Part shown: piece after piece, positions 1 through 50,062 of the stretch
How positions within the stretch are numbered: the first letter of the stretch is position 1
Layout: the number at the start of each line of letters is the position of its first letter
Assembly: GCA_937899415.1 (NCBI GenBank)
Contig: CALBPI010000073.1
Span: forward strand, 1-50,062
Direction of reading: 5' to 3'
Length of the DNA stretch: 50,062 bases
Origin: an uncultured Gammaproteobacteria bacterium
GTDB taxonomy: Bacteria > Pseudomonadota > Gammaproteobacteria > Steroidobacterales > Woeseiaceae
Translations under genes and position numbers: made by a program
Notes under the pieces: model-generated
Databases searched by the model: none
What the model was told of the DNA's origin: nothing
The model's input: only the letters and a program-made list of their open reading frames with translations

Positions 1-209
1 CCTCCTCTACGCCTCCCCCGCGTGCCCGCTGCGCCCGCCCCTTGGGCTTGTAATCTAAAGCCCTCCTGCCCCCCTGCCCTGCCCCTCCCCCGCGACGGCG
101 GCTACACGAGCGCGCGAGCATACGCGGCCTCCCTGATCGTTGCCAGCCCGCTTGTCGACGGCGCAGACGGTCACTAAGCTTGCCGCTTCGTTAACGCTCG
201 GGGGACAGA
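1..209. other. Non-coding start of window with C-rich tract
   Basis: I see no recognisable gene here. Positions 1-100 are strongly C-rich on the plus strand. Between 61 and 91 there are five runs of three to six C (61-63, 69-74, 77-79, 82-85, 87-91) with short spacers, so the minus strand fits a G-quadruplex pattern and the plus strand an i-motif pattern. The last bases carry a purine-rich GGGGGA that serves as the Shine-Dalgarno of the next gene. Whether the first bases belong to the end of an upstream gene cannot be decided. Confidence 0.5.
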
Positions 210-1187
210 ATGAAAGCGGCACTCGTCAAGGCTTACGGACCACCGGATTCCATCGTCGTTGAGGACGTTCCCAGCCCTGAACCGGGCGCAGGCGAGGTGC
301 GCATCCGCATCCGGGCCTGCGGCGTGAACTTCCCCGATGTGCTTATGGTTGCGGGCAAGTATCAGTTCAAACCAGAGATGCCCTTTTCGCCGGGCGCCGA
401 AATGTCGGGCGATATCGATGCGGTTGGCGACGGCGTCAAACACCTCAGCGTCGGTCAGCGCGTGTTCTGCATGGTGGGTCACGGCGGTATGGCCGAGCAG
501 ATCGTGGTGCCGGCCGCCGCAGTGGTGCCAATTCCCGATGCGCTCGACTACCGCGTTGCCGCGGCCATCATGATGACCTATGGCACGTCCTACCACGCAC
601 TCAAGCAGCGCGCGCAGATTCAGCCCGGTGAAACACTGCTTGTGCTCGGTGCTGCGGGCGGCGTCGGTCTTGCCGCTGTGGAACTGGGCGTGAAAATGGG
701 CGCGCGCGTAATTGCAGCTGCCAGCAACGAGGAAAAACTGGACCTGGCGCGACAGTACGGGGCCAGCGAGTGCATCAACTACACTGAGGTGTCGCTCAAG
801 GACACGGTCAAGGCCATGACCGGTGGTCAGGGCGTCGACGTCATCTACGATCCTGTGGGTGGCGCGCTCTTTGATGACTGCCTGCGCGCGCTGGCCTGGC
901 GCGGTCGGCTGCTCGTGATTGGATTCGCAAGCGGCGAGATTCCGGCGGCGCCCGCCAACCTGCCCTTGCTCAAGGGGGCCTCGGTCGTTGGTGTGTTCTG
1001 GGGCGCCTTCACGCAGCGCGAGCGCGAGGCCAATGACGAGAACACACGCGAGCTGATGCAGTGGCTGCTGGCCGGCGAGCTCAAACCGCATGTCGGCTCC
1101 GTGTTGCCGCTCGACCAGGCGGCCGAGGCCATGAACATCCTGGCGCGCCGCCAGGCCATGGGAAAGGTCGTCATCGAAATGCCCTGA
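210..1187 (+). CDS. Quinone oxidoreductase-like NADPH-dependent MDR protein
   Basis: 325-residue medium-chain dehydrogenase/reductase of the quinone oxidoreductase type, probably a cytosolic NADPH-dependent reductase of quinones or enones. The N-terminal GroES-like domain contains GVNFPDVLMVAGKY (residues about 39-52), usual for the zinc-free QOR branch; no zinc-binding Cys/His set is seen. The nucleotide-binding domain has the loop LVLGAAGGVGLAAVELG (about 145-161). The start is the ATG at 210 behind GGGGGA. The gene stands alone upstream of the ilvC leader and shares no promoter signal with it. Substrate cannot be inferred; the family also includes enoyl reductases. The family call is firm, the reaction is not. 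Confidence 0.85.
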   Translation: MKAALVKAYGPPDSIVVEDVPSPEPGAGEVRIRIRACGVNFPDVLMVAGKYQFKPEMPFSPGAEMSGDIDAVGDGVKHLSVGQRVFCMVGHGGMAEQIVVPAAAVVPIPDALDYRVAAAIMMTYGTSYHALKQRAQIQPGETLLVLGAAGGVGLAAVELGVKMGARVIAAASNEEKLDLARQYGASECINYTEVSLKDTVKAMTGGQGVDVIYDPVGGALFDDCLRALAWRGRLLVIGFASGEIPAAPANLPLLKGASVVGVFWGAFTQREREANDENTRELMQWLLAGELKPHVGSVLPLDQAAEAMNILARRQAMGKVVIEMP

Positions 1188-1264
1188 ACGCCTGCGGCGC
1201 GCATAGTTTCATCTGGAAGCTTTTTTGCCTCACGACAGCGGCTCAAGCGAAGCTAAAAAAGCGT

Positions 1265-1293
1265 TTGACAGTGCCGATACCATTGACGATGAT
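1265..1293 (+). promoter_or_regulatory. Candidate sigma-70 promoter of the ilvC-leu operon
   Basis: A perfect -35 hexamer TTGACA lies at 1265-1270, then a 17-base spacer, then GATGAT (4 of 6 matches to TATAAT) at 1288-1293. An A-tract at 1255-1260 just upstream could act as an UP element. That A-tract is also one arm of an 8-bp inverted repeat (GCTTTTTT at 1219-1226 with AAAAAAGC at 1255-1262). Transcription would begin near 1300, about 22 bases before the leader peptide. Confidence 0.55.
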
Positions 1294-1321
1294 CGCCGGG
1301 ATTATTAGGACGCGACTTTCG

Positions 1322-1390
1322 ATGACGCGCACTCACAATGACAACTCGCTCGCTCTAGTCCTGCTCCTTACGGTCGCGGGGTCCGGCTAG
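1322..1390 (+). CDS. Branched-chain amino acid leader peptide
   Basis: A 22-codon ORF whose middle reads SLALVLLLTV, with five Leu and two Val codons at 1349-1375 and no Ile. Leu codons include CTA and CTT, which are uncommon in this GC-rich DNA and would sharpen stalling. An AGGA at 1307-1310 lies 11 bases before the ATG. The stop codon (1388-1390) lies inside the left arm of a hairpin, and an intrinsic terminator follows at 1421-1454. This layout is that of ribosome-mediated attenuation of ilv/leu operons: a ribosome short of Leu- or Val-tRNA would stall and favour read-through into ilvC. The peptide itself has no expected function beyond control. Confidence 0.8.
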   Translation: MTRTHNDNSLALVLLLTVAGSG

Positions 1391-1454
1391 CTGTTGCCAA
1401 AGACAGCCAGCCCGAGCAAGGCCCCGCATCCAGAACTGGTAGCGGGGCTTTTTT
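1376..1454 (+). terminator. Attenuator of the ilvC-leuACDB operon
   Basis: The terminator stem is GCCCCGC (1421-1427) with GCGGGGC (1442-1448), followed by six T (1449-1454). A competing 8-bp pairing exists between GCGGGGTC (1376-1383), inside the end of the leader ORF, and GGCCCCGC (1420-1427). A pause hairpin sits between them: 1385-1394 with 1403-1412, one mismatch. A ribosome stalled at 1349-1369 leaves 1376-1383 free, so the antiterminator can form. A ribosome at the stop codon covers 1376-1383 and lets the terminator form. The structures were read by eye, not folded computationally. Confidence 0.8.
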
Positions 1455-1489
1455 GTAACTGACGGCAGCACAACGCACAGGAAACGACA

Positions 1490-2476
1490 ATGAAAATGTA
1501 CGGCGAATCAGACGTGAATCATGACGCACTGCGTGGCGGCAAGATCGCGATCATCGGTTATGGCAGCCAGGGCCGTGCCCACGCCTCCAATCTCAAAGAC
1601 TCGGGCTACGACGTTGTCGTCGGTTTGCGTGAGGGCGGCGCCTCGTGGCCGCGTGCTGAAGCCGACGGTCACACCGTCGCCACGCCGGCCGAGGCCGCCG
1701 AAGGTGCTGCACTCGTTGCGCTGCTGACACCCGACGTGTCGCAGGGCGCACTGTACAAGGCGATCGAGCCCAATCTGGGGCAAGGCGCCGCCCTGCTCTT
1801 CGCGCACGGCTTCAACATTCAGTACGGACAGATCGAGCCACGCGCCGATCTCGATGTCGTAATGATCGCACCCAAGGGTCCCGGCGACCTCGTCCGGCGC
1901 CAGTACCTCGAAGGTCGTGGCGTGCCCTGCCTGGTCGCGGTGGCAGCAGACGCGACGGGCAACGCGTTCGCCAAGGCGCTGTGCTACGCCGATGGCCTGG
2001 GTGGCGCGCGCGCAGGCGTGCTCGAGACCACGTTCAAGGAAGAGACCGAGACGGATCTGTTTGGTGAGCAGGCTGTGCTCTGCGGCGGCGCTACAGAACT
2101 CGTACTGAAGGGCTATGAGACGCTCGTTGAGGCGGGCTACCAGCCCGAGGTGGCGTATTACGAGTGCCTGCATGAGCTCAAGCTCATCGTCGACCTGCTG
2201 CACGAAGGCGGGCTCAAGAAGATGCACGAGTTCATCTCCGAAACAGCGCAATGGGGCGACCTCATCAGCGGTCCCCGGGTCATCGACGACCGCGTCAAAG
2301 AGAGCATGAAGGCCGTGCTGACCGACATTCAGGAAGGCAAGTTCGCACGTGACTGGATCGCCGAGAACGAGAACGGCCTGCCCGAATACCGCAGGCTCAT
2401 GAATCAAGACCTCGAGCACCCTATCGAAACGGTGGGTGCGGGGCTCAGGGACAAGATGCCCTGGTTGAACAAGTGA
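1490..2476 (+). CDS. ilvC: Ketol-acid reductoisomerase (NADP+), class I
   Basis: Second common step of valine and isoleucine synthesis: converts 2-acetolactate or 2-aceto-2-hydroxybutyrate to the 2,3-dihydroxy acids, with NADPH and Mg2+. 328 residues, the usual length of the short class I enzyme. The Rossmann motif is [17 protein letters not shown] (residues about 19-35). The C-terminal domain carries the metal-binding stretch [17 protein letters not shown] (about 184-200) and a second acidic helix near [13 protein letters not shown]. The start is ATG 1490 behind AGGAAA; an in-frame ATG at 1496 is also possible. It is the first structural gene after the attenuator. Acetohydroxyacid synthase, often upstream, is not in the window. 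Confidence 0.97.
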
Positions 2477-2508
2477 ACTGACGGCAGGTAGGCCGCAAGG
2501 AGTTCGAG

Positions 2509-4086
2509 ATGGCAGTAGCAGACGAGAATCGCGTTCGTATCTTTGACACGACGCTGCGCGACGGCGAACAGGCGCCGGGATGCAGCATGACGCTTTCTGA
2601 AAAACTTCGCGTCGCGCGGGCCCTCGATCAACTACGTGTCGATGTCATCGAGGCGGGCTTCGCGGCCGCCTCGCCGGGTGACCTCGAGTCCGTCGCGGCC
2701 GTGGCACGGGAGGTGCAGCACGCCAGCGTCGCGAGCCTGGCGCGCTGCAACCCCGAGGACATTGAAAAGGCCTGGGAGGCCGTACAGCACGCAGCCAAAC
2801 CGCGGATTCACGTGTTCGTGGCCACGAGTGAGATTCATCGCACGCACAAGCTCAACATGGCGCGTGAGGAAATCCTCAACACGGCTGTTGGCGCCATCCG
2901 TATGGCGCGTGAGCGCTGTGCGGACATTGAGTTCTCGCCCGAGGATGCCTCACGCACAGAGCCTGAGTTCCTGACGGAAATCGTGACGGCCGCTATTGAG
3001 GCCGGAGCGACGACGATTAACGTTCCCGACACCGTGGGCTATACGGTGCCCCAGGAATTCGAGGCCTTGTTCCGCCACCTCATCGAAACGGTGCCCAACG
3101 TTGCGGACGCGATTCTCTCGGTGCATTGCCATGATGACCTGGGGATGGCCGTGGCGAACAGCCTTGCGGCCGTGCGCGGCGGGGCGCGCCAGGTCGAGTG
3201 CACGATTAATGGGATCGGAGAACGTGCGGGCAATTGTTCGCTCGAAGAAGTGGTCATGGCCATCGACACGCGCGCCGAGTGGTTCGGTTTGCACACTAAT
3301 GTCGATACCACGCGCCTCTACCCGACAGCGCGACTCGTCTCGTCGATCACGGGGATGCACATTCCGCGCAACAAGGCGATCGTCGGCGATAACGCATTTG
3401 CGCATGAGGCCGGCATCCACCAGCACGGCATGCTCAAGCACGCATCGACGTACGAAATCATGCGACCCGAGCGCGTCGGCATCAGCCGGTCCAATCTGGT
3501 GCTGGGCAAGCACAGCGGGCGCCACGCGTTTCGTGACCGCATCGCTGAGCTGGGTTTTGAGCTTGACGACTTCTCGCTGAACGCAGCGTTTAATCGCTTC
3601 AAGGCGCTGGCCGACAAGAAGAAGGATATCTACGACAGCGACATTGAAGCGCTGGTCATGAATGACCCGGGCGGCAATGATGGCCCCTGGTATCTCGATG
3701 ACCTGACCGTGACGACCTCCACCGGCGCGCACGCCACGGCAACGGTCGATATGCACCGTGGCGATGCGCCTCACGTTGTGGAAGCCGCTGTCGGCGGCGG
3801 CCCCGTCGAAGCCGCCTGCATGGCGCTGGAGCGCATCACAGGCATCAACCTCGAGCTGCAGCACTACGACGTGCGCGGCGTCAGCATCGGTGAGGACGCC
3901 CAGGGTGAGGTCACGATTACGGTTACGTTCAGCGGCGCGACCTACCGCGGTCACGGCATCAGCACCGACATTGTCGAGGCAAGCGCACGGGCCTGGCTCG
4001 AAGTGATCAACCGTATCCTGCGTCGCCGCGAGAAAGGCCTCGACGACCTGGGTGGCGGCGAAGAAGCCGTGCAAGCCACCATCTGA
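2509..4086 (+). CDS. leuA: 2-isopropylmalate synthase
   Basis: First committed step of leucine synthesis: condenses 2-oxoisovalerate with acetyl-CoA. 525 residues, typical of the long bacterial form. The TIM-barrel domain begins with [16 protein letters not shown] (residues about 12-27). The metal and substrate site is seen in [15 protein letters not shown] (about 204-218) and [23 protein letters not shown] motif follows, then a linker and a C-terminal LeuA dimer domain (from about residue 395) that in the family binds leucine for feedback inhibition. The start has a strong AAGGAG Shine-Dalgarno. It follows ilvC by 32 bases, so both are under the attenuator. Confidence 0.97.
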
Positions 4087-4094
4087 GCGTCACG

Positions 4095-5495
4095 ATGGCG
4101 AAAACACTGTTCGAAAAAGTGTGGGCGTCGCACGTCGTCACACCGGAGACGGCGGAAACGCCAACGGTGCTCTACATCGACCTGCACCTCATTCACGAGG
4201 TCACCAGTCCGCAGGCGTTCACGGTCTTGCGCGAACGCGGCCTGCCTGTACGGCGCGTCGACCGCACCCTGGCCACGATGGACCACTCCACGCCGACCAC
4301 GCCCGTGCGCAAGCTCGCCGACATCGATGTGGTTGGGCCCTCTGCGGCTGCGCAGATCCGGCAAATGCAGAAGAACTGCGCCGAGTTCGGGATTCCGTTG
4401 CGTGACTTCGACAGTGATGAGCGCGGCATCGTGCACATCATTGGCCCGGAGCTCGGCGCCACACAGCCGGGCAAGACCATCGTCTGTGGTGACAGCCACA
4501 CGTCCACGCATGGTGCGTTTGGTGCGTTGGCCTTCGGGATAGGCACCACGGAGGTCGGCCATGTGCTGGCCACGCAGTGCCTCTTGCAACGCAGACCTAA
4601 AACGATGGCCGTCGAGGTGTCGGGTGCCTTGCCCGAGGGCGTCACGGCAAAAGACCTGATCCTCGCGATCATCGGGCGAACGGGCGTCGACGGCGGCACG
4701 GGACACGTTATCGAGTACCGCGGCGATGCCGTACGCGCGCTCGACATGGCGGGTCGGATGACCGTGTGCAACATGTCAATCGAAGCCGGCGCACGAGCGG
4801 GCATGATTGCGCCGGACGACACGACGTTTGAATACCTCGCGGGACGCAAACTGGCACCTCAGGGCGCGGCCTTTGATGCGGCCGTGACGGGTTGGCGCGA
4901 GCTCGCAACCGATTCGGGCGCTGCGTTCGACACGACCGTGCACATCGATGCCGGCGCGCTCTCGCCTATGGTGACCTTCGGTACCAACCCGGGCATGGTC
5001 GTTGGTATTAACGCGCCACTGCCCGAGGCACCCAGTGATGGCAGCTGGGACCGTGCGCTCGAGTACATGCAGCTTGAAGCTGGCAAGCCGATCGCAGGCA
5101 CTCCTGTTGATGTCGTGTTTGTCGGCAGCTGCACCAATGCGCGCCTGCCCGACCTCGAAGCTACGGCTCGTGTGCTTGAAGGTCGACGCGTTGCGCAAGG
5201 CGTGCGCATGCTCGTCGTGCCAGGTTCGCAGGCCGTCAAGGCCGAGGCGGAAGCGCGCGGTCTGCATCGGATCTTTGAGGCCGCCGGCGCCGAATGGCGC
5301 GAATCGGGTTGTTCGATGTGTCTGGGGATGAACGGCGACACGGTCGCCGCCGGCAAGCTCGCGGTGAGCACGAGCAATCGTAATTTTGAGGGCCGCCAGG
5401 GTGTCGGTGCGCGCACGGTACTCGCGAGCCCCGCTACAGCGGCCGCCAGTGCGGTCGCCGGTCGCATCGCTGATGCGCGGCAACTTGCCCACTGA
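4095..5495 (+). CDS. leuC: 3-isopropylmalate dehydratase large subunit
   Basis: Aconitase-family large subunit which, with LeuD, isomerises 2- to 3-isopropylmalate in leucine synthesis. 466 residues, the expected length. Motifs seen: [20 protein letters not shown] (residues about 132-151), [14 protein letters not shown] (about 344-357) with the first cluster cysteine, and [10 protein letters not shown] (about 404-413) with the other two Cys ligands of the [4Fe-4S] cluster. It starts eight bases after leuA and ends just before leuD, whose Shine-Dalgarno overlaps the leuC stop. The ribosome-binding site is weak, so translation may depend on leuA. Confidence 0.97.
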
Positions 5496-5505
5496 AGGCA
5501 CGGAC

Positions 5506-6105
5506 ATGGAACCCATCACTGTCTTTTCGTCGCAAACGGTATTGCTGCCGCGCGCCGACGTCGATACCGACCAGATTATCCCCGCGCGCTTCCTGACCAC
5601 CACGAGTCGTGAGGGTCTCGGTGACGCCTTGTTTGCCGACTGGCGCTACGACGGCGACGGCGCAAGCAACGCTAAGTTCATCCTTAATCAGCCCGAGTCT
5701 AAAGGTGCGCAGGTGCTTGTCGCCGGGCGCAACTTTGGTTGCGGTTCGTCGAGGGAGCACGCGCCCTGGGCGCTCGCCGACTACGGTTTCCGTGCCGTGA
5801 TCTCCACCGAGATCGCTGACATCTTCCGCTCCAACTCACTGAAGAACGGCCTGTTGCCGATTGTGGTGTCGGCCGCGTTTCATGAGCAACTGCTGGCCGA
5901 ACCCTGCGTCGTCGAAGTCAGTCTCGAAACGCGCACGGTGCGACTCGTCGATGGGCCGCACGCTGACGCATCAGAGACGTTTGAGATCGACGACTTTTCA
6001 CGCTACTGCCTTATGCGCGGGACCGACCAGCTGGGCTTCCTGCTCGATCGCGTGGACGCCATCAGTGCATTCGAAGCTCAGCGCGACGACACGGCACCTG
6101 CATGA
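5506..6105 (+). CDS. leuD: 3-isopropylmalate dehydratase small subunit
   Basis: Swivelling-domain partner of LeuC in the isopropylmalate isomerase. 199 residues from the ATG at 5506; the frame is open further upstream, but the N-terminus [20 protein letters not shown] matches the family start and a GAAGG lies ahead of it, overlapping the leuC stop. The family motifs DQIIPARFL and [17 protein letters not shown] are intact. It ends in an ATGA overlap with leuB, which suggests translational coupling. Confidence 0.96.
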
Positions 6106-7175
6106 AAGCACAACTTGTCGCCCTGCCCGGTGACGGCATCGGGCCTGAAGTCGCGGCTGCGGGCGTTGCCGTTTTGAATGCGGTTGCCAATCAGTTCGGC
6201 CACGACTTTGAAATCAACGAGCACCCCATGGGGGGTGCGGCCATCGACGCCACGGGTGATCCGCTGCCCGCGACGACGCTGAGCGCCTGCCGCGAGGCCG
6301 ATGCTGTACTGCTGGGCGCAGTGGGTGGTCCGGCCTGGGCGGATCGCCCGCTGGGCCAGCGGCCCGAGAACGGTCTGCTGCGTCTGCGCAGCGCGCTAGG
6401 GCTTTACGCCAATCTGCGCCCGGTCAGTGTCTACGCCGCCCTGCGTGATGCCTCACCCTTGCGCCCCGAGCGCATCGAGGGTGTCGATATCCTGGTCGTG
6501 CGCGAACTGACGGGCGGCATTTATTTTGGCGACAAACGTGAGGGCACGGACGAAGCTGAGGACGTGTGCCGCTACACGCGTACGGAAATCGAACGCATCG
6601 TACGGCTGGCCGCCGAGCTCGCAAGGTCGCGCCGGGGCCACCTGACCTCGGTCGACAAAGCCAATGTGTTGGCGACATCACGATTGTGGCGTGCCACGGT
6701 CGATGCGGTCGCGGGGTCGCTCGAAGACGTGACGCTGGAGCATTTGCTCGTCGACGCAACGGCCATGCATTTGATCAACGCGCCCGCGCGGTTTGATGTC
6801 ATCGTCACCGAAAACCTGTTTGGTGACATTCTGACGGACGAGGCCGCAACCATCGCGGGCTCGCTGGGCCTGCTGCCGTCAGCGTCGCTGGGAGACGCGC
6901 GCCACGAACACGGCTTGCGCGGCCTGTATGAACCCATCCATGGCTCAGCACCCGACATTGCAGGTCAAGGCATTGCCAATCCCGTGGGGACGATCGCGAG
7001 CGTGGCAATGCTGCTGCGCCACAGCCTCGCGCTTGAGACGGAAGCCGCAGCCGTAGAAGCGGCGCTGGAGCGCGCACTCGCTGCGGGTGCCCGCACTGCC
7101 GATATTGCAGGCGACCGCCCTGCTCTGTCGACATCGGACATGGCAGACGCGATCCTGAGTGCGCTGGCGGGTTAG
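6102..7175 (+). CDS. leuB: 3-isopropylmalate dehydrogenase
   Basis: Oxidative decarboxylation of 3-isopropylmalate with NAD+, the last specific step before transamination to leucine. 357 residues. Motifs: [10 protein letters not shown] at the N-terminus, [10 protein letters not shown] (about 69-78), [10 protein letters not shown] (about 131-140), [12 protein letters not shown] (about 231-242) with the metal-binding Asp residues, and the NAD-binding stretch [15 protein letters not shown] (about 277-291). It starts four bases inside leuD. Its TAG stop at 7173-7175 overlaps the stop codon of metX, coded on the other strand. No terminator is visible between the two. Confidence 0.97.
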
Positions 7176-8277
7176 GCCGTTCCGCAGGCTGCCACGCTGG
7201 CACTGCCACAGCGACGAAACTCGGTGATCATCTCGGCCAGCGGCTCAAGATCGATCAGGAAGCCATCGTGCCCGTGGGCACTGTCGAGCTCTCGATAGGT
7301 TGCGGCCGGCAAATGCGCCGCAAGCGTCTGTTGCTCGCGCGGCGGATACAGCACGTCTGAGGTGACCGCGACGATCAACGCCGGGCTACGGATGCCGGCC
7401 AACACCTCGAGGTAGTCACCGCCACGCCCGCGACCGAGATCGTGACTGTCCATCGCTTGCGTTAACCGGAAATAGCTCGCTGCGTCGAAGCGCTCCACGA
7501 GTTTTCGGCCCTGGTACTGCAGGTACGAGGACACATCGAAGCCGTCCTTCTGATCGGGCTTGCGCTCAAAACGCGCCTCGAAGTTCTGCCAGCTTCGGTA
7601 CATGATCATGGCCATCATCCGAGCCGCCGCGAGACCCTGCTTCGGACGGGTGCCGTCCTCGTAGCGCCCTTCAAGCCAGTTTGGATCCGCGACTATAGCG
7701 GCGCGTTGCGACTCACCAACGCCGATGCACCAGGCCGAGTGACGACCTGAGACACCAATCGGCGCGACGGCGTCAACGAACTCCGGATAACTCGCAGCCC
7801 ACTCGAGCGTCTGCATACCGCCCAGGGACGGTCCAATGACGAGCTGCAGGTGTTTGACGCCGAGCGTGTCGAGCAAACGCTTCTGTGCCCGGACCATGTC
7901 GCGAACCGTCACTTCCGGAAAATCCAGGCCGAGACGCCTGCCGTCAGCGGCTGGCGTGTACGGGCCTGAGCTGCCGTAGCAACCGCCGACGACATTGCTG
8001 CAGACAATGAAGTCCCGAGCCGGGTCCAGCGGTGCGCCAGGCCCAATCAGGCCCGGCCACCAGGAGTCGGCATCGGCCGAACCCGTCAGCGCGTGACAGA
8101 CGAGAACCGCATTGCTGCCGTCCTCGGCCAGCGCGCCCCAGGTCCGGTAGGCGATTGTCGGCGCTTCGATGACGGCGCCCGATTCGGTGACGAACGGGTC
8201 GTCCAGGTGCGCCAGCCGGGTCTCCGCAGAGACCCGGCCTGCGGTCACCAGGCGGTCGCTCGTCACGTCGTCTCGCA

Positions 8278-8278
<1 letters not shown>
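7172..8278 (-). CDS. metX: Homoserine O-acyltransferase (MetX family)
   Basis: Alpha/beta-hydrolase acyltransferase, most likely activating homoserine with an acyl-CoA for direct sulfhydrylation by MetY. 368 residues. Visible: the oxyanion-side [16 protein letters not shown], the nucleophile elbow [13 protein letters not shown] (catalytic Ser), the acid Asp in VTSDVLYPP and the His in SAHGHDGFL. Its ATG shares one base with the metY stop codon (TGATG), so it is probably coupled to metY and under the same SAM riboswitch. Some MetX-fold proteins use succinyl-CoA or act on serine; the sequence alone does not settle donor or acceptor, but the metY partner favours homoserine. Confidence 0.92.
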
Positions 8279-10010
<1,732 letters not shown>

Positions 10011-10047
10011 TTTTACGCCCGCAGGGCACCCGAAACAGGGCGATACC

Positions 10048-10353
10048 ATGAAGCCGAATCGCAACATCCAGGGAACACGCCAGCGCGCGGCCGAGCGAGC
10101 GCGCTGCAAGGCGCGGGCCGCGCTGGCCCAGTCCAACGATGTTCATGCGCTGCTCGAGGATTTGTGCACGCCCGCAGAACTGCAGGCGCTCGCGGATCGC
10201 TGGGCCGTCGCGCAACTGCTCGATGAAGGCATGCCGTATCGCGCTATCCAGGACCGGACCGGGGTGAGCGTGACGACCGTCGGCCGCGTCGCCCGCTGCC
10301 TGACGGCGGGCGCCGGCGGTTACCGCAAGGCCTTGACGGCTTCGACGGGCTGA
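10048..10353 (+). CDS. yerC: TrpR-like repressor of YerC/YecD (HisR) family
   Basis: 101-residue DNA-binding protein of the TrpR-like YerC/YecD family. The all-helical core LLEDLCTPAELQALADRWAV (residues about 36-55) is followed by the helix-turn-helix YRAIQDRTGVSVTTVGRVAR. The start chosen is ATG 10048 behind AGGG; an upstream TTG at 9961 would read through the operator-like array and is unlikely. In other bacteria members next to his genes act as histidine-biosynthesis repressors (HisR). Here the gene is 34 bases before hisG on the same strand, which supports that role. The ligand, presumably histidine, is inference. Confidence 0.85.
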   Translation: MKPNRNIQGTRQRAAERARCKARAALAQSNDVHALLEDLCTPAELQALADRWAVAQLLDEGMPYRAIQDRTGVSVTTVGRVARCLTAGAGGYRKALTASTG

Positions 10354-10387
10354 CACCTTTAATTACCCCCCAACAAACGGAAGTCGC

Positions 10388-11290
10388 ATGGACACCGCTG
10401 CTGACCGCCTCAAGATTGCGGTCCAGAAATCAGGCCGCCTCACTGAGCAAACGATGCAACTGCTCGAACGCTGCGGCCTTAAGATCCGCAAGAGCAAGGA
10501 CCAGCTGTTCTGCTACGGCGAGAACATGCCCATCGATCTCTTGCTCGTGCGCGACGACGATATTCCCGGTCTCGTGGGCGAGGACGTCTGCGATCTCGGC
10601 ATCGCCGGACTCAACGTTATCGAAGAGAAACGACTGAACGGCACCTTCGAATCCGGGCAGACCCCCTTCCACGAGCTGCGTCAGCTTGGTTTTGGTGAAT
10701 GCCGGTTATCGCTTGCGGCACCCGAAGCGCAAGAATGGTCGGGCCCGCAGTCTCTCGAAGGACGCCGGATTGCCACAAGCTACCCGGCGCTGACGCGCGA
10801 CTATCTCGACCGCAACGGCGTCAACGCGGACGTTGTGTACTTCTCGGGTGCCGTGGAGATCGCACCGCGTCTTGGTAAAGCGGAGTTCATCAGCGACCTG
10901 GTGTCCACGGGCTCAACGCTTGTCGCCAACCAGCTCGTCGAGCTGGAGACGCTGCTCGATAGCCAGGTGGCCCTGATTCAGACCAATGCCCCGTTGTCCG
11001 ACGCCAAACAGGAATGGATCGACCGCCTGTTGCAGCGTATGGAAGGTGTGATGCAGGTCAGCGAGAGCAAGTACATCATGCTCCACGCGCCGCGCACGGC
11101 GGTGGCTGAGATCACTCGCATTCTGCCGGGCAGCGAGGCGCCCACGATTCTGCCGCTCGAAGGCATTGATGACCGCGTTGCCGTGCACGCTGTGTGTCGC
11201 GAGAACGTGTTCTGGGAAACTCTGGAGAGCCTGAAGGCGGCCGGTGCGAGCAGCATGCTGGTGTTGCCCGTGGAGAAGATGCTCGCATGA
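10388..11290 (+). CDS. hisG: ATP phosphoribosyltransferase, long form
   Basis: First step of histidine synthesis: joins ATP and PRPP. 300 residues, the long HisG form with a C-terminal regulatory domain that mediates histidine feedback in the family; no hisZ is needed or seen. Visible: LKIAVQKSGRLTEQTMQLL near the N-terminus, GEDVCDLGIAGLNVIEE (about 64-80) and the PRPP loop region FISDLVSTGSTLVANQL (about 165-181). A CGGAAG Shine-Dalgarno precedes ATG 10388. It ends in an ATGA overlap with hisD. Confidence 0.97.
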   Translation: MDTAADRLKIAVQKSGRLTEQTMQLLERCGLKIRKSKDQLFCYGENMPIDLLLVRDDDIPGLVGEDVCDLGIAGLNVIEEKRLNGTFESGQTPFHELRQLGFGECRLSLAAPEAQEWSGPQSLEGRRIATSYPALTRDYLDRNGVNADVVYFSGAVEIAPRLGKAEFISDLVSTGSTLVANQLVELETLLDSQVALIQTNAPLSDAKQEWIDRLLQRMEGVMQVSESKYIMLHAPRTAVAEITRILPGSEAPTILPLEGIDDRVAVHAVCRENVFWETLESLKAAGASSMLVLPVEKMLA

Positions 11291-12594
11291 AGGTACCGGC
11301 TTACCGTTGGCGAGACCTCGATAGTGTTGCGCGCGCCGAGGTCCTGGCACGTCCCGCGGTCGCGGCATCGGACGCGGTTCAAAGCACCGTGCGTGACATC
11401 ATCGCCGCAGTGCGCGCGGACGGTGACATTGCGGTGCGCCAACTGGGCAGAGAGCTCGACGGCGTCGCACCCGATGCGCTCAAGGTGGATGCGGCAGCTT
11501 TCGACGCCGCCGAGCGCGCGCTCAGCGACGAGGACCGCACAGCGATCCGTCAGGCCATCGCCAACATTCGTGCGTTCCATGAGGCCCAACGACCGGCACC
11601 CATCAGTGTGGAAACGATGCCCGGCGTGCGGTGCGAGCGCCTGAGTCAGCCCGTCGATGCCGTCGGCCTTTATGTGCCGGCCGGCTCAGCACCTCTACCC
11701 TCTGCGGCTATGATGCTCGCGGTCCCGGCGTCCATCGCAGGCTGCCCGGTGCGCGTTCTGTGCTCGCCACCGGCCGCCGATGGCGAGGTCCACCCGGCCA
11801 TTCTGTTCGCCGCGCGTGAAGCCGGCGTGACCGATGTGTTTCGCACCGGCGGTGCGCAGGCCATCGCCGCGATGGCGTATGGCACCGACAGCGTGCCCAA
11901 GGTGCACAAGGTGTTCGGGCCGGGTAACGCCTGGGTCACCGAAGCCAAGTCGCAAGTGTCTGCCGATCCGGCAGGCGCCGCGCAAGACATGCCTGCGGGC
12001 CCGTCGGAAGTCCTCGTGATTGCCGACGCGGCAGCGAATCCGGACTACGTCGCGGCCGACCTGCTCTCGCAGGCAGAGCACGGTCCCGATTCGCAGGTCG
12101 TCCTGCTCACCGACAGCGCCGCACTCATCGCACGTGTACAGGAGTCCGTGATTCGACTGACGGCAGAACTCGATCGCGCCCACATCGTTGCCGACGCGCT
12201 CGCGAACAGCGCGCTCATCGCGGTGACGGATATCGACGAGGCGGTCGCGATCAGCAACGATTACGCGCCCGAGCACCTCATTGTGAATACGGCCGATGCC
12301 CGGGCTCGTCTCGCGAGCATCCGCAATGCCGGCTCCGTGTTTCTCGGTCGGCTCACGCCCGAGTCGCTGGGTGACTACTGCAGTGGCACCAACCACGTAT
12401 TGCCCACTTATGGCTATGCGCGCAACTACAGCGGGCTTGGCGTCGATCAGTTCCTGCGCTACATGACCGTGCAGGAAGTTAGCGCTGACGGACTGACTCG
12501 GGTGGGACCCGTGGCCGCGCGCCTCGCGTCGCTCGAAGGCCTCGATGCACACCGGCTGGCTGTGGACCTGCGCCTGGCGGGAGACAGCGCGTGA
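11287..12594 (+). CDS. hisD: Histidinol dehydrogenase
   Basis: Zinc enzyme that oxidises histidinol to histidine in two NAD+-dependent steps. 435 residues from ATG 11287, which overlaps the hisG stop by four bases; the frame is open upstream but that part lies in hisG. Motifs: YVPAGSAPLPSAAMMLAVPA, VFGPGNAWVTEAKSQV, DMPAGPSEVLVIAD, and NDYAPEHLIV with the catalytic Glu-His pair. The C-terminal GTNHVLPT and YSGLGVDQF segments are also conserved. It overlaps hisC by GTGA. Confidence 0.97.
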   Translation: MKVPAYRWRDLDSVARAEVLARPAVAASDAVQSTVRDIIAAVRADGDIAVRQLGRELDGVAPDALKVDAAAFDAAERALSDEDRTAIRQAIANIRAFHEAQRPAPISVETMPGVRCERLSQPVDAVGLYVPAGSAPLPSAAMMLAVPASIAGCPVRVLCSPPAADGEVHPAILFAAREAGVTDVFRTGGAQAIAAMAYGTDSVPKVHKVFGPGNAWVTEAKSQVSADPAGAAQDMPAGPSEVLVIADAAANPDYVAADLLSQAEHGPDSQVVLLTDSAALIARVQESVIRLTAELDRAHIVADALANSALIAVTDIDEAVAISNDYAPEHLIVNTADARARLASIRNAGSVFLGRLTPESLGDYCSGTNHVLPTYGYARNYSGLGVDQFLRYMTVQEVSADGLTRVGPVAARLASLEGLDAHRLAVDLRLAGDSA

Positions 12595-13652
12595 GCACCG
12601 ACGTCGCAGCGCTGGCACGTCCGGATATTCGTGAACTCGAGGCTTACGTGCCGGCGAGTTACGCGCCGGGCCTCGTCCGCCTCAACGCCAACGAGGCTCC
12701 GTGGCGCAGCAGCGCGGACGCCACAGAACGCGGCCTGAATCGATATCCCGAAGCACGGCCGAGTGCATTGACGCAAACGCTGGCGGAACACTATGGCGTC
12801 CCGGCAGAAACCCTGTTCGTCACCCGCGGTACCAGTGAGGCCATCGACCTGCTCATCCGCTGCTTCTGCCGTCCCGGGCAGGACGAGATCGTCATTTGCC
12901 CGCCGACTTTTGGTATGTACGCCGTGTACGCCAACATCCAGGCGGCGGGCATCCAGGAAATCTCGCTGGGTGACGGGTTTACGCTGCCTGTCGACGCGAT
13001 CCTGGCAGCATGGCGGGACGCGAGCCGGCTAGTGTTCGTGACTACGCCGAATAATCCGACGGGCAACGCCTTCGACACCGCAGAGATCGAACGACTCGTG
13101 CAAGGCCTCGAGGGGCGCGGCATTGTGGTCGTCGACGGCGCCTACCTGGAGTTTGCTGATACGGACGCCGCCATGGCGCTGCGGCGCTATGACAACGTCG
13201 TCGTCTTGCGCACGATGTCAAAAGCCTACGGCCTGGCCGGCGCCCGCTGCGGCTCGCTCATTGCGGATCCGGCGGTTATCGAGCTTGTGACCAAGGTGAT
13301 GCCGCCCTACGCCGTGCCCACTCCATCCGTCGAGAGTGCGCTGGTCGCCCTGGCCCGCGAGCAATTCGATGTGATGCCCACACGGATTAACGCGCTGATT
13401 GAGGAACGCGAACGCGTGGCCGCGGCGCTCGCCGATCTGCCGCTCACGGTTCGCGTACTGCCCAGCGATGCGAACTTTCTGCTCGTCCAGTTTCAGGATC
13501 CGCGGCGCGTACTTGACGCGGCCGCTGATGCGGGACTGCTTTTGCGTGACTTCAGCACGCAAACGACGACGCCGGATTGCCTGCGCATCACCATCGGCAC
13601 GGCCGCGCAGAACGACACCCTCATCGCTGCCCTGACGGAGCTCACGCCATGA
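12591..13652 (+). CDS. hisC: Histidinol-phosphate aminotransferase
   Basis: Class I/II PLP aminotransferase converting imidazole-acetol phosphate to histidinol phosphate. 353 residues, starting with GTG in a GTGA overlap with hisD. Conserved parts: VRLNANEAPW near residue 27, GLNRYPE, TTPNNPTGN with the PLP-stacking region, VVDGAYLEF, and the PLP lysine in RTMSKAYGLAGARCG (about 206-220). It is embedded in the his operon, so the histidine role is secure, although the family can also transaminate aromatic keto acids. It ends in an ATGA overlap with hisB. Confidence 0.97.
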   Translation: MSTDVAALARPDIRELEAYVPASYAPGLVRLNANEAPWRSSADATERGLNRYPEARPSALTQTLAEHYGVPAETLFVTRGTSEAIDLLIRCFCRPGQDEIVICPPTFGMYAVYANIQAAGIQEISLGDGFTLPVDAILAAWRDASRLVFVTTPNNPTGNAFDTAEIERLVQGLEGRGIVVVDGAYLEFADTDAAMALRRYDNVVVLRTMSKAYGLAGARCGSLIADPAVIELVTKVMPPYAVPTPSVESALVALAREQFDVMPTRINALIEERERVAAALADLPLTVRVLPSDANFLLVQFQDPRRVLDAAADAGLLLRDFSTQTTTPDCLRITIGTAAQNDTLIAALTELTP

Positions 13653-14713
13653 CCGGCCGCAAGATTCTCTTCGTCGACCGCGACGGCACGCTCATTGAGG
13701 AGCCCGCTGACGAACAGGTCGACCGCATCGACAAGATACGCCTCGTGCCGGGGGTTATCGCCGCACTGCAGCGTGCACTGGCAGCCGGCCATGAGTTGGT
13801 CATGGTCACCAATCAGGATGGCTTGGGCACCGAGTCGTTTCCGGAGCCCGAATTCGAGGCACCCCATGCCTTCATGCTTGAGCTGTTCGCGTCCCAGGGT
13901 ATCGAGTTCGTCGAGACCTTCGTGTGTCCGCACAAGCCTGAAGAGGGCTGCGCTTGCCGGAAGCCGCACACGGGCTTGCTGACACGCTTCCTCGCCAACA
14001 ACACACTCGACATCGATGCCTGCGCCGTCGTGGGTGACCGCGAGTCGGACATCGACCTTGCCGACAATCTCGGCATAGAGGGCTTCCTGCTTGGGCCTGA
14101 GCTCGACTGGGACACGATCGTGCACCAACTCGTGACACGCCCACGACGTGCGACCGCGACCCGTAACACCAACGAGACACAGATTCGTGTGGCGCTCGAC
14201 CTCGATGCTGAGGGCCCGCAGGCTATCGCAACGGGCATCGGATTTTTCGATCACATGCTCGAGCAGGTGGCGCGTCACGGCGGCTTCGCACTGAATCTGT
14301 CCTGCGACGGCGACCTCGATGTTGACGACCACCACAGTGTTGAAGACGTGGCGCTCGCACTGGGTACGGCGATTCGCGAAGCGCTCGGTGACAAGCGCGG
14401 CATTGGCCGCTACGGCTTCTGGGTCCCCATGGACGAAGCCATCGCACGCGTGGCCATCGATATTTCGGGACGTCCCGCCACACGCATCGACGTCGCGTTT
14501 GGGCGCGAATTTGTGGGTGGCATGGCCACAGAGATGGTGCCGCATTTCTTCCAGTCGCTGGCACAGGCACTGGGCTGCGCGATTCACATCGAGGCTCAGG
14601 GTGACAATACGCACCACATCGTCGAGGCCTGCTTCAAGGGCGTCGGCAGGGCGCTGCGACCCGCACTTGCGCGCGACGGCACCACAGTGCCCAGCACCAA
14701 GGGGGTCCTGTGA
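13649..14713 (+). CDS. hisB: Bifunctional histidinol-phosphatase / IGP dehydratase
   Basis: Fusion of two histidine enzymes, as in enteric bacteria; 354 residues against about 355 in E. coli. The N-terminal HAD phosphatase has FVDRDGTLIEEPADEQ with the nucleophile Asp and a zinc-binding CPHKPEEGCACRKP (about 93-106). The C-terminal imidazoleglycerol-phosphate dehydratase starts near residue 170 and contains GFFDHMLEQVARHG-type and DDHHSVEDVALALG metal-binding His clusters. ATG 13649 overlaps the hisC stop; the frame continues upstream inside hisC. Confidence 0.96.
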   Translation: MTGRKILFVDRDGTLIEEPADEQVDRIDKIRLVPGVIAALQRALAAGHELVMVTNQDGLGTESFPEPEFEAPHAFMLELFASQGIEFVETFVCPHKPEEGCACRKPHTGLLTRFLANNTLDIDACAVVGDRESDIDLADNLGIEGFLLGPELDWDTIVHQLVTRPRRATATRNTNETQIRVALDLDAEGPQAIATGIGFFDHMLEQVARHGGFALNLSCDGDLDVDDHHSVEDVALALGTAIREALGDKRGIGRYGFWVPMDEAIARVAIDISGRPATRIDVAFGREFVGGMATEMVPHFFQSLAQALGCAIHIEAQGDNTHHIVEACFKGVGRALRPALARDGTTVPSTKGVL

Positions 14714-15306
14714 ATCTCGTCATTGTCGGCTCGGGTGGCGCCAATATCGCGTCACTGCAGGCGGCACTCGACCGGCTCAACTGCAAGGCCACGCTGAGCA
14801 CCGATGCGGACACCATTCGTGCCGCATCGCACGTCATCTTGCCCGGTGTGGGCGCCGCCGCAGACGCCATGGCACGGTTGCGTGAATTGTCGCTCGATGC
14901 CGTTCTGCGTGACCTGAACCAGCCCGTGCTCGGCATCTGCCTCGGCATGCAGCTGCTGGCCGAAGCATCGGAAGAGGACGGCGCCGCATGCCTCGGTCTG
15001 ACCGAAGACCGCGCAAAGCTGATCCGCTCGGGCCCCGACCGGGCCGTGCCACACATGGGCTGGAACACGGTTGCGGCCACACGAAGCTCACCGCTGTTCA
15101 CAGGTATTCCGGACGGTAGCCACTTCTACTTTGTCCACAGCTACGCCCTGCCCGTCTCGGGCTCGACGATTGCTCAGTGCGAATACGGCGAGCCCTTCGC
15201 AGCTGCCGTACAGCAAGGCAACTATTTCGGCACGCAGTTTCACCCTGAACGCTCGGCGAAAGCCGGCGCGCGCCTGCTGGCCAACTTCCTGGCACTCGAC
15301 GCATGA
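14710..15306 (+). CDS. hisH: IGP synthase glutaminase subunit
   Basis: Class I glutamine amidotransferase that supplies ammonia to HisF for imidazoleglycerol phosphate and AICAR formation. 198 residues, GTG start in a GTGA overlap with hisB. Motifs: VILPGVGAAADAM, the nucleophile Cys in LGICLGMQLLAEASE (about 76-90), MGWN, and FGTQFHPERSAKAG with the His-Glu of the triad. The hisH-hisA-hisF order is classic. ATGA overlap with hisA. Confidence 0.96.
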   Translation: MNLVIVGSGGANIASLQAALDRLNCKATLSTDADTIRAASHVILPGVGAAADAMARLRELSLDAVLRDLNQPVLGICLGMQLLAEASEEDGAACLGLTEDRAKLIRSGPDRAVPHMGWNTVAATRSSPLFTGIPDGSHFYFVHSYALPVSGSTIAQCEYGEPFAAAVQQGNYFGTQFHPERSAKAGARLLANFLALDA

Positions 15307-16031
15307 AGATCATTCCTTCGATTGACTTGCGCGATGGCCGCTGTGTGCGGCTGCTCTACGGCGATTACAACCGTGAAACGCGCTACGACGCCGATCCGGT
15401 TGATCTGGCCGCACGCTACGCTGGTTTGGGGCTCCAGACGCTGCACGTCGTCGATCTTGATGGTGCGCGTGCCGGTGCGCCGGCCAACGTGGACCTGATC
15501 GCGCGTATGGTCGAGTCCACAACGGCGTCCGTGCAAGTAGGCGGCGGTATCCGGGAATCGGCTCACCTGACCGAGTTGTTCGACGCCGGCGCGCGGCGTG
15601 TGGTGATCGGCAGCCTCGCGATCAAACAGCCTGAGCTTGTGGCCGAGTGGCTCGAGTCATTCGGTGGCGAGCACATCGTGCTGGCCTTTGACGTTCGTGT
15701 CGACGACTCGGGCGTTGCGCGGGTCAGCACGGAGGCCTGGCAGAAGACATCCGACTCGGAACTGGTCGCCACCATCGAGTCGTTCAGGGCGCACGGCCTG
15801 AAGCAGGTCCTGTGCACCGACATCGGCCGCGATGGCGCGCTGTCAGGCCCGGCAACCCGCCTCTACACGCGAGTCATGGCGGCCTGCCCCGGCATCGCGC
15901 TGCAAGCCTCGGGCGGCGTATCGAGCATTGACGACCTGCGGGCGCTTCGCGCTGCGGGTCTCGACGCTGCGATCACGGGCAAAGCACTGCTCGAAGGGCG
16001 CATCACCGATGAGGAGATCCAGTCATTCTGA
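15303..16031 (+). CDS. hisA: ProFAR isomerase
   Basis: (Beta-alpha)8-barrel that opens the ribose ring of ProFAR (Amadori rearrangement). 242 residues. The catalytic Asp is in [13 protein letters not shown] at strand 1 and the second Asp in [12 protein letters not shown]; phosphate-binding loops are VGGGIRE and ASGGVSS. It starts in an ATGA overlap with hisH. Its last codons contain GAGGAG (16011-16016), which is the Shine-Dalgarno for hisF. Confidence 0.96.
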
Positions 16032-16819
16032 CGAAACGCATCATCCCCTGCCTCGACGTCCGCGATGGCGTCGTCGTAAAGGGCGTCCAGTTCGCCAACC
16101 ACCGTGTGGTGGGCGATATCCTTGAGCTCGCAGCGCGCTACAGCGTTGACGGCGCCGACGAGCTCGTGTTCTACGACATCACGGCCAGCCCCGAGGGACG
16201 GTCTGTCGATCGCCAGTGGGTGGCTGAGGTTACCAAGGTGCTCGACATCCCGTTCTGTGTCGCGGGCGGCATTCGCAGCGTCGAGGACGCCGAAGCCGTG
16301 CTCAACCGGGGCGCGGACAAGATCTCGATCAATTCGCCGGCGCTCGAAAACCCCGACCTCATCGAGGCACTCGCACGTCGCTTCGGCTCGCAGTGCGTCG
16401 TGGTGGGCATCGACAGTCGCTTTGAAGACGGCGACTGGCACGTCTACCAGTACACAGGCAATCCCGACAAGACGCTGGGCGCCGGTCGACGCACCCTCGA
16501 CTGGGTCATGGAGGCGCAGGACCGCGGCGCCGGCGAGATCGTGCTCAACTGCATGAACCAGGATGGCGTGCGGCGGGGCTACGACAACGAGCAGCTGGCC
16601 GCGGTACGCGAAGTGTGCCGGGTGCCGCTGATCGCTTCCGGCGGGGCCGGTGAGGTCGAACACTTTTCGGATGTTTTTCGCGAAGCGCGCGTCGACGGCG
16701 CGCTTGCCGCGAGCGTGTTCCACAGCGGCGAGTTGCCTGTGCCCGTGCTGAAACGCGAACTGATTGCCTCAGGTATCGCGATTCGCCCCACCGTAGACCC
16801 GGAGAGCGTGGCCGCATGA
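16025..16819 (+). CDS. hisF: IGP synthase cyclase subunit with non-canonical ATT start
   Basis: Barrel enzyme that, with HisH, makes imidazoleglycerol phosphate and AICAR. About 264 residues against 258 in E. coli. The N-terminus [19 protein letters not shown] carries the catalytic Asp; the second is in [12 protein letters not shown]. An in-frame TGA lies at 16010-16012 and the first ATG/GTG/TTG after it is GTG 16106, which would delete strand 1 and the catalytic Asp. The true start must be earlier. ATT 16025 aligns with the E. coli start Met and lies eight bases after GAGGAG (16011-16016). CTG 16028, giving a CTGA overlap with hisA, is the alternative. Confidence 0.88.
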
Positions 16820-17109
16820 AGTCGCTGGATGTTCTGACCGAACTGGAGGAGACGATCATCGCGCGCCTCGCCGACGCGAATCCGTCATCAAGCTACACGG
16901 CGCGGCTGGCTGCGGCTGGCGTCAGCCGCGTGGCGCAGAAAGTGGGCGAGGAAGGCGTCGAGGTCGCGATCGCCGCGGCATCAGGTGCCAGCGATGAAGA
17001 GCTAATCGCCGAGTCCGCCGATTTGCTCTACCACCTGACCGTGTTGCTGGCCGTTCGCGGCCTGTCGCTGACGGATGTGGCCCGCGTGCTCGCAGCGCGT
17101 CAGGCCTGA
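16816..17109 (+). CDS. hisE: Phosphoribosyl-ATP pyrophosphatase
   Basis: Second step of histidine synthesis: removes pyrophosphate from PR-ATP. 97 residues, a stand-alone HisE of the MazG-like all-alpha fold: [20 protein letters not shown], the helix [14 protein letters not shown] (about 42-55) with metal-binding Glu residues, and [14 protein letters not shown]. The HisI (cyclohydrolase) half fused to it in many gammaproteobacteria is absent. ATGA overlap with hisF. It ends ten bases inside the convergent dehalogenase gene. Confidence 0.95.
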
Positions 17110-18038
17110 CCGGAGTCCGCAAAAGCCACGACGCGATTGGCGAGTTCCGGGCCCAGGTCTTCCTGCAGGAAGTGGCCGCCGCCGCGCATGGTCTCGTGGG
17201 GTTGGTCCTGCGCACCGGGCACACGCTCCCGGAACAGCCGCGCACCGCCGCGCGTGACGGGGTCGCGGTCACTGAACAACGTCAGTACGGGCCGCTCGAA
17301 CTGCGCAAGCGCTTGCCAGGCGACGCGGTTGTCAATGGCACCGGGATCATCGGGCGTCGTCGGAACCAGCAACGGGAAGGCTCGCGTGCCTGCCTTGTAG
17401 CGGCGGTTCGGAAACGGCGCATCGTAGGCGGCGACCTCAGCGTCATTGAGCTCGCGCACACTGGCCTTTTGCAGGATCTTCCCGATCGGGAACCAGGGTG
17501 ACCAGCGCGCGAAGCGCTGCCACTGTCGAAAGGCAGCGGGCACGGTGCCTTTACCTTCGGGCAGACCGGTGTTGGCAATGACAAGCCGGGCATACCGTTC
17601 GGGTTTGTCCGCAACGGTGCGCAGGCCGATCAGACCGCCCCAGTCCTGGCAGAAAAGCGTGATGTCATTGAGACCCAGTGCACCGAGGAACTGGTGCATC
17701 CAGCCGACGTGGCCGGCGTAGCTGTAGTCGCCAATGCTGCCCGGCTTATCAGACTTGCCGAATCCGATCAGATCGGGTGCGACGACCCGAAAACCTGCGG
17801 CCACCAGCGGCGGGATCATGAACCGGTAGAGGTAGGACCAGCTCGGCTCCCCGTGCAGCAGCAAGGCCACACGTGCCGCGGTCGGGTTCTCGTCAATGTA
17901 GTGCAGCCGACGCGCACCCAGTCGCGCGTCGTCGATATCTACGTAGTGCGACTCGAACGGATAGTCGGGCAAGGCTTCAAAGCGCACCTCGGGCGTGCGC
18001 CAGATTGAGGTGCCGTCAACGCGTCGCAACAGGCTCAT
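17100..18038 (-). CDS. Haloalkane dehalogenase-like alpha/beta hydrolase
   Basis: 312 residues, closest to the HLD-I branch of haloalkane dehalogenases (DhlA/DmlA type), which hydrolyse carbon-halogen bonds. Visible: the oxyanion motif LLHGEPSWSYLYR (residues about 60-72), the nucleophile FCQDWGGLIGLR with Asp132 followed by Trp133 (halide-binding in the family), an acid Asp in SDRDPVT (257/259) and the base His289 in RGGGHFLQED. The cap domain is about 160-235 with several Trp. Epoxide hydrolases share the scaffold, but Asp-Trp favours a dehalogenase. It is the last gene of the ilvD-lysC-lysA operon (ATGA overlap with the thioesterase). Natural substrate unknown. Confidence 0.82.
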   Translation of the reverse strand: MSLLRRVDGTSIWRTPEVRFEALPDYPFESHYVDIDDARLGARRLHYIDENPTAARVALLLHGEPSWSYLYRFMIPPLVAAGFRVVAPDLIGFGKSDKPGSIGDYSYAGHVGWMHQFLGALGLNDITLFCQDWGGLIGLRTVADKPERYARLVIANTGLPEGKGTVPAAFRQWQRFARWSPWFPIGKILQKASVRELNDAEVAAYDAPFPNRRYKAGTRAFPLLVPTTPDDPGAIDNRVAWQALAQFERPVLTLFSDRDPVTRGGARLFRERVPGAQDQPHETMRGGGHFLQEDLGPELANRVVAFADSGQA

Positions 18039-18847
18039 GACTTGGGCTCCCTGAAAATGCCGGTCTGGTAGCTGGCCGCGAGTAGCAAGCCCGCCTCGCT
18101 GTACGCATAAGTCTCGGCGTTCAGAAACGAATGCCGAATGGCACGACAGTGGGTGTCAAGCAAGACGAATCCGTCGCCGACGGCAGCGAGTTCTTCATCA
18201 CTCGCGTAGATGTGCGTGGAGAGTGACACCGTAGACGCAAACAGACGTCCATCCCGCACAAAGAAGGTGCGCGGCATGGGGGTATCCACCATCGCTGCCA
18301 GGGCCTTGGCATCGAGTGGGCGTCGGTCCGACTCACGTACCCAGGTGGCGGAACGCGGTTTCGGGTTCCGGGTAAACGGACGCCCCTTGGCGAGGTAGAT
18401 TTCGTAGTGCCCAAACCACGACGGTGTCATCTCGTTGGCATCAAGGCGAAAGCTCTCGGCCTGCGGGCGCATGGGCTCGGGTTCGATATCGTAACGCGTC
18501 TCGGTCGGCGTGCGCTCCCCCGCGACAAGCGTGGCTGCCGCAAGCACCCGTGACCCGGATTGGGGCTCGCGCACTTCGACTTTCCAGAAGTCAATGGTGC
18601 GCCGGCGCTCCACAAGTCCCACCGACAGGCGCACCTTGTGGCCACGAACGGCGGTGTGAAACTGGACGTTCTGGTTCACGAGTGCACCCCGCTTCTCGCG
18701 GTGGCGCTCCCAGCCGCTGACAATCGCCGCTGCAATCCAGCCGCCGAATGCGTTGTCCATGTTCCAGAAGCGTTGGTCCAGCTCAACCTCGTAAAGGCCT
18801 TCGCTCAATTCCTGCGGGGCGGTCGACTCGTCGAGAACGAAACTCAT
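18035..18847 (-). CDS. TesB-like acyl-CoA thioesterase (double hotdog)
   Basis: 270 residues with two hotdog halves (about 1-120 and 150-270) typical of TesB-like or 4HBT_3 acyl-CoA thioesterases. The first half has WNMDNAFGGWIAAAIVSGWE and VNQNVQFHTAV. The second half has STHIYASDEELAAVG and ends with LLAASYQTGIFR, where the Gln is the conserved catalytic Gln position. Substrate unknown. It overlaps the lysC-lysA stop by ATGA and its own stop overlaps the dehalogenase start. No signal peptide. Confidence 0.75.
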   Translation of the reverse strand: MSFVLDESTAPQELSEGLYEVELDQRFWNMDNAFGGWIAAAIVSGWERHREKRGALVNQNVQFHTAVRGHKVRLSVGLVERRRTIDFWKVEVREPQSGSRVLAAATLVAGERTPTETRYDIEPEPMRPQAESFRLDANEMTPSWFGHYEIYLAKGRPFTRNPKPRSATWVRESDRRPLDAKALAAMVDTPMPRTFFVRDGRLFASTVSLSTHIYASDEELAAVGDGFVLLDTHCRAIRHSFLNAETYAYSEAGLLLAASYQTGIFREPKS

Positions 18848-21477
18848 GTCAGCAGCAACTCCGGTGCGGGATCGCGCAGGTTGTAATGCGAGGCCATGGC
18901 CGCAGCATAAGCGCCGGCATTGGCGATGAGCAGGACATCACCACCCTCGGATGGTGGCAGCAGGCGGTCACTGCCGAGCTTGTCACCCGTTTCACAAATG
19001 GGGCCGACTACGGTGACGAGTTCGGAGGCGGGTGTGTCGAGCCGCGTCAGATTCACGATCTCATGGTAGGCGCCATACAGCGCCGGGCGAATCAGCGAGT
19101 TCATTCCCGTCGCAACGCCCACGTAGCGGACATCGCCTTTGCCCTTGGTCTGCGTGACACGCGCGAGCAGCACGCCCGCTTCGGCGACCAGGAATCGGCC
19201 GGGCTCAAGCCAGAGCTCCACGCCCGGGCAGGCCTCCCGCACAGGCCCCAGTGACGCATCCAGGCGATCGAGATCGAGCGCGGGGTCGCCGCGCTTCTCA
19301 GCGATACCGAGGCCGCCGCCGAGATCGATGGCCCGCACATCGGGGAACAGCTTTGCCACAGTACTCAACGCTTCTCCCACGCTGCGCCAGGCGTCGCCGT
19401 CCGTAATGCCGCTGCCGACATGCGCGTGAACACCGGTGACGCGTGCGCCGGCGGCAACGATTAACTCGCTAAATTTCTCAAGTTCGAACAGCGGCACGCC
19501 AAACTTGGAGTGCACGCCTGCGGTGCGTACGTGTTCATGGTGGCCACGCCCCTGGCCGGGATCAACGCGCACAAAGACGTCGCGCCCCTCGAACAGCTCC
19601 GGCCAGGCCTGGAGCGGATAGAGGTTGTCGAGTGTCACCTGTGCGCCGGCGGCAAAGCCCGCGGCGTAGTCGCCACGCGGCGCAAAGTTGGGGGTGTAAA
19701 GCATGCGATCGCCGGGCAGCTCAGGGTAACGCTCGCGGACACGGGCCAGCTCGCCCGGTGACACGCACTCGAAACCCAGGCCCGCCTCGTAGACGAGATC
19801 GAGGATGCCCGGGTGCGGGTTCGCCTTCATGGCGTAGAACACGCGATCCACATGCGCAAGCGAAAGTAAGCGCGCCATCTGCGCGCGAATGGTCGCCGCA
19901 TCGTAGACGTAACAGGCGTCACGCGACTCGAGCGCTGCTATTAGCGCGTCACGTCGATCCTGCCACCAGGCCCGGGGCGCCGGCCCCTCGGCCACCGTCC
20001 CGCCCTGCAGTGACTCCCAGGTCTCACCAATTACGTCGTCACCGGGCACGGTACGAATGATCGAGGGATGCAACTTTTGCACGAGCCGGTAGCCCTGCTC
20101 ATTGTCGACGACGACGGTCAGGTTGAGGTCGTTGGCCGCCTGTGAGAGCAGGTGAATGCGTTGTTCTTCAAACAACTCCAGCGCGGGGCCCAGCTTGTGG
20201 AGGATCGTGCGAATCTTGCGACCCACAAGGCTGACGGCGGCGCAGTCCTCGATCACGGTCACCTCGCAGAGCGCAGACAGCGAATCAACGAGCGCGGAGA
20301 GCTCCTGTGACGTCAGCGGCACGTCATTGTCGTCAATGGAGACCGTCACGTTACTCTCCGAGGTCGACACGAGGTCAATCGATACGCGGTGTTCTGCAAA
20401 CACGGAAAACAAGCGCGCGAGAAAGCCCACCTCGTGCCACATCGTGACCGCCTCCATGGAGACCAGCGTGACGTGCTGACGCAATGAAATAGCTTTGACG
20501 AGCGGCTCAGGCTCACCCGTGACCCTGGCAATCAGCGTCCCCGGCAACTCCGGTCGCGAGGTGCAGCGAATGAAGAGCGGAATGTCGTGCGCGCGCAGTG
20601 GCCCGATGCAACGCGGGTGTAAAACAAGCCCGCCTGTCGATGCGATTTCCTGTGCTTCGCCGTAATGCAGACGCGTCAACAGGCGCGCCGAGGGCACGAC
20701 GCCCGGGTCTGCCGAGAACATCCCCGGCACGTCCGTCCAGACTTCGAGCCGCTGCGCACCCAGACGCGTCGCGAGATATGCGGCAGAGGTGTCGGAACCC
20801 CCTCTTCCCAGCAGCACCGTCTCGCCATCTGCGTTGCTGGCGATGAAGCCCTGCGTCACGTGGACACGCGCCTGGTCGAACTGCGCCGCAAACTCTGCGT
20901 CGGGCGCAACCTCGCAGGACGCGTTCAGAAACGCCCGCCGCTCGCGCGGTTCGTGATCGGCGTGTAACAGCTCGCGTGCATCGTGCCATTGCACGTCGAT
21001 GCCCTGTTGGCCAAGCCAGGCCACGGACAGCCGTGTGGCCATGAGCTCACCGAGTGCCATGGCGCGTGCCGTCACGCGCGGCGTGAGCTCGCGAACGAGC
21101 CGAACGCCGGCCAGCAATTGACGCAGGGTGCCGAGGTGCGCACCGACCAGTTCACTGGCATCGACGCCAAACTCCGCGGCGAGTGCATGGTGTGTCGTCT
21201 CGATGCCCGCGACGACATCGGCCTCTGCCGGGTCATTGCTCGCGGCTAGCGCCAGCGCCTCGTCGATGGCGTCGGACACGCCGCGCAGGGCCGAGTGCAC
21301 CACGAGTACACCCAGCCCGGCATCGCGGCGCCGGCGAATTCGTTGCTCGATATGGCGCCAGTTTTCGATCGATGCAACGCTCGAGCCGCCGAACTTGAGC
21401 ACCACCCAGGCGCTGTCGCGGATACCGCCGGGTTCGACCCGGGACAGGTCGAATTGCGCTTCGCCGTCGCTGCTCAC
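18844..21477 (-). CDS. lysC-lysA: Bifunctional aspartate kinase / diaminopimelate decarboxylase
   Basis: One 877-residue protein that joins the first and last steps of lysine synthesis. Residues about 24-475 are aspartate kinase: [12 protein letters not shown] (26-37), [31 protein letters not shown] (247-264), then ACT domains (about 334-475) with [20 protein letters not shown]. Residues about 505-877 are LysA: PLP Lys551 in [22 protein letters not shown] (720-725), [12 protein letters not shown] and CETGD (828-832). The start is GTG 21477, overlapping the ilvD stop (GTGA); the open frame upstream lies in ilvD. Such fusions are known from Xanthomonadales and relatives. It channels no intermediate directly, since the steps are not consecutive. 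Confidence 0.93.
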
Positions 21478-23153
21478 GCGAAGTCGTCGGTCACGGCGCC
21501 GCGCGACGCCGATGTCACTGTGCGTGCGTACTTGGCAAGCGCGCCACGCGTTGGCGGCGGCGGCGGCGTCCATCGGGCGTGCCGTGCCTCGAGCGTGTCG
21601 TCGTCAACCTGCAGCTCGATGGTGCGTGCCTGGGCATCGATACGGATCCGGTCGCCGTCCTCGATGAGCGCAATGGGACCGCCCGTGGCCGCCTCGGGCG
21701 TCACATGGCCTACCACGAAACCGTGGCTGCCGCCCGAGAACCGACCGTCGGTAATCAACGCGACCTGGTCACCGAGACCGCGACCCATAATGGCGCTCGT
21801 CGGGCTGAGCATTTCCCGCATGCCCGGGCCGCCGCGCGGTCCTTCGTAGCGTACGACCACGACATCGCCGGCCACGATCTCCCCATCCAGAATGGCCTGC
21901 AGGGCATCCTCTTCGGAGCCAAAGGTCCGCGCACGGCCTTCGAAGTGGAGCCCTTCCTTGCCACTGATCTTGGCCACAGCGCCCTCGGGCGCCAGGTTGC
22001 CGTAGAGCACGACCAGATGGCTCTCGGGTTTGATGGGTCGATCCATGGGTACCACGATGTCCTGCGCCTTCGGATAATCGGCCGTATCGGCGAGGTCTTC
22101 TGCCAGGCTGCGCGTGGTCACCGTGCGGCAGTCACCGTGCAGCAGGCCTTCGGCAAGCAGGGTCTTCATGAGTGGGCGGATGCCGCCGATGGCGATCAGC
22201 GCCGACATGGAGTAGCGGCCACTGGGTTTCAAATCGGCAAGCACGGGCACGCGCTTGCCGATACGGCTGAAGTCGTCGAGTGTGAGTGGCACACCGGCCG
22301 CGTGGGCGATGGCCAGAAGGTGCAGGACGGCATTGGTCGATCCGCCCAGTGCAATGACCACGGTGACCGCATTCTCAAATGCCTCGCGTGTGAGGATGTC
22401 TGAGGGCCGCACGCCGGCTTCAAGTAGCTTCACGACGGCACGACCCGCCCGCTCGCAATCGGACCGTTTGTCCTGCGACACCGCCTCCTGCGCGGAACTG
22501 CCCGGCAGACTGAGGCCCAGGGCCTCCATGGCGGACGCCATGGTGTTGGCCGTGTACATGCCGCCGCAGGAGCCCGGACCCGGGATCGAGGTGCCTTCCA
22601 CATCGAGCAGTGTCGCGTCATCGATGGCGCCTGCGGCGTGGGCGCCCACGGCTTCGAATACAGACACGATATCGCGGTCCTTGGTGCCCGGCTTGATGGT
22701 GCCACCGTAGACAAACACGGAAGGTCGATCGAGTCGGGCCATCGCGATCGCGCAGCCCGGCATGTTCTTGTCGCAACCACCAATGGTCACGAAGCCATCA
22801 AAGCCCTGCGCGGCCACCACCGCCTCGATCGAATCGGCGATGATCTCGCGTGACAGCAGTGAGTAGCGCATGCCGGGCGTCCCCATGGAGATGCCGTCGG
22901 ACACTGTAATGGTGTTGAACTGGACCGGTTTCGCGCCGGCCGCCTGGACGCCCGTCTCGACACGGTCGGCCAGGTCGTTAATGTGCATGTTGCAGGGCGT
23001 GACATTACTCCAGGTCGACGCCACGCCGATCTGCGGCAGCGCAAAGTCACCATTCTCGAAACCAACGGCGCGCAACATCGCACGGCTGGGCGCCTGCTCG
23101 GGCCCGTCCACGATGACGCTTGAGAATCGGCGTATGTCCTTTTCGTCAGCCAT
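21474..23153 (-). CDS. ilvD: Dihydroxy-acid dehydratase
   Basis: Third common enzyme of isoleucine and valine synthesis: dehydrates dihydroxy acids to the 2-keto acids. 559 residues, the short IlvD form. The Fe-S ligands appear as Cys54 (TPCNMHI), Cys127 ([11 protein letters not shown]) and Cys196 ([12 protein letters not shown]). The C-terminal motif [20 protein letters not shown] is intact. GGGAG lies before ATG 23153. It follows the kinase gene by 32 bases and overlaps lysC-lysA. It is far from ilvC (about 19 kb) and on the other strand, so the pathway is split between two operons. Confidence 0.96.
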
Positions 23154-23185
23154 GTCGGCTCCCGCTGTGCGGCGCCGAACCGCAG

Positions 23186-25378
23186 TCAGCCTGCGTCGTC
23201 GCCGCCGTCAATAATGCGCACAGTCGTCGTGCGATAGACGCCCTCGGGCGCCGCCTCCCCGTCGAGGGTGAGGGTCAGCGTTTCCTCGGGTTCCGCGCTA
23301 TTGTCGAGGACCACGGGCAGGTAGACAACCGCGACAGATTCACCGGGCTCGAAGCGCACGGTCGAGTAAGGCGGCGCTACGAAATCTTCGTCGGGTCGCG
23401 CCTCGTTGGCGGTCAGCGCGAAGTCGACGTCGAGTGCCCCGGCTCGGGCGTTGAAGCGCCAGATCGTCAGCACCGCTGCCGCGCTGTCCTCGCGCACCTG
23501 ATAATCCGGCCGCGCGAAACCTACCGTATCGGGGACCAGGGTGGCCGCCACGCGCTGACGGTCATCATCGAGCAGTCGCAGGGCCACGCGCGCCAGCACC
23601 GCGCCATCGGTGCCCGTCATCGACAGTTGAACGATGGCGTCGGGCTCGACGTGAGGGTCGGGCAGGTGCTCAACGACGACATCGACCACACGCTGTCCGG
23701 CCGCAAAGCTTGGCCGTAGCGTCGAAATCCGGAAGCTCTCACGTGTGGCGACGCCCTCCGCCTCCGTTGCCGCATCGATGACCAGGCGCAACTGCTGTGG
23801 CGCACTGACGTCATCGCGTTGTAATCGAATGATGGAAGGACCCGCATCCTCAAACAGACGCAGCTCGGCATAGACCGCGGGCACCACAGCATCGGGCGAA
23901 GGCAACGCCAGCGTCAGCGCCGCCGGTTCGCTGTCGCCGGGAACCGGATCCGCGTTGGTGACCTCGAACGGCACCTCAGGCGGTGCGCGCTCGACGGCCG
24001 GCTGTTCGGGCTCGACGGTGACGGTGCGGACATCGGGTGCAGAGCGAAACTGAGGCGACAGGATCGCCAGGCCCGCCAGGCTGACAATCGCCAGGCCCGC
24101 CAGCCAGGGCGTCCAGTTGCCGCCGCCGCTCGGACTGCCCCCGGCAACGCCGAGTCCTTCGAGAAAGCCGGCCGCGCTTTGGGTGCGCGCATCGGTGCGC
24201 AGCTGCAGCGCCGACTCCAGCGCACGCCAGCGGCGCATGCCGATGCCATCGATCCGCTCGGGCGTCAGGCCCTCTCGCAAGGCGTCGAGCGCCGTCTTGT
24301 CACCGAAAACGCGTCGTCCCGACAGTAAACGGTAGGTCACGCACGCCAGCGAGAACACGTCATCGACGGGTCGCGCAGCCTTGCCCGACAGCACGGCCGG
24401 ACTTGCGTAGGCCGGCGTCGCGGCTTGCAGGAAACTATTGTCGAAGGCCATGGCCTTGCCCGCGAGATCACCGCGCGCACGCGCGATGCCGAAGTCGAGC
24501 AGCTTCACGCCGCCACCCGGCATGAGCATGACGTTGCCGGGCTTCACATCGGCGTGCGTGACGCCGACGCGGTGCGCGTGCACGAGCGCACTCCCCACGG
24601 CACCAATGATGTCCATTGCGGCGATGACGCTCATGGGCTCGCCCCGGCGCTCGTTGAGCAGCGTACTGAGCGCCCTGCCCTCGAGCCATTCCATCACCAG
24701 AAAAATGCGGCCGGCACAGCGGTCGAGATCGAGGAACCGCACGATGTTCGGGTGCGACAGGTAGCGCCCTTTGGCGGCTTCCTGTTGCAGCGCCCGCATG
24801 GCGCCACCATGACCCGCGTAGTCGGGTGCGAGGACCTTAATGGCCACATAGGGGCGCCCGCCCTCGGCTTCTGCAATACGGTGATCGATGGCCTTGTAGA
24901 CCACGCCCATGCTGCCGCCCGGCGCCCGGCTTACGATCTCAAAGCGGTCGCGCAACATCGTGCCGATATCGATGGGCGCGGCGACGGTCGCGATGGGCTC
25001 AACGGCATCGCTGCTATCCCGCGCTGGTCGCTCTTCGGTGTCTTCGCCGTACGCGGCAGCGGCGCTGAATGCGTCGGTGGCCTCTTCGATGAGACCAACC
25101 TCGGTGGGCGTCGTCGGCAACTCCTCGTTGGTCGCCTTGTCGATGTCGGAGCACAGGAGGCGGTGAATCTGCTCGGGCACGAGACCGCGGTTGGCATAGT
25201 CGTGAACGAGCCCGCGAACGCCGCTGGTCGCCTCGGGTTCCTCGTAGAGCAGGTTGATCATCTCGTCACGAAACTCGGCAACGCTGCGCTCGCCGCTGAC
25301 GAGCTGCTCCATGGCGAGCAGCAGTGACTGCGGTGCATCACCGATCGCGAGATCGTATTCGGTGCGTTTGTTGCTCAC
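23186..25378 (-). CDS. Membrane Ser/Thr protein kinase with two Calx-beta repeats
   Basis: 730 residues. Residues 1-135 are an N-terminal acidic, helical region without a name. A Hanks-type kinase spans about 145-410: Gly loop [13 protein letters not shown] (151-163), Lys181 in VAIKVL, Glu200, HADVKPGN (275-282; a non-RD kinase, Ala in place of Arg) and DFG (295-297); the APE motif is replaced by SPA. One membrane helix at about 424-441 follows. The periplasmic part (about 500-610 and 615-724) looks like two Calx-beta repeats, each ending in an LLDDD/IIDGGDD-type strand. GTG start overlapping the upstream stop (GTGA). The substrate is unknown; the operon suggests a link with amino-acid metabolism, which is inference. 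Confidence 0.85.
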
Positions 25379-26772
25379 AGCAGCTTGCCCGGGTTCATGA
25401 TGCCGTCGGGATCGAGACTCTCTTTGAGTCGGCGCATGAGCGCATGACTCACGGGACCGACCTGTGTCGCCAACAGATCCCGCTTCAAAAGTCCGATACC
25501 ATGTTCGGCGCTTATCGTACCGCCAAGCGACTGCGCCGCCTCGTGCACAGTTCGCGTTAATGCGGGCGCTCGGGCCAGGAAGGCTTCCCGGTCCAGGTCG
25601 AGCGGCTGGCTCAGGTTGAAATGCAGGTTGCCGTCACCGATGTGACCAAAGCACACCGGGCGCACGCCTGGCACGAGCGCCTCGACGCGCTCCGTCGCCG
25701 TCTTGATGAAGGCCTGCAATGCCCCCAGTGGCACCGCGATGTCGTGTTTGATGCTTGCGCCCTCGGGGCGTTGCGCGTCGCTGATGTTATGACGTACCGC
25801 CCACAGCGCCGCCTGATCGCGATCGCTGTCCGCCACAATCGCATCACGCAGCGCACCCGCGTCAACCGCGTCGGACACTGCAGCAAGCACAGCATCCCGG
25901 TCTATCTCGGCACGCCCGCCGTGCAGCTCGATGAGGGCATGTACGGGCGCGTCCGCCGGGCGACGCGCGCCCTCGATGTGCCGCACCACAAAGTCCACCG
26001 CGATATCGGGGACCAGTTCAAACGCAGCCATCGTGGCGCCAAATGCGCGCCGGAATCGCGTGTAGGCGTCAAGCACATGTGCGTGACTGTCGAGTGCCAG
26101 CCAAAGCACGAGTCGCGCCTCAGGCGCGGGCGCAAGTTTCAGTGTCGCGCCCGTGATGATGCCGAGCGTGCCTTCGCTGCCGACGAATAGCTGTTTCAGA
26201 TCGTAGCCGGCGTTGTTCTTGCGCAAGCTCTGCAACGCAGAAAGCAGCGTGCCATCGGACAGGACGACCTCGAGACCCAGCACCTGGTCACGTGCGTTGC
26301 CGTAGCGCAGCACACTGACACCGCCGGCATTGGTCGCCAGGTTGCCACCGATTTGGCAGCTGCCTTCTGAACTCAGGCTCAGGGGCAGCATAAGGTCTGC
26401 ATCGGCGGCTGCAGCCTGCGCCGCGGCCAGCGTGCAGCCGGCATCTACACACAAACTGAAATTGATGGCGTCGACTTCGCGCACGGCGTTGAGCCGATTG
26501 AGCGACACGACCACTTCGGCCTGACCCGATACGCTGCCGCCGACGAGCCCCGTGTTACCCCCCTGCGGGACGACGGGAACACCCAACTGGGCGCAACATC
26601 GGACAACCGCGGCAACGGCGTCGACGCTGCCCGGTTGCACGACGATCGGCGCTTCACCCGTATAGTTGCCGCGCCACTCCGCAAGAAATGGCGCGCGATC
26701 GGCTTCGGCGGTGAGCACGGCCTTATCGCCCGCCACGCCCCGCAAGGCCTTCGCGACGCGATCGACGTTCAT
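25375..26772 (-). CDS. FAD-linked 2-hydroxyacid dehydrogenase (GlcD/D2HGDH family)
   Basis: 465 residues with the PCMH-type FAD domain and the FAD-oxidase C domain. Seen: VVPQGGNTGLVGGSVSGQ (residues about 56-73), SEGSCQIGGNLATNAGGVSV, LFVGSEGTLGIITGATLKL, CFGHIGDGNLHFNLSQP with the metal-binding His, and ISAEHGIGLLKRDLL. Relatives oxidise D-lactate, glycolate or D-2-hydroxyglutarate and pass electrons to a quinone or flavoprotein. The pattern is nearest to D-2-hydroxyglutarate dehydrogenase, but I cannot separate the options. ATG 26772 overlaps the dehydratase stop (ATGA); an earlier start is possible but less likely. Confidence 0.85.
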   Translation of the reverse strand: MNVDRVAKALRGVAGDKAVLTAEADRAPFLAEWRGNYTGEAPIVVQPGSVDAVAAVVRCCAQLGVPVVPQGGNTGLVGGSVSGQAEVVVSLNRLNAVREVDAINFSLCVDAGCTLAAAQAAAADADLMLPLSLSSEGSCQIGGNLATNAGGVSVLRYGNARDQVLGLEVVLSDGTLLSALQSLRKNNAGYDLKQLFVGSEGTLGIITGATLKLAPAPEARLVLWLALDSHAHVLDAYTRFRRAFGATMAAFELVPDIAVDFVVRHIEGARRPADAPVHALIELHGGRAEIDRDAVLAAVSDAVDAGALRDAIVADSDRDQAALWAVRHNISDAQRPEGASIKHDIAVPLGALQAFIKTATERVEALVPGVRPVCFGHIGDGNLHFNLSQPLDLDREAFLARAPALTRTVHEAAQSLGGTISAEHGIGLLKRDLLATQVGPVSHALMRRLKESLDPDGIMNPGKLL

Positions 26773-27731
26773 CGCGCGACGAGCTCGGACCAGCGCGCGT
26801 GATCCATATTGCTGCCGCAGAAGATCAGCCCCACGCACTTACCCTTCAGCGTCTCGGCGAGCGGCCCCAGCAATGCGGCGAGTGCGGCTGCGCAGGCGGG
26901 CTCGACGGCGAGGGCCAGGTGCTCGTAGATGCTGAGCATGGCGGCAACCAGCGCGTCATCACTGACGCGAACCACGTCGTCGATGTGTTGACGGCACAGC
27001 GCGTAGGAGAGCGGCAGTGCCATGGGCGCCCCAAGGCTGTCCGCGATGGTATCGACGCGCTCGAGCGTGACCGGTGCTCCCGTGGCGAAACTGCGAGTCA
27101 TGCTGTCGGCGCCCATAGGCTCCACGCCGAACACCCGGCAGCCGGGTGTCGCGAGCTTAACGGCCGTCGCGACACCGGCAGCCAGCCCGCCACCGCCTAC
27201 AGGAACGATCACAGCGTCCAGCGCGGGGGCTGCGTCGATAAACTCTCTGCCAACACCGGCCGTCGCGATCGCTGTGGTCAGGCCTTCGAAGGGGTGGATC
27301 AGCGTCCGCCCCTCATCGCGGACGATCGCCTCCGCGGTGCTGAATGCCGTGTGCACGTCGTCGGCAAGAACCACTTCGGCACCCAGGGCCCGCACCCGCT
27401 CAACCCGGATGGGTGGGGCCGTTGCCGTCATGACCACACGCGCGGAGAGCCCCAGCGCACGGGCCGCCCAAGCAGTCGCAATCGCGTGGTTGCCGGCGCT
27501 GACGGCCGTGACGCCGGCTGCACGTTCTCGTTCATCGAGGTCGAGACAGTTGGCGAGCGCTCCGCGCGCCTTGAACGACCCTGTCACCTGCCAGAGCTCG
27601 CACTTGGCCCAGACTTCGGCGCCACTGAGCGCTGACAGCGCATCGAGTGGCACACTGGGTGTGCGCCGCAGGCGCGGTGCGAGGGTCGCTCGCAGGCGGT
27701 CGATGCTGTCTAGAGTGATTTCAGGTGTCAT
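26769..27731 (-). CDS. PLP-dependent Ser/Thr dehydratase, no ACT domain
   Basis: 320-residue fold-type II PLP enzyme. The PLP lysine is in QVTGSFKARGALAN (residues about 48-61), the substrate loop is SAGNHAIATAW, and the phosphate-binding Gly loop is VPVGGGGLAAGVA. It lacks the C-terminal ACT regulatory domain of biosynthetic threonine deaminase IlvA, so it resembles the catabolic or serine-racemase branch. With ilvD four genes downstream it might supply 2-oxobutanoate for isoleucine, but degradation of serine or threonine is equally possible. First gene of the seven-gene operon; a 231-base gap divides it from a divergent gene. Confidence 0.85.
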   Translation of the reverse strand: MTPEITLDSIDRLRATLAPRLRRTPSVPLDALSALSGAEVWAKCELWQVTGSFKARGALANCLDLDERERAAGVTAVSAGNHAIATAWAARALGLSARVVMTATAPPIRVERVRALGAEVVLADDVHTAFSTAEAIVRDEGRTLIHPFEGLTTAIATAGVGREFIDAAPALDAVIVPVGGGGLAAGVATAVKLATPGCRVFGVEPMGADSMTRSFATGAPVTLERVDTIADSLGAPMALPLSYALCRQHIDDVVRVSDDALVAAMLSIYEHLALAVEPACAAALAALLGPLAETLKGKCVGLIFCGSNMDHARWSELVAR

Positions 27732-27962
27732 GGTCGGCTGGCGGTGGGCCGGGAATGGCGCGCGGCCTCAGGTTTTGGCAGGTTCCGCCGCTCTGACAGA
27801 CAAGAGCTTGCATCACCGCAGCCAGTTAATTACCGTGCGCATAATAACGTAACGTCGTGATTTATCCGAACGAATCAGGGCACTTCGCCGGGTTTTTGAA
27901 ACCGGTACTTTACGCAGCGGGGGCCTTGTTTCCCGCTTCGACGGCCGCCGAGGACACTCTGG
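27732..27962. other. Divergent intergenic region
   Basis: This 231-base region must hold the promoters for the operon to the left and the cyclase-like gene to the right. An AT-rich patch at about 27826-27865 includes CATAAT (27840-27845), but no well-spaced -35 is found on either strand. A short imperfect hairpin (CCGGGTTT with AAACCGG) lies near 27889-27906. No gene is seen. Confidence 0.4.
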
Positions 27963-29231
27963 ATGTCGATTGACCGACTGTCCGACTCCGGAATCATCAA
28001 GATTGCGGGAAGCTCACCGCACCTCGATGCGCTTGCGACACTTGCAAGTGACCTCAGCGTGCGTGAGCGCGGCAGTCTCGTCGAACTCGAACGCCGTCTC
28101 CACGATGCCTGGGCGCTGGGCGCCAACACGATTCTGAGCTGGAGCCACCACCCGCAGGGCATCTGCCTGCTGGTCGTGCCCCACTACGCGCTGGCCGAGT
28201 ACACGGCGACACCCGCGGGTGGCGACCGCCCCTGGCGTCCGTCGGAACGCTTTATCACGGAGCTCATTTCGGGTCCCGCGCACCTAACGGTGTCGCAGCT
28301 TTCAAAAGTCGCACGCCTGCTCGACGTCGAGCCGCGTGTCATCGCCCTGCGCGACCGCTTGCCCGACACCGAAATGGAAACCCGCCTCATCGAGGCCATG
28401 GTCAAGCGCTACGGCGTCAACTATGTTGAGCGCCGCGCTGTCGCGCTGTTCGACATCGTCGGCTTCAGCCTGCTGAGCCCGTTCGAACAGATGACGCAGC
28501 TCAACAGCCTCTCGCACTCGCTGAACGCGGCACACAGCAAGCTGCTCGATCGGGAAATTGGCGTGAGTTTTGCCCGCTCCTCGAGCGGCGACGGGTTCTA
28601 CATCTGGAATCGCGACCGCGGCGAGTCGCCCAACGTCAACCTCTACCACTTCATGCAGCTTGTGCTGGCCGACAACGCGATTGCCCGGAGCAAGGCGGTC
28701 GCCCGATCTGTACCGCTGCTACGCACAGCGTTCCACATCGGCAGCTGCTACGAGTTCCACCAGTCCGATGGACTCAACCCGACGACCCATGACTACATCG
28801 TCGGAGATGTCACGGTAGAGCTCGCACGCATGATTGAACGCACGGTGCCCGGCCAGATCGTCGTGGGCGCGTTTGAAACCTGCGACACAGCACCCGAGAA
28901 CGCAGCCGACTGTGAAGCGATCCGATTCGTTGAGCACACGCGCCGAAATCTGACGCGCCTCGAGGGCATGGAGCTATCGGGCGAGCGCGTCACCTCGATC
29001 AAGTGCTACCTGACGGGTGAACGCTGTGCCGATGGCCGGTTCTCGATTCGCAAGCTGCTCATCAACGACAAGCATGGCCTGTCGCGGTTCGTGTACAACG
29101 CCAAGGTCAACATCCACCGCCACCAGGCCGAGCCCATCCTGCTGGGTATTGAAGACCGCATCCTGCGCGAAGATGATTTCTCGGCACAGACGGCCGAGAT
29201 GATCTACATCCCCAACGAACAACACGTATAA
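27963..29231 (+). CDS. Divergent class III nucleotide-cyclase-like protein
   Basis: 422 residues; no exact family is recognised. The middle (about 157-305) follows the class III cyclase pattern: [13 protein letters not shown] with metal-binding Asp164, [11 protein letters not shown] with the second Asp210, [13 protein letters not shown], then [14 protein letters not shown] and GQIVVGAF. The usual adenine-selecting Lys (four residues before Asp210) is Ser206, and the transition-state Asn position appears to be Val285, while Arg289 is kept. The N-terminal 140 and C-terminal 100 residues are unassigned; no membrane helix or signal peptide is seen. A monocistronic gene with GAGG before ATG 27963. 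It may be a cyclase with unusual specificity or a nucleotide-binding pseudo-cyclase. Confidence 0.65.
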
Positions 29232-29247
29232 CGCGCGCTGCCGGCCA

Positions 29248-29275
29248 CAAAAAAACCCGGCCCAAGGCCGGGTTT
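29248..29275 (-). terminator. Intrinsic terminator of the merR-tRNA-Pro end
   Basis: Perfect 10-bp stem AAACCCGGCC / GGCCGGGTTT (29253-29262 and 29266-29275) with a three-base loop. On the minus strand it runs into eight T (29255-29248). It ends the transcript carrying tRNA-Pro. On the plus strand only TTT follows, so it may stop the cyclase-like gene less well. Confidence 0.9.
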
Positions 29276-29282
29276 CGAATAA

Positions 29283-29360
<78 letters not shown>

Positions 29361-29400
29361 ACCGATATAACTTTAAGAATGTACGCTAAGGGGTTGTTTC

Positions 29401-29757
29401 TTAGCGTCTTAGCAGCTTTAGAATCTCGTCCAGTTCGACGCGCATCTGACGGATGAGCTGCTGGCTCTGACTGACGTCCGACTTGGCCTCTTCGCCCGTA
29501 AGCTGCTGCCGTGCGCCGCCAATCGTGAAACCCTGATCATAGAGCAAACTGCGGATCTGGCGAATCACCAGAACGTCCTGGCGCTGATAGTAACGCCGGT
29601 TGCCGCGCCGCTTGACGGGTTTGAGCTGCGGAAATTCCTGTTCCCAATAGCGAAGCACGTGGGGCTTTACAGCGCACAGGTCGCTGACTTCGCCGATGGT
29701 GAAATAGCGCTTGCCAGGAATCGGGGGAAGTTCGTCGTTATTTCCCGGTTCCAGCAT
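29401..29757 (-). CDS. MerR-family regulator next to ihfA
   Basis: 118 residues. The N-terminal winged helix-turn-helix reads [20 protein letters not shown] then [20 protein letters not shown] (residues about 17-56), followed by a helical region and a C-terminal dimerisation coiled coil (about 88-118). No metal-binding cysteine cluster is seen. It is the small MerR protein regularly found after ihfA in gammaproteobacteria; its effector is not known to me. Its start overlaps the ihfA 3' end by 20 bases. Confidence 0.88.
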
Positions 29758-30037
29758 AAGCCTCTACTCGTGATTTCAGTTTCTGCCCCGGACGGAACGT
29801 AACGACACGCCGTGCCGAAATCGGGATCTCTTCGCCCGTCTTCGGATTCCGGCCTGGCCGTTCGTTCTTGTCACGCAGATCAAAGTTGCCAAAACCCGAG
29901 AGTTTGACTTGCTCGCCCACAGCGAGCGACGAGCGCAATTCCTCGAAGAAGAGGTCTACGAGTTCACGTGCTTCGCGCTTGTTGAGACCCAGCTCGTTGA
30001 AGAGCGAGTCCGCCATATCCGCTTTCGTGAGTGCCAC
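29738..30037 (-). CDS. ihfA: Integration host factor alpha subunit
   Basis: 99-residue HU/IHF-family protein, one half of the IHF heterodimer that bends DNA sharply at specific sites. [20 protein letters not shown] at the N-terminus, [12 protein letters not shown] and the DNA-intercalating arm with [14 protein letters not shown] (Pro in GRNPKTG). It follows pheT by six bases, the standard place. The partner gene ihfB is at 40411-40713, so both subunits are in this window. Confidence 0.97.
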
Positions 30038-30043
30038 CGCGTC

Positions 30044-32404
30044 TTATTCTCTTAGTTTTGCGCCATGGTCGCGTTGCAGTGCCTGGACAATGGCAGCCAC
30101 CGTCGCGTCGGTTTCAATGTCCGTTAGGGTGCGCGAGGAATCCTGCAAAATCAAGCCTAAAGCAACGCTTTTTAGCCCGGGTTCTACTCCCTTGCCGCGG
30201 TAGATATCGAATACGCGAATGGATTGTAGCAACGCACCGCCCGCCGCCACCGCCGCGTGGGTCAGCTCTTGTGCATCGACCGCATCATCGACGAGAACGG
30301 CGAGATCCCGCCGAACGCTGGGGAAACGCGATATCGGCGCTGTTCGCGTCACGTTCGCAGCAAAAACGCCTTCAAAATCGAGCTCGAACGCGACACAAGG
30401 TGCTTCGATGTCCGAAGCCTGCGCGACGCGCGGATGCAGCGCGCCTACGACGCCGACACGTGAGCCTGCGCGGCGGATCTCTGCGGACTGCCCCGGATGC
30501 AATGCCGCTGTCGACGCGCGCACAAAAGAGAACTCGTCGGCAGCACCCGAGAGCGCAATCAGCGCCTCGATATCTGCCTTTATGTCAAAGAAGTCGATGT
30601 CGTCGGCGCCCGTCGCCCACTGCTCGGGCAGCCGCCTACCGGCAGCGATGCCGGCCAGCACGAGGCGCTCGCCGTCGGCTTCGAAGACGTGGCCCAGCTC
30701 GAACAGGCGAACCCGGTCGCGCTGACGCGCCAGATTGTGCGCGGCTGCAGCCGCAAGTCCGGGCAGCATCGTGCCGCGCATCACCGACAGCTCTCGGGAC
30801 AGCGGATTCGCGAGCGTCGGGCCCGGCGCGCCAGTATCCCAGCGCGCGTGTTGTTCGGGATCGATGAAGCTGTAGCAGATCGCTTCGTTGTAGCCACGTG
30901 CCGCGAGCGTGTCGCGCACGCGGGCTTCTGCGATGCGACCTTCACTGTCCGGTGCCAGCGCCACTTCGGAGTACGCACGACGCGCGGGGATGCGGTCATA
31001 GCCGTAAACGCGCGCCACTTCCTCGATGAGGTCTTCCTCAATAGCGATGTCGTAGCGGTAGCTGGGCGGTGTGACCTGCCAGCCGTTTTTCGTCCGGGTC
31101 GTCTTGAAACCAAGACGCTTGAAGATGTCGTCAACGGTGTCACCGGCAACCTCGTGACCCAGCAGCTTATCGAGTCGAGCCTGGCGCAGTGTGACGTCAG
31201 CACGTGCGGGCAAATGCGGTGTGTCCACCAGGTCGATGAGCGCACTGGCGCTGCCGCCCGCGATATCCAGAAGCAGATTGGCCGCACGCGCCTGGGCGCG
31301 CGCGTGACCCATCGGGTCCACGCCGCGTTCAAAACGCAGTGAGGCATCCGTGTGCAGGCCATAGCGACGTGCCTGACCCGCCATGGCGTCAGGCGTGAAC
31401 AAGGCTGCCTCAAAAACAATGTGGCGCGTGTTCTCGTCGACACCCGTCGAGGCGCCGCCCATGATGCCGGCAAGCCCAATCGGCCCGCTGTCGTCACAGA
31501 TGAGCAGCGTGTCGCTGTCGGGCTCGATCTCGCGCTCGTCGAGTAGCGTCAGCGTCTCACCAGGTCGTGCCAGCCGAACGTGAATGTTGCCTGCGAGCTT
31601 ATCGAGGTCATAGGCGTGCATGGGCTGCCCGTACTCGAGCATCACGTAGTTGGTGATGTCGACGACCGGGTGGATCGCGCGGACGCCACTGCGGCGTAAG
31701 CGCTCCACCATCCAGAGCGGCGTCGTAGCCTGTGTGTCGATGTCCTCGATCACGCGCAACGTGAAGCGCGGCACGCGGACCGTGTCATCGACACGCGCAG
31801 AGAAGCCATGCTGCGTAGACTCCGGTACCTCGCTGACAGGCGGCTCGCCGAGCTGGTCGCCCATGAACGTGGCCACCTCTCGCGCGATGCCCAGCACCGA
31901 AAAGCAATCGCCCCGATTAGGCGTGAGATCGACATCGATGACGTCGTCGGGTAGCTCGAGCGCTTCGGCCAGCGGCATTCCAGGCTTCATTGCGGCGGGC
32001 AGCTCCAGGATGCCGTCGTGCTCTTCGCCGAGTCCCAGTTCACGCGCGGAGCACAGCATGCCGTGCGAGACGACGCCGCGCAGTTTGGACTTACGGATTT
32101 TCAAGCCACCCGGCAGTACGGTGCCGATGCGCGCCACGGCCACGCCCATGCCTGCGCGAACATTGGGTGCACCGCAAACGATCTCGAGCGTGTTCTCGCC
32201 ATCGTCGACCTGTGCCACGGACAGCCGGTCTGCGTCAGGGTGTTGTGCCACTTCGGTAACGTGGCCCACGACGACGCCCTCGGCGGCTGAAATCGCCTCC
32301 GAACCGTCCACTTCGAGTCCTGCGAGCGTCAGGCGCTCGAGCACGGGCTCGAGTTCAATGTCGCGGCCGAGCCAGTGTTCGAGCCAGCGGCGTGAGAACT
32401 TCAT
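30044..32404 (-). CDS. pheT: Phenylalanyl-tRNA synthetase beta chain
   Basis: Large subunit of the (alpha-beta)2 PheRS. 786 residues, normal length (about 795 in E. coli). Domains in order: the N-terminal B1 with the EMAP-like tRNA-binding part (about 40-150, with [10 protein letters not shown]), the B3/B4 core, B5 with [20 protein letters not shown] (about 450-470), the catalytic-like core, and the C-terminal ferredoxin-fold anticodon-binding domain (about 690-786, with [14 protein letters not shown]). ATG 32404 overlaps the pheS stop (ATGA). Confidence 0.97.
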
Positions 32405-33384
32405 CGGAACTGCTCCAGCAGCTTGAGGTCGTTCTCGAACAGCATGCGCAGGTCGGGGATGCCGTAACGGAGCATGGCCATGCGTTCGATACCGATGCCG
32501 AAGGCATAGCCGCCAAATTCTTCGGGGTCGACGCCCACGTTTCTGAGCACGTTGGGGTGCACCATGCCGCAGCCCAGGATCTCCAGCCAGCGACCGTCAT
32601 CCATGAGCACATCGACTTCGGCCGACGGCTCCGTGAATGGGAAATAGGAAGGGCGGAAGCGCAGCTGGGCTTCGCGCTCGAAGAAGCGCTCGACGAATTC
32701 GTGCAACACAGACTTCAGATTGGCGAAGCTGATGTCGCGATCAATGACCAGTCCTTCCACCTGGTGAAACATGGGCGTGTGCGTCTGGTCCGAATCACAG
32801 CGGTAGACGCGGCCAGGGCAGACGATACGAATGGGCACACCCTCGTCCCGCATGCTTCGAATCTGTGTGGGTGACGTGTGCGTGCGCAGAAGACGACCGT
32901 CACCGAAATAGAAGGTGTCGTGCATTGCACGCGCGGGGTGATTCTCGGGGATGTTCAGCGCTGTGAAGTTGTGGAAATCGTCTTCGATCTCCGGGCCCTG
33001 CCGGATCCCGAACCCTGCACCTGCAAAGATGGCCTCGATACGACGTCGCGCCAGGGTCACGGGATGCAGGCTGCCCTGGCGTGTGGCACGACCCGGCAAA
33101 GTGACATCGATGCGCTCTGCCTCGAGCTGGGCATCGATGGCGGCTGCATTGAGCACGTCGGCGCGCGCATCGATGGCCGCGGCGACCGCCTGCTTCACAG
33201 CGTTAATACGTTGACCGGCGGCGGGCCGCTCGGACGGGTCGAGTTGACCCAGCTGCTTGAGCAGCGCCGTAAGTTCACCTTTCTTGCCGAGCAGTGCGAC
33301 GCGCACGGCTTCGAGCGACACCACATCTGCTGCGGCATCAACCCGTGCGATCGCTGTTTGCTGCAGTGCGTCTAGATCCTGCAC
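32401..33384 (-). CDS. pheS: Phenylalanyl-tRNA synthetase alpha chain
   Basis: Catalytic subunit of PheRS. 327 residues. It has an N-terminal coiled coil (about 1-85), then the class II core: [31 protein letters not shown] (motif 2 region), [20 protein letters not shown] and motif 3 [15 protein letters not shown]. The start is GTG 33384 with GGGGG seven bases upstream. No phenylalanine-rich leader ORF is present in the 68 bases after rplT, unlike E. coli. Confidence 0.97.
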
Positions 33385-33408
33385 CGGGATGCCCCCATGA
33401 CAACCGAG

Positions 33409-33430
33409 TGGCCGGCGTTACCGCCGGCCA
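33409..33430 (-). promoter_or_regulatory. Hairpin between rplT and pheS
   Basis: Perfect 9-bp inverted repeat TGGCCGGCG / CGCCGGCCA (33409-33417, 33422-33430) with a four-base loop. No T-tract follows on the minus strand, so it is more likely an RNA-processing or stability element than a full terminator. Confidence 0.6.
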
Positions 33431-33452
33431 GCCACGGTGTGCCTGAACTGGA

Positions 33453-33812
33453 TCAGGAGGCCAGTGCCGCTTTCGCCTGCTCCGCCAGCGCCGTAAAGCT
33501 CTCGGGCTGGTGAACAGCGAGGTCGGCAAGTACCTTGCGGTCGATCTCGATCTCAGCCTTGGTGAGGCCGTTGATCATGCGGCTGTAGGACAGGCCATTG
33601 ATCCGGGCCGCCGCGTTGATGCGGGCGATCCAGAGGCGACGAAACTCACGCTTGCGCGTGCGACGGTCGCGGTAGGCGTACTGACCGGCCTTGATGACTG
33701 CCTGTTTGGCGACCTTGAAGGTCTTGCGGCGGGCGCCGTAGTAGCCCTTGGCCTTGCCGAGGATTTTCTTGTGGCGTGCTTTGGCGATAACGCCACGCTT
33801 GACTCGTGCCAT
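33453..33812 (-). CDS. rplT: 50S ribosomal protein L20
   Basis: 119 residues, typical. Begins [17 protein letters not shown], then the basic N-terminal arm ([19 protein letters not shown]) and the globular part with [20 protein letters not shown]20 binds 23S rRNA during early 50S assembly and in E. coli represses rpmI-rplT translation by binding the leader. A clear AAGGAGGATT stretch precedes the ATG. Confidence 0.98.
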
Positions 33813-33824
33813 GACTAATCCTCC

Positions 33825-34022
33825 TTAGCTGAACGGCAGCATACGACGAACGGCTTTCACGTCCGCCTCGGCGACCTGCAGGGTGTTACCCAGCTGACGC
33901 TTTCGCTTGCTGCTTTTCTTGGTGAGGATGTGGTTCAGGTGCGACTGAGAGCGCTTGAAGCCGCCTTTGCCCGTCCTGCGGAAGCGCTTGGCGGCGCCCC
34001 GATTGGTCTTGAGTTTCGACAT
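33825..34022 (-). CDS. rpmI: 50S ribosomal protein L35
   Basis: 65 residues, the usual length. [20 protein letters not shown] at the N-terminus and [15 protein letters not shown] in the middle are typical. AAGGAG is six bases before ATG 34022. Twelve bases separate it from rplT. The 195-base gap to infC is its probable regulatory leader. Confidence 0.98.
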
Positions 34023-34217
34023 TGCTGTCTCCTTCGTTTATGGCCAGTTCGCGCTATCGGACAGATCTTTCTTAGCCCGTTCGCTGCTGGCGAGACACCA
34101 CGGTGCCTGCTTGTGGTTTGTTTGTTTCCGGCCTGGTTTAGGCGGTGGCCGGACCGCCATGAAAACGGTTTGAATCAGCGCTGACTGAATCCGTGCTTCT
34201 TGCTCAGTGCCTCTTGC
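34023..34217 (-). promoter_or_regulatory. infC-rpmI intergenic leader
   Basis: 195 non-coding bases. A hairpin GGCGGT/ACCGCC (34141-34146 and 34153-34158) and the palindrome TCAGCGCTGA (34176-34185) are visible. In E. coli the L20 translational operator lies around this position, so this is the place to look for it. I could not verify a pseudoknot by eye. Confidence 0.4.
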
Positions 34218-34736
34218 TCAGTGCTTTTTGGGTGCGATGACCATGATCATCTGACGCCCTTCCATCTGCGGCATTTGCTCAACGGTACCCAGCTCGACGA
34301 GATCTTCCCGTACACGCTTTAGCAGTTGTGCACCGATCTCCTGATGCGCCATCTCACGACCCCGAAAGCGAAGTGTCACCTTCGTTTTATCGCCGTTCTC
34401 AAGAAACTGCGTCAGTTTTCGGAGCTTGACCTGGTAGTCACCCTCCTCGGTGCCCGGGCGGAATTTGATTTCCTTAACCTGGGACTGCTTTTGCTTGCGC
34501 TTCGCCGACTGGTTCTTCTTGTTCTGCTCGAACACGAACTTCCCGTAATCCATGATGCGGCAGACGGGTGGTTCTGCGTTCGGGGAGACCTCAACAAGGT
34601 CCATCGATTGTTCTTTGGCGAGTTGCAAAGCGTCGGCCAACGGCATGACACCAGCCTGTTCCCCGTCCTGGCGGATCACCCGGACCTGGGCGGCCTGAAT
34701 GTCGTCGTTGCGCCGTGCGCGTTTTCCGGCTGCGAT
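34218..34736 (-). CDS. infC: Translation initiation factor IF-3 with ATC start
   Basis: IF3 keeps ribosomal subunits apart and rejects non-canonical start codons. 172 residues from ATC 34736, which has a perfect AGGAGG eight bases upstream (34750-34745). The N-domain includes [20 protein letters not shown], a lysine-rich linker follows ([20 protein letters not shown]), and the C-domain ends with [13 protein letters not shown]. An in-frame GTG at 34760 has only a poor Shine-Dalgarno. infC genes commonly begin with AUU, AUC or AUA so that IF3 represses its own synthesis; this one fits. thrS, the usual upstream neighbour, is absent. Confidence 0.93.
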
Positions 34737-34883
34737 GAGCGTTTCCTCCTGCTGCTGCACATAGCGTTCTTGCAGGCATGTTCGGTCCGAGCCTCGCGCT
34801 GGACTGGAACATGCACCGTCAAAAACGGAATAACGGGCCCTCAAGGCTGCGCCCAAGCGCTGCCTCGAACACCCGAATACGAA

Positions 34884-34912
34884 ATTGTAAGCTCACCGAA
34901 GGCCTCGGACAA
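34884..34912 (-). promoter_or_regulatory. Sigma-70 promoter of the infC operon
   Basis: On the minus strand TTGTCC (34912-34907), a 17-base spacer and TACAAT (34889-34884). The -10 matches the consensus at five of six bases. It would start transcription near 34876 and give a leader of about 140 bases before infC. Confidence 0.75.
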
Positions 34913-34958
34913 GCCCCTAAGTGCAGGAAAACCGGGGAAATTGGGAGCTTTGCGGCGG

Positions 34959-35033
34959 TGGTGGGCGATGGTGGTTTCGAACCACCGACCTCCACGATGT
35001 CAACGTGGCGCTCTACCCCTGAGCTAATCGCCC
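34959..35033 (-). tRNA. tRNA-Val (GAC)
   Basis: A 75-base cloverleaf with encoded CCA on the minus strand. The acceptor stem GGGCGAT/ATCGCCC is paired in full, discriminator A. The anticodon stem CCACG/CGTGG encloses TTGACAT, giving GAC. The T arm has GGTTCGAAACC. It lies between uvrB and infC. Confidence 0.96.
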
Positions 35034-35101
35034 CGCCGCAGTCCGGACACGAGTACGTCGCGTCCGGGCGCGCGAGCTTAACGGATTTCTCATGCGATAC
35101 C

Positions 35102-35124
35102 AAGCCCAGTGTTTACGCGGGCTT
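35102..35124 (-). terminator. Weak hairpin at the uvrB 3' end
   Basis: AAGCCC (35102-35107) pairs with GGGCTT (35119-35124), overlapping the uvrB stop. The bases after it on the minus strand are not T-rich, so it is at best a weak terminator. Confidence 0.3.
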
Positions 35125-37157
35125 CAGGCGCTCTTCTGGCCGCCCAAACCCAGCCCGTGACGGCGCAGCCGCTCAATCTCGTCGCGCACACTGGCCGCCT
35201 GTTCAAACTCGAGCTCCCGAGCGTGTTTGAACATGTCCTGCTCGAGCTTCTTGATCTTGCGAAGCACGGCTTCGGGCGTATCCGGAATGGCCGCCGCGTC
35301 CTCGCGACCGCGCTTCTTGCCCCGTTTGCCGCCGCCACCTGGCCGGGACCCGGCCTCCATGATGTCAGCCACCGCTTTGCGGATGGTTTTGGGCGTAATG
35401 CCGTGTTCGGCGTTGAACGCGAGTTGCTTATCTCGGCGGCGGCCCGTTTCTTCGAGGGCGCGGCGCATCGAGTCGGTGACCTTGTCCGCGTAGAGGATCG
35501 CCTTGCCGTTGATATTGCGCGCCGCGCGACCAATAGTCTGGATCAGCGAGCCCTCGGAGCGCAGGAAGCCCTCCTTGTCCGCATCGAGGATCGCCACGAG
35601 CGACACCTCGGGCATATCAAGGCCCTCACGCAGCAGATTGATGCCGACGAGTACGTCGAATTCACCCAGCCGCAGATCGCGAATGATCTCGGTGCGCTCG
35701 ACCGTGTCGATATCCGAGTGGAGGTAGCGCACCCGAACCTCGTGCTCGCGCAGGTACTCGGTCAAGTCTTCTGCCATTCGTTTGGTGAGCGTCGTAATCA
35801 GCACGCGCTCTTCAACGGCGACACGCTCGCGAATCTCCGACAACACGTCATCAACCTGGTGCGCGACGGGCCGCACGTCGACCACGGGGTCGACAAGCCC
35901 TGTGGGCCGCACGACCTGCTCTAACGTGTTATCCGTGTGTTCCTTCTCGTAGCGCCCAGGCGTCGCCGACACGTAAATGGTCTGTGGCGCGAGGCTCTCG
36001 AATTCGTCGAAGCGCAAGGGGCGGTTGTCGAGCGCCGAAGGCAATCGAAACCCGAACTCCACGAGCGTCTCCTTGCGGGCCCGGTCGCCGCGGTACATGC
36101 CACCGAGCTGCGGGATCGTGACGTGGCTTTCGTCGACGACCAACAGCGCGTCGGGCGGCAGGTAGTCGAACAGGCACGGCGGTGGTTCGCCAGGGCCGCG
36201 CCCGGACAAGTAGCGCGAGTAGTTCTCGATTCCGTTGCAGTAGCCCAGCTCCCGGATCATCTCGATGTCGAACATCGTGCGTTGCTCGAGTCGTTGTGCC
36301 TCGAGCAGTTTGCCCATGTCCCGCAACACCTCGAGTCGCTCGCGGAGTTCCCCCTTGATGAAATCGAGCGCGCCCAGCAGCCGTTCTCGCGGCGTCACGT
36401 AGTGCGACTTCGGGAAAATGGTGAGGCGCGGCACATTGCGTGTGACCTCGCCCGTCAGCGGGTCAAACCAGGCCAGAGACTCGATCTCGTCATCGAACAG
36501 CTCAATGCGGACCGCTTCACGCTCGGACTCCGCGGGGAAAACATCGATGACCTCGCCGCGCACACGGTAAGTGCCCTGGGACAGGTCCATCTCGTTGCGC
36601 TTGTACTGCATCTCGGCGAGCCGACGCAGCACGCTGCGCTGGTCGATGCGCTCTCCACGCGACAAGTGCAGCACCATAGCGAAGTAGGCCTCGGGGTCAC
36701 CCAGGCCGTAAATCGCCGAGACGGTGGCCACAATGATGGCGTCAGGGCGCTCGATGAGCGCCTTGGTGGCCGACAGGCGCATCTGCTCGATGTGCTGGTT
36801 GATCGACGCGTCTTTCTCGATAAACGTGTCCGAGGACGGCACGTAGGCCTCGGGCTGATAGTAGTCGTAATAGGACACGAAGTACTCCACCGAGTTGTCG
36901 GGGAAGAACTCGCGCATTTCACCATAGAGCTGCGCGGCCAGCGTCTTGTTGGGTGCCAGCACAATCGTGGGCCGCTGCACCTGCTGAATGCAGTTGGCGA
37001 TCGTAAAGGTCTTGCCCGAACCCGTGACTCCCAGCAGGGTCTGCTTGGCCAGCCCATCGCGCAGGCCCTCGACGAGACCCGCGATCGCAACGGGCTGATC
37101 ACCGGCCGGCGTATAGTCGGCAACGACCCGAAACGGGGTCTTGTCGCTGTCTTGCAT
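35124..37157 (-). CDS. uvrB: Excinuclease ABC subunit B
   Basis: Damage-verifying helicase-like subunit of nucleotide excision repair. 677 residues from ATG 37157 (673 in E. coli). Walker A in [15 protein letters not shown] (about 38-52), the beta-hairpin region [26 protein letters not shown] (motif II), [42 protein letters not shown] and QTIGRAARN. The C-terminal UVR motif ends the protein. An in-frame ATG at 37211 with a GAGG ahead would add 18 residues, but the family begins near 37157. Confidence 0.95.
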
Positions 37158-37264
37158 CGCAATGATTCCGGTTAGCCGCGCCGGGCGGCGCGCAATCGAA
37201 CAGACTACCATCTGGGAAGACCTCAGGCAGTCCCCCGGGGTGGCCCGCGCTGCGACGCCGCGTC

Positions 37265-37293
37265 TTGACTTGCCCCGATAGCTTCGAGAAAAT
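37265..37293 (+). promoter_or_regulatory. Promoter of tRNA-Asn
   Basis: TTGACT (37265-37270), 17-base spacer and GAAAAT (37288-37293). A GC-rich stretch follows, as in stringently controlled stable-RNA promoters. The mature tRNA starts 25 bases after the -10. Confidence 0.65.
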
Positions 37294-37317
37294 TCCGGGC
37301 TCGCTCACGCGAGCAAT

Positions 37318-37393
<76 letters not shown>

Positions 37394-37400
37394 AATCCTG

Positions 37401-37433
37401 CAAAGCCCGCCTCAAGTGCGGGCTTTGTTTTTT
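37401..37433 (+). terminator. Intrinsic terminator of tRNA-Asn
   Basis: Perfect 10-bp stem CAAAGCCCGC / GCGGGCTTTG (37401-37410, 37418-37427), seven-base loop and six T (37428-37433). It may also face galU transcripts from the other strand. Confidence 0.95.
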
Positions 37434-37450
37434 CGGGGTCGGACCAGGCG

Positions 37451-38326
37451 TCAGTCCCCGCGACTGTCGAGATACGCGCGGAACCGGTCGCCGAGCTCAG
37501 GGTGTTCGCGCGCCAGCTCGACTGTCGCCTGCAGATAGCCCAGCTTGCTGCCGCAGTCGTAGCGGCGCCCCTCGAACGGCATCGCATAGACGGCTTGCTC
37601 CTTCAGCAGGGCGGCGATGCCATCCGTGAGCTGAATCTCGCCCCCTGCCCCGCGGCCCGTTGTTTCGAGCTTCTCGAAGATTTCAGGCTCGAGCAGGTAG
37701 CGTCCCACAACGCCCAGGTCCGAGGGTGCGTCGGCTGGCGCGGGCTTTTCGACCATGTGCCGAATACGGCCACCCACGCCCGGGTCAGCGTCGCCGATAT
37801 CAACGATGCCATAGCTTCCCGTCTGTTCGCGCGGGACACGCTGCGCGCCAAGAACGCTGCCGCCGTGTTTGGTACGAAAATCTGCCATCTGTTTGAGGCA
37901 GGGCTTCTGGCTGTGGATCAGGTCATCAGCCAGGTGCACAAAGAACGGCTCTTTGCCGACTGCAGGCTGCGCACAGAGGACGGCGTGGCCGAGCCCAAGC
38001 GGCTCGCCCTGGCGAATGAATATGCAGGTGACACCCTCCGGCACGATGTCGCGCACACTTGCGAGCAGGGCCGTCTTGCCTGACGTTTCGAGTGCCCGCT
38101 CAAGCTCCGGATCCGTATCGAAGTGGTCTTCGATGGCGCGTTTCGATGAGCCCGCCACGAACACCAGGCGCGTGGCACCGGCCGACACGGCCTCCTCGAC
38201 TGCGTACTGGATCAGCGGTTTGTCCACGACAGGCAGCATTTCTTTGGGGCTTGCTTTCGTGGCCGGCAGGAACCGGGTGCCACGGCCCGCCACAGGAAAC
38301 ACCGCCACCCTGACCCTGTCGCTCAT
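37451..38326 (-). CDS. galU: UTP-glucose-1-phosphate uridylyltransferase
   Basis: Makes UDP-glucose from UTP and glucose-1-phosphate for polysaccharide and LPS synthesis. 291 residues from ATG 38326, which has GGAGG five bases upstream. The nucleotide-binding signature [20 protein letters not shown] is near the N-terminus, followed by [48 protein letters not shown] and [17 protein letters not shown] are also conserved. It lies 120 bases downstream of the ComEA-like gene; a TATAGT at 38384-38379 may be a -10 of its own. Confidence 0.96.
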
Positions 38327-38446
38327 TCCTGCCTCCAATGCGCATACATGCGGCGCGCCACGGCGCCGGCCAGCGCGAACTATACCCTATCCACTGAGGG
38401 TGCCATGCCAACGCTGACCGGGCTGTGACGGGCCGCTCAAGCCGCG

Positions 38447-38749
38447 CTAGCGCGCGTTTTCAGCAACGCCCTCGCTGTCCTCGAGCAGGATGTTGGCGCG
38501 ATTGACCTCGATCGTCCGTGCGCCGATCCCCGTGACTTCGGCAAGCGCTTCAGCCGTCGTGAACGGGCCATTGGCGTTGCGGTACGCGACGATCGCCCGG
38601 GCCTTGGTGATGCCCACGCCCTCGAGCTCGCTGGCGAGTGTTTCGGCATCGGCCGTATTGATGTTGACGGGGCCCGCGTAGGCCGGAAACGGCGCGGCGA
38701 GGACAAAGACGAGCGCGGCCACGCGCGCCGCGGCAGCTAATGCCTTCAT
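38447..38749 (-). CDS. ComEA-like secreted helix-hairpin-helix protein
   Basis: 100 residues. A signal peptide (about 1-24, ending APFPAYA before GPVNINTAD) is followed by one HhH2 domain: VNINTADAETLASELEGVGI, KARAIVAYRNANGPF and LAEVTGIGARTIEVN. Such short ComEA-type proteins are periplasmic DNA-binding proteins that help DNA uptake in naturally competent species, but many are uncharacterised. Start ATG 38749 has AGGAG upstream. It is between lapB and galU, with no other competence gene nearby. Confidence 0.85.
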   Translation of the reverse strand: MKALAAAARVAALVFVLAAPFPAYAGPVNINTADAETLASELEGVGITKARAIVAYRNANGPFTTAEALAEVTGIGARTIEVNRANILLEDSEGVAENAR

Positions 38750-38864
38750 GGTGATCTCCTGGCTGTCGCCGGCGACGTGCCGGCAGGTGCCAGTGTCGGG
38801 GGTGAACCGGATACCTGCCCTATCTGAATCGCGGCGCAATGCCCAGGATCGTGGCATCAGAGAG

Positions 38865-40082
38865 TTAGTAGTTGACCCCGCCGTCACTCTCGATGAGCGT
38901 ATCGAAGCGTACTTTGTCGATCGGCCGGAACGACTCCCAGTTGCGGCAGCCCGGGCACTGCCACAACAACTGTCGGCTTGAGAATCCGCAACGCGTGCAG
39001 CGGTAGCGTGGCGACGACGCGGCAAGCTGGCCCAGCGCCGTGCGGACCCGCTCCACAGCCGCCTGGCGCAACTCGGGATCGTCTTGCGCGAACACCTGCT
39101 GGGTGTCGATAAAGCCCGCGAGTACCGGATCGTCGCTGATCATCGTTTCGACGCAGTCATCGATGAACGGCGAACGAATGTCAGGCCAGTGCAAGGCCGC
39201 CCGTGCGATCTCATCACGGGCCGCGTCGCGCTCTGCCGTGATCTCGCGCAGCGCCGCGTCGAGTCCCCGGGCGTCGTCCTCGTAGAGCCGCGCGAGCTTG
39301 GGCAACAGCTCAATGAGATACGCACCGTCCTGGGCCAGCACACGACCGAAGAGCTTTCTCGCGAGGTCGCGGTCATGCTCTTCGAGCGCGATCTCACCAC
39401 GCAAAATGGCGCCACGCGTCAGGCGCTGACGTTTGGCCTGGGAGAGCCGCACATTGTCGCGCGCTTCGGCGATGTCGCCGCGATCGAGCGCCTGTTGTGC
39501 CATCTCACAGTAATAGTTACTCAGACGGGCCTTGATCTCCGGATGCTTGGCCGCTTCGAGTTGGCGCGCGGCCACCACCGCGCTGGCCCATTCCTGCTCC
39601 TGCTCGTAGATGCTGCACAGACGCTGCAGGGCCTCAATGCGATACGAAGAGTCTTCAGCAAGCTGGGCAAACAGGTTCTCGGCACGGTCCAGCAAACCGG
39701 CGTGCAGGTAGTCGCGTGCCAGCGCAAACAACGCCTGATCACGCTGCTCTCGCGACAGGCTGGGCCGCGCAATGATGTTCTGATGTACGCGGATGGCGCG
39801 GTCCACTTCACCCCGGCGGCGGAACAGGCTGCCTAAAGCGAAATGGGTTTCTATGGTCTGGTCGTCAACACGAACCAGTCGAATGAAGTGCTCCAACGCC
39901 TGGTCGTTCTGGTCATTGAGCAGGAAATTGAGGCCCTTGAGGTACTCGGAGTTGAGGGGTGCCGCGATGCCGTCGATGTCATCACGATCGCCGCCAAATC
40001 GGCCAAACAGGAACCCTGCTGCAGCCAACAGCAGGAACAGCCCTGCAAGTAGCAGGATCTGTTCGAGGGAGTCAGTCGGCAT
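38865..40082 (-). CDS. lapB: Lipopolysaccharide assembly protein B
   Basis: 405-residue inner-membrane TPR protein (formerly YciM) that in E. coli promotes LpxC turnover by FtsH and so balances LPS synthesis. One N-terminal membrane helix (about 8-27), then tetratricopeptide repeats (about 45-340, for example THFALGSLFRRRGEVDRAI), and a C-terminal rubredoxin-like zinc knuckle YRCTRCGFSSRQLLWQCPGC. All four cysteines are present. It overlaps lapA by 11 bases. Confidence 0.95.
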   Translation of the reverse strand: MPTDSLEQILLLAGLFLLLAAAGFLFGRFGGDRDDIDGIAAPLNSEYLKGLNFLLNDQNDQALEHFIRLVRVDDQTIETHFALGSLFRRRGEVDRAIRVHQNIIARPSLSREQRDQALFALARDYLHAGLLDRAENLFAQLAEDSSYRIEALQRLCSIYEQEQEWASAVVAARQLEAAKHPEIKARLSNYYCEMAQQALDRGDIAEARDNVRLSQAKRQRLTRGAILRGEIALEEHDRDLARKLFGRVLAQDGAYLIELLPKLARLYEDDARGLDAALREITAERDAARDEIARAALHWPDIRSPFIDDCVETMISDDPVLAGFIDTQQVFAQDDPELRQAAVERVRTALGQLAASSPRYRCTRCGFSSRQLLWQCPGCRNWESFRPIDKVRFDTLIESDGGVNY

Positions 40083-40368
40083 TCTGCAGCGGCAGGCTGC
40101 GCAGGCTGGTGATCTCGGTTTCCGCCGTGCTCAATGCGCGTCGCAGCTTGCGACGCTCGGAGGTCACGCGCAGCAGGAACAGCGAGGCAATCGCGAGCCC
40201 CAGGGTCACGCCGATAATCAGTGCACCGATGATGACGAAAGACTGCGCGAGTTCGTAGCGCGCGAACAGCAGGTCAACCTGGATGATCTCGGTGTTGAGC
40301 GTCGCAAATACCGCCGCAAACACGACAGCAATCACGACAACAATGAGGGTCAGGACACGACGAATCAC
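40072..40368 (-). CDS. lapA: Lipopolysaccharide assembly protein A domain protein
   Basis: 98 residues, two membrane helices (about 4-22 and 45-67) with an N-E-pair segment between them, and a short C-terminal coiled coil (about 70-92): the LapA/DUF1049 layout. Works with LapB in LPS regulation in E. coli. It lies between ihfB and lapB, as in related bacteria. Confidence 0.92.
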   Translation of the reverse strand: MIRRVLTLIVVVIAVVFAAVFATLNTEIIQVDLLFARYELAQSFVIIGALIIGVTLGLAIASLFLLRVTSERRKLRRALSTAETEITSLRSLPLQNAD

Positions 40369-40410
40369 GGGGTCTGCCCCTGGCAGGCATCAGGCGCGCA
40401 GTGCGCGACG

Positions 40411-40713
40411 TCAGCTCTTGATCGGAATGTGGCGGCTCGCATTGACCCGTTCGCGCAGGTCCTTGCCAGGTTTGAAGTGCGGTACGTGCTTGCCCGACAG
40501 CGCAACAGCAGCGCCCGTCTTGGGGTTGCGGCCCTGGCGCGGCGGACGAAAGTGCAGCGAGAAACTGCCGAACCCACGGATTTCGATACGGTCGCCGTGC
40601 GCGAGAGAATCGCTCATGAGTTCAAGGAGGTGCTTGACCGCGAGTTCAACGTCCTTCGCGGGCAGGTGGCGCTGTTTACGCGCAATCTGTTCGATCAGTT
40701 CGGACTTGGTCAT
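40411..40713 (-). CDS. ihfB: Integration host factor beta subunit
   Basis: 100-residue HU/IHF protein. [20 protein letters not shown] at the N-terminus, [14 protein letters not shown] and the arm [20 protein letters not shown] with the intercalating proline. It follows rpsA, the conserved location in gammaproteobacteria, and pairs with IhfA (29738-30037). Confidence 0.97.
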
Positions 40714-40744
40714 CGTTACACGCCTCCCCTACGTGCGTCCGACG

Positions 40745-40772
40745 TGACCCGGCGGCCCTTGCCGCCGGGTCA
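40745..40772 (-). terminator. Strong hairpin between rpsA and ihfB
   Basis: Perfect 12-bp stem TGACCCGGCGGC / GCCGCCGGGTCA with a four-base loop, starting eight bases after the rpsA stop. No T-tract follows on the minus strand. It may be a processing or stability element that reduces ihfB relative to rpsA. Confidence 0.55.
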
Positions 40773-40780
40773 TGCCGAAA

Positions 40781-42463
40781 TCAATCTGAGGAATCGGACA
40801 TTTTTTCCTTCAGAAGGTCGCCGAGCGTGGTACCAGAACTGCTGGTACGCGTCTCCGACTGGTAGCTCTGAAGTGCCTCAGCTTCCTCGTGGAACTCCTT
40901 GGCCTTGATGGATAATGCTACGTTCCGGTTCTTGCGGTCAACGCCCGTAATGCGAGCCTCGACCTCTTCACCGGTGCGCAACACCGTGCGCGCGTCTTCG
41001 ACACGCTCACGCGACAGCTCCGAGGCACGCAATGTACCCGTCAGACCCTCGCCCAGCTCCACGGTGGCGCCACGGGCGTCGACCTCGAGGATCGTGCCCT
41101 TGACGATGGTGCCTTTGGGGTGCTCTGCGAGCCACGAGGACAGCGGATCCTTGTCCATCTGCTTGATGCCCAGCGAAATGCGCTCGCGCTCGGCGTCGAT
41201 GGCCAACACGATGGCCTCCACTTCCTGGCCCTTCTGGTAGTTGCGAACGGCGTCTTCGCCTTCGTCGTCCCAGGACAGGTCCGAGAGGTGCACGAGGCCG
41301 TCGATGCCGCCGTCCAGACCGATGAAGATACCGAAGTCGGTGATCGACTTGATCTGGCCCTTGACGCGGTCACCACGATTGCACGTGGCGCTGAACTCAG
41401 CCCAGGGGTTCGACTTGCACTGCTTAATGCCCAGCGAGATGCGGCGGCGGTCCTCATCGATGTCGAGCACCATGACTTCCACTTCCTCGCCCAGGTGAAC
41501 CACCTTGTGCGGGTTGACGTTCTTGTTCGTCCAGTCCATTTCCGAGACGTGCACGAGACCTTCGACGCCCTCTTCGATCTCGACGAAGCAACCGTAGTCG
41601 GCAATGTTCGTGACCTTGCCGAACAGACGCGTGGTCGGCGGGTAACGCCGCGCGATGTTCTGCCACGGGTCGGCGCCGAGCTGCTTGATGCCCAGCGAAA
41701 CCCGCTGGCGTTCGCGGTCGAACTTCAAGATCTTGACGTCAATTTCATCACCGACCGAGACCACTTCCGACGGGTGCTTGACGCGCTTCCACGCCATGTC
41801 CGTGATGTGCAGCAGGCCGTCGATGCCACCGAGATCGACGAACGCACCGTAGTCGGTGAGGTTCTTGACGATACCCTTGATGACGTGGCCTTCCTGCAGG
41901 CTCTTGAGCAGAGCTTCGCGCTCTGCACTGTACTCTTCTTCAACCACCGCACGACGCGATACAACGACGTTGTTGCGGCTCTGGTCGAGCTTGATGACCT
42001 TAAACTCGAGGACCTTGCCTTCGAGGTAGGACGGGTCGCGAACCGGGCGTACGTCGACCAGCGAGCCGGGCAGGAATGCGCGGACGTTGTCGATGTCGAC
42101 GGTGAAGCCGCCTTTGACGCGGCCATTGATGACACCGTTGACGATGTCGCTGCCTTCGAAGGCTTTCTCAAGGCGCGTCCAGGTACGGGCACGCTTGGCC
42201 TTTTCGCGCGACAGCCGCGTTTCGCCGAAACCATCTTCGACGGCATCGAGGGCAACCTCGACCACATCGCCGACGACGACTTCAACTTCGCCACTGTCGT
42301 TCTGGAACTGTTCGACGGGGATCACCGCCTCGGACTTGAGCCCGGCGTTGACGATGACGACGTCGTTGTTGACCGCCATGACGGTCCCGTTGAGGATCGT
42401 ACCCGGCGCGATTTTCTGGCTGGCCAGGCTCTCCTCGAAGAGTTGTGCAAAACTTTCAGACAT
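40781..42463 (-). CDS. rpsA: 30S ribosomal protein S1
   Basis: 560 residues (557 in E. coli) with six S1 (OB-fold) repeats: 1 and 2 bind the ribosome ([20 protein letters not shown] from about 20), 3-6 bind mRNA ([80 protein letters not shown]). The start is ATG 42463 ([12 protein letters not shown]). No Shine-Dalgarno is seen upstream; S1 mRNA in E. coli is likewise SD-poor and translated through a structured leader that S1 represses. An alternative ATG at 42475 adds four residues. Confidence 0.97.
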
Positions 42464-42477
42464 GTTGTGAACCATCG

Positions 42478-42643
42478 CTGCCACGAAGGCAGCACCCATT
42501 TAGAGTAAAAAAACGTCCGGCCAATGCGAGCTGCAAAGGTTGCGGACACCAAAGCACGCCACCCACGGGGGTGCCGTGCCACCAAAACCGGAAACTCTCG
42601 CGACGAACCGCCGCAGACCTGCCGGACCCTGACTGCGGGTCTG
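42478..42643 (-). promoter_or_regulatory. Structured rpsA leader with possible attenuator
   Basis: The 210 bases between rpsA and cmk contain at least four inverted repeats: 42478-42494 (GCTGCC/GGCAGC), 42515-42547 (GTCCG..CAA with TTGCGGAC), 42554-42579 (GCACGcCACCC with GGGTGcCGTGC) and 42614-42643 (CAGACC/GGTCTG). The second is followed on the minus strand by seven T (42513-42507), so it looks like an intrinsic terminator about 44 bases before the start codon. A weaker hairpin plus T6 follows the cmk stop (42673-42650). Confidence 0.6.
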
Positions 42644-42673
42644 ACAACGAAAAAACGCCGACACCGACGGGCG

Positions 42674-43372
42674 CTAATCCGGCGTGACCAGGGCTCCAAG
42701 CCCGAGACGCGCGTTCTTTAACGCAAGGACGGTGGCGACGACAGCGTCGACCGACATCGAAGTGGAATCGATGACCACGGCGTCGTCGGCAGGCTTCAAA
42801 GGCGCTGCCTGGCGCGATTGGTCACGGCGGTCCCGCTGTTCGATGTCCCGCAAAAGGGCCGCGAGGTTAACATCAATGCCCTTTGCTTTCAACTGGTTAT
42901 AGCGTCGATCCGCCCGCTCCTCGGCGCTCGCCGTAAGGAACACTTTGAGGCCCGATTCGGGGAAGATCCGAGTGCCCATATCGCGCCCGTCAGCCACGAG
43001 GCCCGGGGCCTGGGCGAAGGCCCGCTGGCGGTCCACAAGCGCCGCACGAACGTCAGGCAATGCCGCAATGATCGAGGCCCGCTCGCCGCAGGACTCGGTC
43101 CTGATCGCTGTGCTGACGTCCTCGCCGTCCAGCAAAACCCGCTCGTTGCCTTGCTCGTCCGTGCCAAACACGACGCTGAGCGCCTGCGCGACAGCCACCA
43201 GGGCCGCCACGTCATTGTCAGCGACATCCCGTTTGGCTGCCGAAAGCGCCGTGAGGCGGTACAGCGCGCCTGAATCCAGCAAATGCCAGCCCAGAATCCC
43301 TGCCAGCACGCGCGACACCGTGCCCTTGCCCGACCCGCTAGGTCCATCGACCGTGATAATGGGGGCCGTCAT
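42674..43372 (-). CDS. cmk: Cytidylate kinase
   Basis: Phosphorylates CMP and dCMP. 232 residues. P-loop ITVDGPSGSGKGTVSRVLA at the N-terminus, HLLDSGALYRLTAL, VADGRDMGTRIFPESGLKVF and the LID region RRYNQLKAKG. It is between aroA and rpsA as in other gammaproteobacteria, and its ATG overlaps the aroA stop by four bases. Confidence 0.97.
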   Translation of the reverse strand: MTAPIITVDGPSGSGKGTVSRVLAGILGWHLLDSGALYRLTALSAAKRDVADNDVAALVAVAQALSVVFGTDEQGNERVLLDGEDVSTAIRTESCGERASIIAALPDVRAALVDRQRAFAQAPGLVADGRDMGTRIFPESGLKVFLTASAEERADRRYNQLKAKGIDVNLAALLRDIEQRDRRDQSRQAAPLKPADDAVVIDSTSMSVDAVVATVLALKNARLGLGALVTPD

Positions 43373-44685
43373 GCCGCCGGGCCCACGCTCAGTCCTGCCG
43401 TGCCGGCGAGCTCCAGGAAATTCGGGAATGACGTGGCGATCTCGCGAGCATTGCCGATGGTCACCGGAGCCGCTGCGACGCTGGCCCCGACCGCAAACGC
43501 CATCGCGATGCGGTGGTCGCCATGGCTGTCGACGGTGCCGCCTGCGAGCTGCCCGCCTTCGATGCGGACCCAGTCGTCGCCCTCTTCGACCCGGACACCC
43601 AAGGCGCGAAGCCCAGCCGCCATGACCCCGATCCGGTCGCTTTCCTTGTGCCGCAGTTCGGCGAGCCCCGAGAACTCTGAAACGCCGTCCGCCGCCGCCG
43701 CCGCGACGAACAGAACGGGAAACTCGTCAATGGCGAGTGGCACCAGCGATTCCGGGATTCGAGCGCCCTTGAGCGTCACGCCGCGCACCGTGAGGTCAGC
43801 CACGGGCTCACCGCCCACCGTCTGCGGGTTTGCCAGGCTGATGTCCGCGCCCATCGCTTCAAGGATGTCGAGCACCCCGCGCCGCGTGGGGTTAATCCCG
43901 ACGGCTTCCAGCGTGAGCTCGCTACCGGGCACGAGGCTCGCGGCAACCAGGAAGAACGCGGCCGAGGACAGGTCCGCCGGGACGCGAATATCTACAGCCT
44001 CCAGGCGCTGACAGGGCGCGATGCGCACGGTACTCCCGTCGCGCGTCACCTCAGCGCCCATCGCCGACAGCATCCGCTCGGTGTGGTCTCGCGACGGTGC
44101 AGGCTCATGCAGCGTCGTCGGCGACGCGGCGTAGAGCCCCGCGATGAGCAACGCACTCTTGAGCTGGGCGCTCGCGATGGGCATCTCAAAGTTGACGCCC
44201 TCAAGCGATTCTGCCGGGTGAATCACGAGCGGTGCGTGCCCGTCGACGCTGTCGATCCGGGCCCCCATGGCGCTCAGCGGATTGATCACACGGCGCATGG
44301 GCCGCGTCGAGAGCGAGGCGTCGCCGATGAGCGTCGACGAGAACGACTGCGCGGCCATGAGTCCGCACAGCAGGCGCATGCCCGTGCCCGAATTGCCGAG
44401 ATCGAGCTCAGCCGCCGGCGCCTCCAGGCCTCGAAGGCCGCGCCCGACGACACGCCAGTCACCCTCGGCCTCGCGCGTGACGGCCACGCCCAGTGCGCGC
44501 ATGGCATTGGCTGTGGCCAGGCAGTCCTCGCCCTCGAGCAAGCCCCGGATGCGGCTTGTGCCTGAGGCAATCGCCGAGAACATGAGCGAGCGGTGTGAGA
44601 CTGACTTGTCGCCCGGCACGCGCAGCCACCCGTCGAGAGGACGCGCGATGGGACGCGAGACAATGGTTTCAGGCGTCGCGGTCAT
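43369..44685 (-). CDS. aroA: EPSP synthase
   Basis: 3-phosphoshikimate 1-carboxyvinyltransferase, sixth step of the shikimate pathway. 438 residues. Conserved parts: VPGDKSVSHRSLMFSAIASG (residues about 23-42), GNSGTGMRLLCGLMAAQSF, DASLSTRPMRRVINPLSAMG, SAQLKSALLIAGLYA and SRDHTERMLSAMG. Stand-alone form; the tyrA part fused to it in Pseudomonas is absent. Sixteen bases after pheA. ATGA overlap with cmk. Confidence 0.97.
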   Translation of the reverse strand: MTATPETIVSRPIARPLDGWLRVPGDKSVSHRSLMFSAIASGTSRIRGLLEGEDCLATANAMRALGVAVTREAEGDWRVVGRGLRGLEAPAAELDLGNSGTGMRLLCGLMAAQSFSSTLIGDASLSTRPMRRVINPLSAMGARIDSVDGHAPLVIHPAESLEGVNFEMPIASAQLKSALLIAGLYAASPTTLHEPAPSRDHTERMLSAMGAEVTRDGSTVRIAPCQRLEAVDIRVPADLSSAAFFLVAASLVPGSELTLEAVGINPTRRGVLDILEAMGADISLANPQTVGGEPVADLTVRGVTLKGARIPESLVPLAIDEFPVLFVAAAAADGVSEFSGLAELRHKESDRIGVMAAGLRALGVRVEEGDDWVRIEGGQLAGGTVDSHGDHRIAMAFAVGASVAAAPVTIGNAREIATSFPNFLELAGTAGLSVGPAA

Positions 44686-44701
44686 GATGACGAGGCCGCG
44701 G

Positions 44702-45805
44702 TCAGAGTACGGCGCGGGGATAGGCGCCGATGACGCGGAACAGCGTTGCGCGCGCTTCGATTTCCTCGATGGCGGCCTTCACGGCAGCGTCATCGGGATG
44801 ACCATCTACATCAATGAAAAATACGTAGTCCCAGACACCACGCCGCGACGGTCGCGATTCGATGCGGGTCATACTGACGCCATGGTCTGCCATCGGCAGT
44901 AGCAGTTGGTAGAGCGCGCCGGAGCCGTCTGTCTGCGCTGCGGAGAGAAGTAACGCGGTCTTGTCATCGCCGCTGGACGGCAGAAGCGTCTTTCCAAGCA
45001 CCAGAAAGCGTGTCGTGTTGTCGGCGCGATCTTCGATGTTCTCTACGAGGATCTTGAGCCCGTAGACGTCCGCCGCGGATTGACCGCCAATGGCCACGGT
45101 ACCGCGCTCGTCTCGGGCACGGCGCGCACCTTCGGCGTTGCTGCTGACACCAATGAGCTCGACGCCCGGCAGGTACTCGCGAAGCCAGCCGCGGCACTGG
45201 GCCAGCGACTGTTGGTGCGCGCAGACCCGCTCGACGCTTTCCAGCGTATCCTGCTCGCTGCCCATGAGGTGTTGCTCGATACGCAGCTCAATCTCGCCAC
45301 AAATCTTGAGCGGCGAGGTAATGAACATGTCCAGCGTGTGGTTGACTGTGCCCTCGGTCGAGTTCTCGATGGGCACGACGCCAAAATCTGCATTGCCTGA
45401 CTCAACTTCCTGGAACACCTCGTCGATCGTCGCGAACGGCAGATCACGAATCGAGTGCCCGAAGTGCTTGAGCGCAGCCGACTGCGTAAACGTACCGGCG
45501 GGACCCAGGTAGCCGATCTTGAGCGGCTCCTGCTGCGCCAGGCAGGCCGACATGATCTCGCGGAACAGCCGGACCATTTCCTCGTCGCGCAGCGGTCCGG
45601 ACTCGTTGCGGCTGACCACGCCCCGCAACACTTCGGCCTCCCGGTCGGCGCGGTAAAAGCTCGCGTTGTCATCAGCACCGCGTTTCGCGATACCGACCGC
45701 TTGCGCCAATTTGGCGCGTGCGCTGATGAGACGCTGCAGCTCCGAATCGATGTAGTCGATTTCGGCGCGAACGTCGTTGAGGTTGTGTTTGGGTTGGTCA
45801 GTCAC
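44702..45805 (-). CDS. pheA: Chorismate mutase / prephenate dehydratase
   Basis: P-protein of phenylalanine synthesis, 367 residues. N-terminal AroQ mutase (about 8-95: VRAEIDYIDSELQRLISARA), then prephenate dehydratase (about 97-275: LGPAGTFTQSAALKHFG, IENSTEGTVNHTLDMF), then an ACT domain with GALYQLLLPMADHGVSMTRI and the Phe-sensing ESRPSRR. GTG start with no clear Shine-Dalgarno. No Phe-rich leader ORF was found in the 61-base gap after serA. Confidence 0.96.
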   Translation of the reverse strand: MTDQPKHNLNDVRAEIDYIDSELQRLISARAKLAQAVGIAKRGADDNASFYRADREAEVLRGVVSRNESGPLRDEEMVRLFREIMSACLAQQEPLKIGYLGPAGTFTQSAALKHFGHSIRDLPFATIDEVFQEVESGNADFGVVPIENSTEGTVNHTLDMFITSPLKICGEIELRIEQHLMGSEQDTLESVERVCAHQQSLAQCRGWLREYLPGVELIGVSSNAEGARRARDERGTVAIGGQSAADVYGLKILVENIEDRADNTTRFLVLGKTLLPSSGDDKTALLLSAAQTDGSGALYQLLLPMADHGVSMTRIESRPSRRGVWDYVFFIDVDGHPDDAAVKAAIEEIEARATLFRVIGAYPRAVL

Positions 45806-45866
45806 GGGGCGGTCTGCTGGTGGTTTGCGCCAGTGTGCGGCGCACCACGGCCCGAATCAACAGCGC

Positions 45867-47039
45867 TTACTGCCCGGGCACCCGCACGTCGAGGACCCCT
45901 TCGACCCCCGCGATCGCCGCCAGCGTTGCCTCATCGGCGGCACCGTCGAGATCAACGATGGTGTAGGCGAGATCACCGCGGGACTTGTTGAGCAGGTCTG
46001 CAATATTGAGGCCCGCATCAGCAAGCAAGGTCGAGACCTGACCCACCATGTTGGGCACATTGCGGTTGGCAATAGTGATCCGGAACGTGTCCGGCACCCG
46101 GGGCATCTTGGCATCCGGGAAGTTCACCGAGTGGCGGATGTTGCCGTTCTCCAAGAAGTCCCGAACCGTGTCGGCGACCATGACAGCACAGTTTTCTTCA
46201 GCCTCGGCCGTCGACGCACCCAGGTGTGGCAGCGCCACGATCCGTTCGTGGCCGATCGTCGTACGATTCGGAAAGTCTGTGATGTAGCCACCGAGCTTGT
46301 CCTCGTTGAGCGCAGCCACTACGGCAGCATCGTCAACGATCCCGCCACGGGCCAGATTGCACACGACAGCGTGGTGCGGCAGCAACGCGATGCGTTCCGC
46401 ATCGAGCAGGCCGCGTGTGGCGTCGTTGAGCGGGACGTGGACCGTCAGCATGTCGACCTGGCTCAGCAGGTGTTCGATGCTGGTGGCCTCCTCGACGCCG
46501 GCGGACAGCTGCCAGGCGCGGCGCACCGTCATGTGCGGGTCATAACCCATGACTTCCATGCCCAGAGCCAGCGCTGCGTTACAAACTTCGACGCCAATGG
46601 CGCCTAAGCCGATCACGCCCAGGCGGCGCCCAGGCAGCTCGCGCCCGGCGTAGCGTTTCTTGCCCGCCTCAACCGCCTTGCTGATCTCGGCGTCGGTGCC
46701 CTCGAGCCCGTCGACGTAGGTCAATGCCGATTTGATGTTCCGAGAAGCCACGAACAGGCTCGCGAGCACAAGCTCCTTGACGGCATTCGCGTTGGCACCT
46801 GGTGCGTTGAACACCGGAACACCCCGCCCGCTCATCGACTCGATCGGGATGTTGTTGGTGCCTGCACCCGCACGGCCGATGGCGCGAACCGTCTCGGGGA
46901 TGTCCATCTCGTGCATGTTGGCTGAGCGGACCAGCACCGCGTCCGGGTGGCCGATTTCAGAGGCAACCTCGTAGCTGTCACGCGGCAGCCGGCGCAGGCC
47001 CTTCACTGAAATGTTATTCAGGGTCTGGATCTTGTACAT
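45867..47039 (-). CDS. serA: 3-phosphoglycerate dehydrogenase
   Basis: First step of serine synthesis from 3-phosphoglycerate. 390 residues. N-terminal substrate domain, NAD-binding domain with LGVIGLGAIGVEVCNAALAL (about 139-158), catalytic Arg in NLARGGIVDDAAV, the Asp/Glu region and His in LPHLGASTAEAEENCA. A C-terminal ACT domain (about 316-390) could sense serine. It is inserted between serC and pheA, so both serine genes are together downstream of gyrA. Confidence 0.96.
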   Translation of the reverse strand: MYKIQTLNNISVKGLRRLPRDSYEVASEIGHPDAVLVRSANMHEMDIPETVRAIGRAGAGTNNIPIESMSGRGVPVFNAPGANANAVKELVLASLFVASRNIKSALTYVDGLEGTDAEISKAVEAGKKRYAGRELPGRRLGVIGLGAIGVEVCNAALALGMEVMGYDPHMTVRRAWQLSAGVEEATSIEHLLSQVDMLTVHVPLNDATRGLLDAERIALLPHHAVVCNLARGGIVDDAAVVAALNEDKLGGYITDFPNRTTIGHERIVALPHLGASTAEAEENCAVMVADTVRDFLENGNIRHSVNFPDAKMPRVPDTFRITIANRNVPNMVGQVSTLLADAGLNIADLLNKSRGDLAYTIVDLDGAADEATLAAIAGVEGVLDVRVPGQ

Positions 47040-47051
47040 GGGGGGATTCCG

Positions 47052-48137
47052 TCAACCGTGGCGTTGTTCGAAGTCATGCATGAAGGCGACGAGCGCATCG
47101 ACCCCCTCCTGCGGCATAGCGTTGTAGATGCTGGCCCGCATGCCACCGACAGAACGGTGGCCCTTGAGCGTCTCAAGACCCGCGCCGGCCGCTTCCTCGA
47201 GGAATGTGGCATCGAGACCGGCGTCTGCCAGTGTAAAGGGCACATTCATGCGAGAGCGAGCGCGCGGCGCGACCGGGCACTGGTAGAAGTCGGAGCCATC
47301 GACGGCGCCGTAGAGCGTCTCCGCCTTGCGCTGGTTGCGCTGGGCCATGACGTCGAGGCCGCCCTGTTCAATGAGCCACTCAAACACGAGCCCTGCCATG
47401 TACCAACCATAGGTCGGCGGCGTGTTACTCATCGAGCCGGCATCAGCGTGCGCCTTGTAGCTCAGCATCGTCGGTACATCGTCACGCTTCGCGTCAAGCA
47501 GGTCACGGCGCATGACCACGATGGTCAGCCCGGCAGGGCCGATGTTCTTCTGGGCGCCGGCATAGATGAGACCAAAACGGCTGACATCAACGGGCCGCGA
47601 CAGAATGGTGGATGAGTAGTCAGCCACCAGTGGACCGGTCGCCACGTCGTCGGGGATGTCGTGGAACTCGACCCCGCCAATCGTCTCGTTGGGCGTGTAG
47701 TGCAGAAAAGCGGCGTTGTCGCTGACCTGCCAGCTGCTGCGATCGGGGATATCCGTGTAGTTCGAGTCCGCCGCGTCTGCCGCGACGTTGACGTGGGCAA
47801 AACGTGCCGCTTCCTTGACGGCCTTCTTGCCCCAGCTGCCCGTCACCACGTAGTCGACGGTGTCGCCAGGTGCGGCGAGATTCAACACGGACATCGCAAA
47901 TTGCAGCGTTGCGCCGCCCTGCAGGAACAGCACCGCGTAGTCTTCAGAAATGCTGAGCAGCGTGCGCAAATCGGCTTCGGCCTTCTCCGCAATGGACACG
48001 AATGCCTTGCTGCGGTGGCTCATTTCCATGACCGACATGCCCGAGCCCTGCCAGTCAAGCAGCTCGGCCTGCGCTTTCGCGAGCACAGCCTCAGGCAGCG
48101 CCGCAGGACCGGCGCTGAAGTTGTAGATGCGACCCAT
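47052..48137 (-). CDS. serC: Phosphoserine aminotransferase
   Basis: Second step of serine synthesis (also acts in pyridoxine synthesis). 361 residues. NFSAGPAALPEAVL at the N-terminus, FLQGGATLQFAMSVLN, and the PLP lysine in YAGAQKNIGPAGLTIVVMR (about 192-210). The C-terminal GGMRASIYNAMPQEGVDAL is typical. Its ATG shares one base with the gyrA stop codon (TGATG), so it may be translationally coupled to gyrA. Twelve bases to serA. Confidence 0.97.
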   Translation of the reverse strand: MGRIYNFSAGPAALPEAVLAKAQAELLDWQGSGMSVMEMSHRSKAFVSIAEKAEADLRTLLSISEDYAVLFLQGGATLQFAMSVLNLAAPGDTVDYVVTGSWGKKAVKEAARFAHVNVAADAADSNYTDIPDRSSWQVSDNAAFLHYTPNETIGGVEFHDIPDDVATGPLVADYSSTILSRPVDVSRFGLIYAGAQKNIGPAGLTIVVMRRDLLDAKRDDVPTMLSYKAHADAGSMSNTPPTYGWYMAGLVFEWLIEQGGLDVMAQRNQRKAETLYGAVDGSDFYQCPVAPRARSRMNVPFTLADAGLDATFLEEAAGAGLETLKGHRSVGGMRASIYNAMPQEGVDALVAFMHDFEQRHG

Positions 48138-50062
48138 CAGTCGTCTTCCTCTATAGCCTCAATGCGTGCCAGCCCGCTCAGGCTGTCGCCGTCGTCCAGG
48201 CGGATAAGCCGGACACCCTGCGTATTGCGCCCCATTGATGACACTTCCGCAACCGGCGTTCGCACCAGCGTGCCGGCGTGGCTGATCAGCATGATCTCGT
48301 CTTCATCACGCACCTGCAGTGCGCCGATGCAGCGGCCATTGCGGCCACTCGTCTGGATCGCGATGAGTCCCTGGCCGCCGCGACCCTGGGTGCTGAACTC
48401 ATCGACCTCGGTGCGTTTGCCGTAACCGTGCTCGGTGGCAACCAGCACGGCGCCCTCCCGCACGACCAACATGGCGATCACATTCTGATCGTCGGCGACG
48501 CGAATCCCCCGGACGCCCGCGGCACCGCGGCCCATCTCGCGGACATCGCTGCCCTGGAAGCGGATCGCTTTGCCCGAGTCGGCAAACAACATGATCTGTT
48601 CGTCATCGCCCACGATCTCCACGTCAACGAGTTCGTCGCCGTCACGAATGTCGATGGCGATAATGCCGCTCGCGCGCGGGCGCGAGTACGCCTCGAGTGC
48701 CGTCTTCTTGACCTGCCCGCGGCGCGTCGCAAAGAACACGTATCGATCGGTCGGAAAGTCGCGGGTCGGCACGACGGCGTTGATGCGCTCGTCGGGCTCC
48801 AGCGGCAACAGGTTCACGATCGGTTTGCCGCGCGAACCTCGCCCGGCCTGGGGCAACTGATAAACCTTGAGCCAGTACACCTTGCCGTGGCTCGAGAAAC
48901 ACAACAGCGTGTCGTGGGTATTGGCGACGAACAGCGTGTCGATGAAGTCTTCTTCCTTCATGCGCGTCGCGGCCCGCCCACGCCCACCACGGCGCTGTGC
49001 CTGGTAGGTGTCGAGCGTCTGTGCCTTGGCGTAACCCGCGTGCGACAGGGTGACGACCACGTCTTCCTCGGGAATCAGGTCCTCGATGCTGAGATCAGAA
49101 TGATCGGCAACGATGTCCGTCCGGCGCGGATCTGCGTACTGCTCGCGGACATCGGCGAGCTCTTCGCGGATGACTTCGAGCAAGCGATCCGGGTCGGCCA
49201 GGATATGAGATAGCTCTTTAATTTTGCAAAGTATCTCTTTGTATTCCTTGACAATTTTATCCTGCTCCAGGCCAGTCAACCGGTGCAGGCGCAGATCGAG
49301 GATGGCCTGAGCCTGGGTTTCCGACAGACGGTAGCGCGCACCGTCATCGTCACCGCGCAAACCAAAGGACTCGTCGAGCGCATCAGGACGCGTGTCGATG
49401 CTGCCCGCGCGTTTAAGCATGTCCGTGACCTGCCCCGGCGCCCAATCGCGCGCCGTCAATCGCACGCGCGCCTCTGCCGGAGACGGCGAACCCTTGATGA
49501 GCTCGATGACCTCATCAATGTTCGCAAGCGCAACCGTCTGGCCTTCGAGCACATGGGCCCGATCCCGCGCTTTGCCCAGTTCGAAAATCGTGCGGCGGGT
49601 AACGACCTCACGGCGGTGCGATACGAAGGCATCGAGCACTTCGTGCAGCGTCATGAGCTTGGGCTGCCCGTTTGCGAGCGCCACCATGTTGATGCCGAAC
49701 ACGCTCTGCAGCGGTGTCTGCTTGAACAGGTTGTTCAGTACCACGTCGCTGACTTCGCCGCGCTTGAGCTCAATCACGACGCGCATGCCGTCCTTGTCGG
49801 ACTCATCACGCAGGCCTGAAATGCCGTCAAGCTTCTTCTCGCGAACGAGTTCAGCGATCTTCTCGATCAGGCGTGCCTTGTTGACCTGGTAAGGCAGCTC
49901 CGTGATGACGATGGCCTCACGGGACTTACCGTCCATTTCTTCCACGTGGGTGCGCCCGCGGATGTAGATCCGGCCGCGGCCTGTCTTGTAAGCGGAGTAG
50001 ATGCCCGCAGAGCCATTGATGCTGCCCGCCGTCGGGAACTCGGGACCCGGCCGGTGCTCCAT
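48137..50062 (-). CDS. gyrA: DNA gyrase subunit A, 3' part
   Basis: The gene is cut by the right edge; 641 residues are readable and the frame is open at 50062. The part seen covers the end of the breakage-reunion domain (ITELPYQVNKARLIEKIAEL, GINMVALANGQPKLM, RREVVTRRTIFELGKARDRA), the tower/coiled coil (ILDLRLHRLTGLEQDKIVKE) and the C-terminal beta-pinwheel with the GyrA box QRRGGRG, which wraps DNA for negative supercoiling. The acidic tail is short (IEAIEEDD) compared with E. coli. The active-site Tyr and quinolone-resistance region lie outside the window. A Met at the very edge is internal, not the start. Confidence 0.96.
   Translation of the reverse strand: MEHRPGPEFPTAGSINGSAGIYSAYKTGRGRIYIRGRTHVEEMDGKSREAIVITELPYQVNKARLIEKIAELVREKKLDGISGLRDESDKDGMRVVIELKRGEVSDVVLNNLFKQTPLQSVFGINMVALANGQPKLMTLHEVLDAFVSHRREVVTRRTIFELGKARDRAHVLEGQTVALANIDEVIELIKGSPSPAEARVRLTARDWAPGQVTDMLKRAGSIDTRPDALDESFGLRGDDDGARYRLSETQAQAILDLRLHRLTGLEQDKIVKEYKEILCKIKELSHILADPDRLLEVIREELADVREQYADPRRTDIVADHSDLSIEDLIPEEDVVVTLSHAGYAKAQTLDTYQAQRRGGRGRAATRMKEEDFIDTLFVANTHDTLLCFSSHGKVYWLKVYQLPQAGRGSRGKPIVNLLPLEPDERINAVVPTRDFPTDRYVFFATRRGQVKKTALEAYSRPRASGIIAIDIRDGDELVDVEIVGDDEQIMLFADSGKAIRFQGSDVREMGRGAAGVRGIRVADDQNVIAMLVVREGAVLVATEHGYGKRTEVDEFSTQGRGGQGLIAIQTSGRNGRCIGALQVRDEDEIMLISHAGTLVRTPVAEVSSMGRNTQGVRLIRLDDGDSLSGLARIEAIEEDD

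Follow-up and report, generated by a model that had tools for sequence, protein, structure and literature searches.

A Woeseiaceae Ser/Thr kinase with a predicted periplasmic Calx-beta tandem, encoded among genes for amino-acid enzymes

The window, by which we mean the whole stretch of 50,062 nucleotides that was analysed, comes from a Woeseiaceae genome of 3.94 Mb in 102 contigs and carries a gene for a large Ser/Thr kinase packed on one strand among genes for amino-acid and hydroxy-acid enzymes (Table 1). A 4-base overlap joins the GTG start of the kinase gene to the TGA of the upstream FAD gene. Downstream there is a gap of 32 bases between the kinase stop codon and ilvD, which is followed by the gene for a LysC-LysA fusion. 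This start/stop coupling, the short spacing to ilvD and the fusion had all been proposed in an earlier sequence-only reading of the locus, and the measured distances and profile scores agree with it. The same reading took the upstream product to be a FAD oxidase. The gene is indeed FAD linked, but its nearest solved structures are the putative oxidoreductase 3pm9 (E 5.2e-125) and the mitochondrial D-2-hydroxyglutarate dehydrogenase 6lpn (E 1.7e-91), and 0 of the 10 listed NCBIfam models reach their cut-off. For the PLP enzyme encoded next to it, the nearest solved structures are serine racemase and threonine dehydratases, and no listed NCBIfam model reaches its cut-off.

Table 1. Positions in the window of the kinase gene, the parts of its product and the neighbouring genes
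Feature	Position	Strand	Basis
Ser/Thr kinase gene	23186..25378	(-)	730 aa, GTG start; ORF, translation, Pfam Pkinase, orthologs
N-terminal helical region, residues ~15-88	25115..25336	(-)	Full model and conservation among relatives
Kinase domain, predicted cytoplasmic, residues ~139-405	24164..24964	(-)	K181, E200, H275-A-D277, N282, D295-F-G; nearest solved PknA/PknB
Single predicted membrane helix, residues ~426-444	24047..24103	(-)	Hydropathy
Calx-beta repeat 1, residues ~487-607	23558..23920	(-)	E510, D574, E578, D604-D605-D606; family profile, repeat-repeat match, fold model
Calx-beta repeat 2, residues ~616-728	23195..23533	(-)	E630, D665, D692, E696, E699, D724, D727, D728; Pfam PF03160
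FAD-linked dehydrogenase, D-2-hydroxyglutarate dehydrogenase type	25375..26838	(-)	Pfam; nearest solved 3pm9, 6lpn
PLP-dependent threonine/serine dehydratase or racemase family	26769..27731	(-)	Pfam, NCBIfam, PDB comparison
ilvD, dihydroxy-acid dehydratase	21474..23153	(-)	TIGR00110 743.2 bits, cut-off 618.15
LysC-LysA fusion (aspartate kinase / diaminopimelate decarboxylase)	18844..21573	(-)	NF006515 1158 bits, cut-off 802
Conserved 422-aa gene, divergently transcribed	27963..29231	(+)	No Pfam/NCBIfam match

The catalytic domain is recognised as that of a protein kinase by profile and by its key residues. Pkinase (PF00069), whose cut-off is 31.7 bits, scores 104.2 bits on the window protein and is matched at E 0.01 or better in 32 of 32 proteins (the window's and those of 31 relatives). 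In the alignment of the same size, again the window and 31 relatives, with L099 omitted because its contig ends inside the gene, K181, E200, H275, D277, N282 and D295-F296-G297 are invariant; the Lys181, Asp277 and DFG motif on which the kinase had been recognised beforehand are among them. Two other motifs deviate from the usual form. Among 33 proteins compared, HRD is replaced by HAD, or by HGD in L092, L099 and L101. At the place of APE the sequence is YSSMQ, with YASPA in the window and YASMQ in L101, so that the HRD arginine and the APE glutamate are absent from the whole set and the kinase is of the non-RD type. Non-RD kinases can be active. The glycine loop is present in the window and lost in the relative L101. 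The closest solved kinase domains are those of PknA and PknB; in our full-length AlphaFold2 model, the kinase part was poor.

In that model the kinase domain is preceded by helices with a pLDDT of about 76 to 80 across residues 21-80, in a region that is conserved among the relatives and in which the window protein averages only 16% identity to them. Hydropathy gives one hydrophobic segment after the kinase domain, in keeping with the single membrane helix claimed earlier, and a segment above threshold occurs there in 30 of the 33 aligned proteins (L041, L042 and L089 fall below it); a second hydropathy peak of the window protein, at residue 248, lies within the kinase fold. The C-terminal tail is predicted to lie outside the inner membrane, in the periplasm.

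This tail contains two Calx-beta repeats, the number that the sequence-only reading had put forward, and the two are recognised by different routes. In the window protein, Pfam matches PF03160 to repeat 2 only (residues 617-724, 34.3 bits against a cut-off of 27) and gives no match for repeat 1; a Calx-beta match at E 0.01 or better is found in 32/32 proteins (the window and 31 relatives). Repeat 1 (487-607) scores 85.7 bits against a family profile, which includes the window itself, and aligns to repeat 2 in hhalign with a probability of 97.1 and an E of 5.7e-11. A profile of the tandem was built from 31 rows, L080 being excluded because its alignment ends early, and with a limit of E 0.01 it matched 16 PDB sequences. 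These were without exception Na/Ca exchangers or integrin beta-4, with the CBD12 of CALX as the best (E 7.4e-15). Every matched stretch among the best matches listed falls within repeat 2, which aligns to both exchanger domains of 3rb7, 3rb5 and 3us9, to the second one weakly (E 0.02-0.03); repeat 1, unlike repeat 2, was not matched by sequence to any PDB entry in this search. The structure prediction that had been suggested for the tail points the same way. An AlphaFold2 model of residues 478-730 (mean pLDDT 81.3, pTM 0.53) retrieves Na+/Ca2+ exchangers and their CBD1-CBD2 first in the PDB, led by NCX1 (8sgt, E 1.5e-12) and the crystal structure of NCX1 CBD12 (3us9, 6.1e-12) and followed by 8sgj and CALX CBD12 (3rb7, 5.1e-11), and CBD12 entries rank first among small proteins in a search that returned 332 chains of beta-sandwich and other kinds at E 0.001. 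Foldseek superposes single Calx-beta domains well (3gin_A, rmsd 1.9) and the whole tandem poorly (TM 0.40, rmsd 13.8); because of this, and with a pTM of 0.53, the angle between the repeats in the model is not reliable. The idea that repeat 1 is a linker artefact was rejected on the strength of the fold model, the family profile and its likeness to repeat 2.

The Ca2+ ligands of NCX1 CBD1 include E385, D421, D446, D447, E451, D498, D499 and D500, with E454 at site Ca1 (PMC3386913). Placing the NCX1 numbers of this list on our alignment columns was itself a matter of inference, and the residues given for each repeat in Table 1 are the counterparts so obtained. The window tandem (486-730) contains 41 acidic residues, 14 of which are acidic in 31/31 rows, the window being one row; 13 of these 14 coincide with NCX1 Ca2+-ligand positions in the list, and the remaining one is D580. 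The sole listed ligand position that is not invariantly acidic is D574 (D in 27 and N in 4 of the 31 rows). As for the other 27 acidic residues, the best is acidic in 87% of the rows and 21 stay below 35%, so that acid conservation is concentrated at the ligand positions, which is the pattern expected of conserved Ca2+ sites. With respect to the same list, repeat 1 keeps most of the Ca3-Ca4 ligand positions and repeat 2 those of several sites; repeat 1 is without an acid at the counterparts of D421 and E454 throughout the 31 rows, and at the counterpart of D446 repeat 1 has an acid in a single row of the 31 and repeat 2 in no row. The last DDD motif of repeat 2 is split by two glycines in the window alone. 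Both the tandem and the acids D604-D606 of a CBD12-type junction site are found, with the reservation about the domain angle made above. On this pattern of residues, we regard it as very probable that the Calx-beta tandem is a module that binds Ca2+.

The protein belongs to the broad kind of transmembrane Ser/Thr kinases with an outward sensor. To our knowledge, few bacterial Ser/Thr kinases have outward sensor domains with a known ligand. It resembles the PASTA kinases PknA, PknB and StkP in having a Hanks-type kinase domain on the predicted cytoplasmic side, a single membrane helix and outward C-terminal domains, but it is unlike them in its Calx-beta tandem, its non-RD motif and its N-terminal helical region, and a classification as a PASTA kinase was rejected since NF033483 reaches 159.7 bits against a cut-off of 450, over the kinase part only (residues 138-363). 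The likeness to the CBD1-CBD2 (CBD12) of NCX1 and CALX lies in the arrangement of two Calx-beta domains in tandem; the exchanger module is intracellular and controls a transporter, whereas the one described here is predicted to be periplasmic and is fused to a kinase. Closer to the window protein are kinases of the sister family f15 and Woeseiaceae paralogs, in which a related kinase domain is likewise followed by an outward tail. There the C-terminus is a TonB_C domain (PF03544), found in all eight f15 proteins scanned (L140, L141, L143, L144, L145, L146, L148 and L100) and in 5 of 10 further proteins (L202, L045, L046, L048 and L106), and no other window gene occurs in the 13 f15 loci read. 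The kinase of G058 (L103) does have a Calx-beta tail, but with one domain, and it stands outside the clade described below, with no other window gene in its locus. Such different tails, Calx-beta or TonB_C, on related kinases show how receptors of this sort may arise. In the open-licence literature, judged by titles and the starts of abstracts, we found no description of an exchanger-type tandem on a bacterial kinase, and by the same criterion the papers retrieved on Woeseia or Woeseiaceae kinases, on Hanks-type sensor domains and on TonB with kinases do not describe such a protein.

The Woeseiaceae are a mostly uncultured sediment family, and the relatives of the window belong to it. The layout of the locus is common to L038-L044 and, as far as the contig extends, to L047, all from metagenome-assembled genomes, seven of the eight assigned to the Woeseiaceae and L041 only to the Gammaproteobacteria. 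The full kinase profile was matched at E 1e-60 or better in 88 of 107 family genomes and in 40 of the 45 that are at least 90% complete and at most 5% contaminated. The match extends to the end of repeat 2 in 81 of the 107; three family genomes have only the kinase part of an apparent operon-type copy and four have only a paralog, judged by score. Among 246 genomes of the order, non-family matches at E 1e-75 or better stop by position 581 of the 794 in the profile, before the greater part of the tandem. A search of 369 genomes of the class with the tandem profile found 26 places in 21 genomes; there, the only end-to-end match of the full-length profile was G009, of the same family, the window being matched in the kinase part. 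Within the window genome, Calx-beta was matched at only two places, one of which is this gene. That paralogs in the same genome share the layout was rejected, as the 15 other kinase-matching places (of 16) are only 28-35% identical, and no PP2C phosphatase adjoins the kinase gene, the three Pfam PF13672 matches in the genome all lying on other contigs.

A conserved neighbourhood had been set beforehand as a point on which the proposal could fail, and the gene order proved to be conserved. In a first search, 25 family genomes besides the window's had a match; taking the best in each (L075-L097, L099 and L101), the FAD gene lies directly upstream of the kinase gene in 25/25, and ilvD directly downstream in 22 of the 23 with DNA there, L080 and L099 ending at the kinase; with L038-L044 added, the latter count becomes 29/30. 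The exception is L101, where the kinase gene stands beside the FAD gene without ilvD. Additional kinase places in these genomes (L098 and L104-L106), like L045, L046, L048 and L049, are paralogs without the operon neighbours. The order is kept across considerable divergence, with a mean identity of 58-81% among relatives for four neighbouring operon proteins and no pair above 90% identity among the 33 aligned kinases. In a tree of 51 kinase domains, which included 25 of the 33 operon kinases, these 25 fall together with the second copy L098 in one clade (100/99), and the window kinase is the deepest within it.

The same gap between the FAD gene and ilvD was then read in 24 genomes chosen for lacking this kinase or lying outside the family, and in 10 of them the two genes are paired with nothing between. 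Three belong to the sister family f15 (G050, G185 and G170) and seven to the same family (G004, G014, G030, G078, G100, G103 and G122), including genomes as large as 4.1 Mb (G100) and 3.0 Mb (G030). The gap is filled in G037 by a fatty-acid desaturase gene (L203:9426-10277) and in G200, of a sister family, by a gene for a 385-aa kinase in which no outward domain is recognised (L201:9916-11073), and which sits on a long branch with an unsure position in the tree; in the remaining 12 the two genes were not observed side by side or the pair is incomplete in the available DNA. The simplest history is that kinases and once a desaturase were inserted into an older operon, with later losses, and in view of the kinase found there in G200, one may have stood in the gap before the two families parted. 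Given the empty sites and the other inserts, we rejected the argument that adjacency proves function. Other genes of the region are kept together as well, so the retained order is weak evidence and is not peculiar to the kinase. Within a single family, genes can keep their order as the result of an insertion into an operon that was already there.

Taken together, we consider it reasonably probable that the gene encodes a Woeseiaceae sensor Ser/Thr kinase in which a periplasmic Ca2+-binding tandem switches the enzyme across the membrane, and that the gene was inserted into its operon. The N-terminal helices and the non-RD kinase domain would lie in the cytoplasm, joined by one membrane helix and a variable linker to the Calx-beta tandem in the periplasm. 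Ca2+ would be bound by the two Calx-beta domains at the ends of their loops and where repeat 1 meets repeat 2, as in the exchanger CBD1-CBD2, and would stiffen the tandem, which could then bind an envelope ligand or pair with that of a second copy. Pairing or release might switch the kinase across the membrane and lead to the phosphorylation of cytoplasmic proteins. Most likely the gene entered an older D2HGDH-like/ilvD/lysC-lysA operon in the family ancestor and was kept there, and a kinase gene kept in the operon is probably made together with the operon enzymes. That the kinase reads outside Ca2+ is doubtful. Seawater contains about 10 mM Ca2+; if the hosts of this kinase are marine, as is the case for Woeseiaceae, the sites would be occupied at such a level, and the role of Ca2+ may be that of a structural cofactor and not of the signal. 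A conserved tandem of Ca2+-ligand positions on a membrane kinase offers a concrete and testable candidate for a receptor.

What the kinase acts on is a separate matter, and here we give an even chance to the view that it is a passenger at a permissive site, placed there by insertion and simple descent and acting on unrelated envelope or growth processes. The single clade with the window at its base, the empty sites and the other inserts in the same gap are what this would predict, seven family genomes without the kinase keep the FAD gene-ilvD pair, and of the 19 family genomes in which no match was found, 13 have a listed size of no more than 2.0 Mb (sizes are rounded and several genomes are incomplete). 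The slot has, however, been retained through the family for longer than expected without a benefit, which may be one of expression level only, and the G200 kinase in the gap means that a kinase may predate the parting of the two families.

A second alternative concerns the tail, which might be an adhesion or spacer module with Ca2+ in a structural role only, the signal being contact or envelope strain. We lean slightly against it. Among 20 Calx-beta places of the class that were read, with flanks of 1.5 kb in which a distant kinase domain could escape notice, a kinase lies on the same frame in three (the window, G009 and G058) and none was seen around the other 17; the high Ca2+ of seawater and the TonB_C tail that stands in the same place in related kinases also fit a spacer. 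Against this, there are only two repeats and the junction acids D604-D606 are invariant, which is closer to the regulatory CBD12 than to the long arrays of adhesins.

It is unlikely that the kinase controls the enzymes made with it, an outside signal altering the phosphorylation of IlvD, LysC-LysA, the D2HGDH-like enzyme or the PLP dehydratase. This was the function proposed by the sequence-only reading, and the same-strand packing with its 4-base overlap and 32-base gap, the constancy of both neighbours and an order kept across the divergence of the neighbouring proteins speak for it. Comparison with other genomes does not support it, since the FAD gene-ilvD pair exists without the kinase in 10/24 genomes, G100 and G030 included, the gap can hold a desaturase or a short kinase with no outward domain, L101 has the kinase and the FAD gene without ilvD, and other genes of the region are also kept together; a literature search on the phosphorylation of bacterial IlvD and Ser/Thr kinases gave nothing relevant by title or abstract start. 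Still less credible, and decidedly improbable, is the wider proposal of a CBD12-tandem receptor kinase that responds to Ca2+, or to a ligand dependent on it, by phosphorylating the operon's branched-chain, lysine and 2-hydroxyacid enzymes, and that belongs to a set of receptors with exchangeable tails (tandem Calx-beta, single Calx-beta and TonB_C) on one kinase chassis.

The window kinase is the most divergent of 29 compared, with a mean identity of 34.8% against 51.0% among the others, and its ratio of window identity to that of the others, 0.68, is the lowest of eight genes compared. In each of the seven other genes, too, the window genome diverges most, so a deep lineage accounts for part of this divergence. 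A pseudokinase or a decaying gene in the window genome, to which this divergence, the HAD and YASPA motifs and the broken last DDD might point, is very improbable, given that the main catalytic residues are kept along with most of the ligand acids, that the frame is uninterrupted through 730 codons and that HAD or HGD is the rule among the 33 proteins.

Some minor observations concern single genomes and neighbouring genes. G007 has a second, short operon-type kinase copy (L098, on G007:C40) of 452 aa and without Calx-beta, and a separate stretch matching the kinase tail lies at G007:C58:274-1401. The divergently transcribed 422-aa gene adjoins the operon in 32 of the 32 kinase loci with DNA there and is also present at the kinase-less sites of G050, G170, G185, G100 and G037, being absent at that of G004. 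Its product has no Pfam, NCBIfam or significant PDB match; two of its stretches, FDIVGF and [10 protein letters not shown], resemble by eye a motif of class III nucleotide cyclases, a likeness that no profile supports. In L076, L078, L081, L082, L084, L085 and L090, the best match beside ilvD spans no more than about 375 residues of the LysC-LysA fusion, and in L162 and L165 the match there is the LysA half, so the fusion seems to have been split or partly lost in one branch of the Woeseiaceae.
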